Assembly (NCBI GenBank): GCA_944320945.1
Contig: CALUJK010000013.1
Location: 1-56,996 of the forward strand
DNA length: 56,996 nucleotides
DNA from: an uncultured Bacteroides sp.
GTDB taxonomy: Bacteria; Bacteroidota; Bacteroidia; Bacteroidales; Bacteroidaceae
Reading direction: 5' to 3'
The position numbers and the translations under genes were made by a program. This document shows, in pieces, positions 1-56,996 of this stretch; position 1 is the first letter of the stretch; every line of letters begins with the position of its first letter. Below the pieces are notes generated by a model. The model was not told where the DNA came from. It ran no database searches and saw only the letters and a program-made list of their open reading frames with translations.

Positions 1-434
1 GGGCTGAACTGTTAATTTCTGTTCATTTTGACGGTCCATCATCGAAGAAATTTATTTGCACACTGTTGAAAGCTGTTGCACGCTGCTGAAAGGAAGTCGA
101 ACCGTGTGACCCCTCCGGCGAGGTACAACTGTGGTACAAATTTACTCCGATTAGGACTAAACGCCAATAGTCGATTTCTCCGTCCGTTAAAACATATTAT
201 CTGTAAATCAAGTATTTATAACAACTAATTTTGCAATCGCTTGCCGCCGTTTTGTCCTGTTTTTCTCCAGTGTCTTATGATGATTTGTGTTTGACTGGTA
301 CTTGAGATAAGAATTGTGAATGCATTATTTTTTTGTTCATTTTTTTAGAAAAGTATGCAAGGCATGAATTTATGCAGGGTCTAATGAGCCGATATGCATA
401 AATTTATGTGGACGAATCTCATTATTTGCAGGAC
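1..434. other. Non-coding left edge, no gene recognised
   Basis: No convincing reading frame was found. A plus-strand frame open from base 3 to about base 80 could be the tail of a gene entering from the left, but it is too short to judge. The part next to the caspase gene is AT-rich and contains the inverted repeat listed separately at 371-410. Confidence 0.5.
371..410 (-). repeat. AT-rich inverted repeat downstream of caspase operon
   Basis: The arms catgaatttatgca and tgcataaatttatg pair over 14 bases with one mismatch, around an 18-base loop. It lies just past the stop of the minus-strand caspase gene and is followed on that strand by T-rich sequence, so it may act as a terminator. The arms resemble the AT-rich arms near 4.45 kb and 55.65 kb, so it may also belong to that repeat family. 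Confidence 0.55.
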
Positions 435-1949
435 TCATTTCAGCTGGATGCTGCTCCATGATGTTTGTATGGCTTCTGAGGGGATTACCGTTGGAGTTTG
501 TTTTTTGTAATTTACTACAACCGATTGCCGTTTGACCTGCTTGGTGACATATTCCGAAAGTTCGCCCAGTGTGATGTTACCGTTGCTTTGTTTTAATCCT
601 TTTAGCAGGAAATACGTAAATAGTCCGTGTCCTTTAGAAGTATATTGATGTGCGGTTTCATCGCCTGTGGCGGCACTGAATACTACCATGTTTCCTCGTG
701 GTGCTTCTTCTTGTACCTTAATGGCCACTCCTCGCGTGGTGGACAGCATTTCGTCCTCGCGCTTGGCTCCGCTGAAACAGGCGTCGAGGAACACAGTGAT
801 ATTTTCGGCCGGCATTTCACCTAATTCTTGATAGAGACGCGCCAAACTGTAACCGGTGGCATTCACTTCGGTACTGTTCCCGTCCACAGGCAGCAGGTAG
901 GCAGAGTCACCTTTGTCGTCGGGCACTCCATGACCGGCATAATAGAGAATAAAACGCGCTTTGCCGTCGTACGCATCGGCAATGTCTTTCATCTGTTGAA
1001 CAGCGGCAATGAGGGTACCGAAAGTGGCGTCTTCCCACATGCGGATGTGTTCCTGTGGCAGTCCGAGCGTCTGTTGGCAATATGCCTTGAAAATACGTCC
1101 GTCGTTCAGTGCGTAAGGCACGGGAGCCTGCGGGTAGTTCTCATTGGCAATGATGAAAGCAAAGAGTGTCGTGTGGTCATTCGTGCGGTTCGTAGGGATA
1201 TCCTTGTCTACATCCGAGTTCGGGGCAGGATAACGCGACACGGCGGGTGCATTTGGGTCGCGTTTTTTGCCGGCAGATACCACGTTGCCTATTTGTGCAA
1301 TGCGTATCAAGTCAGGATCTTTCAACGGGTTTTTCAACAGTGTGGCCTGTCCGTCTTTCGTTACGGTGGCTACATCGTTGCCGAATTGCCCGGCACGGTC
1401 GTATTGGCAGGGGATGATTTCTTGCCCGTAAGCATAATATCCCCACTTGCCGCCTACCACGTCGTCAATGCTTTTATAGCTGTTCGGCTTGATGCGCCCG
1501 CCTTTGTTCACAAGGAAAATGTCTTTCTCACCCGCTACGGCTTCGGTAACGTATTCATATTCGATGGGCACCAAGATGTTGCCTTCGGTATCACCGGCTC
1601 CCACTTTGCTGCCCAAGTATAGGGGATAGGCTTTCCGAGTGGGAATGAAGTAGATTTTCTCGTCGTAAATGACATCGTATATCAGTTTCCCGTCATACCC
1701 GTACACACCAAACTTGCCGTCTTTCTCCACGCTCATGGCAATGTCTCCGAAGATGATTTCGTCGAATTGGCAGGGCACGATAATTTCTTTCTCTTTTGAA
1801 CGGCATCCTTTATGGCCGTCGTAATCTTCCATCACATATACTCCACGTTGTTCGTACCACCATTCGTTGTCTATCTTTTGCTGGCTTTGTGTAGGCTGTA
1901 TTCCACCCAATGTTATGCAGAGGAAGATGAATAGTGTTTTTTGTTTCAT
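435..1949 (-). CDS. Secreted WG-repeat caspase-like (C14) cysteine protease
   Basis: A 504-residue protein with an N-terminal signal peptide (residues 1-22, cut after TQSQ). Residues 30-205 carry degenerate WG-type repeats (units such as GKWGYYAYGQEIIPCQYD), usually protein-binding. Residues 260-480 form a peptidase C14 (caspase-like) domain with the catalytic dyad present: His340 in YYAGHGVP and Cys391 in FLDACFSG. It should cleave proteins outside the cytoplasm; the substrate is unknown. It follows the larger paralogue at 1969 by 19 bases on the same strand, so the two are probably co-transcribed. Fold and catalytic residues are clear; the biological role is not. Confidence 0.85.
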   Translation of the reverse strand: MKQKTLFIFLCITLGGIQPTQSQQKIDNEWWYEQRGVYVMEDYDGHKGCRSKEKEIIVPCQFDEIIFGDIAMSVEKDGKFGVYGYDGKLIYDVIYDEKIYFIPTRKAYPLYLGSKVGAGDTEGNILVPIEYEYVTEAVAGEKDIFLVNKGGRIKPNSYKSIDDVVGGKWGYYAYGQEIIPCQYDRAGQFGNDVATVTKDGQATLLKNPLKDPDLIRIAQIGNVVSAGKKRDPNAPAVSRYPAPNSDVDKDIPTNRTNDHTTLFAFIIANENYPQAPVPYALNDGRIFKAYCQQTLGLPQEHIRMWEDATFGTLIAAVQQMKDIADAYDGKARFILYYAGHGVPDDKGDSAYLLPVDGNSTEVNATGYSLARLYQELGEMPAENITVFLDACFSGAKREDEMLSTTRGVAIKVQEEAPRGNMVVFSAATGDETAHQYTSKGHGLFTYFLLKGLKQSNGNITLGELSEYVTKQVKRQSVVVNYKKQTPTVIPSEAIQTSWSSIQLK

Positions 1950-1968
1950 AGTCGTTTATGAAATGTGT

Positions 1969-3930
1969 TTAAAGTTTAATGCTGGTCCATGTTTCTTGTT
2001 GTGCGGGCGAGGCGAAAAGCTCGGGCGCTTGCACCTCCTTGAAAGTGCGTAAGGATTCTTTCTTTACTTCGTTGGTCACGGCTTCTACCAATTGTCCCAG
2101 TGTGGCACCCGTCTTGTGTTGTTGCAACTGTTTCAGCAGCGCGTGGGTGAAGAGCCCGTGTTGGCAATCTTTCGATGCATACGCCGTACCCTCGCCAGAA
2201 GTGGCTTGGAAGATAACAACATTGCCTGCCGGAGCTGCTTTCTTGGGTTTGATGCTGATACCGCGCGACTGCCCCATAGCTTTTCCGTCTTTGTCCGTAC
2301 CGGCGAATCCCGCATCCAGTAACACTACGGTGTGTCGGGTGGGCATCTGGGCCAATTCCATGTAGAGCTTGTCCAGACTGTAGGCGGTGCTTTCCAAAGA
2401 AGTGGGCACGGCATCGACGGGCAGCAGGTAGGCGCCGCGTGTCTGGTTGTGCGTGGCGCCCAGTCCGGTGTAGTAGAAGAAAATGGTGGCATCGCCCTCG
2501 TATGCTTCGGCAATGTCCTTCATGCGCTGCACCATGCTGACGAAATTGCCATACGTGGCATTCTCGTAGAAACGGATATTTTCGGCGGGGATGCCAAGAC
2601 GTTTCTCGCAGTAATCCTTGAAAATTTTTCCATCGTGAGAGGCATAAGAGGCTACCTGGTCGTAGTACGATTCGTTGGCCACGATGAAAGCAAACTTTGT
2701 ATCGTCAGTTTGTCCTGTGACGGGTATATCGGTGTCCACGCTCGATCCGCTGCCTACGGCCAATTGCGTGCCTGTCAGTGGGTTGGTGAGAATGGAGGTT
2801 ACGCCGTCTTTAGTCACCTGTGCTACGCCGTCCTTGAAGGCCTGTGCGCTTTCATATTGGGCGGGAATGACTTCTTTCCCGGTAGTTACATCAAGGTAGC
2901 CCCATTTCCCGTTTTTGCAACCGCATTGCCACGTCTTGTTGTTTGACCAAACAATACCGCCCGTATTGAATGCTGCTAGCCCCTCTTGAGGAAGGCATAT
3001 ATATGTATAGGTAAAAGGGACAATTTGTTTTTTTGTTTTCCCGTTGTACAGTCCCCACTTTCCGCCTACCGGCCAAAAACCGTCTGTTGGTATGTCACCT
3101 CCTAGACAGGCTATGATATAATCGCCTTTCGTGCTGAGGTAGGTGTATTTACAGGGCAGTATCTCCTCGCCTTGCAGGCTGGCGGCTCCGTACAATTCGT
3201 TTGTTTTTACCATACAGAAGTTGCTTTGTTTGAAACAATATGTGTACACAAAATCATATTTGCAGGGCACAACGAGCGTTCCGGTTCGATCGGCTGCTCC
3301 TGCTTTCCCGTTCAACTTCACTTGACAGTAGTTCCCCTCTTCCAGTTCCCAGCTGTTGATGTCCTCGTACTTACAGGGAATTATTATTTGCCCTTTCTTG
3401 TCTACGACACCCGTCAGCCCGTTTAACTTCACGTTGCAGAAATCTTGGTCTTTCAGATTGAATACCTTGACTTCGTCGTACTTGCAGGGGATGACTTCGT
3501 GTCCTTGTTTGTCTACCACGCCGCTTTTCCCGTTCAGTATTACTTCACAATAGCCGTAATCGGCAATTTGGTACCATCGCACAGTCTCGTATTTGAATGG
3601 CAGCAATTCCTTGTTGTTTAGGTCGCGGATGGCGGTTTTCCCATCCTTTTCTATTGTATAGTGTGAGCCTTGGAAATGCACATCATCATATATGGGCGGG
3701 ATAATTTCGTTGCCTTGGAGGTCGCACGCTCCATGGTTTCCCTTGTCACCATAGGTGCCGGTGGAGATGACGCTGTACCACCCGCCATCATGATCGTGGA
3801 AAGTCACCAGTTTGTATTTGGTTTCCAACTGTTTCGTCACGTCCGGATTTTCTTGGGCACTAACTATAGCGAGGTTTGCCAACAGGCAAACGACAGCTGT
3901 GCCCCAACTTAGGAATAGATGTTTCTTCAT
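1969..3930 (-). CDS. Secreted WG-repeat pseudocaspase (catalytic dyad lost)
   Basis: A 653-residue protein when started at the ATG at 3930, which begins a signal peptide (MKKHLFLSWGTAVVCLLANL...). A frame-open extension to 4008 overlaps the promoter and is probably not translated. About 390 residues hold at least six WG-like repeats (units ending in IIPCKYD or VIPCKYD), followed by a C14-like domain clearly paralogous to the downstream protein. Both catalytic positions are replaced: YYTGLGAT in place of YYAGHGVP puts Leu at the His position (residue 490), and LLDAGFAG in place of FLDACFSG puts Gly at the Cys position (residue 541). The rest of the fold is well kept and the frame intact, so it looks like a selected pseudoenzyme, perhaps a partner, inhibitor or decoy for the active copy. 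Confidence 0.85.
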   Translation of the reverse strand: MKKHLFLSWGTAVVCLLANLAIVSAQENPDVTKQLETKYKLVTFHDHDGGWYSVISTGTYGDKGNHGACDLQGNEIIPPIYDDVHFQGSHYTIEKDGKTAIRDLNNKELLPFKYETVRWYQIADYGYCEVILNGKSGVVDKQGHEVIPCKYDEVKVFNLKDQDFCNVKLNGLTGVVDKKGQIIIPCKYEDINSWELEEGNYCQVKLNGKAGAADRTGTLVVPCKYDFVYTYCFKQSNFCMVKTNELYGAASLQGEEILPCKYTYLSTKGDYIIACLGGDIPTDGFWPVGGKWGLYNGKTKKQIVPFTYTYICLPQEGLAAFNTGGIVWSNNKTWQCGCKNGKWGYLDVTTGKEVIPAQYESAQAFKDGVAQVTKDGVTSILTNPLTGTQLAVGSGSSVDTDIPVTGQTDDTKFAFIVANESYYDQVASYASHDGKIFKDYCEKRLGIPAENIRFYENATYGNFVSMVQRMKDIAEAYEGDATIFFYYTGLGATHNQTRGAYLLPVDAVPTSLESTAYSLDKLYMELAQMPTRHTVVLLDAGFAGTDKDGKAMGQSRGISIKPKKAAPAGNVVIFQATSGEGTAYASKDCQHGLFTHALLKQLQQHKTGATLGQLVEAVTNEVKKESLRTFKEVQAPELFASPAQQETWTSIKL

Positions 3931-3956
3931 ACGTATTTTTATTTTTTTAGTAATCG

Positions 3957-3964
3957 CAAATATA
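3957..3964 (-). promoter_or_regulatory. -7 box of caspase-pair operon promoter
   Basis: The minus strand reads TATATTTG, a perfect match to the Bacteroides -7 consensus TAnnTTTG, 26 bases upstream of the ATG at 3930. This supports the shorter start. No clear -33 TTTG was seen at the usual spacing. Confidence 0.6.
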
Positions 3965-4150
3965 CCATTTTTTAACAAAAAAAGTATTTGTGCATGATAA
4001 AAATGCAAGAAGTTTTCGCTTGATCTTTAGGCTTTTTGCATTTTTTGTACTTCTTAAACTGTTTCTCCATTTATTCGCTTTCCAAAAATCATTGCATAGC
4101 GAAGTGTCATTTACGCATAATATATGAAAATCCTCTTCTCTTAACTATCA

Positions 4151-4330
4151 AACTGTCATTTTGTATTTTCTAATCGCTGAGAATCGTTTATTTCCGGCAG
4201 AAGTAGGGCATGGTCAGAAAAATCCGTTAACATTTAGGCTAATCGACAGATATATTGATAAATAAAGAAATCCGGACATTTCAACGAGAATGAAAATGGA
4301 CGGAATTTTTCTAATATTTGACACGAAAAT
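4151..4330 (+). repeat. Dispersed element, module A, copy 1
   Basis: This block matches, in reverse complement, the sequence at about 55820-56004. The best core is ttttctaatcgctgagaa followed by tcg, then a shared gttaacattt, aagaaatcc and aatatttgaca in the same order and at similar spacing. One frame of this copy translates with conserved wording (FLIAENRLFPAEVG), but the second copy has a stop inside the matching frame. It is therefore best treated as a diverged repeat or gene relic rather than a gene. Confidence 0.65.
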
Positions 4331-4440
4331 GTTGCTTATATATATGGTCGGGATTCCGAATGTATATGGTTCGTGCTTCCAACAGCTTTCGTTTATGCTC
4401 CGAAAGGCTTTCGTCCGACCGGTAATAGGTCTCAAGGTTG
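4331..4440. repeat. Dispersed element, module B (clustered gctccgaaaggctttcg motifs)
   Basis: This stretch holds ggttcgtgcttcc, agctttcg and gctccgaaaggctttcg. Close relatives occur at about 36987-37072 upstream of susC and, in reverse orientation, near 55796-55820. No credible gene was seen between 4009 and 4648. A 79-codon minus-strand open frame here consists of repeat sequence and low-complexity residues. Confidence 0.5.
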
Positions 4441-4506
4441 CATATTTATACACTTAAACATGTATATTTATACGGTTTAGCGGGTTGATATGTATAAATA
4501 TGCACG
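4441..4506. repeat. AT-rich inverted/direct repeat cluster (module C, copy 1)
   Basis: Three related arms lie together: gcatatttatac, gtatatttatac and the inverted gtataaatatgc. The last two form a hairpin-capable pair with a loop of about 20 bases. The same arms occur as a perfect 12-base inverted pair at 55643-55702. Confidence 0.6.
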
Positions 4507-4648
4507 TTTGAAGTGTTAATAAAACCTCTTTTGATGTTTTTGTAGAAAGACTGCGTAAGCAAAATACGGCATATTGCATTCAAAAAGAAAACAATATACC
4601 GCATTTGCAAACTTTCTGTATAGATCCGTTTTACGGGGAAGGCTCTGC

Positions 4649-6241
4649 CTACTTACTGCTTTTCTTAAACGTATTGGCAATCTCCTTTCGCAGGTTGGTC
4701 CAGCGGGGCATCAGTTTCAGTTCCCTGCGAATGGGGGTGTCGTAGAGCAGGAACAACAGGAACAGGAGGATGCAGGCATAGATGCACCACCCGTATATCT
4801 GCTTGATGCTGACTTCCATCATGCGGGAGACGAACTCTTCCATGAACGTGCCGCTTAAAGGCGCTGTGCGGCTGACGGCAACCCGTTCGATGGCGGCGCC
4901 GTAGCGTGCCAGATTGTCGGCTACATAGTGTGACAGTCCCTGTGCATAGAGCGCTGCTCCCATCACACCGCCCACCACCATGTGGAGCATGTTGAACACG
5001 CTCAGTGCCTGGAAAAAGTGCTGAAAGGTCATAATCTCTTCCAGACAGACCATGAATGTGGCACTTAGCACGGCGTATGCAAATCCGCGGCAAATGACAG
5101 GCAGGTATAGCTGGGAGATGTGGATGTCTGCTGAGAGTGTGAAGTAATATCCCATCAGGTAACACGCCAGCATGGCAATACCCACGGAGATAAGTCGCAA
5201 GTAGGAGAAACGTCTGATGTGCATCCACCAGTATGAGAACAGACAGCCTGCCACTACTCCGATAAGGGCAAGCCAGTCCAACCGGACACTGACCATTTCC
5301 TCGTAGTGCATCACTTCTTCATAGAACACCTCTTCCAGCACGCGTTCTGTGGCAAGAAATGCTTCGACCAACGTAATCAGTATCAGTACGGGCAGCAGAT
5401 AGCGGTAGGTCCACATCTTTGGTTCGAAGTACGGGTGACGGACGGTGAACATGCGCCATAGGCACAAGGCCAGCGTCAGACCGATGATGACTGCCAACCG
5501 GCGGATGACCGGGCTGTTCCACCAGTCATACCAGTCGCCGTAGTCGAAGAAGTATGCCACTTCCAGCAACAAGGTGGCCCATAGCACCGCCCCTAACCAG
5601 TCGATGCCGAAAAGTGGAAACTTCTTGACGATGCGGAAGTGACGGGTGCAGGCGGTCACTATCAGCAGGTCTATCAGCATGATGCCGCTGATGAACCAGT
5701 GCATGTAGCTCCAGTGGTAGTAGTACATCAGGTGGGTGGCAATCAGGTCCGAGACTTGCATGCTTCCCAGGATGATGATGTGCAGGAAGGGGAAGAATAC
5801 GGTGAAGTCGCGCTTCGGCGTCATCCAGAGCTGGATGTTGGACATACATTCAAACGTGCCTTGTATCTTGCATATTCCCTCTATGAAGCATACTGCCCAA
5901 AGCAGCGGCAGGAATGTGATGTGCGGGGCAAGCAGATTGCACACCAATACACCGGTGGCGGCGGCAGTGAGCAACGTCTTGTTCGTGAAACGGAACTTCA
6001 TGCGGAACAGCATCGGGAAATGGATAGCCATACCCGCCAGATTTGCGTAGAGGCACATCAGCAGGTCTTCGCGCATCAGGGTGGTTTCGCCTATCATCTG
6101 ATTGAGCGAACCGAGGTATAATCCGCCGGACAGTTGGAAGGATACGGCCATGAAGACATAAATCCACGGCTGGAGAGGCCGGGGAACAAACTGCCGGAAC
6201 ATCGGCATCGTGAACGGGCCGTTCAGTACAGGTGCTCCCAT
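4649..6241 (-). CDS. MFS-type drug efflux permease of tripartite pump
   Basis: A 530-residue hydrophobic protein with about 14 predicted membrane segments, the layout of the DHA2/EmrB group of major facilitator permeases. It would move toxic compounds across the inner membrane in exchange for protons. The stop of the HlyD-family gene lies 3 bases upstream of this start, so the genes are translationally close and form a TolC-HlyD-MFS operon. The sequence is divergent: I could not pick out a clear MFS motif A, and one loop near residues 295-320 is unusually rich in Glu. Family assignment rests partly on context; the substrate is unknown. Confidence 0.8.
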   Translation of the reverse strand: MGAPVLNGPFTMPMFRQFVPRPLQPWIYVFMAVSFQLSGGLYLGSLNQMIGETTLMREDLLMCLYANLAGMAIHFPMLFRMKFRFTNKTLLTAAATGVLVCNLLAPHITFLPLLWAVCFIEGICKIQGTFECMSNIQLWMTPKRDFTVFFPFLHIIILGSMQVSDLIATHLMYYYHWSYMHWFISGIMLIDLLIVTACTRHFRIVKKFPLFGIDWLGAVLWATLLLEVAYFFDYGDWYDWWNSPVIRRLAVIIGLTLALCLWRMFTVRHPYFEPKMWTYRYLLPVLILITLVEAFLATERVLEEVFYEEVMHYEEMVSVRLDWLALIGVVAGCLFSYWWMHIRRFSYLRLISVGIAMLACYLMGYYFTLSADIHISQLYLPVICRGFAYAVLSATFMVCLEEIMTFQHFFQALSVFNMLHMVVGGVMGAALYAQGLSHYVADNLARYGAAIERVAVSRTAPLSGTFMEEFVSRMMEVSIKQIYGWCIYACILLFLLFLLYDTPIRRELKLMPRWTNLRKEIANTFKKSSK

Positions 6242-6244
6242 TGC

Positions 6245-7276
6245 TTAGTATTTTACTTTACATTCCACGTTGAAACCGGCGCGGAGCAGTTTCAGTTTTT
6301 CGGCATCGTTTTCCTTCAGGCTGATGCGGACGGGTACGCGCTGTTCCACTTTGACAAAGTTGCCCGTGGCATTGTCTTGCGGTATCAGGGAGAAGGCGGC
6401 TCCGGTGGCGTCTGAGATGGATTCCACGATACCCGTATAGGTGACACCCGGTACGGCATCGGCAATGAGTGTCACTTCGGCTCCCTCCCGGATGTTGGGC
6501 AGTTGCGTTTCCCGGTAGTTGGCGATGACCCACAGGTCGTTGTTGTCAACAATATCTACCATGGTCTGTCCGGGTTGCACCAACTGGCCTTCGTGAATGT
6601 CCTTGCGGCCGGTGACACCGTCGCAGGTGGCCAGGATGACGGTGTAGGAGAGGTTCAGACGTGCCAATGCTACGGCTGCTTCGGCCAGACGGATGCCTGC
6701 TTCGTTTTGTCCCAGCCGTTGTGTCTGTTCCTGCTCAGTCAGCGAGGTCGATTGCTTGGCGTGCAACAATTGTTCGTACCGGGCCTTTGTGCTTTCGTAG
6801 GCGGTCTGCACGTTGTCATACTGCTGACGGGTGACAGCGTCCTCGTCCAGTAGTTTCCGGTAGCGTTGGTATTCGCGTTCGGCATTCTGGAGCTGTATGC
6901 GGACTTCTTCGATACCGGAGTCGCTGACCTTCAGGTTATTTTGTATCGTACTGATGCCGGCATTGGTCACTCGTCTGCCGGAAAGTGCATTGGCAAGGTC
7001 GGCTTCTGCTTGTGCCAGGCGCAGGCGGAACTCGGCGTCCTCGATGACGAGCAGCGTGTCACCCCGGTGTACCGGTTTGTATTCTTCGAAATAGATTTTC
7101 CGGATGAAGCCTTGTACCCGTGTATTGACGGGAGTGATGTGTTGCTTTACTTGTGCATTGTCTGTGTATTCCACACCCGGATGGATGAAACGGGAGCAGA
7201 CATAAATCAAACCTCCTGCCAGCAGGCAGATGATGATGGTATTGTAGGTCAGTTTTTGTACTTTTCTTGTTGTCAT
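6245..7276 (-). CDS. HlyD/EmrA-family periplasmic adaptor
   Basis: A 343-residue membrane-fusion protein. Residues 13-32 form a single N-terminal membrane anchor. Next come a barrel-sandwich (lipoyl-like) half ending in VQGFIRKIYFEEYKPVHRGD, a long coiled-coil hairpin (about residues 75-200, rich in Ala, Glu, Gln and Arg), the returning half (TCDGVTGRKDIHEGQLVQPG) and a beta-barrel domain. It bridges the MFS permease and the outer-membrane channel. Middle gene of the efflux operon; 116 bases separate it from the upstream TolC-family gene, and that gap holds a large palindrome. Confidence 0.9.
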   Translation of the reverse strand: MTTRKVQKLTYNTIIICLLAGGLIYVCSRFIHPGVEYTDNAQVKQHITPVNTRVQGFIRKIYFEEYKPVHRGDTLLVIEDAEFRLRLAQAEADLANALSGRRVTNAGISTIQNNLKVSDSGIEEVRIQLQNAEREYQRYRKLLDEDAVTRQQYDNVQTAYESTKARYEQLLHAKQSTSLTEQEQTQRLGQNEAGIRLAEAAVALARLNLSYTVILATCDGVTGRKDIHEGQLVQPGQTMVDIVDNNDLWVIANYRETQLPNIREGAEVTLIADAVPGVTYTGIVESISDATGAAFSLIPQDNATGNFVKVEQRVPVRISLKENDAEKLKLLRAGFNVECKVKY

Positions 7277-7301
7277 AGCTTTTATGAGTTAGTTGGTGAT
7301 A

Positions 7302-7390
7302 GTTGACGAGTGGACAAGTGGACGAGGCAACGAGGGGGGAAAGCAACGAGGGGTGTCCTTGTGCCCTCGTTAACTCGTCTCCTTGTCAAC
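7302..7390. repeat. Long imperfect palindrome between tolC-type and hlyD-type genes
   Basis: The arms 7302-7336 and 7364-7390 pair (gttgacgag...caacgaggg with ccctcgttaactcgtc...caac). The left arm is itself made of near-repeats of ggacaagt and gacgag. RNA from this spot should fold into a strong stem without a following T-run, which fits an internal mRNA-processing or stability element better than a terminator. Confidence 0.6.
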
Positions 7391-7392
7391 TG

Positions 7393-8703
7393 TTACAACG
7401 TATGGGTGATATATTTCATTTTGTAATAGTGATAAATCACGTTGATGCGGGCATTCACCAGACTGAGGTCGGCATTCAGCTTCATGTTGCTGGCATCGAG
7501 CATGTCAGTCAGCAGAGCCAGTTCGTTGCGGTAGCGGTTGGCGGTGACGCTGTAGTTCTCGTCAGCCAGCTCCACGCTCTTTACCTGGGTGCGCAGTTCG
7601 GTAAATGCGGTCAGGAAATTGACGTAGCCGGCCTGTACGGCGTTCTCTACTTCCTCTTGTGCCAACTGGTGACTTTCTTGTGCTTTTTGCACATTCAGTT
7701 TGGCCTGTTTTAATTTGCGGTTGTTCTTGAAGAGGGAGGACAGGTTGTACTTTACGCCGACTCCTACGTACCAATAGTTGAAGTTGTTGTCCAGTACCGG
7801 CACTTCTATCGTGATGGGGCCGTCCAGATGGTCGGCTGCCATGAGCGAGATTTTAGGCAGGCGCTCCGAACGTTCCATTTTTACTTGCTGTTCGTTCATT
7901 TGGATGTCGATTTGTGCCTGTTGTAAGTCCAGATTGTTTTGTTCGGCCATATCCTGCCAGTTCTCTTCACTGAGAGTCTGTATCTGTTGTTCCAGCAGTA
8001 CACTGTCGGGCACGATGACGGTCTCTGCGGGTAAATGCAGTGTGGTGACCAGCCGGTGATTCATGATTTTGCATGCATCCTGCACCTGTGCCAGTTGTAG
8101 TTCCAGCATTTCCCGTTGCAGTTCATAGCGGGTGATGTCGTTTTGCAACGCTGTGCCTTGTCGGCGGCGTGCCTGCATGTTGGCTATCACCTGGTCGGTC
8201 AGTTCCAAGTTCTTTTGCAGCACTTGTATCTGGTTGTTCAGCTTGTATAAGTCGAGGTAATAGCCGGTCAGCAGGAAGCGGATTTCCTGGCGGTTCTTTT
8301 GCCAGTCCAGTTCGGCCTGTTGCTTGCCCAATTCGGCCAGTCGGATGCCGCTGTTGATGGCACCTCCGGCGTAAATGACTTGTTGTGCTTCCAGTGCAAA
8401 GTTATTGCCCCAGTGCGGCATGTCTATTTTGGTACCGTTGCCGAAGTCACGGTCCCACAGGCGGCCGTTTCCTAAATAACTGGCAGAAAGGGATACGTTG
8501 ATGTCCGGTTGCCGTTGGGCCTTGGCGGTGCGTAACGCCTCGTCGGCAGCCGCCTTTCCGGTTTGATATACTTGTATGCGCTTGCTGTTCTGGTCGGCAA
8601 GACCGAACATTTCGTCGATGCCCATCACGCGCTGTTGGGCATACGGATTCTGGCTGCATAGCGCTGTGAGGCACAGCACTATGAGCCTTGCTTTGTTGCT
8701 CAT
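7393..8703 (-). CDS. TolC-family outer-membrane efflux channel
   Basis: A 436-residue protein with a signal peptide (about residues 1-22, ending PYAQ) and two long helical repeats typical of outer-membrane efflux proteins. The helices are rich in Gln, Leu and Ala (QLAQVQDACKIMNHRL; KLKQAKLNVQKAQESHQLAQ), with beta-strand segments between them. It would trimerise into the outer-membrane duct of the pump. First gene of the three-gene minus-strand operon with the adaptor and the MFS permease. The upstream region is shared with the divergent gene at 9082. Confidence 0.9.
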   Translation of the reverse strand: MSNKARLIVLCLTALCSQNPYAQQRVMGIDEMFGLADQNSKRIQVYQTGKAAADEALRTAKAQRQPDINVSLSASYLGNGRLWDRDFGNGTKIDMPHWGNNFALEAQQVIYAGGAINSGIRLAELGKQQAELDWQKNRQEIRFLLTGYYLDLYKLNNQIQVLQKNLELTDQVIANMQARRRQGTALQNDITRYELQREMLELQLAQVQDACKIMNHRLVTTLHLPAETVIVPDSVLLEQQIQTLSEENWQDMAEQNNLDLQQAQIDIQMNEQQVKMERSERLPKISLMAADHLDGPITIEVPVLDNNFNYWYVGVGVKYNLSSLFKNNRKLKQAKLNVQKAQESHQLAQEEVENAVQAGYVNFLTAFTELRTQVKSVELADENYSVTANRYRNELALLTDMLDASNMKLNADLSLVNARINVIYHYYKMKYITHTL

Positions 8704-9081
8704 AAAAATAAGGATTGTAAATTAGTAAATTGAATAGCAAAATAATAGCCGTCTGAAGCTATTCGGACAGCCGGAGAAATAGGAGCAGAGGATTAAATCT
8801 GTGCCGATGCTCCCCACATGTGGAAGTAATGAATCTTGTTTTTGTAGCGGATACGGTTTATTTGGAATAGATAAATCATACGGTTTCCTTTGTGCTCAAT
8901 TCATTTTTCGGGTGCGAAAGTATAAAATAAATCGGCAGTTTGTAATGTTGCAGGCTGTAGGTTTTGTGTTTGTTTAACATTCAGAATCTTTTGTAAGTGA
9001 TGCTGATTCGTGTTTTCGTGGAAAGAACGGAAGGCCAGGATGAAATTTTACTATCTTTGTGACCGCATAAATGATTTGTAT
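8704..9081. other. Divergent promoter region, no gene
   Basis: A 378-base gap between the efflux operon (leftward) and the GHL10 gene (rightward). On the minus strand a TACTTTCG, one mismatch from the -7 consensus, lies at about 8915-8922. The plus-strand -7 box is listed separately. An in-frame GTG at 9010 would extend the right-hand gene across its own promoter and is unlikely to be used. Confidence 0.5.
9052..9059 (+). promoter_or_regulatory. -7 box for GHL10-family gene
   Basis: TATCTTTG matches the Bacteroides -7 consensus and lies 22 bases before the ATG at 9082, giving a short leader. It decides the start in favour of 9082. No clear -33 element was found. Confidence 0.55.
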
Positions 9082-10596
9082 ATGAGGAATCGAGTGATTA
9101 TTTTATTAGCCATATTCTGCGGGATGCTGTCAGTGACAGCTTTTGCGCAAGACATAAAGGCGGGGCTTGCCCCTAAGCGTGAATTTCGCGGTGTATGGAT
9201 TCAGGCTGTGAACGGACAGTTTGCGGGAGTACCTACCGATACGGTGAAGCAGCGGCTTGTCAATCAGTTGGATGTGTTGCAACAGGCGGGCATTAATGCC
9301 GTTATTTTTCAGGTGCGCCCGGAGGGAGATGCGTTGTATGATTCGCATCTGGAACCGTGGAGCCGTTTCCTGACCGGTGAGCAAGGCCGTGCCCCACAGC
9401 CGTGGTGGGACCCTATGCAGTTTATGTTGGACGAATGCCATCGGCGCGGTATGGAGTTCCATGCGTGGATTAATCCCTATCGGGTGAAAACGTCGGCAGC
9501 CACTAAACTTGTGCCGGGACATGTCTATGAACAACATCCGGAGTGGTTTGTGTCGTATGGCAACGGGTTGTACTTTGACCCGGCATTGCCCGAAAGCCGA
9601 ACTTATATCTGTCGTATCGTGGAAGACATCGTAAAGCGGTATGACGTGGATGCTATCCACATGGATGATTACTTCTATCCTTATCCCATTCCCGGCAAGG
9701 AGTTTCCTGATGATGCCAGTTTCGCTCGTTACGGTGGTAACTTTCGTGATAAGGCAGAATGGCGGCGCCATAATGTGAATCTGTTGATAAAGAAATTGCA
9801 TGAGACCATACGCAGTGTGAAGCCTTGGGTGAGGTTCGGCATCAGTCCTTTCGGCATCTATCGCAATCAGAGCAGTGACCCGCTGGGCAGTGATACGAAC
9901 GGGTTGGAAAACTATGATGATCTTTATGCCGATGTCCTGTTGTGGGCACGCGAAGGATGGGTGGATTATCTGATACCCCAGATATACTGGCACATCGGTC
10001 ATCCTGCGGCTGATTACGCCAAACTGGTGGACTGGTGGGCAAAACACAGTGAGAACCGTCCGCTCTTTATCGGTCAATCGGTGATGAACACCGTGGAACA
10101 TACCGACCCGCAGAATCCGCGTGTACATCAGTTGCCACGAAAAATGGAACTGCAACGCGCCTATCAGACTATCGGAGGCAGTTGCCAATGGTATGCCGGT
10201 GTATTGGTGGAGAATGTCGGGAATTACGGCGAATTGTTGCGGCGTGTCTATCATAAGTATCCGGCATTGCCGCCTGCATTCGACTTTATGGATGATGAGG
10301 CTCCGAAAAAGGTACGTAAACTGAAAACGGTTTGGACGGAAGACGGTTATTTTCTTTTCTGGACAGCACCCAAATATAAAGATGAGATGAATCGTGCCGT
10401 GCGCTATGTGGTTTACCGTTTCGACCGCAAGGAAAAAGTCGATATTGAAGATCCTTCGTACATTGTAGCTATTACAGACAATACTTTCTATAAATTACCT
10501 TATGAGGATGGTAAGACACGCTATCGCTATGTAGTGACGGCATTGGATCGTCTGCATAACGAATCGAAGTCTGTAAAGGAAAAGGTGAAACTGTAA
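9082..10596 (+). CDS. Glycosyl hydrolase-like family 10 (GHL10/DUF187) secreted protein
   Basis: A 504-residue protein if started at the ATG at 9082, which opens a clean signal peptide (MRNRVIILLAIFCGMLSVTAFAQ). The body matches the GHL10 family (YngK-like): REFRGVWIQ at the start of a TIM barrel, NAVIFQVRPEGDA, EFHAWINPYR, DAIHMDDYFYPYP and FGISPFGIYRN. A C-terminal beta-rich domain of about 100 residues resembles fibronectin type III. These proteins are thought to act on cell-wall or other glycans in the periplasm; the substrate is not known. It is transcribed alone and converges on the chromate transporter operon with 14 bases between stops. Confidence 0.85.
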   Translation: MRNRVIILLAIFCGMLSVTAFAQDIKAGLAPKREFRGVWIQAVNGQFAGVPTDTVKQRLVNQLDVLQQAGINAVIFQVRPEGDALYDSHLEPWSRFLTGEQGRAPQPWWDPMQFMLDECHRRGMEFHAWINPYRVKTSAATKLVPGHVYEQHPEWFVSYGNGLYFDPALPESRTYICRIVEDIVKRYDVDAIHMDDYFYPYPIPGKEFPDDASFARYGGNFRDKAEWRRHNVNLLIKKLHETIRSVKPWVRFGISPFGIYRNQSSDPLGSDTNGLENYDDLYADVLLWAREGWVDYLIPQIYWHIGHPAADYAKLVDWWAKHSENRPLFIGQSVMNTVEHTDPQNPRVHQLPRKMELQRAYQTIGGSCQWYAGVLVENVGNYGELLRRVYHKYPALPPAFDFMDDEAPKKVRKLKTVWTEDGYFLFWTAPKYKDEMNRAVRYVVYRFDRKEKVDIEDPSYIVAITDNTFYKLPYEDGKTRYRYVVTALDRLHNESKSVKEKVKL

Positions 10597-10610
10597 GTTT
10601 GAATGACAGC

Positions 10611-11183
10611 TTAATACAATAAAGCCCCTGCTGCTCCACATAGCACAATGAGCAGTATGGGGCTTATTTTATAGCGGCGGGAGGCGATAAATGTTCCTGC
10701 AAAAAGGAAACAGCTGATGATGAACGAATAGAGGTCTTGCTGTGGCGATCCAAAGTTTTCCGTGTTCATCAGTACCAGTGCGGCAGATGCCAAGAGACCG
10801 ACTACGGCAGGGCGTAATCCGCTGAAAACGGCTTCCACGGCGGGATGTTTCTGATACTTTATGAAAAACTTACTGATGGTCAGCATTAAGATAAAAGAGG
10901 GCAGCACAACGGCAAATGTGGCAATGCACGACCCTACAATGCCCCATGCCATGCCATAACCGGCCTCGACCACAGTACTATAGCCCACATAGGTTGCAGA
11001 GTTGATACCGATGGGACCCGGCGTCATCTGGCTGATGGCGACAATATCAGTAAATTCTTGTGCGGTGAGCCATCCGTAGCGGGTCACCACTTCGCCTTGT
11101 ATCATGGACAGCATGGCATATCCGCCACCAAAGCCAAACAAGCCGATTTTGAAAAAAGTATAGAACAGTTGTAGGAATATCAT
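10611..11183 (-). CDS. Chromate transporter family (CHR) half-size subunit
   Basis: A 190-residue membrane protein with about six hydrophobic segments and CHR family motifs: FGFGGGYAMLSMIQGEVV near the N-terminus and ISQMTPGPIGINSATYVGY. Short CHR proteins occur as tandem pairs and work together; this is the second of the pair. Known CHR proteins export chromate or act on sulfate-like oxyanions; the real substrate here is unproven. The upstream paralogue ends 20 bases before this start. Confidence 0.88.
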   Translation of the reverse strand: MIFLQLFYTFFKIGLFGFGGGYAMLSMIQGEVVTRYGWLTAQEFTDIVAISQMTPGPIGINSATYVGYSTVVEAGYGMAWGIVGSCIATFAVVLPSFILMLTISKFFIKYQKHPAVEAVFSGLRPAVVGLLASAALVLMNTENFGSPQQDLYSFIISCFLFAGTFIASRRYKISPILLIVLCGAAGALLY

Positions 11184-11203
11184 CTTCTTTTCTGATTACA
11201 TGT

Positions 11204-11755
11204 TCAATGTCTCGTTTTAAATCGTCCCCAAACATATCCTCCGACGCCTGCCGCAATGATAATCCAGATGGGAGAGAATCCCAACAGCCAGATGAGTCCA
11301 GCAGAAACAATGGGTATCCATATGTTGTAGCGATTGATGCGTGCCGACTTGGCCATGCTGAACGTAGGGGCGGCAATAAGTGCCACCACCGCCGGACGGA
11401 TGCCTTTAAAGATGCGTTCTACCCATTCGTTTTCTTTAAAATTGTGGAAGAACATGGCAATGGCCAAAATGATGAGCAGTGAGGGAAGAATGGTACCCAA
11501 TGCTGTGACCATGCTTCCGCGAATGCCGCGCAACCGATATCCGATAAAAATAGATATGTTGACTGCCAGTATACCGGGACTGGACTGGGCAATGGCCAGC
11601 AGGTCGATAAAGTCTTCCTTGGCTACCCACTGACGTTTGGTGACAATCTCGTTTTCGATGAGCGGTACCATGGCATAGCCGCCACCGATGGTGAAAGTTC
11701 CTATCTTGAAGAAGATGGAAAAGGCTTCGAAGTATATGTTTTTTTGCGTAGTCAT
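11204..11755 (-). CDS. Chromate transporter family (CHR) half-size subunit
   Basis: A 183-residue paralogue of the next gene, with the same CHR signatures: FTIGGGYAMVPLIENEIV and IAQSSPGILAVNISIFIGYR. Its ATG overlaps the stop of the upstream hybrid regulator gene by four bases (ATGA), so translation is probably coupled and all three genes are one transcript. Likely forms a heterodimer with the downstream subunit. Confidence 0.88.
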   Translation of the reverse strand: MTTQKNIYFEAFSIFFKIGTFTIGGGYAMVPLIENEIVTKRQWVAKEDFIDLLAIAQSSPGILAVNISIFIGYRLRGIRGSMVTALGTILPSLLIILAIAMFFHNFKENEWVERIFKGIRPAVVALIAAPTFSMAKSARINRYNIWIPIVSAGLIWLLGFSPIWIIIAAGVGGYVWGRFKTRH

Positions 11756-13464
11756 GCTTCGCTTTGTTTGCCGTATTGGGTGGGACTGACTTTGAAATGT
11801 TTTTTAAAGACTTCACGGAAGTATTTGGCATCGTTGAATCCGGTCATTTCGGCAATCTCCGTGACGGTATATTTCTGTTCTTTCAGTAATTGGCCCGCAC
11901 GCTTCAGGCGGATAAGGCGGATGTAGTCGGCAGGTGCCTGCTCGGTGAGCGCTTTTATCTTGTTGTAGAAGCTGGTACGGCTCATGTTCATTAAGGCACA
12001 CAATGAATCTACATTGAACGCCTGATTATTGATATTGTCTTCTACATGCTTTCGGACGGAAGCCATGAATTGCCAATCGATGTCAGACGAGCAGTTGATG
12101 CAGTTTCCGTCATTCTCTTCAGCTCGCCAACTGGGGTCGGCGTATTTGCGGCGCAATAGCATGCGGTTGGCTAGTAGACTTTCGATGTCGGCACGTAGAA
12201 GTCCGATATTGAACGGTTTGGAGATATATTTGTCAGCTTTGGTTTGTAGCCCTTCGATGATGTCTTTGTCCGTATTGAGTGAACTTAGCAGAATGATGGG
12301 AATGTGAGACGTCTCGATGTTGTCTTTGACCGCTTGACATAGTTCATCGCCTTGCATCTCCGGCATCACCATGTCCGAGATGATTAAATCGGGCATGTAC
12401 TCTTTCGCCATCAGCAGACCTTGCTTCCCGTTGGTGCACGATTGTATTTTGTATTTGTTGGATAACGTATTGCACAGGTAGTTACGCAGGTCATCATTAT
12501 TTTCCACAATGAGTAGCTTGAACGGTTTGTCTGTACCCGGTGCAATATCGGTTGTAGAGGATGATGGGGACATGTCGGTGCTCACAGATGAACACGGTGA
12601 TGAGGCCGTGTAATTTTTTTTGTGTGTGGAGGCATGATATATGGCTTTGCGATAATGTTTTTGCTCCAATGGAAATGATATTTTAGCACAGATTCCTTTC
12701 CCGTTTTCGTGCTGAAAACTAAGTTTTCCTTTGTGAAGGCGGACAAGTCTTTTCACTAACAGCAGTCCGATGCCGACTTCTTTGATTTCAATGCTCCAAT
12801 TATTGTTCTGTACAGTGGCAAGTATATGTATGTTTCCTCCTTCCGGAGTGTGTTTCAAAGCATTGGATAGTAAGTTCTTGAGGATAGTATCCATTCTGTC
12901 TTTATCCATCCATACATTTTGGTAGGTAAAGTTCTTGTCGTAGTTCAGTGTGATATGCTTTTGTTCTGTGTAGGGTTGGAATGCTTGTACCATGTCATTC
13001 ATGTAAGCATTCAGTTCATATTCTGTAACGGACAGATTGCCGGAATAGCAATCAGTTTTCTCGAAATTGATTAATGTCGTGGTGAGTTGCAGCAATATGT
13101 CCACGTTCTTAAGAGCGAGATTCAGGTTGTTGCGTTCCACGTCACTGATCGTATCTCGTTCGGTAATTTCATCCAATGGCGCTTTGATGAGAGTCAGCGG
13201 AGTACGCATGTCGTGTGCTGTGTTGGCAAAGAAGCGTATCTTTTCTTTGTATATTTCTCGTTGTTTGCGTAAGAACAGAATATATAGGATGGCGCTGACA
13301 AGTATAATAGCTAATATGATGTAGGGCAGGAAGTTGTTAATTGTAGGCCACAGGCTGTCTTTTGCATCTTCGGCAATGGCATTAACGGACGTATACTGAC
13401 AGGCTACTGCTTTGTCAATAGCGGCAAGCAGACTGACTATGATGATAAGTAGCAGTTTTTTCAT
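11752..13464 (-). CDS. Sensor-less hybrid two-component regulator (HTCS-like) with broken ATPase domain
   Basis: A 570-residue protein. In order: signal or first membrane segment (1-21), about 25 periplasmic residues, membrane segment (45-65), HisKA domain with phospho-acceptor His84 (FANTAHDMRTPLT), N-box (LLSNALKHTPEGG, Asn201), G2-like motif (VGIGLLLVKRLV, 230-241), receiver domain with Asp364 (IISDMVMPEMQG) and Lys416, and a C-terminal AraC-type HTH (about 470-570). It lacks the large periplasmic beta-propeller sensor of normal HTCS proteins. The G1 box, ATP lid and F box are missing: the strand WSIEIKE joins straight to VGIGLLLVK. The receiver acidic pair reads EN rather than ED. It probably still binds DNA but is unlikely to autophosphorylate. 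It overlaps the chromate transporter gene by four bases. Confidence 0.85.
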   Translation of the reverse strand: MKKLLLIIIVSLLAAIDKAVACQYTSVNAIAEDAKDSLWPTINNFLPYIILAIILVSAILYILFLRKQREIYKEKIRFFANTAHDMRTPLTLIKAPLDEITERDTISDVERNNLNLALKNVDILLQLTTTLINFEKTDCYSGNLSVTEYELNAYMNDMVQAFQPYTEQKHITLNYDKNFTYQNVWMDKDRMDTILKNLLSNALKHTPEGGNIHILATVQNNNWSIEIKEVGIGLLLVKRLVRLHKGKLSFQHENGKGICAKISFPLEQKHYRKAIYHASTHKKNYTASSPCSSVSTDMSPSSSTTDIAPGTDKPFKLLIVENNDDLRNYLCNTLSNKYKIQSCTNGKQGLLMAKEYMPDLIISDMVMPEMQGDELCQAVKDNIETSHIPIILLSSLNTDKDIIEGLQTKADKYISKPFNIGLLRADIESLLANRMLLRRKYADPSWRAEENDGNCINCSSDIDWQFMASVRKHVEDNINNQAFNVDSLCALMNMSRTSFYNKIKALTEQAPADYIRLIRLKRAGQLLKEQKYTVTEIAEMTGFNDAKYFREVFKKHFKVSPTQYGKQSEA

Positions 13465-13591
13465 ATAGTAGAATTATTTCTATTTTATATGACGAGAGAT
13501 AATAATTCTCTGCTTGGTAGGTACACTTTTACAGCCTAATGTTGTATCTTTCAGGAGTTGTTCTTTCATGGCCTCGATGTTTAGTGTTTGA

Positions 13592-13621
13592 CAAAGATAA
13601 CGATTAAATTGGAGACTGCAA
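13592..13621 (-). promoter_or_regulatory. Promoter of regulator-chromate transporter operon
   Basis: On the minus strand a -33 TTG (13619-13621) and a -7 TATCTTTG (13592-13599) are separated by 19 bases, a good Bacteroides promoter. The leader to the ATG at 13464 is about 120 bases. No other gene was seen in 13465-13796, which otherwise holds only the purL terminator. Confidence 0.6.
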
Positions 13622-13731
13622 GTGAGTTATTTATAAATCATTTCTTGTATTATGGTAGAAATGAACTGTGGTGTATATTTGTGTCAATAGTGTAGTATAG
13701 TCGGAAATATACGGGTTTGGTTGAAATGGTT

Positions 13732-13780
13732 GATAAAAAATAACGGCAGCCGTTTTTAAAGGGCGACTGCCGTTATCGTA
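13732..13780 (-). terminator. Rho-independent terminator of purL
   Basis: A perfect 10-base stem (ataacggcag / ctgccgttat) with a 17-base loop lies just past the purL stop. On the minus strand it is followed by a T-run (gttattttttatc). Confidence 0.8.
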
Positions 13781-13796
13781 AATTATGAAAATGTTT

Positions 13797-16700
13797 TTAT
13801 TTCAATTTCTCTTCCACCCACTTGCGTGCATTGACAAATGCTTCAATCCACGGCGTAACTTGATCTGTGTGGATACGGTTAGCAGGATAGTAAGCGTTTT
13901 GCCACGGGAAGATAGCACGTTCCAAGTGTGGCATAATAGCTAAGTGACGACCATCAGCGCTGGCAATGGCTGCGGCGGAATAGTCAGAACCGTTGGGATT
14001 GCCCGGATATTCGTCGTATGTATATTTAGCTACAATGTTATAGTGGTCTTCATCGTAGGGCAAAGAGAACTTACCTTCACCGTGGGCAACCCAGATGCCT
14101 AATTTGCTGCCGCTGAGTGACCCGAACATAACACTGCGGTTTGTTGGAATGGTAACTCCTAAGAAACGGCTCTCAAATTTATGAGAATCATTATGCAACA
14201 TACGGCCTTGTTTCTCGTCGTGCGGGGTGATGAGATTCAGTTCCATCATCAACTGGCATCCGTTGCATACGCCCAATGACAGAGTGTCTTCGCGGGCATA
14301 GAAACGGTCGAGAGCTTCTTTGGCTTTCGGATTGAAGAGGAATGCACCTGCCCATCCTTTAGCAGATCCTAATACGTCAGAGTTGGAGAAGCCACCACAG
14401 AAGACAATCATATTGACATCTTCCAGCGTCTCGCGTCCGCTGACAAGGTCTGTCATGGTAACGTCTTTGACATCGAAGCCGGCCAAATAGAGTGAATAGG
14501 CCATTTCGCGTTCGCCGTTTGTTCCTTTCTCACGGATGATGGCAGCACGAATACCGGACGGGGTACGGCGGTCGGGGCTGATGCCATACTGAGACAACTT
14601 ACCGGTGAAGTCCGGCATGAAAGCCAAATCCATGGGTTGCATCTTGTAGTTTTCGAAACGCTTCTTGGCACAACCATTCATGGATTGCTTGCGGTCCAAC
14701 AGATAAGAAGTGGAGTACCATACATCGCGCATATAGTCAATGCCGAACTGGTAGGTAGCACCCTCTTTTTCGACAAGAATGTGGCGTTCGTCTGTCGGCT
14801 TACCCAGTTTGACATAACCGACACCTGCTTCTTCTAGAATATCTTTTACTTCGCTCTTGTGCTTGTCGCTTACCTGAATGACGATACCCGGATTTTCTGC
14901 AAATAGTATCTTAACGATGTCATTTTCCTTAATCTTGTCGAGATTTATTTCAAGACCACCTTCCATGTTGGAGAAGCACATTTCAAGCAGAGTGGTAATG
15001 AGACCTCCGGCGGAAATATCGTGTCCGGCCAGGATCAAGCCTTTGTTGACTAACTCTTGAACGGCTAAGAATGCATCACGGAAATATTCCGGATTCTGTA
15101 CGGTAGGTACTTCGTCACCAATTTTACCCAATGACTGGGCAAAGGCGGAGCCTCCCAATTTTAAGGAGTCGAAGCTGAAGTCAATATGGTAAAGAGTGGC
15201 TTTAGTATCATTCACTAATACTGGAGATACGACTTTCTTTACGTCAGAAACTTCGCCACCGGCAGATACAATGACAGTACCTGGTGCGATGACTTTACTT
15301 CCATCCGGATATTTCTGCGTCATGGAAAGTGAATCTTTACCCGTCGGAACATTGATTTGCAAAGCACAGCAGAAATCGCTTAATGCCTTGACTGCTTTGT
15401 AGAGACGGGCATCTTCTCCTTCTTGTGAACGGCAGGGCCACATCCAGTTGGCAGAAAGGGATACGCTATCCAGTCCATCGGTCAACGGTGCCCAGACAAG
15501 ATTGGTCAATGCTTCGCTGACAGAGAGCACAGAGCCAGCTTCAGGATTGGCAAGTGCAGCTTGCGGAGCATGTCCTAAAGAAGTGGCAATGCCTTTTGTT
15601 CCGCGATAGTCCAAAGCTACTACACCGCAATCGCTTAATGGTAATTGCAGTTCGCCAACGCATTGTTGGCGGGCAATTTTGCCGGTTACGGAGCGGTCTA
15701 CCTTGTTGGTCAGCCAGTCTTTGCAGGCAACGGCTTCCAATTGGAGTACGTTTGTCAGATATTCATGTAGTTTGGACAGTTCATATTGGGGCATTTCGTA
15801 GTGATGTTCTACAGTCTTATCCACCATGTAAGTCTTGGGAGAAGAACCGAACATCTGGTCAACGGCTAAATCAAAAGGACGGATGCCGTCAGCCTGTTGG
15901 AAAGCAAAGCGGTGGTCGCCCGTCGTTTCGCCTACCACATACATGGGAGCACGCTCGCGTTCGGCAATCTTGCGTACATGTTCGATAGCTTCTTCCTTGA
16001 TAAGCAGTCCCATGCGTTCTTGGCTTTCGTTGGCTATAATTTCTTTGGCAGAGAGTGTCTTGTCACCAATAGGCAATTTGCTCATATCGATTAATCCGCC
16101 ACATTCTTCTACCAATTCGGATAAACAGTTGACATGGCCAGCGGAACCGTGGTCGTGGATAGATACAACCGGGTTGGTCTCCTCTTCACAAAGGGCACGG
16201 ACTACGTTATAAGCACGTTTTTGCATTTCGGCATTGGCACGTTGCACGGCATTCAGCTCGATGCCACTGCTGTATCGTCCTGTGTCTACAGAGGACACGG
16301 AGCCTCCACCCAGACCGATACGGTAGTTATCACCACCAATAACTACAATCTTGTTGCCGGCTTCAGGGTGTCCTTTCAGACAGTCACGTTCAGTACCATA
16401 ACCAACGCCACCGGCTAACATGATTACCTTATCATATCCATAGACAGGGGCAGAGGCATTTTCCTGATGTTCGAATGTCAAGACGGAACCGCAAATCAGG
16501 GGTTGACCGAATTTGTTTCCAAAGTCGCTGGCACCGTTGGATGCTTTAATCAGAATCTGTTCGGGTGTCTGATATAACCATTTGCGTACGGGTAGAATTT
16601 CTTCCCATGAACGTTCTTCATCTGTTCGGGGATAGGAAGTCATGTAGACGGCGGTTCCGGCTATCGGCCACGAGCCTTTACCACCTCCCATACGGTCGCG

Positions 16701-17507
16701 TATTTCGCCACCAGTACCTGTCGATGCACCATTGAATGGCTCGACTGTGGTAGGGAAATTATGCGTTTCGGCTTTCAGTGAGATAACGCTCTTGATATCT
16801 TTGATTTGAAAGTAATCGGGTTTGGAGTGGTCTGCCGGAGCAAATTGTTCGATGACCGGACCTTCTGCAAAGGCTACATTGTCTTTGTAGGCAGAGATGA
16901 TTTTATTTGGGTTTTCCTGCGTGGTTTTCTTTATCATCTGGAAGAGAGAGGACTCTTGTTCTACTCCATCGATGATGAAAGTTCCACCGAATATTTTGTG
17001 ACGACAATGCTCTGAGTTGATTTGTGCAAAGCCGAATACTTCGCTGTCCGTCAACGGGCGGCCAAGGTCTTTTTCTACTTTCTTGAGGTAGTCCATTTCC
17101 TCTTTGCTGAGGGCAAGGCCTTCCTGTTCGTTATAAGCTTCCAAGTCTTCGATGTGAACGATAGGCTCGGGCTTACGGTTAGTTGTGAAAATATCTTGGT
17201 CAAGACCTTTGTACATGCGTTGTAGCATGGGGTCGTAGTCTGCATTTTCGTCTTTGACGGGGAAATATTCTTCGATGCGGAGGATGCCTGTGAGGCCCAT
17301 GTTTTGGGTGATTTCTACGGCATTGGTACTCCACGGGGTAATCATTTCGCGGCGCGGTCCAACGAAACAGCCTTTCAGGTTATTTTCACTTTCAGGGGTA
17401 GCTTCTCCAAATAACCAGCAGAGTTTGTTACTTTCTGCCTGTGCAAGTGCGTGGTCGCATTCCACGGCTATCACACTTTGAGATGGGGTTCTGTAGAAAG
17501 AAATCAT
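13797..17507 (-). CDS. purL: Phosphoribosylformylglycinamidine synthase
   Basis: A full-length 1236-residue large-type PurL (FGAM synthase), converting FGAR, glutamine and ATP to FGAM in purine biosynthesis. The N-terminal linker includes FAQINSEHCRHKIF. The two AIRS-like halves show SLKAETHNFPTTVEPFNGA, GGGKGSW and HDISAGGLITTLLEM. The C-terminal class I glutamine amidotransferase has the nucleophile Cys in LGVCNGCQLM and a later catalytic His/Glu (MPHLERAIFPWQNAY). Length and motifs match the single-chain enzyme of proteobacteria and Bacteroidota. It has its own promoter and a strong terminator. Confidence 0.97.
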   Translation of the reverse strand: MISFYRTPSQSVIAVECDHALAQAESNKLCWLFGEATPESENNLKGCFVGPRREMITPWSTNAVEITQNMGLTGILRIEEYFPVKDENADYDPMLQRMYKGLDQDIFTTNRKPEPIVHIEDLEAYNEQEGLALSKEEMDYLKKVEKDLGRPLTDSEVFGFAQINSEHCRHKIFGGTFIIDGVEQESSLFQMIKKTTQENPNKIISAYKDNVAFAEGPVIEQFAPADHSKPDYFQIKDIKSVISLKAETHNFPTTVEPFNGASTGTGGEIRDRMGGGKGSWPIAGTAVYMTSYPRTDEERSWEEILPVRKWLYQTPEQILIKASNGASDFGNKFGQPLICGSVLTFEHQENASAPVYGYDKVIMLAGGVGYGTERDCLKGHPEAGNKIVVIGGDNYRIGLGGGSVSSVDTGRYSSGIELNAVQRANAEMQKRAYNVVRALCEEETNPVVSIHDHGSAGHVNCLSELVEECGGLIDMSKLPIGDKTLSAKEIIANESQERMGLLIKEEAIEHVRKIAERERAPMYVVGETTGDHRFAFQQADGIRPFDLAVDQMFGSSPKTYMVDKTVEHHYEMPQYELSKLHEYLTNVLQLEAVACKDWLTNKVDRSVTGKIARQQCVGELQLPLSDCGVVALDYRGTKGIATSLGHAPQAALANPEAGSVLSVSEALTNLVWAPLTDGLDSVSLSANWMWPCRSQEGEDARLYKAVKALSDFCCALQINVPTGKDSLSMTQKYPDGSKVIAPGTVIVSAGGEVSDVKKVVSPVLVNDTKATLYHIDFSFDSLKLGGSAFAQSLGKIGDEVPTVQNPEYFRDAFLAVQELVNKGLILAGHDISAGGLITTLLEMCFSNMEGGLEINLDKIKENDIVKILFAENPGIVIQVSDKHKSEVKDILEEAGVGYVKLGKPTDERHILVEKEGATYQFGIDYMRDVWYSTSYLLDRKQSMNGCAKKRFENYKMQPMDLAFMPDFTGKLSQYGISPDRRTPSGIRAAIIREKGTNGEREMAYSLYLAGFDVKDVTMTDLVSGRETLEDVNMIVFCGGFSNSDVLGSAKGWAGAFLFNPKAKEALDRFYAREDTLSLGVCNGCQLMMELNLITPHDEKQGRMLHNDSHKFESRFLGVTIPTNRSVMFGSLSGSKLGIWVAHGEGKFSLPYDEDHYNIVAKYTYDEYPGNPNGSDYSAAAIASADGRHLAIMPHLERAIFPWQNAYYPANRIHTDQVTPWIEAFVNARKWVEEKLK

Positions 17508-17548
17508 ATTTTATAGCGCTAATGTGATTAATAGCTGAACTTTATGGT

Positions 17549-17558
17549 TGCAAATATA
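17549..17558 (-). promoter_or_regulatory. purL: -7 box of purL promoter
   Basis: The minus strand reads TATATTTGCA, a full match to the Bacteroides -7 element, 41 bases upstream of the purL ATG in the gap after the M24 peptidase gene. It suggests purL is transcribed separately. Confidence 0.6.
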
Positions 17559-17580
17559 GTGATTTATGTATTCTTATTGA

Positions 17581-18744
17581 TTATAGTTCAATAATTTCCT
17601 CCTTACAGATTGTCAATTTTTCTACTCCTTCTGTTGTTACTACCCAAGAGTTTTCGATACCGACAGGGCCTATTCCCGGCAAGACAATCTTTGGCTCGAG
17701 GGCAAAGACCATGCCCGGTTCCAGTTCTTGCTTCATACGGGGAGCGATGACGGGGGCTTCGTTGATTTCAAGGCCGATGCCATGACCGATGAATTTAGCC
17801 TTTTGACCCATCCCCATGAAATTATCTGCCAATCCTGCTTTCTCTACAATGTTGATGGCGGTGTTATACATATCTTCACAGACGGTACCGGGTTTGGCCA
17901 TAGAGGTAACGGCATCTTGTATTTCTAGACAAATTTGATGAGCTGTGTATGCTTGTTCTGGCAGACGACCGATGGAGAACACACGGCTCATATCACCCAT
18001 ATATCCGTAAAAGTTTCCGCCCATATCTACCATGAAAGATTGTCCGGGTTGTAACAGTGTACCGTTAGCACCTCCGGGTAACGAGGGATCAAGACCTTCA
18101 CCTCCTAATGCGAAGTCGTAAGGAGAAGGGGTAGCTGCATTGTCACCTGCCAACAGACTACCCATGAATATCTCCATACTTTGACCGAAGACACGGAAAA
18201 TGCCTAAACAGCCTTCCAAACGCATGAGGCGTTCTATTTCGATGGAGAGTTGGCGGTCTGTCATGCCAGCTCGGTAAACAGATGGTATCTGTTCATAGGC
18301 TTTCGCATGGGCAATGCCTGAACGGCGGAAAGTTTCTATTTCCCAAAGAGTCTTCACGCTGCGTGCTTGGCGGATCAGTTTGCTTCCACAGGACAGTACC
18401 TCAGCTTCGGGGAAACAGATTGCCAAACGATTATATTCTGTGTAGGACAATTCGTCGCCTTCTAGCATGAGCTTGGTTGGCAAGGGGAGGCCACACTCTT
18501 TCAGCAAGTCGGGCAGTTGTTCCGGTTTCCGTATGGGGTGAATGTGTTCGCCTTCGATGTTGTTGGGGCGCTTGATAAATACATGTGCTGGAGCGTTTAA
18601 CGGCAGGTAGAGATAGCCGCTCACTACACGTCCGTATGTGTATATCAGATTGACATTGCAGGTGATGAGTGCTGCATCTATGGATTGTTGTGCCATGAGG
18701 ACGCGTATTTTATCGCGTCTCTGCTTTAATTCGGGTAGTAGCAT
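17581..18744 (-). CDS. M24 family Xaa-Pro aminopeptidase-like metallopeptidase
   Basis: A 387-residue cytoplasmic protein with a creatinase-type N-terminal domain (residues 1-130) and a pita-bread M24 catalytic domain. All five metal ligands are visible: Asp in FMVDMGGN, Asp in YMGDMSRVF, His in FIGHGIGLE, Glu in FALEPKIV and Glu in VGIENSWVV. It probably removes N-terminal residues next to proline (Xaa-Pro aminopeptidase or prolidase type). The prfC stop lies 49 bases upstream. Confidence 0.88.
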   Translation of the reverse strand: MLLPELKQRRDKIRVLMAQQSIDAALITCNVNLIYTYGRVVSGYLYLPLNAPAHVFIKRPNNIEGEHIHPIRKPEQLPDLLKECGLPLPTKLMLEGDELSYTEYNRLAICFPEAEVLSCGSKLIRQARSVKTLWEIETFRRSGIAHAKAYEQIPSVYRAGMTDRQLSIEIERLMRLEGCLGIFRVFGQSMEIFMGSLLAGDNAATPSPYDFALGGEGLDPSLPGGANGTLLQPGQSFMVDMGGNFYGYMGDMSRVFSIGRLPEQAYTAHQICLEIQDAVTSMAKPGTVCEDMYNTAINIVEKAGLADNFMGMGQKAKFIGHGIGLEINEAPVIAPRMKQELEPGMVFALEPKIVLPGIGPVGIENSWVVTTEGVEKLTICKEEIIEL

Positions 18745-18793
18745 GGTAGTAAGTGTTTGAGGTTGTTAGTTAATATGATGTTGTAATTGTCGT

Positions 18794-20362
18794 TTAGAAC
18801 TCGCTTGTGAAATGGAACTTGATGTGCTTGAAGTCCGTTTGTGCCATTTGGAGCACGTAGCCGCTGTCTGCTAGGAATACATCACGGCCTTCGCGATCTT
18901 TGGCCATATATTGGTACTTGCGTTTCTTGAAAGCCTCCAGTTCGGCAGGGTCATCACTTTCTATCCAGCAGGCTTTGTAAAGACTGAGTGGCTCCCAGCG
19001 ACATTTGGCATTGTACTCGTGTTCTAGACGATACTGAATGACTTCAAATTGCAGTTGTCCCACGGTACCGATAATCTTTCGTCCGTTGAATTGATTGACA
19101 AAAAGCTGCGCTACACCTTCGTCCATCAGTTGGTCGATACCCTTTGCCAGTTGTTTCTGTTTCATGGGGTCGGCATTCTCGATATATTTGAACATTTCCG
19201 GTGAGAAGCTGGGTAAACCGCGGAAGTGCAGGTGTTCGCCCTCGGTCAGTGTATCGCCAATTTTGAATGTACCGTTATCAGGCAGACCGATAATATCTCC
19301 TGCCCAAGCTTCGTCTACAGTCGTTTTTCGTTGTGCCATAAATTGTGTGGGACTGGAGAAACGCATCGTCTTGTCGTGCCGCACGTGGTAGTAGGGTACG
19401 TTGCGCGAGAACTTGCCGGAGCAAACTTTGCAGAAAGCAATGCACGAACGATGGTTAGGGTCAATGTTAGCAGTTATTTTGAAAATGAACCCGGTAAACT
19501 TAGATTCATCTGGTTGCACGGTACGTTCTTCTGCTTGTACAGGACGAGGACTGGGAGCAATTTCGACGAAGCAGTTCAGCAGCTCTTCTACACCGAAGTT
19601 GTTCAGTGCGGAACCGAAGAATACGGGTGCTACTTCACCTTTCAGGTAATCATCCACGTTGAATGTAGGATAGACGCCTTCTATCAGTTCCAGTTCTCCG
19701 CGTAGTTTGTCAGCCAAGGCTGTACCGATACGGTCATCCAGTTCTTTTGTTTGGATGTCTACTTGCACCTTTTCTGTGACCACTTGCTTGGACGGTTGGA
19801 AGAGGTTAAGGTTGTGTTCGTAGATGTTATAGACACCTTTGAAACGCGGGCCACTTTCGATAGGCCATGTCAACGGGCGCACCTGGATGACGAGTTCTTC
19901 TTCCAGTTCGTCCATCAAATCGAAAGGGTCTTTGGCTTCACGGTCCATCTTGTTGACGAAGATGATGACGGGCGTGTTGCGCATGCGGCATACTTCCATT
20001 AGTTTGCGGGTCTGCGTCTCCACACCTTTGGCACCGTCAACAACGATGATGACACTGTCTACAGCAGTCAGTGTGCGGTACGTGTCCTCGGCAAAGTCTT
20101 GGTGACCGGGGGTATCAAGGATATTTACCTTGTAATCGCGATAGTCAAACTCCATCACGGAGGTAGTAACCGAAATACCGCGTTGTTTTTCGATATCCAT
20201 CCAGTCAGACGTGGCAGTCTTTTTTATCTTATTGCTTTTGACGGCGCCGGCCACTTGTATTTGTCCGCCGAACAGTAGAAACTTCTCGGTGAGTGATGTC
20301 TTACCTGCGTCAGGATGCGCCACGATGGCAAAGGTTCGTCTTCTTTCTATTTCGTTATTCAT
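18794..20362 (-). CDS. prfC: Peptide chain release factor 3
   Basis: A 522-residue translational GTPase, RF3, which recycles RF1/RF2 from ribosomes after termination. G-domain motifs: P-loop [14 protein letters not shown] (about residues 14-27), switch [18 protein letters not shown], and NKMD. The opening [18 protein letters not shown] is typical of PrfC rather than EF-G, and there is no EF-G-like C-terminal extension. Length is normal for RF3. Confidence 0.96.
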
Positions 20363-20463
20363 TCTTCTTATAATAGTAATTGAGTTATCTAATTCAGATG
20401 GACGCTGGTTCCTAATAAAGGTGCTTAAACTTCCATATCGAGCTAAAGCCTGTTACAAAGTCC

Positions 20464-21318
20464 TTATTCTTTGAGTTGGGCGATGCAACGTGCCAGACTT
20501 TCTTCCCAGTGGGGAATAGTGATGCCGTATGTTTGCTTAATTTTAGTTTTGTCTAGTACGGAGTAATGTGGACGAGATGCTTTCGCAGGATATTCATCCG
20601 TATGCAGGGGATTGACCCGACAGGTGGTGATACCTGCCAAACGGTGAATGGCCAGTGTAAAGTCGTACCACGAGCAGACACCTTCATTGCTGAAGTGATA
20701 TATACCGGGCACAATGCCTTGCTGAATGATAGCAAAGATGGTTGTCGCCAAATCGTTGGCATAGGTGGGAGTTCCTATCTGGTCGAATATCACGCCCAAT
20801 GTATCGCGTTCGCGCCCCAACCGGAGCATGGTTTTAACGAAGTTATTGCCAAAAGTGGAATATAACCACGCAGTACGGATAATTACAGCGCGACTGCAAC
20901 GTTTCATCATCTCTTCTTCACCTGCTAGCTTTGTGCGGCCATATACTGTATTCGGACAAGTTGCAGCATCTTCTCTATAAGGGATATGGGCGGTACCGTC
21001 GAAAACATAATCTGTGGATATGTGTATAAGTGCAGCTCCGTAGGCTTCAGCGGCATCGGCTAAGTACCCCGGTGCTATGTGGTTCAGCTTGTCACAAAGT
21101 ACTTCATCGTCTTCGGCTTTGTCCACAGCCGTATAGGCGGCACAATTCACAATGACATCAATGGCTTTGTCCGCCACGAATGCTTTCACAGCTTGTGCGT
21201 CACAGATGTCTAGTTCCTGTACGTCTGTGAAAAAATAAGTATGTTGAGGGCATCCGGTCGACAATATCTGCATTTCGTTGCCAAGTTGACCGTTGGCGCC
21301 GGTTACTAAGATGTTCAT
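20464..21318 (-). CDS. rfbD: dTDP-4-dehydrorhamnose reductase
   Basis: A 284-residue short-chain dehydrogenase/reductase that makes dTDP-L-rhamnose from dTDP-4-dehydrorhamnose, for surface polysaccharide synthesis. It has the N-terminal NAD(P)-binding motif VTGANGQLGNE, STDYVFDG and the catalytic YxxxK in YGRTKLAGEE. It sits apart from any rfbABC genes in this window. It follows the DUF4924 gene with one base between stop and start, so it belongs to that transcript. Confidence 0.93.
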   Translation of the reverse strand: MNILVTGANGQLGNEMQILSTGCPQHTYFFTDVQELDICDAQAVKAFVADKAIDVIVNCAAYTAVDKAEDDEVLCDKLNHIAPGYLADAAEAYGAALIHISTDYVFDGTAHIPYREDAATCPNTVYGRTKLAGEEEMMKRCSRAVIIRTAWLYSTFGNNFVKTMLRLGRERDTLGVIFDQIGTPTYANDLATTIFAIIQQGIVPGIYHFSNEGVCSWYDFTLAIHRLAGITTCRVNPLHTDEYPAKASRPHYSVLDKTKIKQTYGITIPHWEESLARCIAQLKE

Positions 21319-21319
21319 A

Positions 21320-21862
21320 TCAATCGTCCAGTTTTAAGTCTCCTTTTCTGTCTTTGTCATAATAGTTGGCCAGTAACGAGAGAAAACTGCTGATGGCTTC
21401 CACTGCTCGCGTTGTTCCTTGGCTGATATCTTTCTTTTGCAAACGTAGCAAGAGTATGCCGTATAGTGCTTCGAAGCAGGTTTCCAGTTCCGGCTCGTCT
21501 TTGTGTCCATTCTTTTGTCGTAATTCCACGATGAAAGGCAGTGCCTTGAAGTATGCCGCGTTATAGAACGGATATTTAGTAGATGATAGCAGGACACCGT
21601 GTAGTTCTGTCAGATTTTGAATGACATTGCGGTTTATTTGTAAATGTCCTTTCTCTGTCACATTCTCGGCACGCATCATGTCGCACAGATTGCCATACCA
21701 CTCTTCCAGTTCAGGGCGTTCTTCTTCCGGATATCGGCTGATGACATTTTGCCGCAGGCAGTCAATGTCACATCTGTTGGCGCGCAGCAAGTCCTCCACC
21801 TGCCACATATATATAAGGTATTCGGCAATGTTTTTTTCTTTTAAAATCCTTGATACTTTCAT
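21320..21862 (-). CDS. DUF4924 family protein
   Basis: A 180-residue, mostly helical soluble protein of a family restricted to Bacteroidota (DUF4924); function unknown. The open frame could start at a TTG at 21874, directly after the preceding stop, but the ATG at 21862 (MKVSRILKEKNIAEYLIYMWQ) is preferred because this group rarely uses TTG. It sits between the LysE-type exporter and rfbD in what looks like a three-gene transcript. Confidence 0.8.
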   Translation of the reverse strand: MKVSRILKEKNIAEYLIYMWQVEDLLRANRCDIDCLRQNVISRYPEEERPELEEWYGNLCDMMRAENVTEKGHLQINRNVIQNLTELHGVLLSSTKYPFYNAAYFKALPFIVELRQKNGHKDEPELETCFEALYGILLLRLQKKDISQGTTRAVEAISSFLSLLANYYDKDRKGDLKLDD

Positions 21863-21874
21863 GTCGGTTATCAA

Positions 21875-22528
21875 CTAATACAGGGATTCCCCCATCAATG
21901 TAAATGCCAGTCCCACGATGGAGACGATGACCACAATGCTTCCGATGATGCGGTTGAGTATCCAGATGCCTCGAAGGTTGAAGTGCGCCCGCACTTTGTT
22001 GACAAAATACGTGATGCCAAACCACCACGAGAGTGCTCCCATGGCGATAGCTACATAGCCAGTAACCGTTTCGGATACTAATGCACCGTTCCCTACAAAC
22101 GAGAAGCGGGCAAAGAGTCCCACAAACAGAAAGATGATGAGCGGATTGGAAAGTGTCACAAAGAAAGCTGTGACAAGATTGTGCAGATAAGTACCTTTAT
22201 TTCCCGATGGTGGCCTGAGTGACTTTACTGGATTACTGCGGAACGTGTATACGCCAAATGCCAATAACAGGATACTGCCGAACAGCTGTAGATAGAAGAT
22301 ATTTTTGTTAACGTAGTCGAATACGAAACTCATTCCGTAACCTGTCAGCAGGGCATAGCAAAGGTCACTCATTGCCGCACCGATACCCGTTACGAAGCCG
22401 TACCATCGTCCCTTGTTTAGCGTGCGCTGGATGCACAGCACCCCCACGGGGCCCAATGGCGCTGATACGATGACACCGATGATGAATCCTTTCCACAAGA
22501 TGTCAATTATGGTCTCAATCTGAATCAT
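21875..22528 (-). CDS. LysE/RhtB family exporter
   Basis: A 217-residue inner-membrane protein with six hydrophobic segments. The LysE-family signature is near the N-terminus: GFIIGVIVSAPLGPVGVLC, then FVTGIGAAMSDLCYA and FFVTLSNPLIIFLFVGLF. Family members export amino acids or similar solutes; the substrate is unknown. The start is the ATG at 22528 (MIQIETIIDILW). A longer open frame reaches back into rseP on another frame and is not plausible. A promoter abuts this ATG very closely. Confidence 0.88.
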   Translation of the reverse strand: MIQIETIIDILWKGFIIGVIVSAPLGPVGVLCIQRTLNKGRWYGFVTGIGAAMSDLCYALLTGYGMSFVFDYVNKNIFYLQLFGSILLLAFGVYTFRSNPVKSLRPPSGNKGTYLHNLVTAFFVTLSNPLIIFLFVGLFARFSFVGNGALVSETVTGYVAIAMGALSWWFGITYFVNKVRAHFNLRGIWILNRIIGSIVVIVSIVGLAFTLMGESLY

Positions 22529-22533
22529 GTTTG

Positions 22534-22564
22534 CAAATATCGGACTAATTCGTGAAACTACAAA
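22534..22564 (-). promoter_or_regulatory. Promoter abutting LysE-family start (leaderless candidate)
   Basis: On the minus strand a -33 TTTG (22561-22564), a 19-base spacer and a -7 GATATTTG (22534-22541, one mismatch) are followed by only five bases before the ATG. Since Bacteroides transcripts usually begin 5-7 bases past the -7 box, the mRNA would start at or next to the start codon. Confidence 0.6.
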
Positions 22565-22581
22565 ATCTTTTGACCGGGCGC

Positions 22582-23943
22582 TCAGAACAGGAATCTCAGA
22601 ATGTCGTTGAAGTTGGCCCAGAGCAACAGGGCAAACAGGAGGAACATGCCGACCATCTGTGCCCGTTCCATAAACTTGTCGCTGGGCTTGCGGCGGGCGA
22701 TGATTTCGTAGAGCAGGAATAGAACGTGCCCCCCGTCCAGTGCCGGGATGGGCAGAATGTTCATAAAGGCAAGGATGATGCTGAGGAATGCCGTCATGTA
22801 CCAGAACTGGTGCCAGTCCCATGTGGCGGGGAAGATACTACCAATGGTGCCGAATCCGCCTAACTGCTTGGCGCCTTCTTTGGAGAAGAGATATTTCATT
22901 TGGTCGACGTACCCCGCCAGTGTATTGACGCCTAATTTAATGCCGGCAGGGAATGAGGAGAAGAAGGTGTACTCTTCCTGTACTACGGGCATCAGCCGAC
23001 TGGTACGTTGCTCTGGAAATACGCCAATCTTAAAAGCGGAATCAGCCTCTACAGTCAGGTTGTGGGAGATACCGTCGCGTATATAAGTTAGGTTGACGCG
23101 GCGTAAGGCTGTATGCAGGCTGTCATTTGTAGTCGTTTGGGCTTCTTTGCGGCGTACATCCATAGCTTGGAGAAAGTCGAGAAAAGAGATGCTCCGCCCG
23201 TCCATGTGTGTGATGCTGTCGCCCGGCATCAGTCCGGCCAATTGGGCGGGACTGCCGGCCACAAGGCTGTCCACCATATAGGGGTAGCGGAAGTCGGCAA
23301 AGCGAGTGCTGTCTGCCAGCAGGCGGTCCATCAGTCCTTCGGGGATGTAGACAGAGGCTTCTTGTCCGTCGCGGCGCACGGTGACTTGGCGGGCGTCCAC
23401 GATGGCTGTCAGCAGGTCGCCCCCCATGCGGTCGAACGGTTTGCCGTCGGCGGAGATGAGTATGTCTCCATCCTTAAAGCCTACATTGTGCATTGTCTCG
23501 TTGAAGTCCATGCCTAGCGGTGCTTTCTGCACGGGGATGTACGAGTCACCCCACGCAAAGAGTATCATGGAGTAGATGAACAATGCCAGCAGGAAGTTGA
23601 ACAGTACGCCTCCTACCATGATGAGTAGTCGTTGCCATGCGGGCTTGGCGCGGAATTCCCACGGCTTGACGGGTTGTTTCATCTGTTCCGTGTCCATCGA
23701 TTCATCTATCATGCCGCTGATTTTGACGTAGCCGCCCAAAGGTAACCATCCCATAGCATATTCTGTCTCGCTTTTTTTCGGCTTGAACTTGAAGAGGGTG
23801 AACCATGGGTCGAAAAAGAGGCAGAATTTCTCTACTCGCGTTTTGAACAGGCGGGCGAAGAGAAAGTGCCCCATCTCGTGGATGATGACGAGCAGCGAAA
23901 GGCTCATGATGAGTTGCAATGCTTTTATTAAGAATGTTTCCAT
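22582..23943 (-). CDS. rseP: RIP metalloprotease (site-2 protease)
   Basis: A 453-residue M50 intramembrane metalloprotease. The first membrane helix carries the zinc site HEMGHF (about residues 22-27), a later one carries NILPIPALDGGH with the third ligand Asp, and a central periplasmic PDZ region includes LVAGSPAQLAGLMPGDSI. It would cut membrane-embedded substrates such as anti-sigma factors or leftover signal peptides. It lies downstream of dxr, as often seen in bacteria. Confidence 0.94.
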   Translation of the reverse strand: METFLIKALQLIMSLSLLVIIHEMGHFLFARLFKTRVEKFCLFFDPWFTLFKFKPKKSETEYAMGWLPLGGYVKISGMIDESMDTEQMKQPVKPWEFRAKPAWQRLLIMVGGVLFNFLLALFIYSMILFAWGDSYIPVQKAPLGMDFNETMHNVGFKDGDILISADGKPFDRMGGDLLTAIVDARQVTVRRDGQEASVYIPEGLMDRLLADSTRFADFRYPYMVDSLVAGSPAQLAGLMPGDSITHMDGRSISFLDFLQAMDVRRKEAQTTTNDSLHTALRRVNLTYIRDGISHNLTVEADSAFKIGVFPEQRTSRLMPVVQEEYTFFSSFPAGIKLGVNTLAGYVDQMKYLFSKEGAKQLGGFGTIGSIFPATWDWHQFWYMTAFLSIILAFMNILPIPALDGGHVLFLLYEIIARRKPSDKFMERAQMVGMFLLFALLLWANFNDILRFLF

Positions 23944-24124
23944 TTGTCTCTAAATATTACTTTCTTAAGTTAGATGTTTCTTTCTTCTCTCTGCTATTAT
24001 AAGTTGTTGATATACAATTGGTTGTTTGTTTCTTTTGACAGACCTTCCGTTAAGTCTTAGCGGTAGCAGTTTCGTTTAATCCTTCCGAAATCTCCGTTGT
24101 AGTTGACGAGATAAGATGTTACTT

Positions 24125-25285
24125 TTACCTCTCGTTTGTTAATATTTCTTCTGTTATGCGACGGGCTTCGGTGTCGGTCTGCACATAGTCTTCATATGTC
24201 GGCTTTCGGATGAAGTTGACGCGTTGCATGGCTTCAGCGATGACATCGCTCATGTCGAGAAACGATATGCGATCTTGCAGGAAAGCTGCGACACAGATTT
24301 CGTTGGCAGCATTGACGATGCAAGGCATATTACCTCCTTGATTTAGAGCTTCATAGGCTAATGCTAAATTTCGGAAGCGTTGCAGGTCGGGCTGCTCAAA
24401 GGTGAGCGAGGTGCAAGTGCGGAGGTCCAGCCGTGGGAACGAAGCGTGCAGTCGGTCGGGGTAGGAGAAGGCATACTGAATGGGCAACCGCATGTCCGGC
24501 ATGCCCAGTTGTGCCTTGATGGCTCCGTCCTCGAACTGCACCATCGAATGGATGACCGACTGCGGGTGTACCACCACTTCAATCTGTTCCGGCTGTACGC
24601 CGAACAGCCAACGGGCTTCAATGACTTCGAACCCTTTGTTCATCATCGTGGCCGAGTCTATCGTAATCTTTGCGCCCATCTGCCAGTTGGGGTGATGCAG
24701 CGCCTGCTCTTTGGTGACAACCGCCAACTGTTCGCGACTGAACGTGCGGAATGGACCACCGGAGGCAGTCAGTATCACTTTCTCTATCGGATTACCCACC
24801 TCTCCAGTCAGACATTGGAATACGGCCGAATGCTCCGAGTCAACGGGCAGGATAGGTGTTCCGTTCACCCGTGCCAGTTCGTTGATAAGTTCTCCGGCCA
24901 CTACCAGCGTCTCCTTGTTGGCCAGTGCTATCGGCTTTCGGGCACGGATGGCATTCATGGTGGGGCGCAGTCCGGCGTAACCCACCATTGCCGTCAATAC
25001 CATGTCGATGGGGGCTTCTTGTACAATCTGGCACAAGGCATCCATACCCGCATACACTTTGATGGGGAGGTCGGACAAAGCTTCTTTCAAATGCTGATAA
25101 TGTTGCTCGTCGGCTATCACCACAGCTTCCGGCTGATGACGGCGTGCCTGTGCGATGAGTTCCTCCACGCGATGGTTGGCCGTCAGCACATACGCCTCGT
25201 ATTGGTCCGGATGCTCTTCAATGACTTGCAGAGCCTGCGTACCGATGGAACCTGTGGAACCGAGTATGGCTATCTGTTTCTTCAT
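24125..25285 (-). CDS. dxr: 1-deoxy-D-xylulose 5-phosphate reductoisomerase
   Basis: A 386-residue enzyme (also called IspC) that converts DXP to MEP with NADPH, the first committed step of non-mevalonate isoprenoid synthesis. Motifs: NADPH-binding ILGSTGSIGTQALQV at the N-terminus, ALANKETLVVAGE, LPVDSEHSAVFQCL and TASGGPF. It is preceded by the M23 peptidase gene (24-base gap) and followed, after 181 bases with no clear feature, by rseP. Confidence 0.97.
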   Translation of the reverse strand: MKKQIAILGSTGSIGTQALQVIEEHPDQYEAYVLTANHRVEELIAQARRHQPEAVVIADEQHYQHLKEALSDLPIKVYAGMDALCQIVQEAPIDMVLTAMVGYAGLRPTMNAIRARKPIALANKETLVVAGELINELARVNGTPILPVDSEHSAVFQCLTGEVGNPIEKVILTASGGPFRTFSREQLAVVTKEQALHHPNWQMGAKITIDSATMMNKGFEVIEARWLFGVQPEQIEVVVHPQSVIHSMVQFEDGAIKAQLGMPDMRLPIQYAFSYPDRLHASFPRLDLRTCTSLTFEQPDLQRFRNLALAYEALNQGGNMPCIVNAANEICVAAFLQDRISFLDMSDVIAEAMQRVNFIRKPTYEDYVQTDTEARRITEEILTNER

Positions 25286-25309
25286 TTCGTTATCTGAGTC
25301 TGTTATTCA

Positions 25310-26179
25310 TTAAAACACGATATATCTCTCCGGATTGACAGCCTGTCCCTTGTGCCATAGCTCAAAGTGCAGATGCGGTGCAGTGGCCTGCATACCGGTA
25401 CTGCCTGCCAAGGCGATGGCTTCTCCTCCTTTCACCGTGTCTCCCTCGCGTTTCAGCAGGGCGTTACAGTGCTTGTAGATAGAGATAAGGTCCTGACTGT
25501 GCTGTATTTGTATGACATATCCCGTTTCGGCAGTGTAGGCACTCAATATGACGGTGCCGTCCAACGTAGCAAGCACACTTTCATCGGGAGTGGCGGCAAT
25601 GTCGATACCGAAGTGCCGTTCATTGGGGTTGAATGTGGTCGTTATCATACCACGTGTCGGGCGGTAGAAGTTCAATCCCTCTACTTCCGGATGCGCGGCA
25701 ATGGTTGTGAGGTTGTATTTTTCGCTTTCTTCATAACGGCGGCGGAAATCCATCTCTCGTTGTGTGCGTTCCATTAGCGAGTCTCGCCGCAAATAGGTCA
25801 GCGAGTCGATGGAGCGTACTGTGTCGGCTTTCACCTCTCCGCGGAAGATATCTTGTATGTTGGCAATGTACAGATCCTGACGATGCAGCAGCTTCTGTAA
25901 AGAGTCGAGTCGCAGGGCATTTTGCACGATTTGGGTACGTATTTCGCTGTTCATGTATCCCGGCAAATAGTTACGTAGCGGGGTGAAAGCGACGATAAGC
26001 GAAGCGATGAGAAAGAGCACCACCAAGACGCAAACCAGCACACTGAGTCCGTTCAGCTTCGATACACGCAGGCTGATGACATCCGTGAGTGTATTCTCAT
26101 TGGTCACCGTCAGGCGGTATTTGAAGCGGATGTTGCTCCAGAAAGGTTTTTTATGTCGTTTCTTCTTGTAAGGTGCCAT
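25310..26179 (-). CDS. M23 family metallopeptidase (LytM-type)
   Basis: A 289-residue protein with a basic cytoplasmic tail (MAPYKKKRHKKPFW), one membrane helix (near residues 50-70), a coiled segment and a C-terminal M23 domain with the zinc ligands His and Asp in HFGIDIAA and the HxH motif in APHLHFELWH. It should trim peptidoglycan cross-bridges at the periplasmic face of the inner membrane. An in-frame TTG at 26194 overlaps the rimM stop, but the ATG at 26179 is the more likely start. Embedded in the tsaB-murA-rimM-dxr operon. Confidence 0.9.
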   Translation of the reverse strand: MAPYKKKRHKKPFWSNIRFKYRLTVTNENTLTDVISLRVSKLNGLSVLVCVLVVLFLIASLIVAFTPLRNYLPGYMNSEIRTQIVQNALRLDSLQKLLHRQDLYIANIQDIFRGEVKADTVRSIDSLTYLRRDSLMERTQREMDFRRRYEESEKYNLTTIAAHPEVEGLNFYRPTRGMITTTFNPNERHFGIDIAATPDESVLATLDGTVILSAYTAETGYVIQIQHSQDLISIYKHCNALLKREGDTVKGGEAIALAGSTGMQATAPHLHFELWHKGQAVNPERYIVF

Positions 26180-26190
26180 ATCTTTTGTTG

Positions 26191-26730
26191 TCAAACTTCT
26201 TCGGCTGTATCCAGTGCCAGCAGTCCTTCCGGCAGGCTGACCGTAATGATGCGGTGTGTGCGGTCGATGCCCAAGATGAATTCCTCTTGTGCCGGTACAA
26301 GCAGTTCCTCACCTTTGTGGTCAACGACGAAAAGGACATTGACTGTCGCTGTATCCACACCAGTTATCTGTCCCAATTCGCCATGATGTACCTCCTCCAT
26401 GCGGAAGCCGACGAAGTAATTCCAGGTCAGTTCACCGGCATCGGCACTCTCTTCGGCATGTTTCACGGGGAAATAGACCTCGACGTTGGTAAATCGGCGT
26501 GCCTGTTCTGTGGTATCGATACCTTCTAACTTCACCAGCGCTGTCGTATTCGAGCGGAAACGGTACTCTTCCAAATAGAAAGGCACCGGTATGCCGTCCA
26601 TCAGGCAGATGATGTAATCAGCTTCCACGCGGTCGAAAATGTCGTCCGTAAAAGTAAACTGCAACTCGCCTTTCACCCCGTGCGGTTTGTTCAGTACACC
26701 TATTTTATATATATCTTCTCTTTTAATCAT
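26191..26730 (-). CDS. rimM: 16S rRNA processing protein
   Basis: A 179-residue ribosome maturation factor with an N-terminal RimM barrel ([23 protein letters not shown]) and a C-terminal PRC-barrel-like domain. It binds S19 and helps assemble the 30S head. The start codon shares one base with the murA stop, indicating coupled translation. Confidence 0.93.
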
Positions 26731-28034
26731 TATATTCTTGTAATTCTTGCGCCGATGGCGTTCAGTCGTCCTTCGATGTTCTGGTACCCGCGGTCTATTT
26801 GCTCGATGTTGTGTATGCGGCTGATGCCGTCGGCACTCATGGCTGCAATTAGCAGGGCGATGCCCGCACGGATGTCCGGCGATGTCATGTTGCCTCCTCG
26901 CAGGCGGAATTCCCGGTTATGGCCGATGACGACGGCACGGTGCGGGTCGCACAGAATGATTTGTGCACCCATATCTATCAGCTTGTCCACAAAGAACAGT
27001 CGGCTTTCAAACATCTTTTGGTGGATGAGTACGCTACCTTTGGCTTGTGTAGCCACTACCAGCATCACGCTGAGCAGGTCAGGAGTCAATCCCGGCCAAG
27101 GTGCATCGGCGATGGTCATGATGGAGCCGTCGATAAAAGATTCTATTTCGTAAGTTTCCTGTGCTGGCACATAGATGTCATCTCCCCGTTGCTCCAGTTG
27201 GATGCCCAACCGTCGGAAACTTTGTGGAATAATGCCCAGATTCTCGTGCGATACATTTTTAATGGTCAGTTCGCTCTGGGTCATGGCCGCCATGCCGATG
27301 AAACTGCCCACCTCAATCATATCCGGCAGAATGGTATGTTCCGTACCGTGCAGCGATTCGACTCCTTCGATAGTCAATAGGTTGGAGGCAATGCCTTCAA
27401 TGTGCGCCCCCATACGGTTCAGCATGTGGCACAACTGTTGCAGATAGGGTTCGCAGGCCGCATTGTAGATGACGGTTTTCCCTTTGGCCAGCACGGCAGC
27501 CATGACAATGTTTGCCGTACCCGTCACCGAGGCTTCGTCCAGCAACATCCGGGCACCTTTCAGCTCTTTGGCTGCTATTTCGTACACCTCCCGTTCTTCA
27601 TTGTACTGGAAGTCCGCTCCCAGATTTTGGATGCCGATGAAGTGCGTATCCAGTCGCCGGCGTCCTATTTTGTCTCCACCCGGTTTCGACAACATCGCCC
27701 GTCCGAAGCGTGCTACCATAGGCCCTATCAACATGACGGAACCGCGTAGAGTAGAACATTTTCTTAAAAAATCATCACTTTCCAGATAGTTAAGGTCCAC
27801 ATGGTTGGCGCGGAAGCTGTACACATCAATACCCAGTTTGGAGACAGTAACCCCCATTTCACGCATCAGTTGGATGAGATTGTTTACATCCAGTATGTCA
27901 GGGATGTTATGCACAATTACTTCTTCATCTGTCAGCAGTGTGGCACAGATGATTTGCAGCACTTCATTCTTGGCTCCTTGCGGATGAATGTCGCCTTTCA
28001 GGCTATGTCCTCCCTCTATTACGAATGATGCCAT
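26730..28034 (-). CDS. murA: UDP-N-acetylglucosamine 1-carboxyvinyltransferase, Asp-type active site
   Basis: A 434-residue enzyme of the EPSP-synthase fold that transfers enolpyruvate from PEP to UDP-GlcNAc, the first committed step of peptidoglycan synthesis. Motifs: [15 protein letters not shown] near the N-terminus and [18 protein letters not shown]. The flexible loop reads [16 protein letters not shown], where E. coli MurA has PGGCTIGARPVDLH, so the catalytic Cys115 position is Asp (residue 121). Enzymes with Asp here are active but not alkylated by fosfomycin. Sits between the DUF4290 gene and rimM. Confidence 0.95.
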
Positions 28035-28062
28035 ATCTTAAGAAAATGGTGGTGAAGAAATG

Positions 28063-28707
28063 TCAGTCTTTTGACTGAAACTTCTTCCGGTTGATATTGA
28101 AATTATTTCCTCGATTGTTATTGCGGTTAGCACCCTGTACACGCGGACGATAGTAGATGTCGATTCGTTCTTTCATCAGTTTCAGAAGCTCCGGTGTCAG
28201 TTGCAGGCGTCCGCCCGACAGTTCGGCCAGGTCGTCGGCTATTTTATTGTCTTCTACCGTGTCTTTGTTCCACGTCATGTAGTCTTTCTTCATGTGGTTG
28301 CAGATAAGCGCCACCAGATTGTTCTTCTCGTCTCCTTCGGGCAACTCACACGCTTTCTCTATCAGTACCTCCAGTGTGCGTCCGTAGTGACGATAACGTA
28401 TTTTGGTATAGGGATAAGGCACCGGATTGGGAGCCGTGTTGAGGTTGTCTTTGCGGATAATTTCATACGGATAATCAATGTCCAGTTTGAAATCGGACAT
28501 GATAGCCAGATGATCCCACAATTTATGCTTGAAGTCGGGCACATCACGCAGGTGAGGAAACATCCCTCCCATGATATTGATGATTGTATTGGCACAGCGT
28601 TGGCGTTCTGCGCGGTCTTCTATGGTCAGTGCATAGTCTACCATGTTCTGAATACTGCGTCCATACTCCGGCAGGGGCATTTTCTTTTGTTGGGTGTTAT
28701 ATTGCAT
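28063..28707 (-). CDS. DUF4290 family protein
   Basis: A 214-residue soluble protein of the Bacteroidota-specific DUF4290 family; function unknown. It is mostly helical, with a conserved-looking start (PLPEYGRSIQNMVDYAL) and a low-complexity, basic, Asn-rich tail (residues 192-214). The tail suggests contact with nucleic acid or the ribosome, but that is inference. It lies between tsaB (64 bases) and murA (28 bases), a linkage that recurs in this phylum. Confidence 0.85.
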   Translation of the reverse strand: MQYNTQQKKMPLPEYGRSIQNMVDYALTIEDRAERQRCANTIINIMGGMFPHLRDVPDFKHKLWDHLAIMSDFKLDIDYPYEIIRKDNLNTAPNPVPYPYTKIRYRHYGRTLEVLIEKACELPEGDEKNNLVALICNHMKKDYMTWNKDTVEDNKIADDLAELSGGRLQLTPELLKLMKERIDIYYRPRVQGANRNNNRGNNFNINRKKFQSKD

Positions 28708-28771
28708 GTTGATAATAGTTGTTGGTTAGTAGTCAGTATTTTCAATAATGGCTGTTGTGATTATCATCTCA

Positions 28772-29464
28772 TCAGATGAGCTTTTTAGGTTTTCCGGCTA
28801 CAAATTCTTTCAGGTAAAACGGTTCGAAGTAAGCCACATCCTTGAAATCCTCTTCGGCAATCGCTTTTTCTGCGAGGGGGAACATCATTTTTGCCAGCGG
28901 GCGTATGTCATCAATGAAATGGGCGTTGGAATGCGTGATTTTCTCTTTGCATTTCGCCGCTCCGTCACCAAAGAAGTAAACAGGCCCTTGTTCCAGATAT
29001 TCGGCGTATGAATGCTCATCTACGATGTCGGCATTGATGTCGCGTACCGGACGCAAGGCACGGTCGTAGATAGCGGCATATACCTCCATTCGGCGGGCGT
29101 CTATCATGGGGCAGAGCAGGGCGTCGTCCGGCAATTCATCGTGATAGAGCAATACAGGCACACATTGTATCTTTAATGTCGGAATACCGATTAATTTCAG
29201 ATTGCGTCCGTAGCATATACCTTTTGCCATAGATACCCCGATGCGCAGGCCGGTATATGAACCGGGTCCGCAGCTGACGGCTACGGCATCTAACGGCATG
29301 GCATGACTGTCAACAAACGATAACGCTTCATCTACAAATACCCCTAACTGCACGGCATGTGACGGCCCTTGCAAGTCTTCTTTGGTAAAGATATTTTGTC
29401 CGTCTTCGCTCACTGCTACAGAACAAACCGATGTTGATGTTTCAATATGCAGAATGCATGACAT
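28772..29464 (-). CDS. tsaB: tRNA threonylcarbamoyladenosine biosynthesis protein TsaB
   Basis: A 230-residue ASKHA-fold protein that partners TsaD in making t6A37 in ANN-decoding tRNAs. Seen: ILHIETSTSVCSVAV at the N-terminus, AVSCGPGSYTGLRIGVSMAKGICYG in the middle (the classic TsaB motif), and PMIDARRMEVYAAIYD. First gene of a long minus-strand transcript running through DUF4290, murA, rimM, the M23 peptidase and dxr. Confidence 0.95.
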   Translation of the reverse strand: MSCILHIETSTSVCSVAVSEDGQNIFTKEDLQGPSHAVQLGVFVDEALSFVDSHAMPLDAVAVSCGPGSYTGLRIGVSMAKGICYGRNLKLIGIPTLKIQCVPVLLYHDELPDDALLCPMIDARRMEVYAAIYDRALRPVRDINADIVDEHSYAEYLEQGPVYFFGDGAAKCKEKITHSNAHFIDDIRPLAKMMFPLAEKAIAEEDFKDVAYFEPFYLKEFVAGKPKKLI

Positions 29465-29495
29465 AAGTTCTCTCCTATATATAATAATGAGGTGA

Positions 29496-29527
29496 CAAAT
29501 TTACGGCATTATTTGCAAATACGCAAA
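29496..29527 (-). promoter_or_regulatory. Strong promoter of tsaB-murA-dxr operon
   Basis: On the minus strand a -33 TTTG (29524-29527), a 20-base spacer and a perfect -7 TAAATTTG (29496-29503) lie about 32 bases upstream of the tsaB ATG. Confidence 0.7.
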
Positions 29528-29578
29528 ATGAAATGCATCAACTTGCCACCTCAGGTGTGATAGCTATGGCTAAGGAAT

Positions 29579-32053
29579 TCAGCGAACGGCGCGCAGTTGC
29601 AGTGTAGCCGGTTTCACCCCTTTGGCCTTGGCCTGGAATGTGATTTCGCCTTCCTGTTCACCGGACTGTACTATGGCCGTGAGTTGGCCGCTGAAAGCCG
29701 GCATCTGTTTCAGGTGGAACAGGTCGAGGCTGGTGGCATCGCCATTGGCTGCTGCGCGGTAGCTGCCGGCACCTTTGACGGAGAACTTCACCATGCGGTT
29801 GTCTGTCGGGCAAAGGTTGCCATCCTTGTCCACTACGCGGATGGTGATATAAGCCAGGTCCTTGCCGTCGGCAGACAGTTCGGTGCGGTCGGCTGTTACC
29901 TCCAGATGATGAGGTTTGCCGGCGGTGCGGATAACCTTTTCGTCGGCTGGCTTGCCGTTGGCATCATACGCCACCACTTTCACTTCTCCCGGTTCGTAAG
30001 GTACATCCGTCCACATCAACCGATAGCGGCGTTGCAGCCATAAAGAGTCTTTGCCTTGACGTGCACGGGCTTTATCGGCAGTCAGCTTGCGCTGCTTGCC
30101 ATAACTCTTCCCGTTTACAAACAATTCCGCTTCGGGATAGCTGGTGTAAACAAACACGGGTGTGTTTTCTCCTTCTCTTCCCGGCCAGGTCCAGTGAGGC
30201 AACACGTGCAGGGTAGGTGATGTCTTGTTCCACAAACTGCGATAGAGGTAGTACCGGTCTTTGGGCAGACTGGCCAAGTCGATAATGCCGAACAAAGAGC
30301 TGTGGCTTGGCCACGCATCGGTGTCGTATGGAGAAGGTTCTCCCAGATAGTCGAATCCTGTCCAGACGAATTGCCCGATAGTCCACGGGTAATCTTCGGC
30401 CAACGCAAAGTCCTCGTCCGGCACGTTGGACCATGCACAGTGTTCCAAATCATATCCGGAACTTTGGTGGTCCTCATATTTGGCATCGCCTTTTTTCTCT
30501 ACCGGAAACTTATAGACTCCGCGTGAACTGACGGTAGAGGATGTCTCAGAACCGAGCACGATGTTCTGCGGCAGTTTGCCGTAGGCTTCTACATAGCGGT
30601 GGGCACGGTAGTTAAAGCCCGGCACATCCAGCATGGCGGCAAAACCGTTGGCAAGGACACAGCTCACTTGGTCCATACCGCAGGTCACAGGGCGTGTCGG
30701 GTCTTCCCGGTGGCAGATGTCTTGCAGGAACGAAGCTACCTTATATCCTTCGGGACTGCACTGGGTAGGAACTTCATTGCCGATGCTCCACATCACTACG
30801 GAAGGATTGTTGCGATAGTGGTGTAGCATGTTCACCATGTCCCGTTCTGCCCATTCGTTGAAATAGCGGTGATAGCCGTTTTCACATTTGGCAATGTCCC
30901 ATTCGTCAAAGGGTTCCAGCATCATCATGAAACCCATTTCGTCGCAAAGGGCTACCAGTTCGGGCGCCGGCATGTTGTGTGCGGTACGAATGGCGTCGCA
31001 TCCCATTTCTTTCAGCAGCGTGAGTTGACGGCGGAGTGCTGCCACGTTCACAGCGGCTCCTAAAGGACCGAGGTCGTGATGATTGCATACGCCCTGGAAC
31101 TTGCGGTGTTGTCCGTTGAGAAAGAAACCTTTGTCCGCTACCAGCTCGATGCTGCGGATGCCGAAGCGTGTCGTATATTCATCCGTTTTTTGTCCGTCCA
31201 CATAGATGCCGGAAACGGCCTTGTATAGATGAGGCGTTTCGGGTGACCACAAAGCCGGAGCGTCTATCAGGAAGTTCTGCTCAAAAGGCTTTCCGTGATT
31301 GATTTTGCGGGTATTGTCTTTGCGCGCCACCACTTTCCCGTCGGGTGAGAGGATTTCCGTCACGATGCGTATATCGCGGTCGCCGGCATTCTCTACGGTT
31401 GTCAGCAGGCGGATGGACGCATATTCGGCAGACACATGAGGCGTCGTAATCTGTGTGCCCCACACCGGAACATGCACCGGTTGGGTGGTTACCACATGCA
31501 CGTGCCGATAAAGTCCGGCACCGGGATACCAGCGGGACGATTGCGGACGGTTTTCCAAACGGACGGCCAGCACATTACGTTTCCCGTCTGCATTCAGTAG
31601 CGGCGTGACGTCGCAGTGGAAAGAATTGTAACCGAACGGCCAGAAACACGCCTCTTTCCCGTTGACATACACGCGGGCTTCACTCATGGCGCCGTCGAAC
31701 ACTAACGAAGTCCGGCGTCCGGCCGGAACGTCGAAAGTCGTGCGATACCAGCCCACACCCACGTAGGGCAGTCCTCCGGTGCGACCGGTTTTGACGGAGG
31801 CTTGCGATTCAAAGTTTTGGGTAATGGCCACGTTCTGCAAGTCGTGGTTACGGTCGAAAGGTCCGTAGATTGCCCAGTCATGAGGTACTGTCACCTCTTC
31901 CCAGCGGCTGTCGTCATAAGCCGGTTGCACGGCTTCGGGCACGTCGCCTTTGGTAAACCGCCAGTTCTTTTCAAGAGACTGTTCAAGGCGCTGCGCTTGT
32001 ATGCTGCCTGCCATTCCCCACAGGACGGCAAGTAAAATCAGTGTTTTCTTCAT
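29579..32053 (-). CDS. Glycoside hydrolase family 2 beta-galactosidase
   Basis: An 824-residue secreted enzyme with a signal peptide (ends GSIQAQ). Domains: N-terminal jelly roll (VPHDWAIYGPF), Ig-like domain, TIM barrel and C-terminal beta domains (DUF4982-like and an invasin-like Ig fold). The acid/base Glu is in MWSIGNEVPTQ and the likely nucleophile Glu in IVLGSETSS. Probably a periplasmic beta-galactosidase removing galactose from oligosaccharides made by the GH53 enzyme encoded 17 bases upstream. Other GH2 activities (beta-glucuronidase, beta-mannosidase) fit less well given this pairing. Confidence 0.88.
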   Translation of the reverse strand: MKKTLILLAVLWGMAGSIQAQRLEQSLEKNWRFTKGDVPEAVQPAYDDSRWEEVTVPHDWAIYGPFDRNHDLQNVAITQNFESQASVKTGRTGGLPYVGVGWYRTTFDVPAGRRTSLVFDGAMSEARVYVNGKEACFWPFGYNSFHCDVTPLLNADGKRNVLAVRLENRPQSSRWYPGAGLYRHVHVVTTQPVHVPVWGTQITTPHVSAEYASIRLLTTVENAGDRDIRIVTEILSPDGKVVARKDNTRKINHGKPFEQNFLIDAPALWSPETPHLYKAVSGIYVDGQKTDEYTTRFGIRSIELVADKGFFLNGQHRKFQGVCNHHDLGPLGAAVNVAALRRQLTLLKEMGCDAIRTAHNMPAPELVALCDEMGFMMMLEPFDEWDIAKCENGYHRYFNEWAERDMVNMLHHYRNNPSVVMWSIGNEVPTQCSPEGYKVASFLQDICHREDPTRPVTCGMDQVSCVLANGFAAMLDVPGFNYRAHRYVEAYGKLPQNIVLGSETSSTVSSRGVYKFPVEKKGDAKYEDHQSSGYDLEHCAWSNVPDEDFALAEDYPWTIGQFVWTGFDYLGEPSPYDTDAWPSHSSLFGIIDLASLPKDRYYLYRSLWNKTSPTLHVLPHWTWPGREGENTPVFVYTSYPEAELFVNGKSYGKQRKLTADKARARQGKDSLWLQRRYRLMWTDVPYEPGEVKVVAYDANGKPADEKVIRTAGKPHHLEVTADRTELSADGKDLAYITIRVVDKDGNLCPTDNRMVKFSVKGAGSYRAAANGDATSLDLFHLKQMPAFSGQLTAIVQSGEQEGEITFQAKAKGVKPATLQLRAVR

Positions 32054-32070
32054 ATTAATAGCCTTTGACG

Positions 32071-33243
32071 TTATTTAAATGCTTCCATTATCACCGTAGG
32101 ACGGCCGTCTTCGGTGAACGCTCCCAGTCTGTATTGGCTGGGTTTGCATTCCGGTTCCCAGTAGAACACGCCTTTACATCTGCCGTTCGTATTTTCCCGG
32201 CATTCTTGCAAGATGCGTGCCAGTTGCCGTTTGCCTTCCTGCAAGACTTCGCTGCTGGCTATATTGCCCTGTGCATCGGCACATTCCATGCCGGTTTCTA
32301 CCACCATCACGTCGCAATCGTACCGGTTACTTACGTTTTTGATGTTGGCGATACACTCGTTAATCGTGCGGTCGGGCGTATATTCACTGTGTTCCTGCAT
32401 GGTCCAGTAGGGGTAGAGGGACATACCAATCATATCCCATTTGCCACCGTTCTTTTTCAACTCATCGAAGAACCAAGTGTATAGTCCGGAATCATATCCG
32501 TTGTCCAAATGTACAATAACAATGGCATCGGAAAAAACGGATTTCACAGCATCATAGCCCACATTGATGAAGGCAGCCAAATTGGCCCAGTTGGCCCGGT
32601 ATTTCACAGCTTCGGAAGTGCTGCCGGAGTCCTTGACGTCACATTCGCGTATGTCATACGAAGCACCGCTCAATGCCTGGTCTTCGTCCCACAGCATGCC
32701 CGGGCGTATTTCATTGCCCACTTGCACCCATTTGGGGGTTACACCGGCTGTTTTCAGTGCGTTAAGCACGTCTGTAGTGTGGTCGTTGATGGCTTTCTTC
32801 AGGTCGTCCAAGTTCAGGCCTTTCCACGATGCGGGCTTGTGTTGCTGTCCGGGGTCTGCCCACCAGTCACTGTAGTGGAAGTCCACCATGACGTCCATAC
32901 CCAAGTCACGGGCTCGTTTGGCTTTCGTCACCAAATCTGTCGTGTTACACCAGTTGTCATGTTCTTTCGGATCTACCCACACCCGCAGGCGGATGGCGCT
33001 CAGTCCCAGTTCTTTCATTAATGCCGTACATTCCCGTTCCTCGCCGTTTGCGTTGTAGAAACGGTGTCCGTTACTTTCCAGCTCGGTTACCCAGCTGATG
33101 TCAGCACCTTTCACAAACGTAGTGGTGACTTCTTCACCGGGGTCATTTCCTTCGTCGTTGCCTTTCTCATTGGAAGAACCACTGCAAGCGGTCAGCATCA
33201 GTGCGCTTCCCAGCAGAAACGCTAAAAAATTAAAATGTCTCAT
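32071..33243 (-). CDS. GH53 endo-beta-1,4-galactanase lipoprotein
   Basis: A 390-residue arabinogalactan endo-galactanase. The signal peptide has the lipobox LTAC, followed by a Ser/Asn/Gly/Glu-rich linker, so it is an outer-membrane lipoprotein. The TIM barrel has KGADISWVTELE, RLRVWVDP, DFHYSDWWADPGQQ (GH53 hallmark), acid/base Glu in VQVGNEIRPG and nucleophile Glu in VVETGMEC. It cuts galactan side chains of pectin. It sits with the GH2 beta-galactosidase directly behind an alcohol dehydrogenase gene, with no SusCD pair in the neighbourhood. Confidence 0.92.
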   Translation of the reverse strand: MRHFNFLAFLLGSALMLTACSGSSNEKGNDEGNDPGEEVTTTFVKGADISWVTELESNGHRFYNANGEERECTALMKELGLSAIRLRVWVDPKEHDNWCNTTDLVTKAKRARDLGMDVMVDFHYSDWWADPGQQHKPASWKGLNLDDLKKAINDHTTDVLNALKTAGVTPKWVQVGNEIRPGMLWDEDQALSGASYDIRECDVKDSGSTSEAVKYRANWANLAAFINVGYDAVKSVFSDAIVIVHLDNGYDSGLYTWFFDELKKNGGKWDMIGMSLYPYWTMQEHSEYTPDRTINECIANIKNVSNRYDCDVMVVETGMECADAQGNIASSEVLQEGKRQLARILQECRENTNGRCKGVFYWEPECKPSQYRLGAFTEDGRPTVIMEAFK

Positions 33244-33272
33244 GGTACTTATTTTTTGATGAAACGTATGCG

Positions 33273-34445
33273 TTATAAGGCTAATTGAAAGATTTCGCGG
33301 CTGTCCTGCCGGGTTAATTTCACGTAATTGCCTACCCGTTCACCTTTATTGCGGTGCAGGCTCTCCGTCAACCGATCGATGTCGGGCTGTTCCACGCCCA
33401 ATTCGCTGAACGTCAGCGGTAATCCCAACGAGTGGAAAAAGTCGCGCAGCCGTCGGATGCCTTCCATTGCCACGGCTTTCTTGTCATCGGAAACGGGTAC
33501 GTCCCACACACGGATGGCATATTGGGCGATTTTATCTACGTGGTGTTCGGCCATCCAGGTCATCCACGCCGGGAATATCACCGCCAGACCGGCACCGTGC
33601 GTCACGTTGTAGAGGGCACTTATTTCGTGTTCTAAGAAGTGCGACGCCCAATCTTCCTCACAGCCCACGCCGCATGTCCCGTTGTGTGCCACCATGCCTG
33701 CCCACATCAGGTTGGCACGGGCACCGTAATCGGTCGGATGGTTTATCGCTTTGGGAGCTTCGGTGATGATGGCTTTCAGTACGCCTTCACACATGCGGTC
33801 GGCCACTTCCACTTCTTGCGTATTAGTGAAATAGCGTTCCATGATGTGTGCCATCATGTCTGCTACGCCGCACGCCGTCTGGTAGGATGGTAGGGTAAAG
33901 GTCAGCTCCGGATTCATGATGGAAAAGACAGGGCGCAGATGTTCCGGAACGCGCAAACTGAGTTTTTGCAGTCCGTCCAGCTTGGTGATGACCGTATTGC
34001 CGGAGCCTTCGCTACCTGCGGCAGGGATTGTCAGTACCACGCCCACCTTCAGGGCTTGGGTCACTTGTGCCTTCCCAATGTAGAAATCCCAAAAATCGCC
34101 GTTGTAGGGCACACCTGCGGCAATGGCTTTGGCGGTGTCTATCACCGAGCCGCCTCCTACTGCCAGCATCATGTCGGCCTGCTCTGCCCGACAGAGGCTG
34201 ATGCCTTCGTACACCTTCGTGTCAACCGGATTCGGCTGTATGCCGCCTAATTCACAGTAGGTGATGCCGGCCGTTTGTAAGGCCTGCTTCACCCGGTCTA
34301 GTAGTCCGCTGCGCACTACCGAGCCACCGCCATATACAATCATTACTTTGTGTGCACCGTGCTTGCGTGCCAGTGCGCCTACTTGCTGTTCTGTGTTCCG
34401 TCCGAAAACGAATTCTGTAGGACTGTAGAAAACGAAATTATTCAT
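33273..34445 (-). CDS. Iron-containing alcohol dehydrogenase (butanol dehydrogenase-like)
   Basis: A 390-residue group III alcohol dehydrogenase, NAD(P)H-dependent, interconverting aldehydes and alcohols. Visible: N-terminal cofactor half ([30 protein letters not shown]) and the metal-binding half ([34 protein letters not shown]). The ATG at 34445 overlaps the nadD stop (ATGAATAA), so the pair is co-transcribed. A longer in-frame start inside nadD is rejected. Could serve as an aldehyde scavenger like YqhD. Confidence 0.9.
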
Positions 34446-35016
34446 GGTTATCGGGTTTAATGGAGACGAGTTTGTTCCACACCTGCGGATGCAGGAAGTA
34501 GCGTACATCTTTGCCGGCTTTCATCGCTTTACGGATAAATGTGGCGCTGATGTCGAACACCGGCGCATCCGTCAGCTGCACATGCTCGGGCAGCGTTTCT
34601 TTGTTTACGGGATAGCCCGGGCGGGGGTAAATAAGGATGTGATTCTCACGGATGATGCGTTCGTGTTCGCGCCAGCGTGGAAAGAGTTGCCAGTTGTCTG
34701 CTCCGATGATGAGGTGAAAGGTGTCTGCGGGATATGCTTTGTGCAATTCTTCCAGCGTATGTACGGTGTAAGAGGGGCGTGGTAAGTGAAATTCAAAGTC
34801 CGAAGCCCGAAAGCAAGGATAGCCCTCTGTAGCGATTTTCACCAGCTCGAGGCGCAGTTCGTCGGGCATCAGCAGAGCGTCTTGTTTCAGCGGGTTGCGG
34901 GGAGAAACCAGAAACCACACTTCGTCCACATATCCATATTCGCACAGGTAGTTTGCCAGTGCCAGATGGCCGATGTGTATCGGGTTGAACGACCCACTGA
35001 AGATGCCCACATTCAT
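34438..35016 (-). CDS. nadD: Nicotinate-nucleotide adenylyltransferase
   Basis: A 192-residue nucleotidyltransferase making deamido-NAD from NaMN and ATP. Motifs: [18 protein letters not shown] (GxFxPxHxGH class) and the [10 protein letters not shown] motif near the C-terminus. An ATG at 35052 would add 12 residues but overlap the preceding gene by 31 bases. The ATG at 35016 starts five bases after that gene's stop and directly before the first strand, so it is preferred. Confidence 0.93.
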
Positions 35017-35021
35017 ACCGG

Positions 35022-35261
35022 TCAGATTTTTCTTTTCCGCAAGGCTTTCCATGCCAATACGGCATTGTAGATACAGAAAATGGATACCAACAGCATAGCT
35101 ATGGCTATGGTTGGCTCGTTATAGTAGAGATGGACGGCACCTATTACTAACGCGCATATACAGAGTATGCAGTTGATGATAAGCAGCATCTTGTTGAGGC
35201 GCGGGTTGTTGTTGCGGGGTGCCAGTTGGTTTTTCAGACCGCCGTTTTCGTAATGGTTCAT
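35022..35261 (-). CDS. Small two-helix membrane protein, unknown function
   Basis: A 79-residue protein with a short polar N-terminus, two hydrophobic segments (about residues 24-44 and 49-70) and a basic end (ALRKRKI). No family recognised. Its ATG overlaps the gmk stop by four bases and it ends five bases before nadD, so it is clearly part of the yicC-gmk-nadD transcript. Coupled spacing supports it as a real gene. Confidence 0.8.
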
Positions 35262-35821
35262 GTGGATAGGAATTGAGTGATTAGACGAAGTGCCTCCGCT
35301 TTGGCCGTCTCCAGATCATCATTAATAATAATGTGATCGAACTTGGGCGCAAAGCTCAGCTCATATTGTGCCTTGGCAATGCGGGCATCGATGACTTCGG
35401 GCGCATCCGTGCCCCGGCCTTCCAGACGGTGGCGCAGTTCTTCGATGGAGGGCGGTTGGATAAAAAGGGATAGGGCGCGGTCGCCGTAGTGCTGCTTGAT
35501 GTTGCATCCGCCTACCACGTCGACATCGAAGATGATGTTCTGCCCTTCGTCCAACTGACGTTCCACCTGCGATTTCAACGTGCCGTAGAACCGGTCTTTA
35601 TAGACTTCCTCATATTCCAGAAAATCGCCGGCGGCGATGCGCTGGCGGAACTCTTCGGGTGAGAGGAAGAAATATTCCACTCCATTCTGCTCTGTGCCGC
35701 GCGGTGGGCGACTGGTGGCAGATATGGAGAATGACAGGTTCAGCCCCTGCGTCAGCAGGTAGTTGATGATGGTCGATTTACCCGACCCCGAAGGTGCGGA
35801 AAATATGATAAGTTTACCCAT
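35258..35821 (-). CDS. gmk: Guanylate kinase
   Basis: A 187-residue kinase phosphorylating GMP to GDP. P-loop FSAPSGSGKSTI at the N-terminus, then SATSRPPRGTEQNGVEYFFLS (GMP-binding region) and EVYKDRFYGT. Lies eight bases after yicC on the same strand; yicC-gmk linkage is common in bacteria. Confidence 0.96.
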   Translation of the reverse strand: MGKLIIFSAPSGSGKSTIINYLLTQGLNLSFSISATSRPPRGTEQNGVEYFFLSPEEFRQRIAAGDFLEYEEVYKDRFYGTLKSQVERQLDEGQNIIFDVDVVGGCNIKQHYGDRALSLFIQPPSIEELRHRLEGRGTDAPEVIDARIAKAQYELSFAPKFDHIIINDDLETAKAEALRLITQFLST

Positions 35822-35829
35822 TTGTATCT

Positions 35830-36708
35830 TTACATAACGTTCAACACCTGTTCTTTTATTTGTTCCAGTTCGTCTTTCATTTGTACGACAATCTTCTGCA
35901 TTTCGGCGTGATTGGACTTGCTGCCCAGTGTATTGATTTCGCGTCCCATTTCCTGGGCAATGAATCCCAGTTTCTTGCCTTGTCCACTGCCGGTTTCAAG
36001 GGTACTGATGAAGTATTTCAGGTGGTTGCCCAGTCGTTGTTTCTCTTCATTGACATCCAATTTCTCGATGTAATAAATCAGTTCCTGCTCCAGACGGTTT
36101 TTGTCGTAATCCACGCTGATGGTCTTTTCCAGCGTTTCCACAATACGTTCCTTTATTTTACCTACACGCTCTTTTTCATAGGGAGTTACTTCTTCCAGCA
36201 AACGGCTGATATTGGCAATTTTTTCGCGGAATTTCTTCTCCAATGCGATACCTTCCTGTTTGCGAAATTCCACCAATTGGACAATGGCCTCTTGTATGGC
36301 GTTGCGGGCAGCTGTCCATTCTTCCTCGTCCAGTTCCTGTGTCTCGTTCTTCACCATAACGTCCGGTAAACGGAGTAAGGTGGTAAACCAATCTGCCGGT
36401 TCGGGTATGCCCATGGTGGCAGACAGATGCTTGATGCGTTCATAGTATGCTTTCATCAATTCTTCACTGATGGGAGTGGCTGATTGTGCAGCGTCACTTT
36501 TATCTACCCACAGGCTGAAGTCTACTTTCCCGCGTTCCAATGTTTTGGCTATTTCGTTGCGTATTTCCATCTCCTTTTCCCGATAGGCTGGTGCTATGCG
36601 TGTGGAGAGATCCATCGCTTTACTGTTAAGCGACTTGATTTCTACATTTATTTTTTTACCGGGCAGTTCGACAGTCGCTTTGCCGTAACCCGTCATGGAT
36701 TGTATCAT
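35830..36708 (-). CDS. yicC: YicC family endoribonuclease
   Basis: A 292-residue YicC-like protein: N-terminal MIQSMTGYGKATVELPG and NVEIKSLNSKAMDLSTRI, helical middle, and C-terminal IAQEMGREINTLGSKSNHAEM (DUF1732). E. coli YicC is an endoribonuclease involved in small-RNA turnover; the same role is likely. First gene of the transcript yicC-gmk-small membrane protein-nadD-alcohol dehydrogenase and perhaps GH53-GH2. Confidence 0.93.
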   Translation of the reverse strand: MIQSMTGYGKATVELPGKKINVEIKSLNSKAMDLSTRIAPAYREKEMEIRNEIAKTLERGKVDFSLWVDKSDAAQSATPISEELMKAYYERIKHLSATMGIPEPADWFTTLLRLPDVMVKNETQELDEEEWTAARNAIQEAIVQLVEFRKQEGIALEKKFREKIANISRLLEEVTPYEKERVGKIKERIVETLEKTISVDYDKNRLEQELIYYIEKLDVNEEKQRLGNHLKYFISTLETGSGQGKKLGFIAQEMGREINTLGSKSNHAEMQKIVVQMKDELEQIKEQVLNVM

Positions 36709-36729
36709 AATGTTTTTATTAGTTTTTTA

Positions 36730-36737
36730 CAAAGGTA
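36730..36737 (-). promoter_or_regulatory. -7 box of yicC-gmk-nadD operon
   Basis: The minus strand reads TACCTTTG (then TA), a perfect -7 match about 21 bases upstream of the yicC ATG. No convincing -33 TTTG at 19-21 bases. Confidence 0.6.
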
Positions 36738-37319
36738 ACGGTTTCTGGAATAATTTGGAGATGTTTTTTATCCTTTTTCAGTAAAAAAGTCGGGTAAATT
36801 GCTGATAAATGTCTTTGTCCGCGATTTGAAGTAGGGAAGAAGTTTCTCGCGCGCGTACATATATATTATTGTATAGTAATCCCATTTGTCATGTGTAGCG
36901 GAGCCCGCAGGGCGTAGCCGAAACATCTTCCTTATGCGGATGTACTGAAAAATGTGTACAAAAAATGGGCGTATAGTAAGCCGTTTGCTCCGAAGCCTTT
37001 CGGCTTTTGTTCCGAAGCCTTTGGGAGCGCGCTCCGAATATATATCGTTCGTGCTCCGAAAGGCTTCGGAACAACCCCCTGTCACAGTGTCTTCTGAGCG
37101 GGTGTGAGGGTGGATTTGTGTAAAGTAATGTATTTATACAAAACGACGAGTGTGAAAGCAGTGATGTATATTCTTAAGGTGTAGCTTTCTTATACCGGGA
37201 GGCTGTAACGGAACATTTGGAAAGCCGTTTCCATGCTGTTATGCAATTGCACGAAAACGATTGCATCACCAAAATGTAACATTTCGCATTTAAGTGGTAC
37301 GTTTTTATTTAGTCTGAGA
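36738..37319. other. Repeat-rich non-coding gap upstream of susC
   Basis: Between the yicC and susC promoters no credible gene is present. The stretch holds GC-rich hairpin repeats (listed separately), an AT-rich tgtatttataca at 37129-37140 resembling module C of the dispersed element, and purine/pyrimidine-skewed stretches. A minus-strand open frame over 36768-37085 is made of this repeat sequence and is not called as a gene. Confidence 0.5.
36987..37072. repeat. Hairpin-forming gctccgaaggcttcg repeats (module B)
   Basis: Three copies of a gctccgaa/gccttt motif lie here. The arms 37009-37028 and 37053-37072 pair at 19 of 20 bases (gttccgaagcctttgggagc with gctccgaaaggcttcggaac) around a 24-base loop. 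Related sequence lies near 4360-4420 and 55796-55820. Confidence 0.7.
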
Positions 37320-37329
37320 TATATTTGCA
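37320..37329 (+). promoter_or_regulatory. -7 box of sus operon promoter
   Basis: TATATTTGCA, a full -7 match, lies about 108 bases upstream of the susC ATG. The -33 position does not read TTTG, which would suit a promoter needing an activator such as SusR; that is inference. Confidence 0.6.
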
Positions 37330-37437
37330 CTAATGAAAGTGCGTATCAGTACGGAAAAACATCAAAACACCGCAAAGAAACGCATTATTCTGATAAGAGA
37401 ATAATAATTTATATTGTTAACTTTAATTTTTAAATGC

Positions 37438-40400
37438 ATGAAGCAAGTTAATCTTAGAATCTATCGGACGATTCTTTCCTTGTTAATGGGATTATTCTTG
37501 TCTGTAGGCGCTTATGCACAAACTATTTCCGTCCGAGGGCATGTGAAGGATGCCATGGGCGGCGTGATAGGCGCGAACGTCGTGGAGAAAGGTAACGCGA
37601 CGAATGGAACAATTACCGATTTGGACGGTAACTTTACGCTGACGGTTCCCCAGGGGGCTACGTTAGTGATTTCGTTTATCGGTTACAAGACGCAGGAAGT
37701 GGCTGCTGCCCCGTCGGTGACGGTGACGCTGCAAGACGACACGGAACTGCTGAGCGAGGTGGTGGTCATCGGTTACGGCCGTGCCAAGAAAAGCGATATG
37801 ACCGGTTCGGTGACCGCCATCAAGCCCGACGACATCAACAAAGGTCTTCAGGTGAGCGCCCAGGACATGATTCAGGGCAAGATTGCCGGTGTGAACGTGC
37901 AGACCAACGGCGGTGAGCCGGGCGGAGGATCCAGCATCCGTATTCGTGGCGGTTCTTCACTGAATGCCAGCAACGACCCGTTGATTGTCATCGATGGATT
38001 GGCAATGGATAATTATGGCATGCAAGGCATGTCGAACCCGTTGAACTTGGTGAACCCTGCCGACATCGAGAGCTTTACGGTGCTGAAGGATGCATCTGCC
38101 ACCGCCATTTACGGTAGCCGTGCGTCGAACGGTGTCATCATTATTACTACCAAGAAAGGCCGTAAGGGCATGAAGCCGACGGTTACTTACAATGGAAACG
38201 TCTCTTTCAGTAAGGTGGTTAATACGTTGGATGTGCTCAATGCCTCGGAATATATGGATTACATCCAGCAGAAGACCGGCTTGAGCGATGAAGAATGGTT
38301 GGCAAGCGATTATTATGCAAATATGGGTTATTACTCCGCTTACAATGCCGACGGGACGCCTGCCGCAGGAGCCGAGCATCTGTTTGCCGATACGGATTGG
38401 CAGGACGAAATCTACCGGACGGCTATCAATACCGACCATAACATAACGTTGACCGGCGCATGGAAGAACCTGCCCTACCGCGTCAGCTTCGGTTATACCA
38501 ACCAGCAGGGTATCCTGAAAACTTCGGACTTCGAGCGTTACACCCTGAGCCTGAACCTGAACCCTACGTTCTTCGATGAACATTTGACGGTGGGGCTGAG
38601 CGCCAAGGGAATGATTTCCAATACGAGCTATGCGCAGACGGGCGCCATCGGCGCAGCCGGTTCGTTTGACCCGACGAAGCCGATAAAAATAAACGACCCT
38701 TTCTACCAGAATAACTTTGACGGTTACTTCATGTATCACACGGCAGTGGACCGTGGCGATACGGCGTGGGGATATGCCCCGCACGACCTGTCTGCAGACA
38801 ACCCGATGGCCATCTTGAATACGGCTTCAGACAAAGGCAAGGGCAAGCAGCTGACCGGAAACCTGGAACTGGATTATAAGATTCACGGTTTCGAAGACCT
38901 GCATCTGCACATGAATGCCGGTATGGACCTGAAGAGCGGCAAGAGTAACAAGTGGTACAGCCGTTATAATCCGGACAACTACTATTATGGCAACCAGGGA
39001 TGGAACACGCAGGATACGTATAACTTGTCTCTGAACCTGTATGCCCAGTACATCAAGGAGTTCAACGAAAGCCACAACTTCGACATCATGGCAGGTTACG
39101 AGTGGCAGCATTTCCACAAAGAGACCGATTACTATTATTACGGTACCTATCCGGAAACCAGCGAGGACCATGCAAATGAAATATACAATCCGTCGGAAAA
39201 CACGTTGTATAAGACCGAGAACTACCTGGTATCTTTCTTCGGACGTGCCAACTATTCGCTGATGGACCGTTACCTGTTCACCTTCACGATGCGTGCCGAC
39301 GGTTCGTCGCGCTTCCACAAGGACAATCGTTGGGGTTACTTCCCCTCGGCTGCCATTGGTTGGAAAATCAAGAACGAAGCGTTCCTGAAGGATGTGGATG
39401 CCGTCAGCGACATGAAGTTGCGTTTGGGCTGGGGTATGACCGGACAGCAGGAAGGCATTCCCGACTATTATTACATCCCGACGTATGCCATCAACAGCCA
39501 GGGCGCTTATTATCCGATTCTCGGCGATGGAACCACTTATCGCCCGGATGCCTACAATACCAATTTGACATGGGAGAAAACCACGACTTACAACGTGGGC
39601 ATCGACATGAGCTTCCTCAACGAACGGTTGTCTGCCACGGTGGATTACTATTATCGCAAGACGACTGATTTGCTGAACACGGTTGCTGTTCCTGCCGGAA
39701 CCAACTTCCGGAACAAGGTGACCAGCAACGTCGGCGGGTTGCACAACCAAGGTGTGGAATTCTCGCTCACGGCACGCCCCATCCAGACGAAAGACTGGAG
39801 TTGGGAACTGGGTTTCAACGCGACGTACAACGACAATGAAATAGACAAGCTGTTGGCAAGCAACGACGAAGACTACAAAATCCTGCACGGCGGCCTGGCG
39901 GTAGGCGATGCCGGTTCGGATGGTATACAGGCATACGCCGTGGGACAACCGGTTTCGGCATACTATGTGTTCCAGCAGGTGTACGACGAGAAAGGAATGC
40001 CGGTGGAAGGTGAGTTTGTAGACCGTAACGGCGATGGGGTCATCAACAACAACGACCGTTATTTCTATAAGAAAGCAGATGCCGATGTCTTGTTAGGCCT
40101 TACTTCAAAACTGATCTGGAAAAACTGGGATTTCAGCTTCGCCCTCCGCGCCAGCCTGGGCAACTATGCGTACAACGCGGTAGAAATAGACCGTTCGAAT
40201 GTTTCTTTGGACCGTTTGTATAATGGCAACACGTGGCACAATGTCACCGTGATAGCTATGGATAAGAATTGGGACTATGTATCGGGTACGGACGCTTTGT
40301 CCGATTACTTCATTCAGAATGCTTCGTTCCTGAAATGCGACAACATTACGTTGGGATATAGCTTCGACAAGTTGTTCAAGAAAATCAGCGGTCGTGTGTA

Positions 40401-40530
40401 TGCCACGGTTCAGAATGTGTTTACCATCAGCAAATACAAAGGCATCGACCCGGAAATCAATGGCGGCTACGATTCCAACATCTATCCGCGTCCTTTGACC
40501 GGCATTCTGGGATTGACACTCAATTTCTAA
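37438..40530 (+). CDS. susC: SusC-type TonB-dependent starch oligosaccharide transporter
   Basis: A 1030-residue outer-membrane transporter from the ATG at 37438, which starts a signal peptide ending GAYAQ. Order: carboxypeptidase-regulatory-like domain (TISVRGHVKDAMGGVIGANV to FIGYKTQEV), TonB-box region (EVVVIGYGRAKKSDMTGSV), plug (RIRGGSSLNASNDPLIVIDG; VLKDASATAIYGSRASNGVI) and a 22-strand barrel ending in an aromatic residue (LTLNF). With SusD it imports malto-oligosaccharides using TonB energy. First gene of the sus operon. Confidence 0.93.
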   Translation: MKQVNLRIYRTILSLLMGLFLSVGAYAQTISVRGHVKDAMGGVIGANVVEKGNATNGTITDLDGNFTLTVPQGATLVISFIGYKTQEVAAAPSVTVTLQDDTELLSEVVVIGYGRAKKSDMTGSVTAIKPDDINKGLQVSAQDMIQGKIAGVNVQTNGGEPGGGSSIRIRGGSSLNASNDPLIVIDGLAMDNYGMQGMSNPLNLVNPADIESFTVLKDASATAIYGSRASNGVIIITTKKGRKGMKPTVTYNGNVSFSKVVNTLDVLNASEYMDYIQQKTGLSDEEWLASDYYANMGYYSAYNADGTPAAGAEHLFADTDWQDEIYRTAINTDHNITLTGAWKNLPYRVSFGYTNQQGILKTSDFERYTLSLNLNPTFFDEHLTVGLSAKGMISNTSYAQTGAIGAAGSFDPTKPIKINDPFYQNNFDGYFMYHTAVDRGDTAWGYAPHDLSADNPMAILNTASDKGKGKQLTGNLELDYKIHGFEDLHLHMNAGMDLKSGKSNKWYSRYNPDNYYYGNQGWNTQDTYNLSLNLYAQYIKEFNESHNFDIMAGYEWQHFHKETDYYYYGTYPETSEDHANEIYNPSENTLYKTENYLVSFFGRANYSLMDRYLFTFTMRADGSSRFHKDNRWGYFPSAAIGWKIKNEAFLKDVDAVSDMKLRLGWGMTGQQEGIPDYYYIPTYAINSQGAYYPILGDGTTYRPDAYNTNLTWEKTTTYNVGIDMSFLNERLSATVDYYYRKTTDLLNTVAVPAGTNFRNKVTSNVGGLHNQGVEFSLTARPIQTKDWSWELGFNATYNDNEIDKLLASNDEDYKILHGGLAVGDAGSDGIQAYAVGQPVSAYYVFQQVYDEKGMPVEGEFVDRNGDGVINNNDRYFYKKADADVLLGLTSKLIWKNWDFSFALRASLGNYAYNAVEIDRSNVSLDRLYNGNTWHNVTVIAMDKNWDYVSGTDALSDYFIQNASFLKCDNITLGYSFDKLFKKISGRVYATVQNVFTISKYKGIDPEINGGYDSNIYPRPLTGILGLTLNF

Positions 40531-40553
40531 CAATCATTTAAAAAATAAGAATC

Positions 40554-42200
40554 ATGAAATTCAATATATTAAAATCATTCTTGCCTGTTGCGGTAGTTGC
40601 TTTGATGCTGGGAGGGCTATCTTCGTGCATCGGCGACTTGGATGTAGAGTCCATCGACCCGCAGAAAAACACGGAACTGAACCAGGATGCCTTGTTCAAT
40701 AAGATATATGCCTCGTTTGCCTTGACGGGACAGACCGGCCCGGATGGGAATAAGGATATCGACGATGTGGACGAAGGGCGTAGTGACTTTTTCCGTACTT
40801 TGTTCTATTTGAATGAATTCCCATCCGATGAAGCACACTGGGTGTGGATGGATAATGCCGGTGTGCCTGAACTGTTGCATAATACGTGGGGAGAGAGTTG
40901 CGTGTTCTCCGCGGCCATGTACTATCGCCTCTACTTCACCATTACGTTGTGCAACTTCTATCTGTCGCAGGCATCGGGTGCCGCAGACCAGGAAATGCGC
41001 AATGCGGAAGTGCGTTTTATCCGTGCCCTGAATTATTATTATGTGATGGACTTGTACGGGAAAGGGGCTTTCACCACGGTGGTATCTGACAGTTATCCCG
41101 AAGCTTATACACGGCAGCAGCTGTTCGATTTCGTAGAACAGGAACTGAAAGAGTGCGCATCCTTGATGGCAGAGCCGGGACAAAACACCTACGGCCGTGC
41201 CGACCGGGTAGCCGCATGGAACTTGCTGGCCCGCCTGTATCTGAATGCCGAGGTCTATACCGGCACGCCGCGTTGGCAGGAAGCCTTGGACTATGCCGAT
41301 GATGTCATCCACAACGGGTATTACCATTTGAACACGACCGGAGCAACCAACCCGGTCACCGATGAAGAGTATTCTCCTTACCAGATGTTGTTCCTTTCGG
41401 ATAATAATAAGAATGGAGCACAGTATGAAAACCTGCTTGTGGGCATGTTTGACGACGTACGGACAAAAAGCCACGGAGGGACGCAGTTCCTGATACAGGG
41501 CAGCTATACGAATAAAGCCGATTACGCTTTGATGAGCGAGTATGCTCCGTCGGGCGTGGATAACAGCTGGGGTAAAAATATCCGCCTGCGCAAGCAACTC
41601 ATCGAAAAGTTCTTCCCCGATGGGGCTCCGCAGGAGCAGGTGCTGGCTGATTTCATCGATGCAGCCGGTGATGACCGCGCTTTGTTCTTCGGATATGGGT
41701 TGAACGAAAGCATAGAAGATGAAAGCACGGACGAGGTGAACGGATTCAATTGCGTGAAATTCCGTAATGTAAATTCCGATGGCAGCAATAACAACGATGC
41801 CGGATTTGTGAATACCGACCTACCGCTGATGCGTATTGCCGAAGCTTATCTGACCTATGCCGAGGCATCCACCCGCCTGAACGGGGTAGCGGGCAATACC
41901 GATGCCAAAGAGAAAATCGATGCCTTGCGCGACCGCGCCCATGCCAGCAGGCAGAGCAGCTACTCGCTGGACGACATTTGCGATGAATGGGCGCGCGAGT
42001 TCTGGATGGAAGGCCGTCGCCGCATGGACCTGATTCGTTTCGGCAAGTTCGGCGGCCAGGCAGCCTATAAATGGGAATGGATGGGAGGCACCTACGAAGG
42101 CAACCAATTCCATGCATACATGAGCATTTATCCTTTGCCGGTGAACGAATTGTCCAATAATCCCAATTTGCAGCGCTTAGGACAAAATCCGGGTTATTAA
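40554..42200 (+). CDS. susD: SusD/RagB family starch-binding lipoprotein
   Basis: A 548-residue surface lipoprotein: signal peptide with lipobox LSSC, then TPR-like helices and the SusD fold. Typical SusD wording includes VRFIRALNYYYVMDLYGKGAF, AWNLLARLYLNAEVY, MRIAEAYLTYAEAS, DEWAREFWMEGRRRMDLIRF and a C-terminal PLPVNELSNNPNL. It acts as the lid of the SusC barrel and binds starch. Twenty-three bases after susC. Confidence 0.93.
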   Translation: MKFNILKSFLPVAVVALMLGGLSSCIGDLDVESIDPQKNTELNQDALFNKIYASFALTGQTGPDGNKDIDDVDEGRSDFFRTLFYLNEFPSDEAHWVWMDNAGVPELLHNTWGESCVFSAAMYYRLYFTITLCNFYLSQASGAADQEMRNAEVRFIRALNYYYVMDLYGKGAFTTVVSDSYPEAYTRQQLFDFVEQELKECASLMAEPGQNTYGRADRVAAWNLLARLYLNAEVYTGTPRWQEALDYADDVIHNGYYHLNTTGATNPVTDEEYSPYQMLFLSDNNKNGAQYENLLVGMFDDVRTKSHGGTQFLIQGSYTNKADYALMSEYAPSGVDNSWGKNIRLRKQLIEKFFPDGAPQEQVLADFIDAAGDDRALFFGYGLNESIEDESTDEVNGFNCVKFRNVNSDGSNNNDAGFVNTDLPLMRIAEAYLTYAEASTRLNGVAGNTDAKEKIDALRDRAHASRQSSYSLDDICDEWAREFWMEGRRRMDLIRFGKFGGQAAYKWEWMGGTYEGNQFHAYMSIYPLPVNELSNNPNLQRLGQNPGY

Positions 42201-42226
42201 TCTATAATGAATAAAAGAATATGGAT

Positions 42227-43426
42227 ATGAAAAAGATATTTTTAGCTTCCTTGCTGGCCGGGGTGCTGTCTATGAGCTTCTTCTCCTGTACGGATGATAA
42301 CGACTCTAACCCCGTAGTGAAGCAGCCGGACAGTTTCGAACTGAACATACCGGCATTGGCAGGCAATGTGTATGATTTGGAACAGACGGATTCCATTCGT
42401 TTCACTTACAGTCAACCTGACTACGGATATACTGCCGCAGTAAGTTATTATGCCCAGGTGTCGCTGACCGATACATGGGAAGCACCTGCCGATGCGACTG
42501 AAGATGACGCTCCCGTATTCGTGGAGTTGGACGGTTTTGTCAACACGGCGGATTTCAATGCTTCGGCAGTCTTGATAGACCGTGCCATCATGCAGATGGG
42601 GGAATATACGGAGGAAACCGTGCCGGAAACCTTGAAGATTTATGTCCGCATGAGGGCTACGCTTTATTCCGGATATGAATGTTTCTCTAATTCAATAGAG
42701 TTGACGGTGGCTCCTTATTATACTGAATTGTCGGCTGCAGAACCGGAATTGTGGTACTTGCTGGGCGGTTGCATCGGCGATGGGTTGTGGACCAACAATG
42801 GCGTGGGAGACATAGGTACGAGCTTGATTCCGATGTCCCTTGTTAGCGGTTATGAATACAATGCTTCCACCGGACAGGGCGAACTGACTTATACCGGTTA
42901 TTTCTTGGCAAACCAAGGCTTTAAGCTGGTAAAGACTCCTGGTGCATGGACAGACCAATGGGGCAACGGTGGTGCCGCTGGCATCGACAATCCGGTGAAG
43001 AATGACGGCGGCTCGAAGGACTTTATGGTTCCGAGCGACGGGTATTACACCATTACGCTGAACACGGAGACGAATACATTGTCTATTGTGCCCGCTACGT
43101 CTACACCGGCAGTTTACCACATCCAGGTACAAGGCCTTTTCAACGGATGGACGGATGCTACCATGACGCCGGTTAATACCGTAACACCGAATAATAATCA
43201 TGTTTGGAAATATGAGTTGGATGCCACTTCCGGTGACACGACCCTGAAGTTTAAGGTTTCTCCGGCTGATGATGGAAATGACGGATGGAGCATTAACTGG
43301 GGAGGTACAGAGTTCCCGTATGGCATCGGTACGAGTGGCGGTGCCGATATTCCTGTTGCCGCAGGCAACTATTTGGTCATCTTCAACGACATTACGGGTT
43401 ATTATCATTTCTATTCAAAAGAATAA
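42227..43426 (+). CDS. susE: SusE-type starch-binding lipoprotein
   Basis: A 399-residue lipoprotein from the ATG at 42227 (an ATG six bases earlier is possible). The lipobox is FFSC, followed by acidic TDDND, the Bacteroides surface-export type. An N-terminal Ig-like SusE domain (about 30-165) is followed by two starch-binding modules (about 170-285, ELWYLLGGCIGDGLWTNNG, and 288-399, YHIQVQGLFNGWTDATM). It holds starch at the cell surface. Two modules and position after susD match B. thetaiotaomicron SusE. Confidence 0.85.
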   Translation: MKKIFLASLLAGVLSMSFFSCTDDNDSNPVVKQPDSFELNIPALAGNVYDLEQTDSIRFTYSQPDYGYTAAVSYYAQVSLTDTWEAPADATEDDAPVFVELDGFVNTADFNASAVLIDRAIMQMGEYTEETVPETLKIYVRMRATLYSGYECFSNSIELTVAPYYTELSAAEPELWYLLGGCIGDGLWTNNGVGDIGTSLIPMSLVSGYEYNASTGQGELTYTGYFLANQGFKLVKTPGAWTDQWGNGGAAGIDNPVKNDGGSKDFMVPSDGYYTITLNTETNTLSIVPATSTPAVYHIQVQGLFNGWTDATMTPVNTVTPNNNHVWKYELDATSGDTTLKFKVSPADDGNDGWSINWGGTEFPYGIGTSGGADIPVAAGNYLVIFNDITGYYHFYSKE

Positions 43427-43447
43427 TCACACTAAGCAAAAATGAAT

Positions 43448-44509
43448 ATGAAAAAGAAAACATTCTATACTTTGTTCCTTGCAGCCTTGGCTTTTGCCGG
43501 CTGCAAGGGCGATTACGACGATTGGGCTGCTCCTCAAGGGTTTGAACAGGAAGAGGCACGCAGCGTTTCACTGACAGTGACTGCGGCATCGCCCATCGAT
43601 ATGGCTGCGGTGACCACAGATTCCATCGTGCTGTTCACTCCATCGGTTTCGATGGCCGAAGGAGATTCCGTGGTCGGCTATCAGTTGGTGCTGGATGAAA
43701 CGCAGAATGTGCCGGTGACACGCGAAGGTAAAGCTCGCGTGGAAGAACTGACAAACGCAGTGGTTGCTTTGTACGGGCAGGCGCCGGTGGAACGTGTAAT
43801 GCAGGGAGTAGTGACAGGGGCGATATATGCAGACGGTTCGGTGATGAGCGTTACTGCCGCTCTTTCGTTAAGTGTGACACTTCACGCGGACTTTGCAGAG
43901 TTCATTTACATGCCGAATGACGGGCAAGATTGGAACACGGCTACGGCTCCGGCACTCCGTTCGCCTAACTTCGATGGTTTGTATAAAGGATATACTTACT
44001 TGACGGCAGGCAGTTTCAAATTCAATAAATCGCGTGCTACCGATTGGAGTGACGGGGAATATGGTTATGGTGATTTCCAAACTTTCAGTGAGAATCTGAC
44101 GGAAGGTAGTGGTGGTAACATCACTATTGATAAAGCCGGTTACTACCAAATTGTGGCAGATGCCGCTAACGCTACGCTGACTGCTACGGAGATTACTACG
44201 TGGGGAATTGTTGGTGATGTACTTGGTGAATGGCCTGGAGAAGGTGTAGAAGGTGCCAATGATGTCGAACTGACTTACAATGCTACGGATGATTGTTGGG
44301 AAGCAACCGGTGTGGAGTTGCAGGTTGGAGCATTCAAGTTCCGTGCCAATAAAGCATGGGATATCGGTTTAGGCGGTGCAATGGATGACCTGAGTGATGA
44401 TGGCGGTGCTGGTAATTTGACGCTGGAGACGGCAGGAACCTATACAGTCAAGCTGTACCTTGGTCGCACTGCCACAGATAAGATGTATTGCACACTTGAA
44501 GCACAATAA
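43448..44509 (+). CDS. susF: SusF-position starch-binding lipoprotein, shortened
   Basis: A 353-residue lipoprotein (lipobox AFAGC, then KGDYDD). N-terminal Ig-like domain (to about 150) and two C-terminal binding modules (about 155-245, PNDGQDWNTATAPALRSPN; and 250-353, TTWGIVGDVLGEWPGEG). B. thetaiotaomicron SusF is 485 residues with three modules, so this copy seems to have one fewer. The symbol is given by position; it could also be called a second SusE-like protein. Just upstream of a terminator. Confidence 0.75.
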   Translation: MKKKTFYTLFLAALAFAGCKGDYDDWAAPQGFEQEEARSVSLTVTAASPIDMAAVTTDSIVLFTPSVSMAEGDSVVGYQLVLDETQNVPVTREGKARVEELTNAVVALYGQAPVERVMQGVVTGAIYADGSVMSVTAALSLSVTLHADFAEFIYMPNDGQDWNTATAPALRSPNFDGLYKGYTYLTAGSFKFNKSRATDWSDGEYGYGDFQTFSENLTEGSGGNITIDKAGYYQIVADAANATLTATEITTWGIVGDVLGEWPGEGVEGANDVELTYNATDDCWEATGVELQVGAFKFRANKAWDIGLGGAMDDLSDDGGAGNLTLETAGTYTVKLYLGRTATDKMYCTLEAQ

Positions 44510-44532
44510 ATTTTATTCATAGCATTGAGTGG

Positions 44533-44577
44533 AAAGGATGTTGCTTATGCTGTTTTTGCAGGCAGCATCCTTTTTTG
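44533..44577 (+). terminator. Rho-independent terminator between susF and susG
   Basis: The stem aaggatgttgc / gcagcatcctt pairs with one G-T wobble, followed by a T6 run at 44571-44576. It lies 24 bases after the susF stop and about 37 bases before susG, so it should reduce susG expression relative to susCDEF. Confidence 0.8.
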
Positions 44578-44613
44578 TATTCCCATTGATTTATTCTGAA
44601 AAACGTAAATAGG

Positions 44614-46692
44614 ATGAAAATGATTTGTAAACGATATCTGTTCTTTGCCGTCCTCAGCTTGTGGATGACAGGATTATTGATGTTGTCAGTGGCATGTAGT
44701 GACGATAATCCGGCAATGCCCGACCCGACACCTGACCCCGATCCTTCAGTGAAGTGGGAGACGGTGACTGCATCGCCCGATGCATGGGATAATGAAAAAC
44801 GTGCGGATATCTCTTATCAGTTGTTGGTTTATTCGTTTGCTGACAGTGACGGTGATAAATATGGTGATTTGGGAGGCGTGACTGCCAAATTGGATTACTT
44901 GAACAGTTTGGGCGTAAATGCAATCTGGTTGTCGCCTATCCATCCGTCGGCTTCGTATCACGGCTATGATGTAATGGACTATGATGCCATTAATGAGAAG
45001 TTTGGTGATGAGAGTGATTTCACTCAACTGATTAGCGAGGCTCATAATCGGAAAATCAAGGTGTATTTGGATTATGTACTGAATCATACCAGTGTGCAAC
45101 ATCCGTGGTTTGTAGATGCCAAATCGTCCGTGGATAGTGAGTATCGCGACTACTATATTTTTTCTAAAGACCCACAGGCGGATATTGCTGCCGGTAAAAT
45201 CGCCATGATAAATAGTGAAGGCGCTGCCGGTTACAATGCCAATGAGTGGTATTCTGCCGATGGGGATGAGGTGCGTGCCTGTTACAAATTTACGTTGGAC
45301 TGGAGTAATGCATCGAACCCTACAGTGACAGTGGAAGCAGGAAAAGAGTCTGAAATAGCGGAAAATACTACAGAAGGAAGTGATGACCGTTACTTGTGGT
45401 ATGGCGACGAACAGTGTGCACGTTTCTTCAACTTGGGAGATGGAAAGTATGAGCTGACCATTAATTTTGTTTCCAATTGGGGGTTCTTGATTCGTTCCAG
45501 TAATACCACATGGGATAACGGTACCAAGTATGGAGCGGTTTCCGATAGTGATAAACTGACGCTTGGGGAACCTTTTGCACTAAATAATACAACCGCAGCT
45601 AATATCGTCTTCTCTGATATGGAGATTTGGAAGTTCCATTCGCATTTTTATACGGCTTCGTTTGCTGATTTGAATTATGGTGAGGTGGCAAATGTGTCAT
45701 CTTCGCCAGTCTATCAGGCAATGGTGGCATCTGCTAAGAAGTGGATAGACCGCGGTGTGGATGGGTTGAGACTGGATGCGGTGAAGCATATCTATCACAG
45801 TGCTACGTCGGACGAGAATCCGCAGTTCCTCAGCACGTTCTACAATGATTTGAATACTTACTATAAAAGCAAGGGAAAGACGGATGATTTCTACATGGTA
45901 GGTGAGGTATTGTCTGATGCCAATGAAGTAGCTCCCTATTATAAGGCTTTGCCGGCTTTGTTTGAGTTCTCTTTCAGGTATCGGCTGGAATGGGCCATCA
46001 ATAACAGTACGGGACGCTATTTTGCCAAAGACATCATGGGGTATCAGCAAATGTATGCCGGTTATCGCAATGATTATATTGAGGCTACGAAATTGAGTAA
46101 CCACGATGAAGACCGTACATCATCGAAGTTCGGACGTTCGACAGACAAGTGTAAGTTGGCAGCAGCGGTACTGTTGACATCGGCAGGTTCACCTTATATA
46201 TATTATGGAGAGGAATTGGGACTATATGGTGTGAAAACAAATGGTGATGAGCATGTGCGTGGTCCTATGTTGTGGGGAGATAACACAGAAACAGACTATA
46301 CGGACAAAATAGATCCTTCGGTAGCTTCGAGCGTGAAAAACGTAATGGAACAGCAGGCGGATGCCAACTCTTTGCTGAACACTTACCAGACTTTTACTCG
46401 CCTGCGTAATACCTATCCGGCATTGGCAGAGGGAACGATGGAGCGGCATTCGACATATAACGATGCGAATGAAAGTTATAATAGTTTGGCAGCTTGGTAC
46501 ATGATGAAAGATGACCAAAAAATGCTGGTGATGCACAACTTTGGCAGTACAGCGCTGCAAGTGCCGTTGACGGACAGTGTATCGAAAGCTGTAGGTACAT
46601 CGGGAGAAGTGAAACAACGTGCTACGGACGATGGACAGACGTATGTGTTGCTGGGAGCCTATTCATCTGTAGTATATCTGTTGGGAGAATAA
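44614..46692 (+). CDS. susG: Surface alpha-amylase with CBM58 insertion
   Basis: A 692-residue lipoprotein (lipobox LSVAC followed by SDDNP), the same length as B. thetaiotaomicron SusG. GH13 barrel with catalytic residues at the same numbers: Asp388 (DGLRLDAVKH), Glu431 (MVGEVLSD) and Asp498 (LSNHDEDRT). Residues about 210-335 interrupt domain B and correspond to the starch-binding CBM58 (YKFTLDWSNASNPTV; FVSNWGFLIRSSNTTW). It cuts starch at the cell surface into oligosaccharides that SusCD imports. Confidence 0.94.
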   Translation: MKMICKRYLFFAVLSLWMTGLLMLSVACSDDNPAMPDPTPDPDPSVKWETVTASPDAWDNEKRADISYQLLVYSFADSDGDKYGDLGGVTAKLDYLNSLGVNAIWLSPIHPSASYHGYDVMDYDAINEKFGDESDFTQLISEAHNRKIKVYLDYVLNHTSVQHPWFVDAKSSVDSEYRDYYIFSKDPQADIAAGKIAMINSEGAAGYNANEWYSADGDEVRACYKFTLDWSNASNPTVTVEAGKESEIAENTTEGSDDRYLWYGDEQCARFFNLGDGKYELTINFVSNWGFLIRSSNTTWDNGTKYGAVSDSDKLTLGEPFALNNTTAANIVFSDMEIWKFHSHFYTASFADLNYGEVANVSSSPVYQAMVASAKKWIDRGVDGLRLDAVKHIYHSATSDENPQFLSTFYNDLNTYYKSKGKTDDFYMVGEVLSDANEVAPYYKALPALFEFSFRYRLEWAINNSTGRYFAKDIMGYQQMYAGYRNDYIEATKLSNHDEDRTSSKFGRSTDKCKLAAAVLLTSAGSPYIYYGEELGLYGVKTNGDEHVRGPMLWGDNTETDYTDKIDPSVASSVKNVMEQQADANSLLNTYQTFTRLRNTYPALAEGTMERHSTYNDANESYNSLAAWYMMKDDQKMLVMHNFGSTALQVPLTDSVSKAVGTSGEVKQRATDDGQTYVLLGAYSSVVYLLGE

Positions 46693-46699
46693 CTGAATA

Positions 46700-47683
46700 T
46701 TATTTATAGAACCATATCAGCATCCGATTTAGCCAATTCCAGTTTAAACGGAACCAGCGTCGGGTGCTGATTTGTTTTCCGCCGAAACGCAATACAAATT
46801 CACGATAGCCGTGGTACTTGAAAGGTAGTCCTACGTCCATGAATTCCAAATAGCGGAAGCCATTTAAACGCGCATCGTCTAATGCTTTCCATACAGCCAG
46901 TACACCGGGATATTGTAAAGCGTATGTCTTGCGCATACCGCCCGAAAACCAAAGATAAGCGGTGTCTCCAGAATAGATGCAGGCACTGCCTCCGATGATT
47001 TTTTCTTTGTAAGTGACAATGAATATTTTACTTTGATGAATTTGGAGCATTTGTTTGCTCAACTGTAGGAAAAAAGAAAGGCTTGGAAAATGTTGGCGTA
47101 TTTTGGCGGAGTAGACGCGATGTAGCATACGGGCAAAACTGTAGATTTCTTCGGAGGTGCGAGCTTCGTGTACGCAAGCTCCGTTCTTAAGTCCTTTCTT
47201 GATTTGGCGGATGCGTGAGGGGCTGAACCACTGTTCTGTGGAGGAGATGCTGTGCAGGGAGTTGCGTACGCGCATCCAGTTGATAGCAAAATAGTGATTC
47301 TGGCGGAACACTTTGTAGCCGAACAGGGCATTATCCAAATTGCGAAACTCGATGAGAAATGAGTGGGAGAGTGCCGTGTCTGTCAACCGTTGCAACATTT
47401 CAGCAAAGATCGATTCGCGCTGTTCGGGCGCGCAAAAATATTCGCCGTTACCATATACTTCGCATCGTTTGATAATACTTGGTGGAAATAAACGCACGCT
47501 TCGGCGGATAACGGCTAATAGCTTGGCAAGTATGGTATCTCCATCGGATACTACGATGAGCAAAGGCGAATAACTTGGAGTTGCTTCATAGATATGAAAT
47601 AACTCTGTGGAATGGAATGTATTTTCTCCTGGAAGTTTTGGAATAGGATTCCCTTGACGGTATGTAGTCAATTTTAACGGCAT
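46700..47683 (-). CDS. GNAT/FemAB-like acyltransferase, unknown substrate
   Basis: A 327-residue protein from the ATG at 47683 (MPLKLTTYRQGN). The C-terminal half has a GNAT-like core (KIFIVTYKEKIIGGSACIYSGDTAYLWFSGG, then GVLAVWKALDDARLNGFRYLEFMDVG), arranged as in FemAB-like proteins that acylate cell-envelope or polysaccharide components. The N-terminal half may be a degenerate second GNAT repeat. The open frame continues 55 codons upstream, but that stretch covers the promoter and reads as low-quality sequence. Converges on susG with seven bases between stops. Confidence 0.75.
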   Translation of the reverse strand: MPLKLTTYRQGNPIPKLPGENTFHSTELFHIYEATPSYSPLLIVVSDGDTILAKLLAVIRRSVRLFPPSIIKRCEVYGNGEYFCAPEQRESIFAEMLQRLTDTALSHSFLIEFRNLDNALFGYKVFRQNHYFAINWMRVRNSLHSISSTEQWFSPSRIRQIKKGLKNGACVHEARTSEEIYSFARMLHRVYSAKIRQHFPSLSFFLQLSKQMLQIHQSKIFIVTYKEKIIGGSACIYSGDTAYLWFSGGMRKTYALQYPGVLAVWKALDDARLNGFRYLEFMDVGLPFKYHGYREFVLRFGGKQISTRRWFRLNWNWLNRMLIWFYK

Positions 47684-47687
47684 AGCA

Positions 47688-47718
47688 CAAATGTATGAAT
47701 AATTTTTGTAAATACCAA
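47688..47718 (-). promoter_or_regulatory. Promoter abutting GNAT/FemAB-like start (leaderless candidate)
   Basis: On the minus strand TTGG (47715-47718), a 19-base spacer and a perfect -7 TACATTTG (47688-47695) are followed by only four bases before the ATG at 47683. It decides the start and predicts an mRNA with almost no leader. Confidence 0.6.
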
Positions 47719-47826
47719 GGAACGTTTTAGCATCTTTTATCTTTCCTATACTGCAAATTTTAAGTGATAATCTGTAAATTCGGGCACATTTTAAGTAAAG
47801 GTAATTAGTAAGTAATAAATAGTAAT

Positions 47827-48084
47827 ATGGAGAATCTTGATACTGCACTTTTGTTAATGGTAGTAGGGATGGCTACGGTGTTTGCCATTCTGTTAATTGT
47901 AATTTATTTGGGAAAGGCGCTGATTCTACTCGTAAATAAGTATGCACCAGAAGAAACGGTAGTACATCGTGAGGGCGAGGCGGCACAGGCACCGATACCT
48001 GCAAACATTTTGGCCGCTATCAATGCAGCTGTGAAGGTAGTGACACATGACCAAGGAAAGGTGGCGAAAGTTGAAAAACTGTAA
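47827..48084 (+). CDS. Na+-translocating decarboxylase gamma subunit (OadG family)
   Basis: An 85-residue protein with one N-terminal membrane helix (LLLMVVGMATVFAILLIVIYLG), a Pro/Ala/Glu-containing linker and a short C-terminal region, the usual OadG layout. It anchors the biotin-carrying alpha subunit to the membrane beta subunit. First of three adjacent plus-strand genes (gamma, alpha, beta); the alpha start follows 28 bases after this stop. Confidence 0.85.
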   Translation: MENLDTALLLMVVGMATVFAILLIVIYLGKALILLVNKYAPEETVVHREGEAAQAPIPANILAAINAAVKVVTHDQGKVAKVEKL

Positions 48085-48112
48085 TAACGTAACAACATTT
48101 ATAGATTATAGT

Positions 48113-49939
48113 ATGGAAAAAGAAATAAAGTTTAGTCTGGTCTTTCGTGACATGTGGCAAAGTGCCGGTAAGTATGTTCCGCGTGTAGATCAGTTGGTGA
48201 AAGTGGCGCCTGCTATTGTGGAAATGGGCTGCTTTGCCCGTGTGGAGACCAATGGTGGTGGTTTTGAGCAAGTAAATCTTTTGTTTGGTGAGAATCCCAA
48301 TAAAGCTGTACGGGCATGGACGAAGCCTTTTCATGAGGCCGGCATACAGACACACATGTTGGATCGCGCACTGAATGGTCTGCGTATGAGTCCTGTTCCT
48401 GCCGATGTGCGTAAACTCTTTTATAAAGTGAAGAAAGCACAAGGGACGGACATAACCCGCACATTCTGCGGACTGAATGATGTGCGCAATATTATTCCTT
48501 CTATCGCTTATGCACATGAGGCGGGTATGATATCCCAATGCTCGCTTTGCATCACCCATTCACCGGTTCATACAGTAGAATATTATGTGAATATGGCGAA
48601 ACAACTCATCGAGGCAGGAGCTGATGAAATCTGTATCAAGGATATGGCGGGTATCGGTCGGCCTGTGTCATTGGGTAAGATAGTAGCGGGTATTAAACAG
48701 ATTAAAGATATTCCTATTCAGTATCACAGTCATGCCGGTCCGGGATTCAATATGGCCAGCATATTGGAAGTATGTAAGGCAGGCTGCGATTACATAGACG
48801 TGGGTATGGAGCCTCTGTCATGGGGAACAGGACATGCCGATTTGCTGAGTGTGCAGGCTATGTTGAAAGATGCCGGTTTCAAGGTGCCTGAAGTGAATAT
48901 GGAGGCATACATGAAGGTGCGTGCTTTGATACAGGAGTTCATGGATGACTTCTTGGGGCTTTATATCAGTCCGCGTAACCGTTTGATGAACTCTCTGCTG
49001 ATTGCTCCGGGATTACCTGGCGGTATGATGGGTTCTCTGATGGCCGATTTGGAGACGAATCTGGAAAGTATCAACAAATACAAGGCTAAACGAAATCTGC
49101 CTTTTATGAAGCAGGATGAACTGCTCATTAAGCTGTTTAATGAAGTGGCATACGTATGGCCGCGTGTCGGTTATCCTCCATTGGTGACGCCGTTTAGCCA
49201 GTATGTCAAGAATCTGGCTATGATGAACGTTATTGCCATGGAGAAAGGCAAGGAACGTTGGGGCATGATAGCAGATGATATTTGGGATATGATATTAGGT
49301 AAAGCAGGTAAACTGCCTGGCGAACTGGCTTCTGAAATTATAGAGAAAGCAGAACGGGAGGGACGCAAGTTCTTCACTGGAAATCCACAAGATAATTATC
49401 CTGATTGTTTGGATAAATATCGTAAGATGATGAAAGAGAATAAGTGGGAGACAGGCGAAGATGATGAAGAACTCTTTGAATATGCCATGCACCCGGCTCA
49501 GTATGAAGCCTATAAGAGTGGAAAGGCGAAAGAGGACTTCTTGGCCGATGTGGAGAAACGGCGTGCCGAGAAAGACAAGTCACCGCAGGATGATTCCAAA
49601 CCAAAGACCTTGACCGTTCAAGTAGATGGACAGGCTTATCGGGTGACAGTGGCCTATGGCGATATAGACCTTCCTGCATCGGCTACCGAAAAGGTCGTAA
49701 CGGGTGAAGGCGAACCTGTTCCATCTCCTTTGGAAGGTAAGTTCTTCCTGACTAAGAATACACAAGAGACTCCGCGCAAGGTAGGTGACAAAGTAAAGAA
49801 AGGCGACTTGCTGGGATATGTCGAGGCCATGAAGACCTATAACGCCATCCGTAGTGACCGTGACGGCACGATTACGGCTATTTGTGTGGCATCGGGTGAC
49901 ACTGTTTCTGAAGATGATGTATTAATGAAGATTGCATAA
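48113..49939 (+). CDS. Biotin-dependent decarboxylase/carboxyltransferase alpha subunit
   Basis: A 608-residue protein starting at the ATG at 48113; an upstream in-frame start would overlap the gamma gene. Residues 5-300 form an HMGL-like barrel with the carboxylated-lysine motif ICIKDMAG and metal ligands YHSHAG. A conserved carboxylase domain follows, then a C-terminal biotinyl domain with Lys574 (VEAMKTYNA), 35 residues from the end. Compared with classic OadA/PycB, DAHQS reads DMWQS, HATTG reads HAGPG and AMKM reads AMKT, so it belongs to a divergent subfamily. It probably moves CO2 from oxaloacetate or a related acid to biotin. Confidence 0.85.
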   Translation: MEKEIKFSLVFRDMWQSAGKYVPRVDQLVKVAPAIVEMGCFARVETNGGGFEQVNLLFGENPNKAVRAWTKPFHEAGIQTHMLDRALNGLRMSPVPADVRKLFYKVKKAQGTDITRTFCGLNDVRNIIPSIAYAHEAGMISQCSLCITHSPVHTVEYYVNMAKQLIEAGADEICIKDMAGIGRPVSLGKIVAGIKQIKDIPIQYHSHAGPGFNMASILEVCKAGCDYIDVGMEPLSWGTGHADLLSVQAMLKDAGFKVPEVNMEAYMKVRALIQEFMDDFLGLYISPRNRLMNSLLIAPGLPGGMMGSLMADLETNLESINKYKAKRNLPFMKQDELLIKLFNEVAYVWPRVGYPPLVTPFSQYVKNLAMMNVIAMEKGKERWGMIADDIWDMILGKAGKLPGELASEIIEKAEREGRKFFTGNPQDNYPDCLDKYRKMMKENKWETGEDDEELFEYAMHPAQYEAYKSGKAKEDFLADVEKRRAEKDKSPQDDSKPKTLTVQVDGQAYRVTVAYGDIDLPASATEKVVTGEGEPVPSPLEGKFFLTKNTQETPRKVGDKVKKGDLLGYVEAMKTYNAIRSDRDGTITAICVASGDTVSEDDVLMKIA

Positions 49940-51174
49940 TGGAAGATATATTTGGAAAACTATATGACATGACGGCGTTCAGCAACATCATTGCTGACCC
50001 GTTGTTTCTTGTGATGTATGCCATCGCCTTTATCCTGCTTTATTTGGGTATCAAGAAGCATTATGAACCACTGTTGCTGGTGCCGATTGCTTTTGGTGTA
50101 CTGATAGCCAATTTCCCCGGTGGTGACATGGGGGTGATACAGGCGGATGAGAACGGCATGGTGATGGTGAACGGAGTAATGAAGAACATCTGGGAGATGT
50201 CGCTCCATGAGATTGCCCACGAATTGGGACTGATGAACTTCATCTATTATCTGTTGATTAAGACGGGCTTCCTGCCGCCGGTTATCTTCATGGGTGTAGG
50301 TGCCTTGACAGACTTCGGCCCGATGTTGCGTAACCTGCGCTTGTCTATCTTCGGAGCTGCGGCACAGTTGGGTATATTCTTGGTACTGATTGTTGCCATA
50401 TTGATGGGATTCACTCCGAAGGAGGCAGCTTCACTGGGTATTATCGGTGGCGCCGATGGCCCGACAGCTATTTTTACGACAATAAAGCTGGCTCCCCATT
50501 TGCTGGGCCCGATAGCCATTGCCGCCTATTCGTACATGGCGCTGGTGCCGGTCATCATTCCGCTGTGTGTACGTCTGCTCTGCACGAAAAAGGAGTTGAT
50601 GATTAACATGAAGGAGCAGGAGAAACTCTATCCTTCGAAGACTGAGATCAAGAATTTGCGGGTATTGAAGATTCTGTTCCCTATTGTGGTGACTACAGTG
50701 GTTGCCCTGTTCGTGCCGACGGCTGTGCCACTCATCGGTATGTTGATGTTCGGTAATCTGCTGAAAGAGATTGGTAGCGATACGAGTCGTCTGTTTGATG
50801 CGGCAGCCAATAGTATTATGAACACTGCCACCATCTTCTTGGGATTGAGCGTGGGGGCAACGATGACGAGTGAAGCGTTCCTGAACTGGACCACTATCGG
50901 CATTGTGATAGGCGGATTCTTAGCATTTGCGTTGTCCATTTCCGGTGGTATCTTGGGCGTTAAGGTAGTAAACCTGTTCTCGAAGAGAAAGATAAACCCG
51001 CTTATCGGTGCTACTGGATTGAGTGCTGTGCCTATGGCCAGTCGTGTTTGCAACGAGATTGCAACGAAATATGACCCCAAGAATCATGTTCTCAATTATT
51101 GTATGTCAAGCAACATTTCGGGTGTCATCGGGTCTGCTGTAGCGGCAGGTGTGCTTATTTCGTTCCTTGGCTGA
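49939..51174 (+). CDS. Na+-translocating decarboxylase beta subunit (OadB family)
   Basis: A 411-residue inner-membrane protein with about 9-11 hydrophobic segments. OadB family wording: FMGVGALTDFGPMLRNLRL, LGIIGGADGPTAIF (conserved Asp site), and GATGLSAVPMASRVCNEIA near the C-terminus. It decarboxylates carboxybiotin and pumps sodium out. Its ATG overlaps the alpha stop by one base (TAATG). Confidence 0.92.
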   Translation: MEDIFGKLYDMTAFSNIIADPLFLVMYAIAFILLYLGIKKHYEPLLLVPIAFGVLIANFPGGDMGVIQADENGMVMVNGVMKNIWEMSLHEIAHELGLMNFIYYLLIKTGFLPPVIFMGVGALTDFGPMLRNLRLSIFGAAAQLGIFLVLIVAILMGFTPKEAASLGIIGGADGPTAIFTTIKLAPHLLGPIAIAAYSYMALVPVIIPLCVRLLCTKKELMINMKEQEKLYPSKTEIKNLRVLKILFPIVVTTVVALFVPTAVPLIGMLMFGNLLKEIGSDTSRLFDAAANSIMNTATIFLGLSVGATMTSEAFLNWTTIGIVIGGFLAFALSISGGILGVKVVNLFSKRKINPLIGATGLSAVPMASRVCNEIATKYDPKNHVLNYCMSSNISGVIGSAVAAGVLISFLG

Positions 51175-51197
51175 CGGGACTGAACTTGAGGTTATAC

Positions 51198-51252
51198 AGA
51201 TGACCACGGATGAATTCTTCTTAGAGATGAATCATCCGTGGTCATCTTTTTT
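51198..51252 (+). terminator. Rho-independent terminator after decarboxylase operon
   Basis: A perfect 16-base stem (agatgaccacggatga / tcatccgtggtcatct) with an 18-base loop is followed by a T-run. It lies 23 bases after the OadB stop and could also stop transcripts arriving from the opposite GH65 gene. Confidence 0.9.
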
Positions 51253-51276
51253 GTATGTATTGTCCGGTATGTGCGC

Positions 51277-53601
51277 TTAGTCTGCCAATTTGATGCTTTT
51301 CACCGTCACGTTCGTGCCTTTTTCCAAATGGTACATCTGCCCGTATATCCGCAGATCCATCGGTTCACCGCTCAGTAGACTGATGTCGATTTGTGTGCGA
51401 CCGACAGCAATGTGGAGAGCACGGTGGCGGAAGTTAATGCGGAACGTGTAGTTGTCCCATCGTTCCGGCTTGACGGGTGACAGGCAGAGACAGTCGTCTT
51501 CCACTTGTACGCCGGCAAATCCACGTATCACCACCAGCCATGAACCCGGCATACTGGTGATGTGTAGTCCTTGATCCGTTTCATTGTTATAATCGTCCAA
51601 ATCCATTCGTGTAGCATGCAGGAACAAGCTATATGCCTTTTCCACCTCTCCTATGCGTGCGGCCAATATAGCGTGAATGTGTGGTGACAGGGATGATTCG
51701 TGTACGGTCATTGGCTCATAGAAGTGGAAGTTACGGCGTATGGTATCTGTATCAAAGTTATTACTGTATAGGTAGAGACCCAGCAACACGTCGGCTTGCT
51801 TGATGAAACATGAACGCAGGATGCGGTCCCACGACCAATGCTGATTAATGGGACGTTCGTCTGCCGGAATGTCCTCGGTACTTTGCAGAATCTTATCTAA
51901 AAAACCGTCATTTTGCACGAAGATGCCTAGTTCCTTGTCTTCGGGCAGATACATGTCACGGATGATGTCGCGCCAGCGGGCAGTTTCTTCATCGGCATGG
52001 AAGTCGATGTCACGACACATTGCCGCATATTCCTCCGGATATTGCGCAGCTACCACATCAATATAGGTCAGCGTGGTTTTGAGTGATTGTACGCAGGAGT
52101 AGTTGGTGTACCAGTTGTTATTGACATTGTTCTCGTACTCGTCAGGTCCTGTTACTCCCAAAATGACGTACTTCTGTTTCGGTTGCGAGAAAGACACGCG
52201 CTGTGCCCAATACCGGCAGATGGCAATCATCACCCTCAGCCCGTAGTGTGCAATGTACTCCGTAGACCCCGTCAGACGGGCGTGTTGCAGAATGGCAAAC
52301 ACGATGATATTGTTTCGGTGTATCTCTTCGAAAGTGATTTCCCACTCGTTGTGACACTCCTCACCATTGTAGGTCACCTGTGGAAAGAGGGCAGCCCCGT
52401 TTCCGATGCCCAGTTTGCGGGCATTCTCTATCGCTTTGTCCAATTGATTGTAGCGATACATCAGCAGATTATAGGCAATCTGTTTCGATGTGGACAGCAG
52501 GAAGAACGGCACACAGCACAATTCCGTATTCCAGTAAGTATTGCCCCCGTATTTTTCACCCGTGAATCCTTTAGGTCCTATATTCAGTCGAGGATCGTCT
52601 CCCCGATAAGCCTGATAAAGTTGGAAGATGTTGTAGCGGATACCTTGTTGTGCTTCCGGGTCGCCCTCTATACAGATGTCTGCTTCATCCCATATCTCCT
52701 GCCAAGCCTGACAATGTTCCTTCCGCAAGGCATCCAGACCGATGTCGCGGCATAGTATGGCCTCTTTGATGGATTCTTCCACCATAGAATTTCGCTCGTG
52801 ATACAGGGAGGAATGGATTGCCACATATTTGATGGCTGTTACGGTGTCACCGTCTCGTACGTCAACTCCTAAACTGAACCCGGTCTGCCGTTCCTTTTCG
52901 ATGCGGATGGGGTTGCCGGGTACGTTGTGCCCGTTCTTCTGAAATTGGTAGGCCATGGCATAACACACTTGCACATCTTCCCGCCGTGTCTGCGTCCATA
53001 GAAAGGCCGCTTCGGAGGTGACGCCACTGCGTAGGATATTCCATATCTTTTCGCCGGTGTGTGTGGTGTCGTTTATGTTCTCTCCATTCAGTATAGGCAT
53101 CAATGACAGACGTCCCGTATAGCCGACAGAAGTGACGGAGTAACGTATGCAGCACACGTCGGGCCTTGCCATGCTGACGAAGTGTTCCACCTGTACGCCC
53201 AGCCGGTGCCCGCGGGGAGAAGTGACTTCCATGTCTCGGTAGGATATGCCGTGACGCATATCCAGCCGGCGTGTAAAACGGTTGACGTCCCATAGCGCCA
53301 AGTCCAGTTCTTCGTCGATGAGGCGTACATGTATATTGGCCCAGTCGGCAGCAATAGGTAGTCGGGTGTAGTATGTAGGGAAACCATTCTTCCACCAACC
53401 TACGCGTGTCTTGTCCAGAAAGACGGCACCGGCCACGAATGAGCCTCGGTAAGTATCGCTCGAATATGGCTCTTCAAAATAACCGCGTTGGCCGAAACGA
53501 CCGTTGCCCAGACTGAAAATGCTTTCGCTTATGCGCAGGTTTTCTGCATTGAAATCTTCCTCGATGATGTTCCAAGGGTCGGTTTTCAAGTATTGTTTCA
53601 T
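51277..53601 (-). CDS. GH65 disaccharide phosphorylase (maltose phosphorylase-like)
   Basis: A 774-residue cytoplasmic enzyme with no signal peptide. The N-terminal GH65 beta-sandwich (FSLGNGRFGQRGYFEEPYS) is followed by an alpha/alpha barrel (EKYGGNTYWNTELCCVPFFL; TGPDEYENNVNNNWYTNYS, which contains the likely general-acid Glu) and a C-terminal jelly roll. It phosphorolyses an alpha-linked glucose disaccharide to beta-glucose-1-phosphate and glucose. Maltose is the natural guess with sus genes 5 kb away, but kojibiose, nigerose and trehalose phosphorylases share the fold. No beta-phosphoglucomutase gene is adjacent. Confidence 0.85.
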   Translation of the reverse strand: MKQYLKTDPWNIIEEDFNAENLRISESIFSLGNGRFGQRGYFEEPYSSDTYRGSFVAGAVFLDKTRVGWWKNGFPTYYTRLPIAADWANIHVRLIDEELDLALWDVNRFTRRLDMRHGISYRDMEVTSPRGHRLGVQVEHFVSMARPDVCCIRYSVTSVGYTGRLSLMPILNGENINDTTHTGEKIWNILRSGVTSEAAFLWTQTRREDVQVCYAMAYQFQKNGHNVPGNPIRIEKERQTGFSLGVDVRDGDTVTAIKYVAIHSSLYHERNSMVEESIKEAILCRDIGLDALRKEHCQAWQEIWDEADICIEGDPEAQQGIRYNIFQLYQAYRGDDPRLNIGPKGFTGEKYGGNTYWNTELCCVPFFLLSTSKQIAYNLLMYRYNQLDKAIENARKLGIGNGAALFPQVTYNGEECHNEWEITFEEIHRNNIIVFAILQHARLTGSTEYIAHYGLRVMIAICRYWAQRVSFSQPKQKYVILGVTGPDEYENNVNNNWYTNYSCVQSLKTTLTYIDVVAAQYPEEYAAMCRDIDFHADEETARWRDIIRDMYLPEDKELGIFVQNDGFLDKILQSTEDIPADERPINQHWSWDRILRSCFIKQADVLLGLYLYSNNFDTDTIRRNFHFYEPMTVHESSLSPHIHAILAARIGEVEKAYSLFLHATRMDLDDYNNETDQGLHITSMPGSWLVVIRGFAGVQVEDDCLCLSPVKPERWDNYTFRINFRHRALHIAVGRTQIDISLLSGEPMDLRIYGQMYHLEKGTNVTVKSIKLAD

Positions 53602-53640
53602 GGCATTATAGTATTATCAATTTAAGTCTTGGCGGTAAAG

Positions 53641-53735
53641 GTATAAAAAAAGAGGCTGCATCAAAACTTAAAAAGGTTAATAAAACACCTTAATGTTCGA
53701 AAGATAACCTTTTGATGTCTTGATACAGCCCCTTT
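53641..53735 (-). terminator. Long-stem terminator of ABC-F gene
   Basis: The arms 53652-53679 and 53705-53732 pair over about 27 bases with a few mismatches (gaggctgcatc... with ...gatacagcccc). On the minus strand the stem is followed by a T7 run at about 53644-53650. It ends the ABC-F transcript and protects the GH65 gene from read-through. Confidence 0.8.
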
Positions 53736-53771
53736 GGGACAGTTGTACCTGTTTATAGAGTCCCGTTTTCC

Positions 53772-55391
<1,620 letters not shown>

Positions 55392-55414
55392 TCAAATTCT
55401 GATATTTTGGGCTG

Positions 55415-55422
55415 CAAAGATA
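55415..55422 (-). promoter_or_regulatory. -7 box of ABC-F gene promoter
   Basis: The minus strand reads TATCTTTG (then CA), a perfect -7 match, with TTTC at the -33 position after a 19-base spacer. It lies about 27 bases upstream of the ATG at 55388. Confidence 0.65.
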
Positions 55423-55642
55423 CGGATTTCTTGGTGGTTGGGAAAGAGAAATGCGATTGTTGTTGGCAGTCCGTTACTTTCAGAACAACGCAGCCGATGA
55501 TATTACTCTTGTTCCGTCAGCTTCAGGAAACGATGACGTGTTATAAAAAAGAATAGATAGCTATCAAAATGTTCATAAATGATTGGTTTTGCTGATACGG
55601 ATTTTGGACGGAAAACGCAAAGTAGGTTTTGTTAACATACTG
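55423..55642. other. Non-coding, no feature recognised
   Basis: AT-rich DNA upstream of the ABC-F promoter with only short open frames and no gene-like sequence. Marks the start of the roughly 1.6-kb accessory stretch at the right end. Confidence 0.4.
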
Positions 55643-55702
55643 AAAAGTGTATATTTATACATTATGGGGCCAAATATGAATAAAAATACGCTTTTGAATG
55701 TA
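55643..55702. repeat. AT-rich inverted repeat (module C, copy 2)
   Basis: Perfect 12-base arms gtatatttatac and gtataaatatac, about 36 bases apart. Same arms as the cluster at 4441-4506. Confidence 0.65.
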
Positions 55703-55795
55703 TAAATATACAGAACGATTCGTGCTTTTTGTGACTGGCAAGTACATATCGGAGGAGTGGCAAGTATGTTTGGCACTCGAACGGAGTTTGTTTCG

Positions 55796-56004
55796 TTGTC
55801 GAACGAAAGCCTTTTGACGGTTTTGATGTCAAATATTTTCCCTAAGAGTGCTTGTTTTTCATTTTTTAGAGATGTATGGATTTCTTGAACTTATTATGAG
55901 CCTGTCAGTTAACTGAAATGTTAACAGATTTTTTCGATCGCCCTATACTTGAGCTGGAAATAAGCGATTCTCAGCGATTAGAAAATGCAATTTGTCATTT
56001 TGAC
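55796..56004 (-). repeat. Dispersed element, modules A and B, copy 2 (inverted)
   Basis: The reverse complement of this block aligns with 4151-4330 (module A), and its edge at 55796-55820 aligns with the ggctttcgt-cgac part of module B. The order and spacing of modules relative to the AT-rich arms mirror copy 1. The frame that reads FLIAENRLFPA in copy 1 is present here too (on the minus strand) but meets a stop after FPAQV. Confidence 0.65.
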
Positions 56005-56090
56005 AATTGTCGGCAAGATTTATTCCTGTTGATATCCCGATAGATTCTGCTACGTCAGTCGTAATAGGTTTGTTACGCCGAGTCTGAACA

Positions 56091-56228
56091 GAGTGCTGAC
56101 TTTGCCGACACGTTAATGCTGGCTTGGCCGCCGATACAGTAGTACTTACTTTGCTGTTACAGTATATCTTCGTAGGCAAAGCCAGTATATCTTAAATGGC
56201 CGTTGCAGTATATCTTCGTGTCACTTAC
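56091..56228. repeat. Degenerate 23-bp-period direct repeats (iteron-like)
   Basis: The core cagtatatctt begins at 56160, 56183 and 56206, exactly 23 bases apart. A weaker unit (cagtagtactt) begins at 56137, and degenerate units may extend left to about 56091. 23 is not a multiple of three, so this is not a coding repeat. A 78-codon minus-strand open frame across 55943-56179 runs through this array and is not called as a gene. Confidence 0.6.
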
Positions 56229-56267
56229 GTCCGAATTATGTCTTTGCTTTTTTCATAATTCTTGAAT

Positions 56268-56812
56268 TTATCGATTTAACATGTAACTATCCGAGACACG
56301 CTCCCAGACACATTTATTTTCTTGAATTGATTTCTCCTTATTAAGTCGGAACACTCACACAAAGCGGTAGAAACCAAAACTTAAATCATCCTTGTACCGC
56401 AGGAATGTTATTCTTGTTTCTTCGGGAGCGGAAAGCCATTGTTTCAGATGCGCCGCGCGTTTATCCTCCGCTTTCGGATATTCGTAGATAAACATTCCAT
56501 CCTCCGAAAGTTCGTTGTGCCAAAGGCGATGTTCCGTATTTGGGTACCAAACTATTTCGTGCTTTTTGTTGGAACGGCAGCACCCGAAGCACGCAGGAAA
56601 CCACGGTGTTTGGCTTTTGTGCCGAACACTTCCGCAACTTCCTCCGTAGTGCGCAAACACTCGTTGTCCTCTACTTCTAGATAACCTTTATATCGGTGGT
56701 ACTCAACGGTAAGCGTGCTTGCATCATCCCACGGATTGAGTTGGTCGCCGAGTTCTGAAATACGTTACTTGATAAGTTTTACGACATCCGCTTTGCAATC
56801 GGGATTTGCCAT
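56268..56812 (-). pseudogene. Decayed gene of about 181 codons, family not recognised
   Basis: Reading leftward from the ATG at 56812, a protein-like sequence starts MANPDCKADVVKLIK and meets a TAA at 56765-56767. It continues in the same frame (ELGDQLNPWDDASTL; EDNECLRTTEEVAEVFGTKA), loses frame at a run of five A (minus strand; 56563-56567), and resumes as KHEIVWYPNTEHRLWHNELS and ITFLRYKDDLSFGFYRFV. It hits a TGA at 56355-56357, then goes on as VFRLNKEKSIQENKCVWERV to a final TAA at 56268. Restoring one A at the run rejoins the two halves. I do not recognise the family; the style suggests accessory, perhaps restriction-related, DNA, which is a guess. Confidence 0.75.
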
Positions 56813-56825
56813 ATACTTTATATAC

Positions 56826-56894
56826 TTACTTCATCTTACCGTATAGCATGGTTCGTCCCATATCGAGCAACAGAGCAGCCAGCGAGTTTACCAT
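56826..56894 (-). other. Tiny open frame, possibly a gene remnant
   Basis: A 22-codon frame reading MVNSLAALLLDMGRTMLYGKMK lies between the pseudogene and the gene fragment at the right edge. It looks protein-like, but there is no independent support for it being expressed. Confidence 0.25.
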
Positions 56895-56917
56895 TCGTTG
56901 GCTGACACAAGCACAGA

Positions 56918-56996
56918 TTATCTAACTGGAACAAGTTTAAATTTCACTTGGTTCACTTCGTTTATGTTTGTGACTTCTACCTTTATTGGCATTCCT
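56918..56996 (-). CDS. 3' end of a gene running off the right edge
   Basis: The minus strand is open from the window edge to a TAA at 56918-56920 and ends ...VEVTNINEVNQVKFKLVPVR. The alternating charged and hydrophobic pattern looks like real protein, but 25 residues are too few to assign a family. It would be the upstream neighbour of the pseudogene. Confidence 0.4.
   Translation of the reverse strand, partial: GMPIKVEVTNINEVNQVKFKLVPVR

Follow-up and report, generated by a model that had tools for sequence, protein, structure and literature searches.

Here we describe a conserved operon, found as 11 pairs in 10 genomes from two genera of one family and from a second family, in which a pseudo-orthocaspase gene is followed by a gene for an active orthocaspase; it is not a lesion. 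As judged from sequence, the catalytically dead protein most likely serves, in the cell envelope, to regulate the protease encoded next to it as that protease's dedicated partner, and its recurrence beside the live protein in another genus and another family suggests that it is a working partner. We consider it probable that the two would form a module, an exported active orthocaspase with its own dedicated regulatory pseudo-orthocaspase. Animals and trypanosomes have known pseudocaspases that work together with active caspases, and in bacteria such a role has been judged unlikely (PMC6426788). A strictly paired, selected dead/active operon, with 11 natural copies, makes this question of control directly testable in bacteria, and in Bacteroidales the pair suggests a proteolytic system that is exported.

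The gene pair in the window

The window (the whole stretch of DNA analysed, 56,996 nucleotides from an uncultured Bacteroides sp.) carries both genes on its minus strand, with the following features.

435..1949, minus strand: active partner gene P0001, 504 aa, with a signal-like start, WG repeat region, Arg/Lys linker and C14 caspase domain
486..1163, minus strand: C14 domain of the active partner (Pfam)
777..779, minus strand: codon TGT of catalytic Cys391 (window DNA; motif DACFSG)
930..932, minus strand: codon CAT of catalytic His340 (window DNA; motif YYAGHG)
1194..1268, minus strand: partner-clade linker KKRDPNAPAVSRYPAPNSDVDKDIP, between the WG region and C14 domain of P0001
1950..1968, minus strand: intergenic gap of 19 bp from the dead-copy stop to the partner ATG
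1969..3930, minus strand: dead copy gene P0002, 653 aa from the ATG, with a signal-like start, WG repeats and C14 domain
2011..2697, minus strand: C14 domain of the dead copy (Pfam)
2308..2310, minus strand: codon GGA of Gly541 at the Cys position (window DNA; motif DAGFAG)
2461..2463, minus strand: codon CTG of Leu490 at the His position (window DNA; motif YYTGLG)
3957..3964, minus strand: candidate -7-like box TATATTTG, 26 bp before the ATG of the dead copy, which we take to be of the Bacteroides type

The original prediction had been of two adjacent exported-looking WG/C14 genes, the downstream one with its catalytic dyad and the upstream one changed at both positions in an open frame with the fold kept, and the DNA agrees with it. 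Both frames are free of internal stops, and both proteins matched WG_beta_rep and Peptidase_C14 (PF00656) above the Pfam cut-off, with C14 E values of 1.7e-19 for P0001 and 3.8e-14 for P0002. These were the only Pfam matches to the two proteins, among models that did not include a separate one for p10, the domain whose absence marks orthocaspases off from metacaspases. PF00656 was also above its curated cut-off in all 20 proteins of the other ten pairs. By eye, the N-termini of P0001 and P0002 pass from charged to hydrophobic to Gln-rich, like a Sec signal, with no clear lipobox seen in either, and Sec-like start regions were seen in the same way in both proteins of all pairs. Against the anti-phage defence models of PADLOC, P0001 matched the caspase model PDLC02987 (E 3.3e-11) over positions 2-158 of 453 only, and P0002 matched no model at E 0.01. 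No solved relatives were found by sequence search at the limits used. There are six C14 matches in the window genome (2.46 Mb, 138 contigs, 69% complete), and His and Cys are kept in all five besides the dead copy; the contig ends 434 bp past the pair, which limits the view downstream.

Occurrence of the pair across genomes

The dead gene comes first, directly upstream of a gene of the active clade, in 11/11 pairs, the G956 partner being apparently split. Between the dead-copy stop and the partner ATG, six pairs are spaced by 5 bp; G442 has -4, three others have 6, 11 and 12, and the window has 19. In 158 genomes of the window's genus, searched with the dead protein at E 1e-45, no orthologue came up outside the window genome; the best foreign match in the genus covers the C14 domain only, at 45% identity. 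Among 399 genomes of the family there was one other standout, G442, which belongs to another genus and in which a dead copy immediately precedes an active one. For that genus, 299 genomes were searched with the two dead proteins as queries and 398 using the partner alignment, which gave nine pairs in eight genomes (G442, G770, G799, G648 with two, G680, G731, G863 and G877). One further pair, that of G956 in a different family, was found in 295 genomes of the order; in 18 genomes of its family G956 alone matched, and in 296 genomes of the phylum searched at E 1e-75 the window's genome alone matched. The pair is thus rare and patchy, being present in 1/158, 8/398 and 1/18 genomes.

In G956 the dead copy (L186 5740-7581) is followed 5 bp on by a 97-codon start of the partner gene, which then ends. 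The remainder of the partner, which has no start codon close to its beginning, is on another contig (L187 7394-9088). The first piece is followed by transposase and transposition-protein families, and the second is preceded by tail and baseplate families. We infer that a Mu-like prophage inserted into the partner gene and that each of the two contigs represents one end of it; the G956 pair would then have been adjacent beforehand.

A partner-profile search of 398 genomes of one genus gave nine matches of at least 805 bits, all beside a dead copy, and the next match scored 394 bits, so that no orphan partner-clade gene was seen in these genomes. This search scored at most three candidates per genome, and a solitary dead copy could escape it outside the 299-genome set. 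A scan of genome contigs added one distant active homologue (L037). Pairs that are not conserved together had been named in advance as evidence against a partnership; all 11 pairs are adjacent, across two families.

Adjacency can be read in another way. Co-transcription alone could account for it, which counts against a regulatory module, and a dead copy with an independent binding function, for instance a WG/caspase-fold envelope or ligand-binding scaffold, might merely be co-expressed with the protease, the adjacency stemming from co-regulation. Small unicellular cyanobacteria that have the pseudo-variant only, argued to be independent of active ones (PMC6426788), provide a precedent. Against such an independent function stand the one-to-one pairing with a single active clade in 11/11 cases and the lack of an orphan partner in 398 genomes, and we regard it as a less probable explanation, though one to be taken seriously.

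Loss of the dyad and constraint on the dead domain

The His position is Leu in 11/11 dead copies, and the Cys position is Pro in ten and Gly in one, that of the window. Upstream orthologues that keep His and Cys would have pointed to a strain-specific lesion, and there are none, as 11/11 lack both. The His-Cys dyad is present in 11/11 partners, and both residues are kept in 103/103 other non-redundant C14 domains from the examined loci, which comprise 84 related domains and 19 of a distant clade (rows from L018-L036, all with the dyad). For the residue counts and the 119-domain tree, C14 domains were made non-redundant and had to be 225 aa or longer; the counts given below leave out the 19 L018-L036 rows, which gives 84. 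In the window the Leu490 and Gly541 codons are each two bases away from the active codon, so a single-base error is not the explanation.

Further changes accompany the loss of the dyad. There are 43 columns invariant among dead copies; D546, near the lost Cys position, is specific to them, the residue after the Cys position has gone from Gly to Asn in 8/11, and the Asn480 position has become Phe or Tyr in 11/11. The stretch AAxGDETA is found in 11/11 partners and 0/11 dead copies. Two Asp residues, D433 and D539, equivalent by motif to those of the S1 pocket, are kept in 11/11 dead copies; the assignment to a pocket for basic P1 draws on the roles of Asp95 and Asp211 in TbMC2 (PMC6426788). P0002 and the other dead copies therefore classify as pseudo-orthocaspases, with the p20 dyad substituted and the pocket Asp, identified by motif, kept.

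The old active-site region of the dead copies has a mean pairwise identity of 0.63, compared with 0.47 for the rest of the domain (Mann-Whitney p 6e-4), and the same contrast is 0.81 vs 0.73 in partners and 0.64 vs 0.49 in the 84 others; the dead-copy values are from nine sequences, the near-copies G863 and G877 being left out of the conservation means, and the contrasts rest on one set of site columns of our own choosing. Within the dead domain, then, conservation is higher where the active site used to be, which is a further point against a function independent of the protease.

Substitution rates, which the original prediction had proposed to compare, show purifying selection on the dead C14 domain. 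Its omega (NG86) was 0.055 for G680/G863, 0.061 for G648b/G877, 0.077 for G680/G648b and 0.081 for G799/G731, four species pairs in all, and for the partner C14 domain 0.048, 0.059 and 0.059 in the first three of these comparisons. Whole-gene omega was 0.163 in the dead copy vs 0.080 in the partner for G680/G863, and 0.112 vs 0.079 for G648b/G877. G680/G863, the closest species pair, has few differing sites, and several omega estimates, including that of the G799/G731 partner, were lost to saturation. Over longer distances, mean C14 identity is 0.52 among dead copies vs 0.75 among partners, and the dead copy is the more diverged in 54/55 comparisons. The pattern of the dead clade is one of constraint with divergence, not of decay.

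These results bear on the simplest alternative, namely that the upstream gene is a recently inactivated duplicate undergoing strain-specific decay. In its favour are that the Cys position is Gly in the window alone and Pro elsewhere, and that no orthologue was found within the window's own genus (158 genomes). It is contradicted by the change of His to Leu in 11/11 copies over two families, by the open frames and by a C14 omega of 0.055-0.081 within the clade, and we consider it very improbable; for the clade as a whole a strain-specific lesion is rejected. The proposal of a selected pseudoenzyme partner, which might be an activator, inhibitor, substrate receptor or decoy, is instead supported, by pairing and dyad loss in 11/11 cases and by low omega.

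Phylogeny of the two proteins

In an LG+G4 tree of 106 rows, the 11 rows of dead proteins group in a single clade and the 11 of partners in a second, and with the dyad columns removed and the LG+C20 mixture model these clades have support (bootstrap/SH-aLRT) of 100/99 and 100/96, respectively. A FastTree of 119 domains (8 + 8 rows) and the LG+G4 tree of 106 rows both place the two clades apart; they come together at 99.7/100 with just 25 random outside rows, and at 57/51 under LG+C20 with the dyad columns dropped. Because both clades are common to genera and families, a recent tandem duplication in the window lineage is not supported.

Within the clades, the groupings G680+G863, G648b+G877 and those four together are common to both, and the branching orders otherwise agree only partly, as G956 groups with G442 in the dead clade and with the window in the partner clade. 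The pair could have been transferred as a unit. The rarity and patchiness of the pair, the faster divergence of the dead copy, its higher whole-gene omega and the partial agreement of the branching orders count against a regulatory module. L135, an active protein with a long branch, adjoins the dead clade in the FastTree and LG+G4 trees.

A partner-specific linker and a possible mechanism

Between its WG region and C14 domain the partner carries a linker with the motif SRYP.P in 11/11 cases, and SRYP occurs in 0/11 dead copies. SRYP is also absent from the linker region of all 84 other related proteins (untrimmed frames), 78 of which have at least 40 residues before the C14 domain. In most partners the linker has the basic consensus KKK..GP.VSRYP.P.SDVD..IP. 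We speculate that this linker and the acidic pocket of the dead copy may together form a docking site.

Under the regulatory reading that we favour, the two proteins would be produced jointly and would reach the periplasm or cell surface, export being suggested by sequence features identified by eye. The dead C14 domain would then bind and regulate the active protein in the manner of cFLIP with caspase-8, and the WG region of the dead protein might offer a sensing or scaffolding surface. The net effect could be activation or inhibition. The two acidic residues for binding basic P1 are retained in the dead copy, and the basic linker is found in the partner only. More speculatively, the dead copy may therefore bind this linker like a pseudosubstrate, the protease being freed or activated upon a signal; the alteration of AAxGDETA in dead copies weakens a substrate-holding role. 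A fuller version, a FLIP-like envelope system in which a single loss of the dyad gave an obligate regulatory subunit of one active clade, whose acidic pocket docks the linker and which spreads with its partner as a unit between Bacteroidales, is put forward tentatively, and we would not expect all of its parts to hold.

The direction of the interaction might also be reversed, with the dead copy as a substrate or decoy that its partner processes in the way TbMC3 processes TbMC4; the effector would then be the product of cleavage. The trypanosome precedent (PMC6426788) and the retained acidic pocket are in keeping with this, but no dead copy has the conserved basic linker, which the partner carries, and we consider such a role unlikely.

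Comparison with known systems

FLIP(L) is eukaryotic and cytosolic, and CspC and CspA have a subtilisin-like fold. The pair described here would resemble FLIP(L), a human pseudo-caspase, in that a dead paralogue works with an active caspase (PMC7586951); FLIP(L) dimerises with caspase-8 (PMC6426788). It differs in that FLIP(L) is not part of a two-gene operon, and the complex in our case is putative. CspC and CspA of Clostridioides difficile are likewise bacterial pseudoproteases in signalling, but they sense spore germinants (PMC12880746). CASPS18 and CASPS19 of Aedes aegypti are insect proteins whose loss of catalysis is unrelated (PMC4840389).

Among bacterial proteins, Klemencic et al. (2019) counted 858 pseudo-forms among 9,994 orthocaspases, with 10/1078 in Bacteroidetes, a count that may include the dead clade (PMC6426788). 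The dead copies are like these pseudo-orthocaspases in their C14 p20 domain with the dyad substituted and two pocket Asp kept, but the dyads of the survey include Tyr-Ser, Tyr-Ala, Phe-Ser, Tyr-Asn, Gln-Cys and His-Ala, whereas here they are Leu-Pro or Leu-Gly (PMC6426788). The same authors held that pseudo-orthocaspases found beside true ones most likely do not regulate their activity, and named cFLIP and TbMC4 as eukaryotic pseudo-forms that act with active relatives; the terms "Leu", "operon" and "gene pair" do not occur in its main text (PMC6426788). Asplund-Samuelsson et al. (2012) predicted 20 operons that each encode several (two or more) caspase homologues, in four groups that include Bacteroidetes, and the section on these multi-metacaspase operons does not describe an active/dead pairing (PMC3501461). 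No report of such a dead/active pair was among the literature matches listed, which mostly do not extend to subscription journals and preprints. The pseudo-orthocaspase is known as a kind, and the conserved dead/active operon with a Leu-Pro dyad (Leu-Gly in the window) is new.

Protein architecture, neighbouring genes and mobile elements

The original prediction had also pointed to an expanded WG array in the larger, upstream protein. This stands for the window, where Pfam gives five WG stretches in the dead copy vs one in the partner, but it is not conserved, as in the other ten pairs the dead copy has 1-3 and the partner 0-2, and the dead protein is the longer one in 7/10 pairs with an intact partner. 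On the counts in these other ten pairs, a larger WG array was rejected as a hallmark of the dead copy.

Among plasmids (21 records) and phages (4 records) the dead protein had no match with 80% coverage, and two viral-contig scans gave no relative. No recurrent neighbour lies within the window's first 16 kb. In the window genome (69% complete) a search for CHASE2, positive in 2/14 control genomes, gave no match, and neither did one for the DUF4384-like neighbour, which was run without a positive control. Across ten loci compared, exported-looking proteins of 223 aa and 289 aa recur at four loci each, another of 157 aa at five, a protein of about 490-540 aa at four and a CHASE2 sensor protein at three. 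Further exported-looking proteins without an assigned function recur next to some of the pairs, which lends some weight to an independent, co-expressed role of the dead copy. Pfam searches of the neighbours, mainly of the G680 copies, matched PF05226 at E 2.4e-20.

Apparently disrupted and clustered caspase-like genes

In G956, the only pair-bearing genome from a second family, the dead copy is intact and the start of the partner gene lies 5 bp behind it. This partner gene (region L186:7587-12688 and L187:7394-15000) appears to have been split by Mu-like prophage genes, i.e., by phage insertion into the caspase gene.

A tandem array of two dead/active pairs was found at locus L158 of G648, a genome from another genus of the window's family, where both pairs and two more active C14 genes are all located inside 14 kb. 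L101 (genome G497), L079 (G049) and L160 (G731) each hold between three and five clustered C14 genes, with dyads intact throughout, the sole exception being one dead copy in L160.

Other genes in the window and beside the pairs

Window 4649-8703, same strand as the pair: genes upstream of the pair
Window 10611-13464: two chromate-transporter genes and the gene next to them
L159:3484-6244 and 14191-15735 (genome G680): neighbours recurring beside part of the pairs

The first of these regions encodes an HlyD-type adaptor, an outer-membrane efflux protein and a 530-aa protein without a Pfam match, the sequence of which reads like a membrane transporter. The chromate-transporter genes lie side by side, and the adjoining gene combines histidine kinase, response regulator and AraC-type HTH domains. 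As seen in G680, the recurring neighbours are a CHASE2 sensor protein, a 223-aa protein, a protein of 540 aa that looks exported and matches no Pfam family, and a DUF4384-like protein that scores 26.2 bits, below the cut-off of 27.
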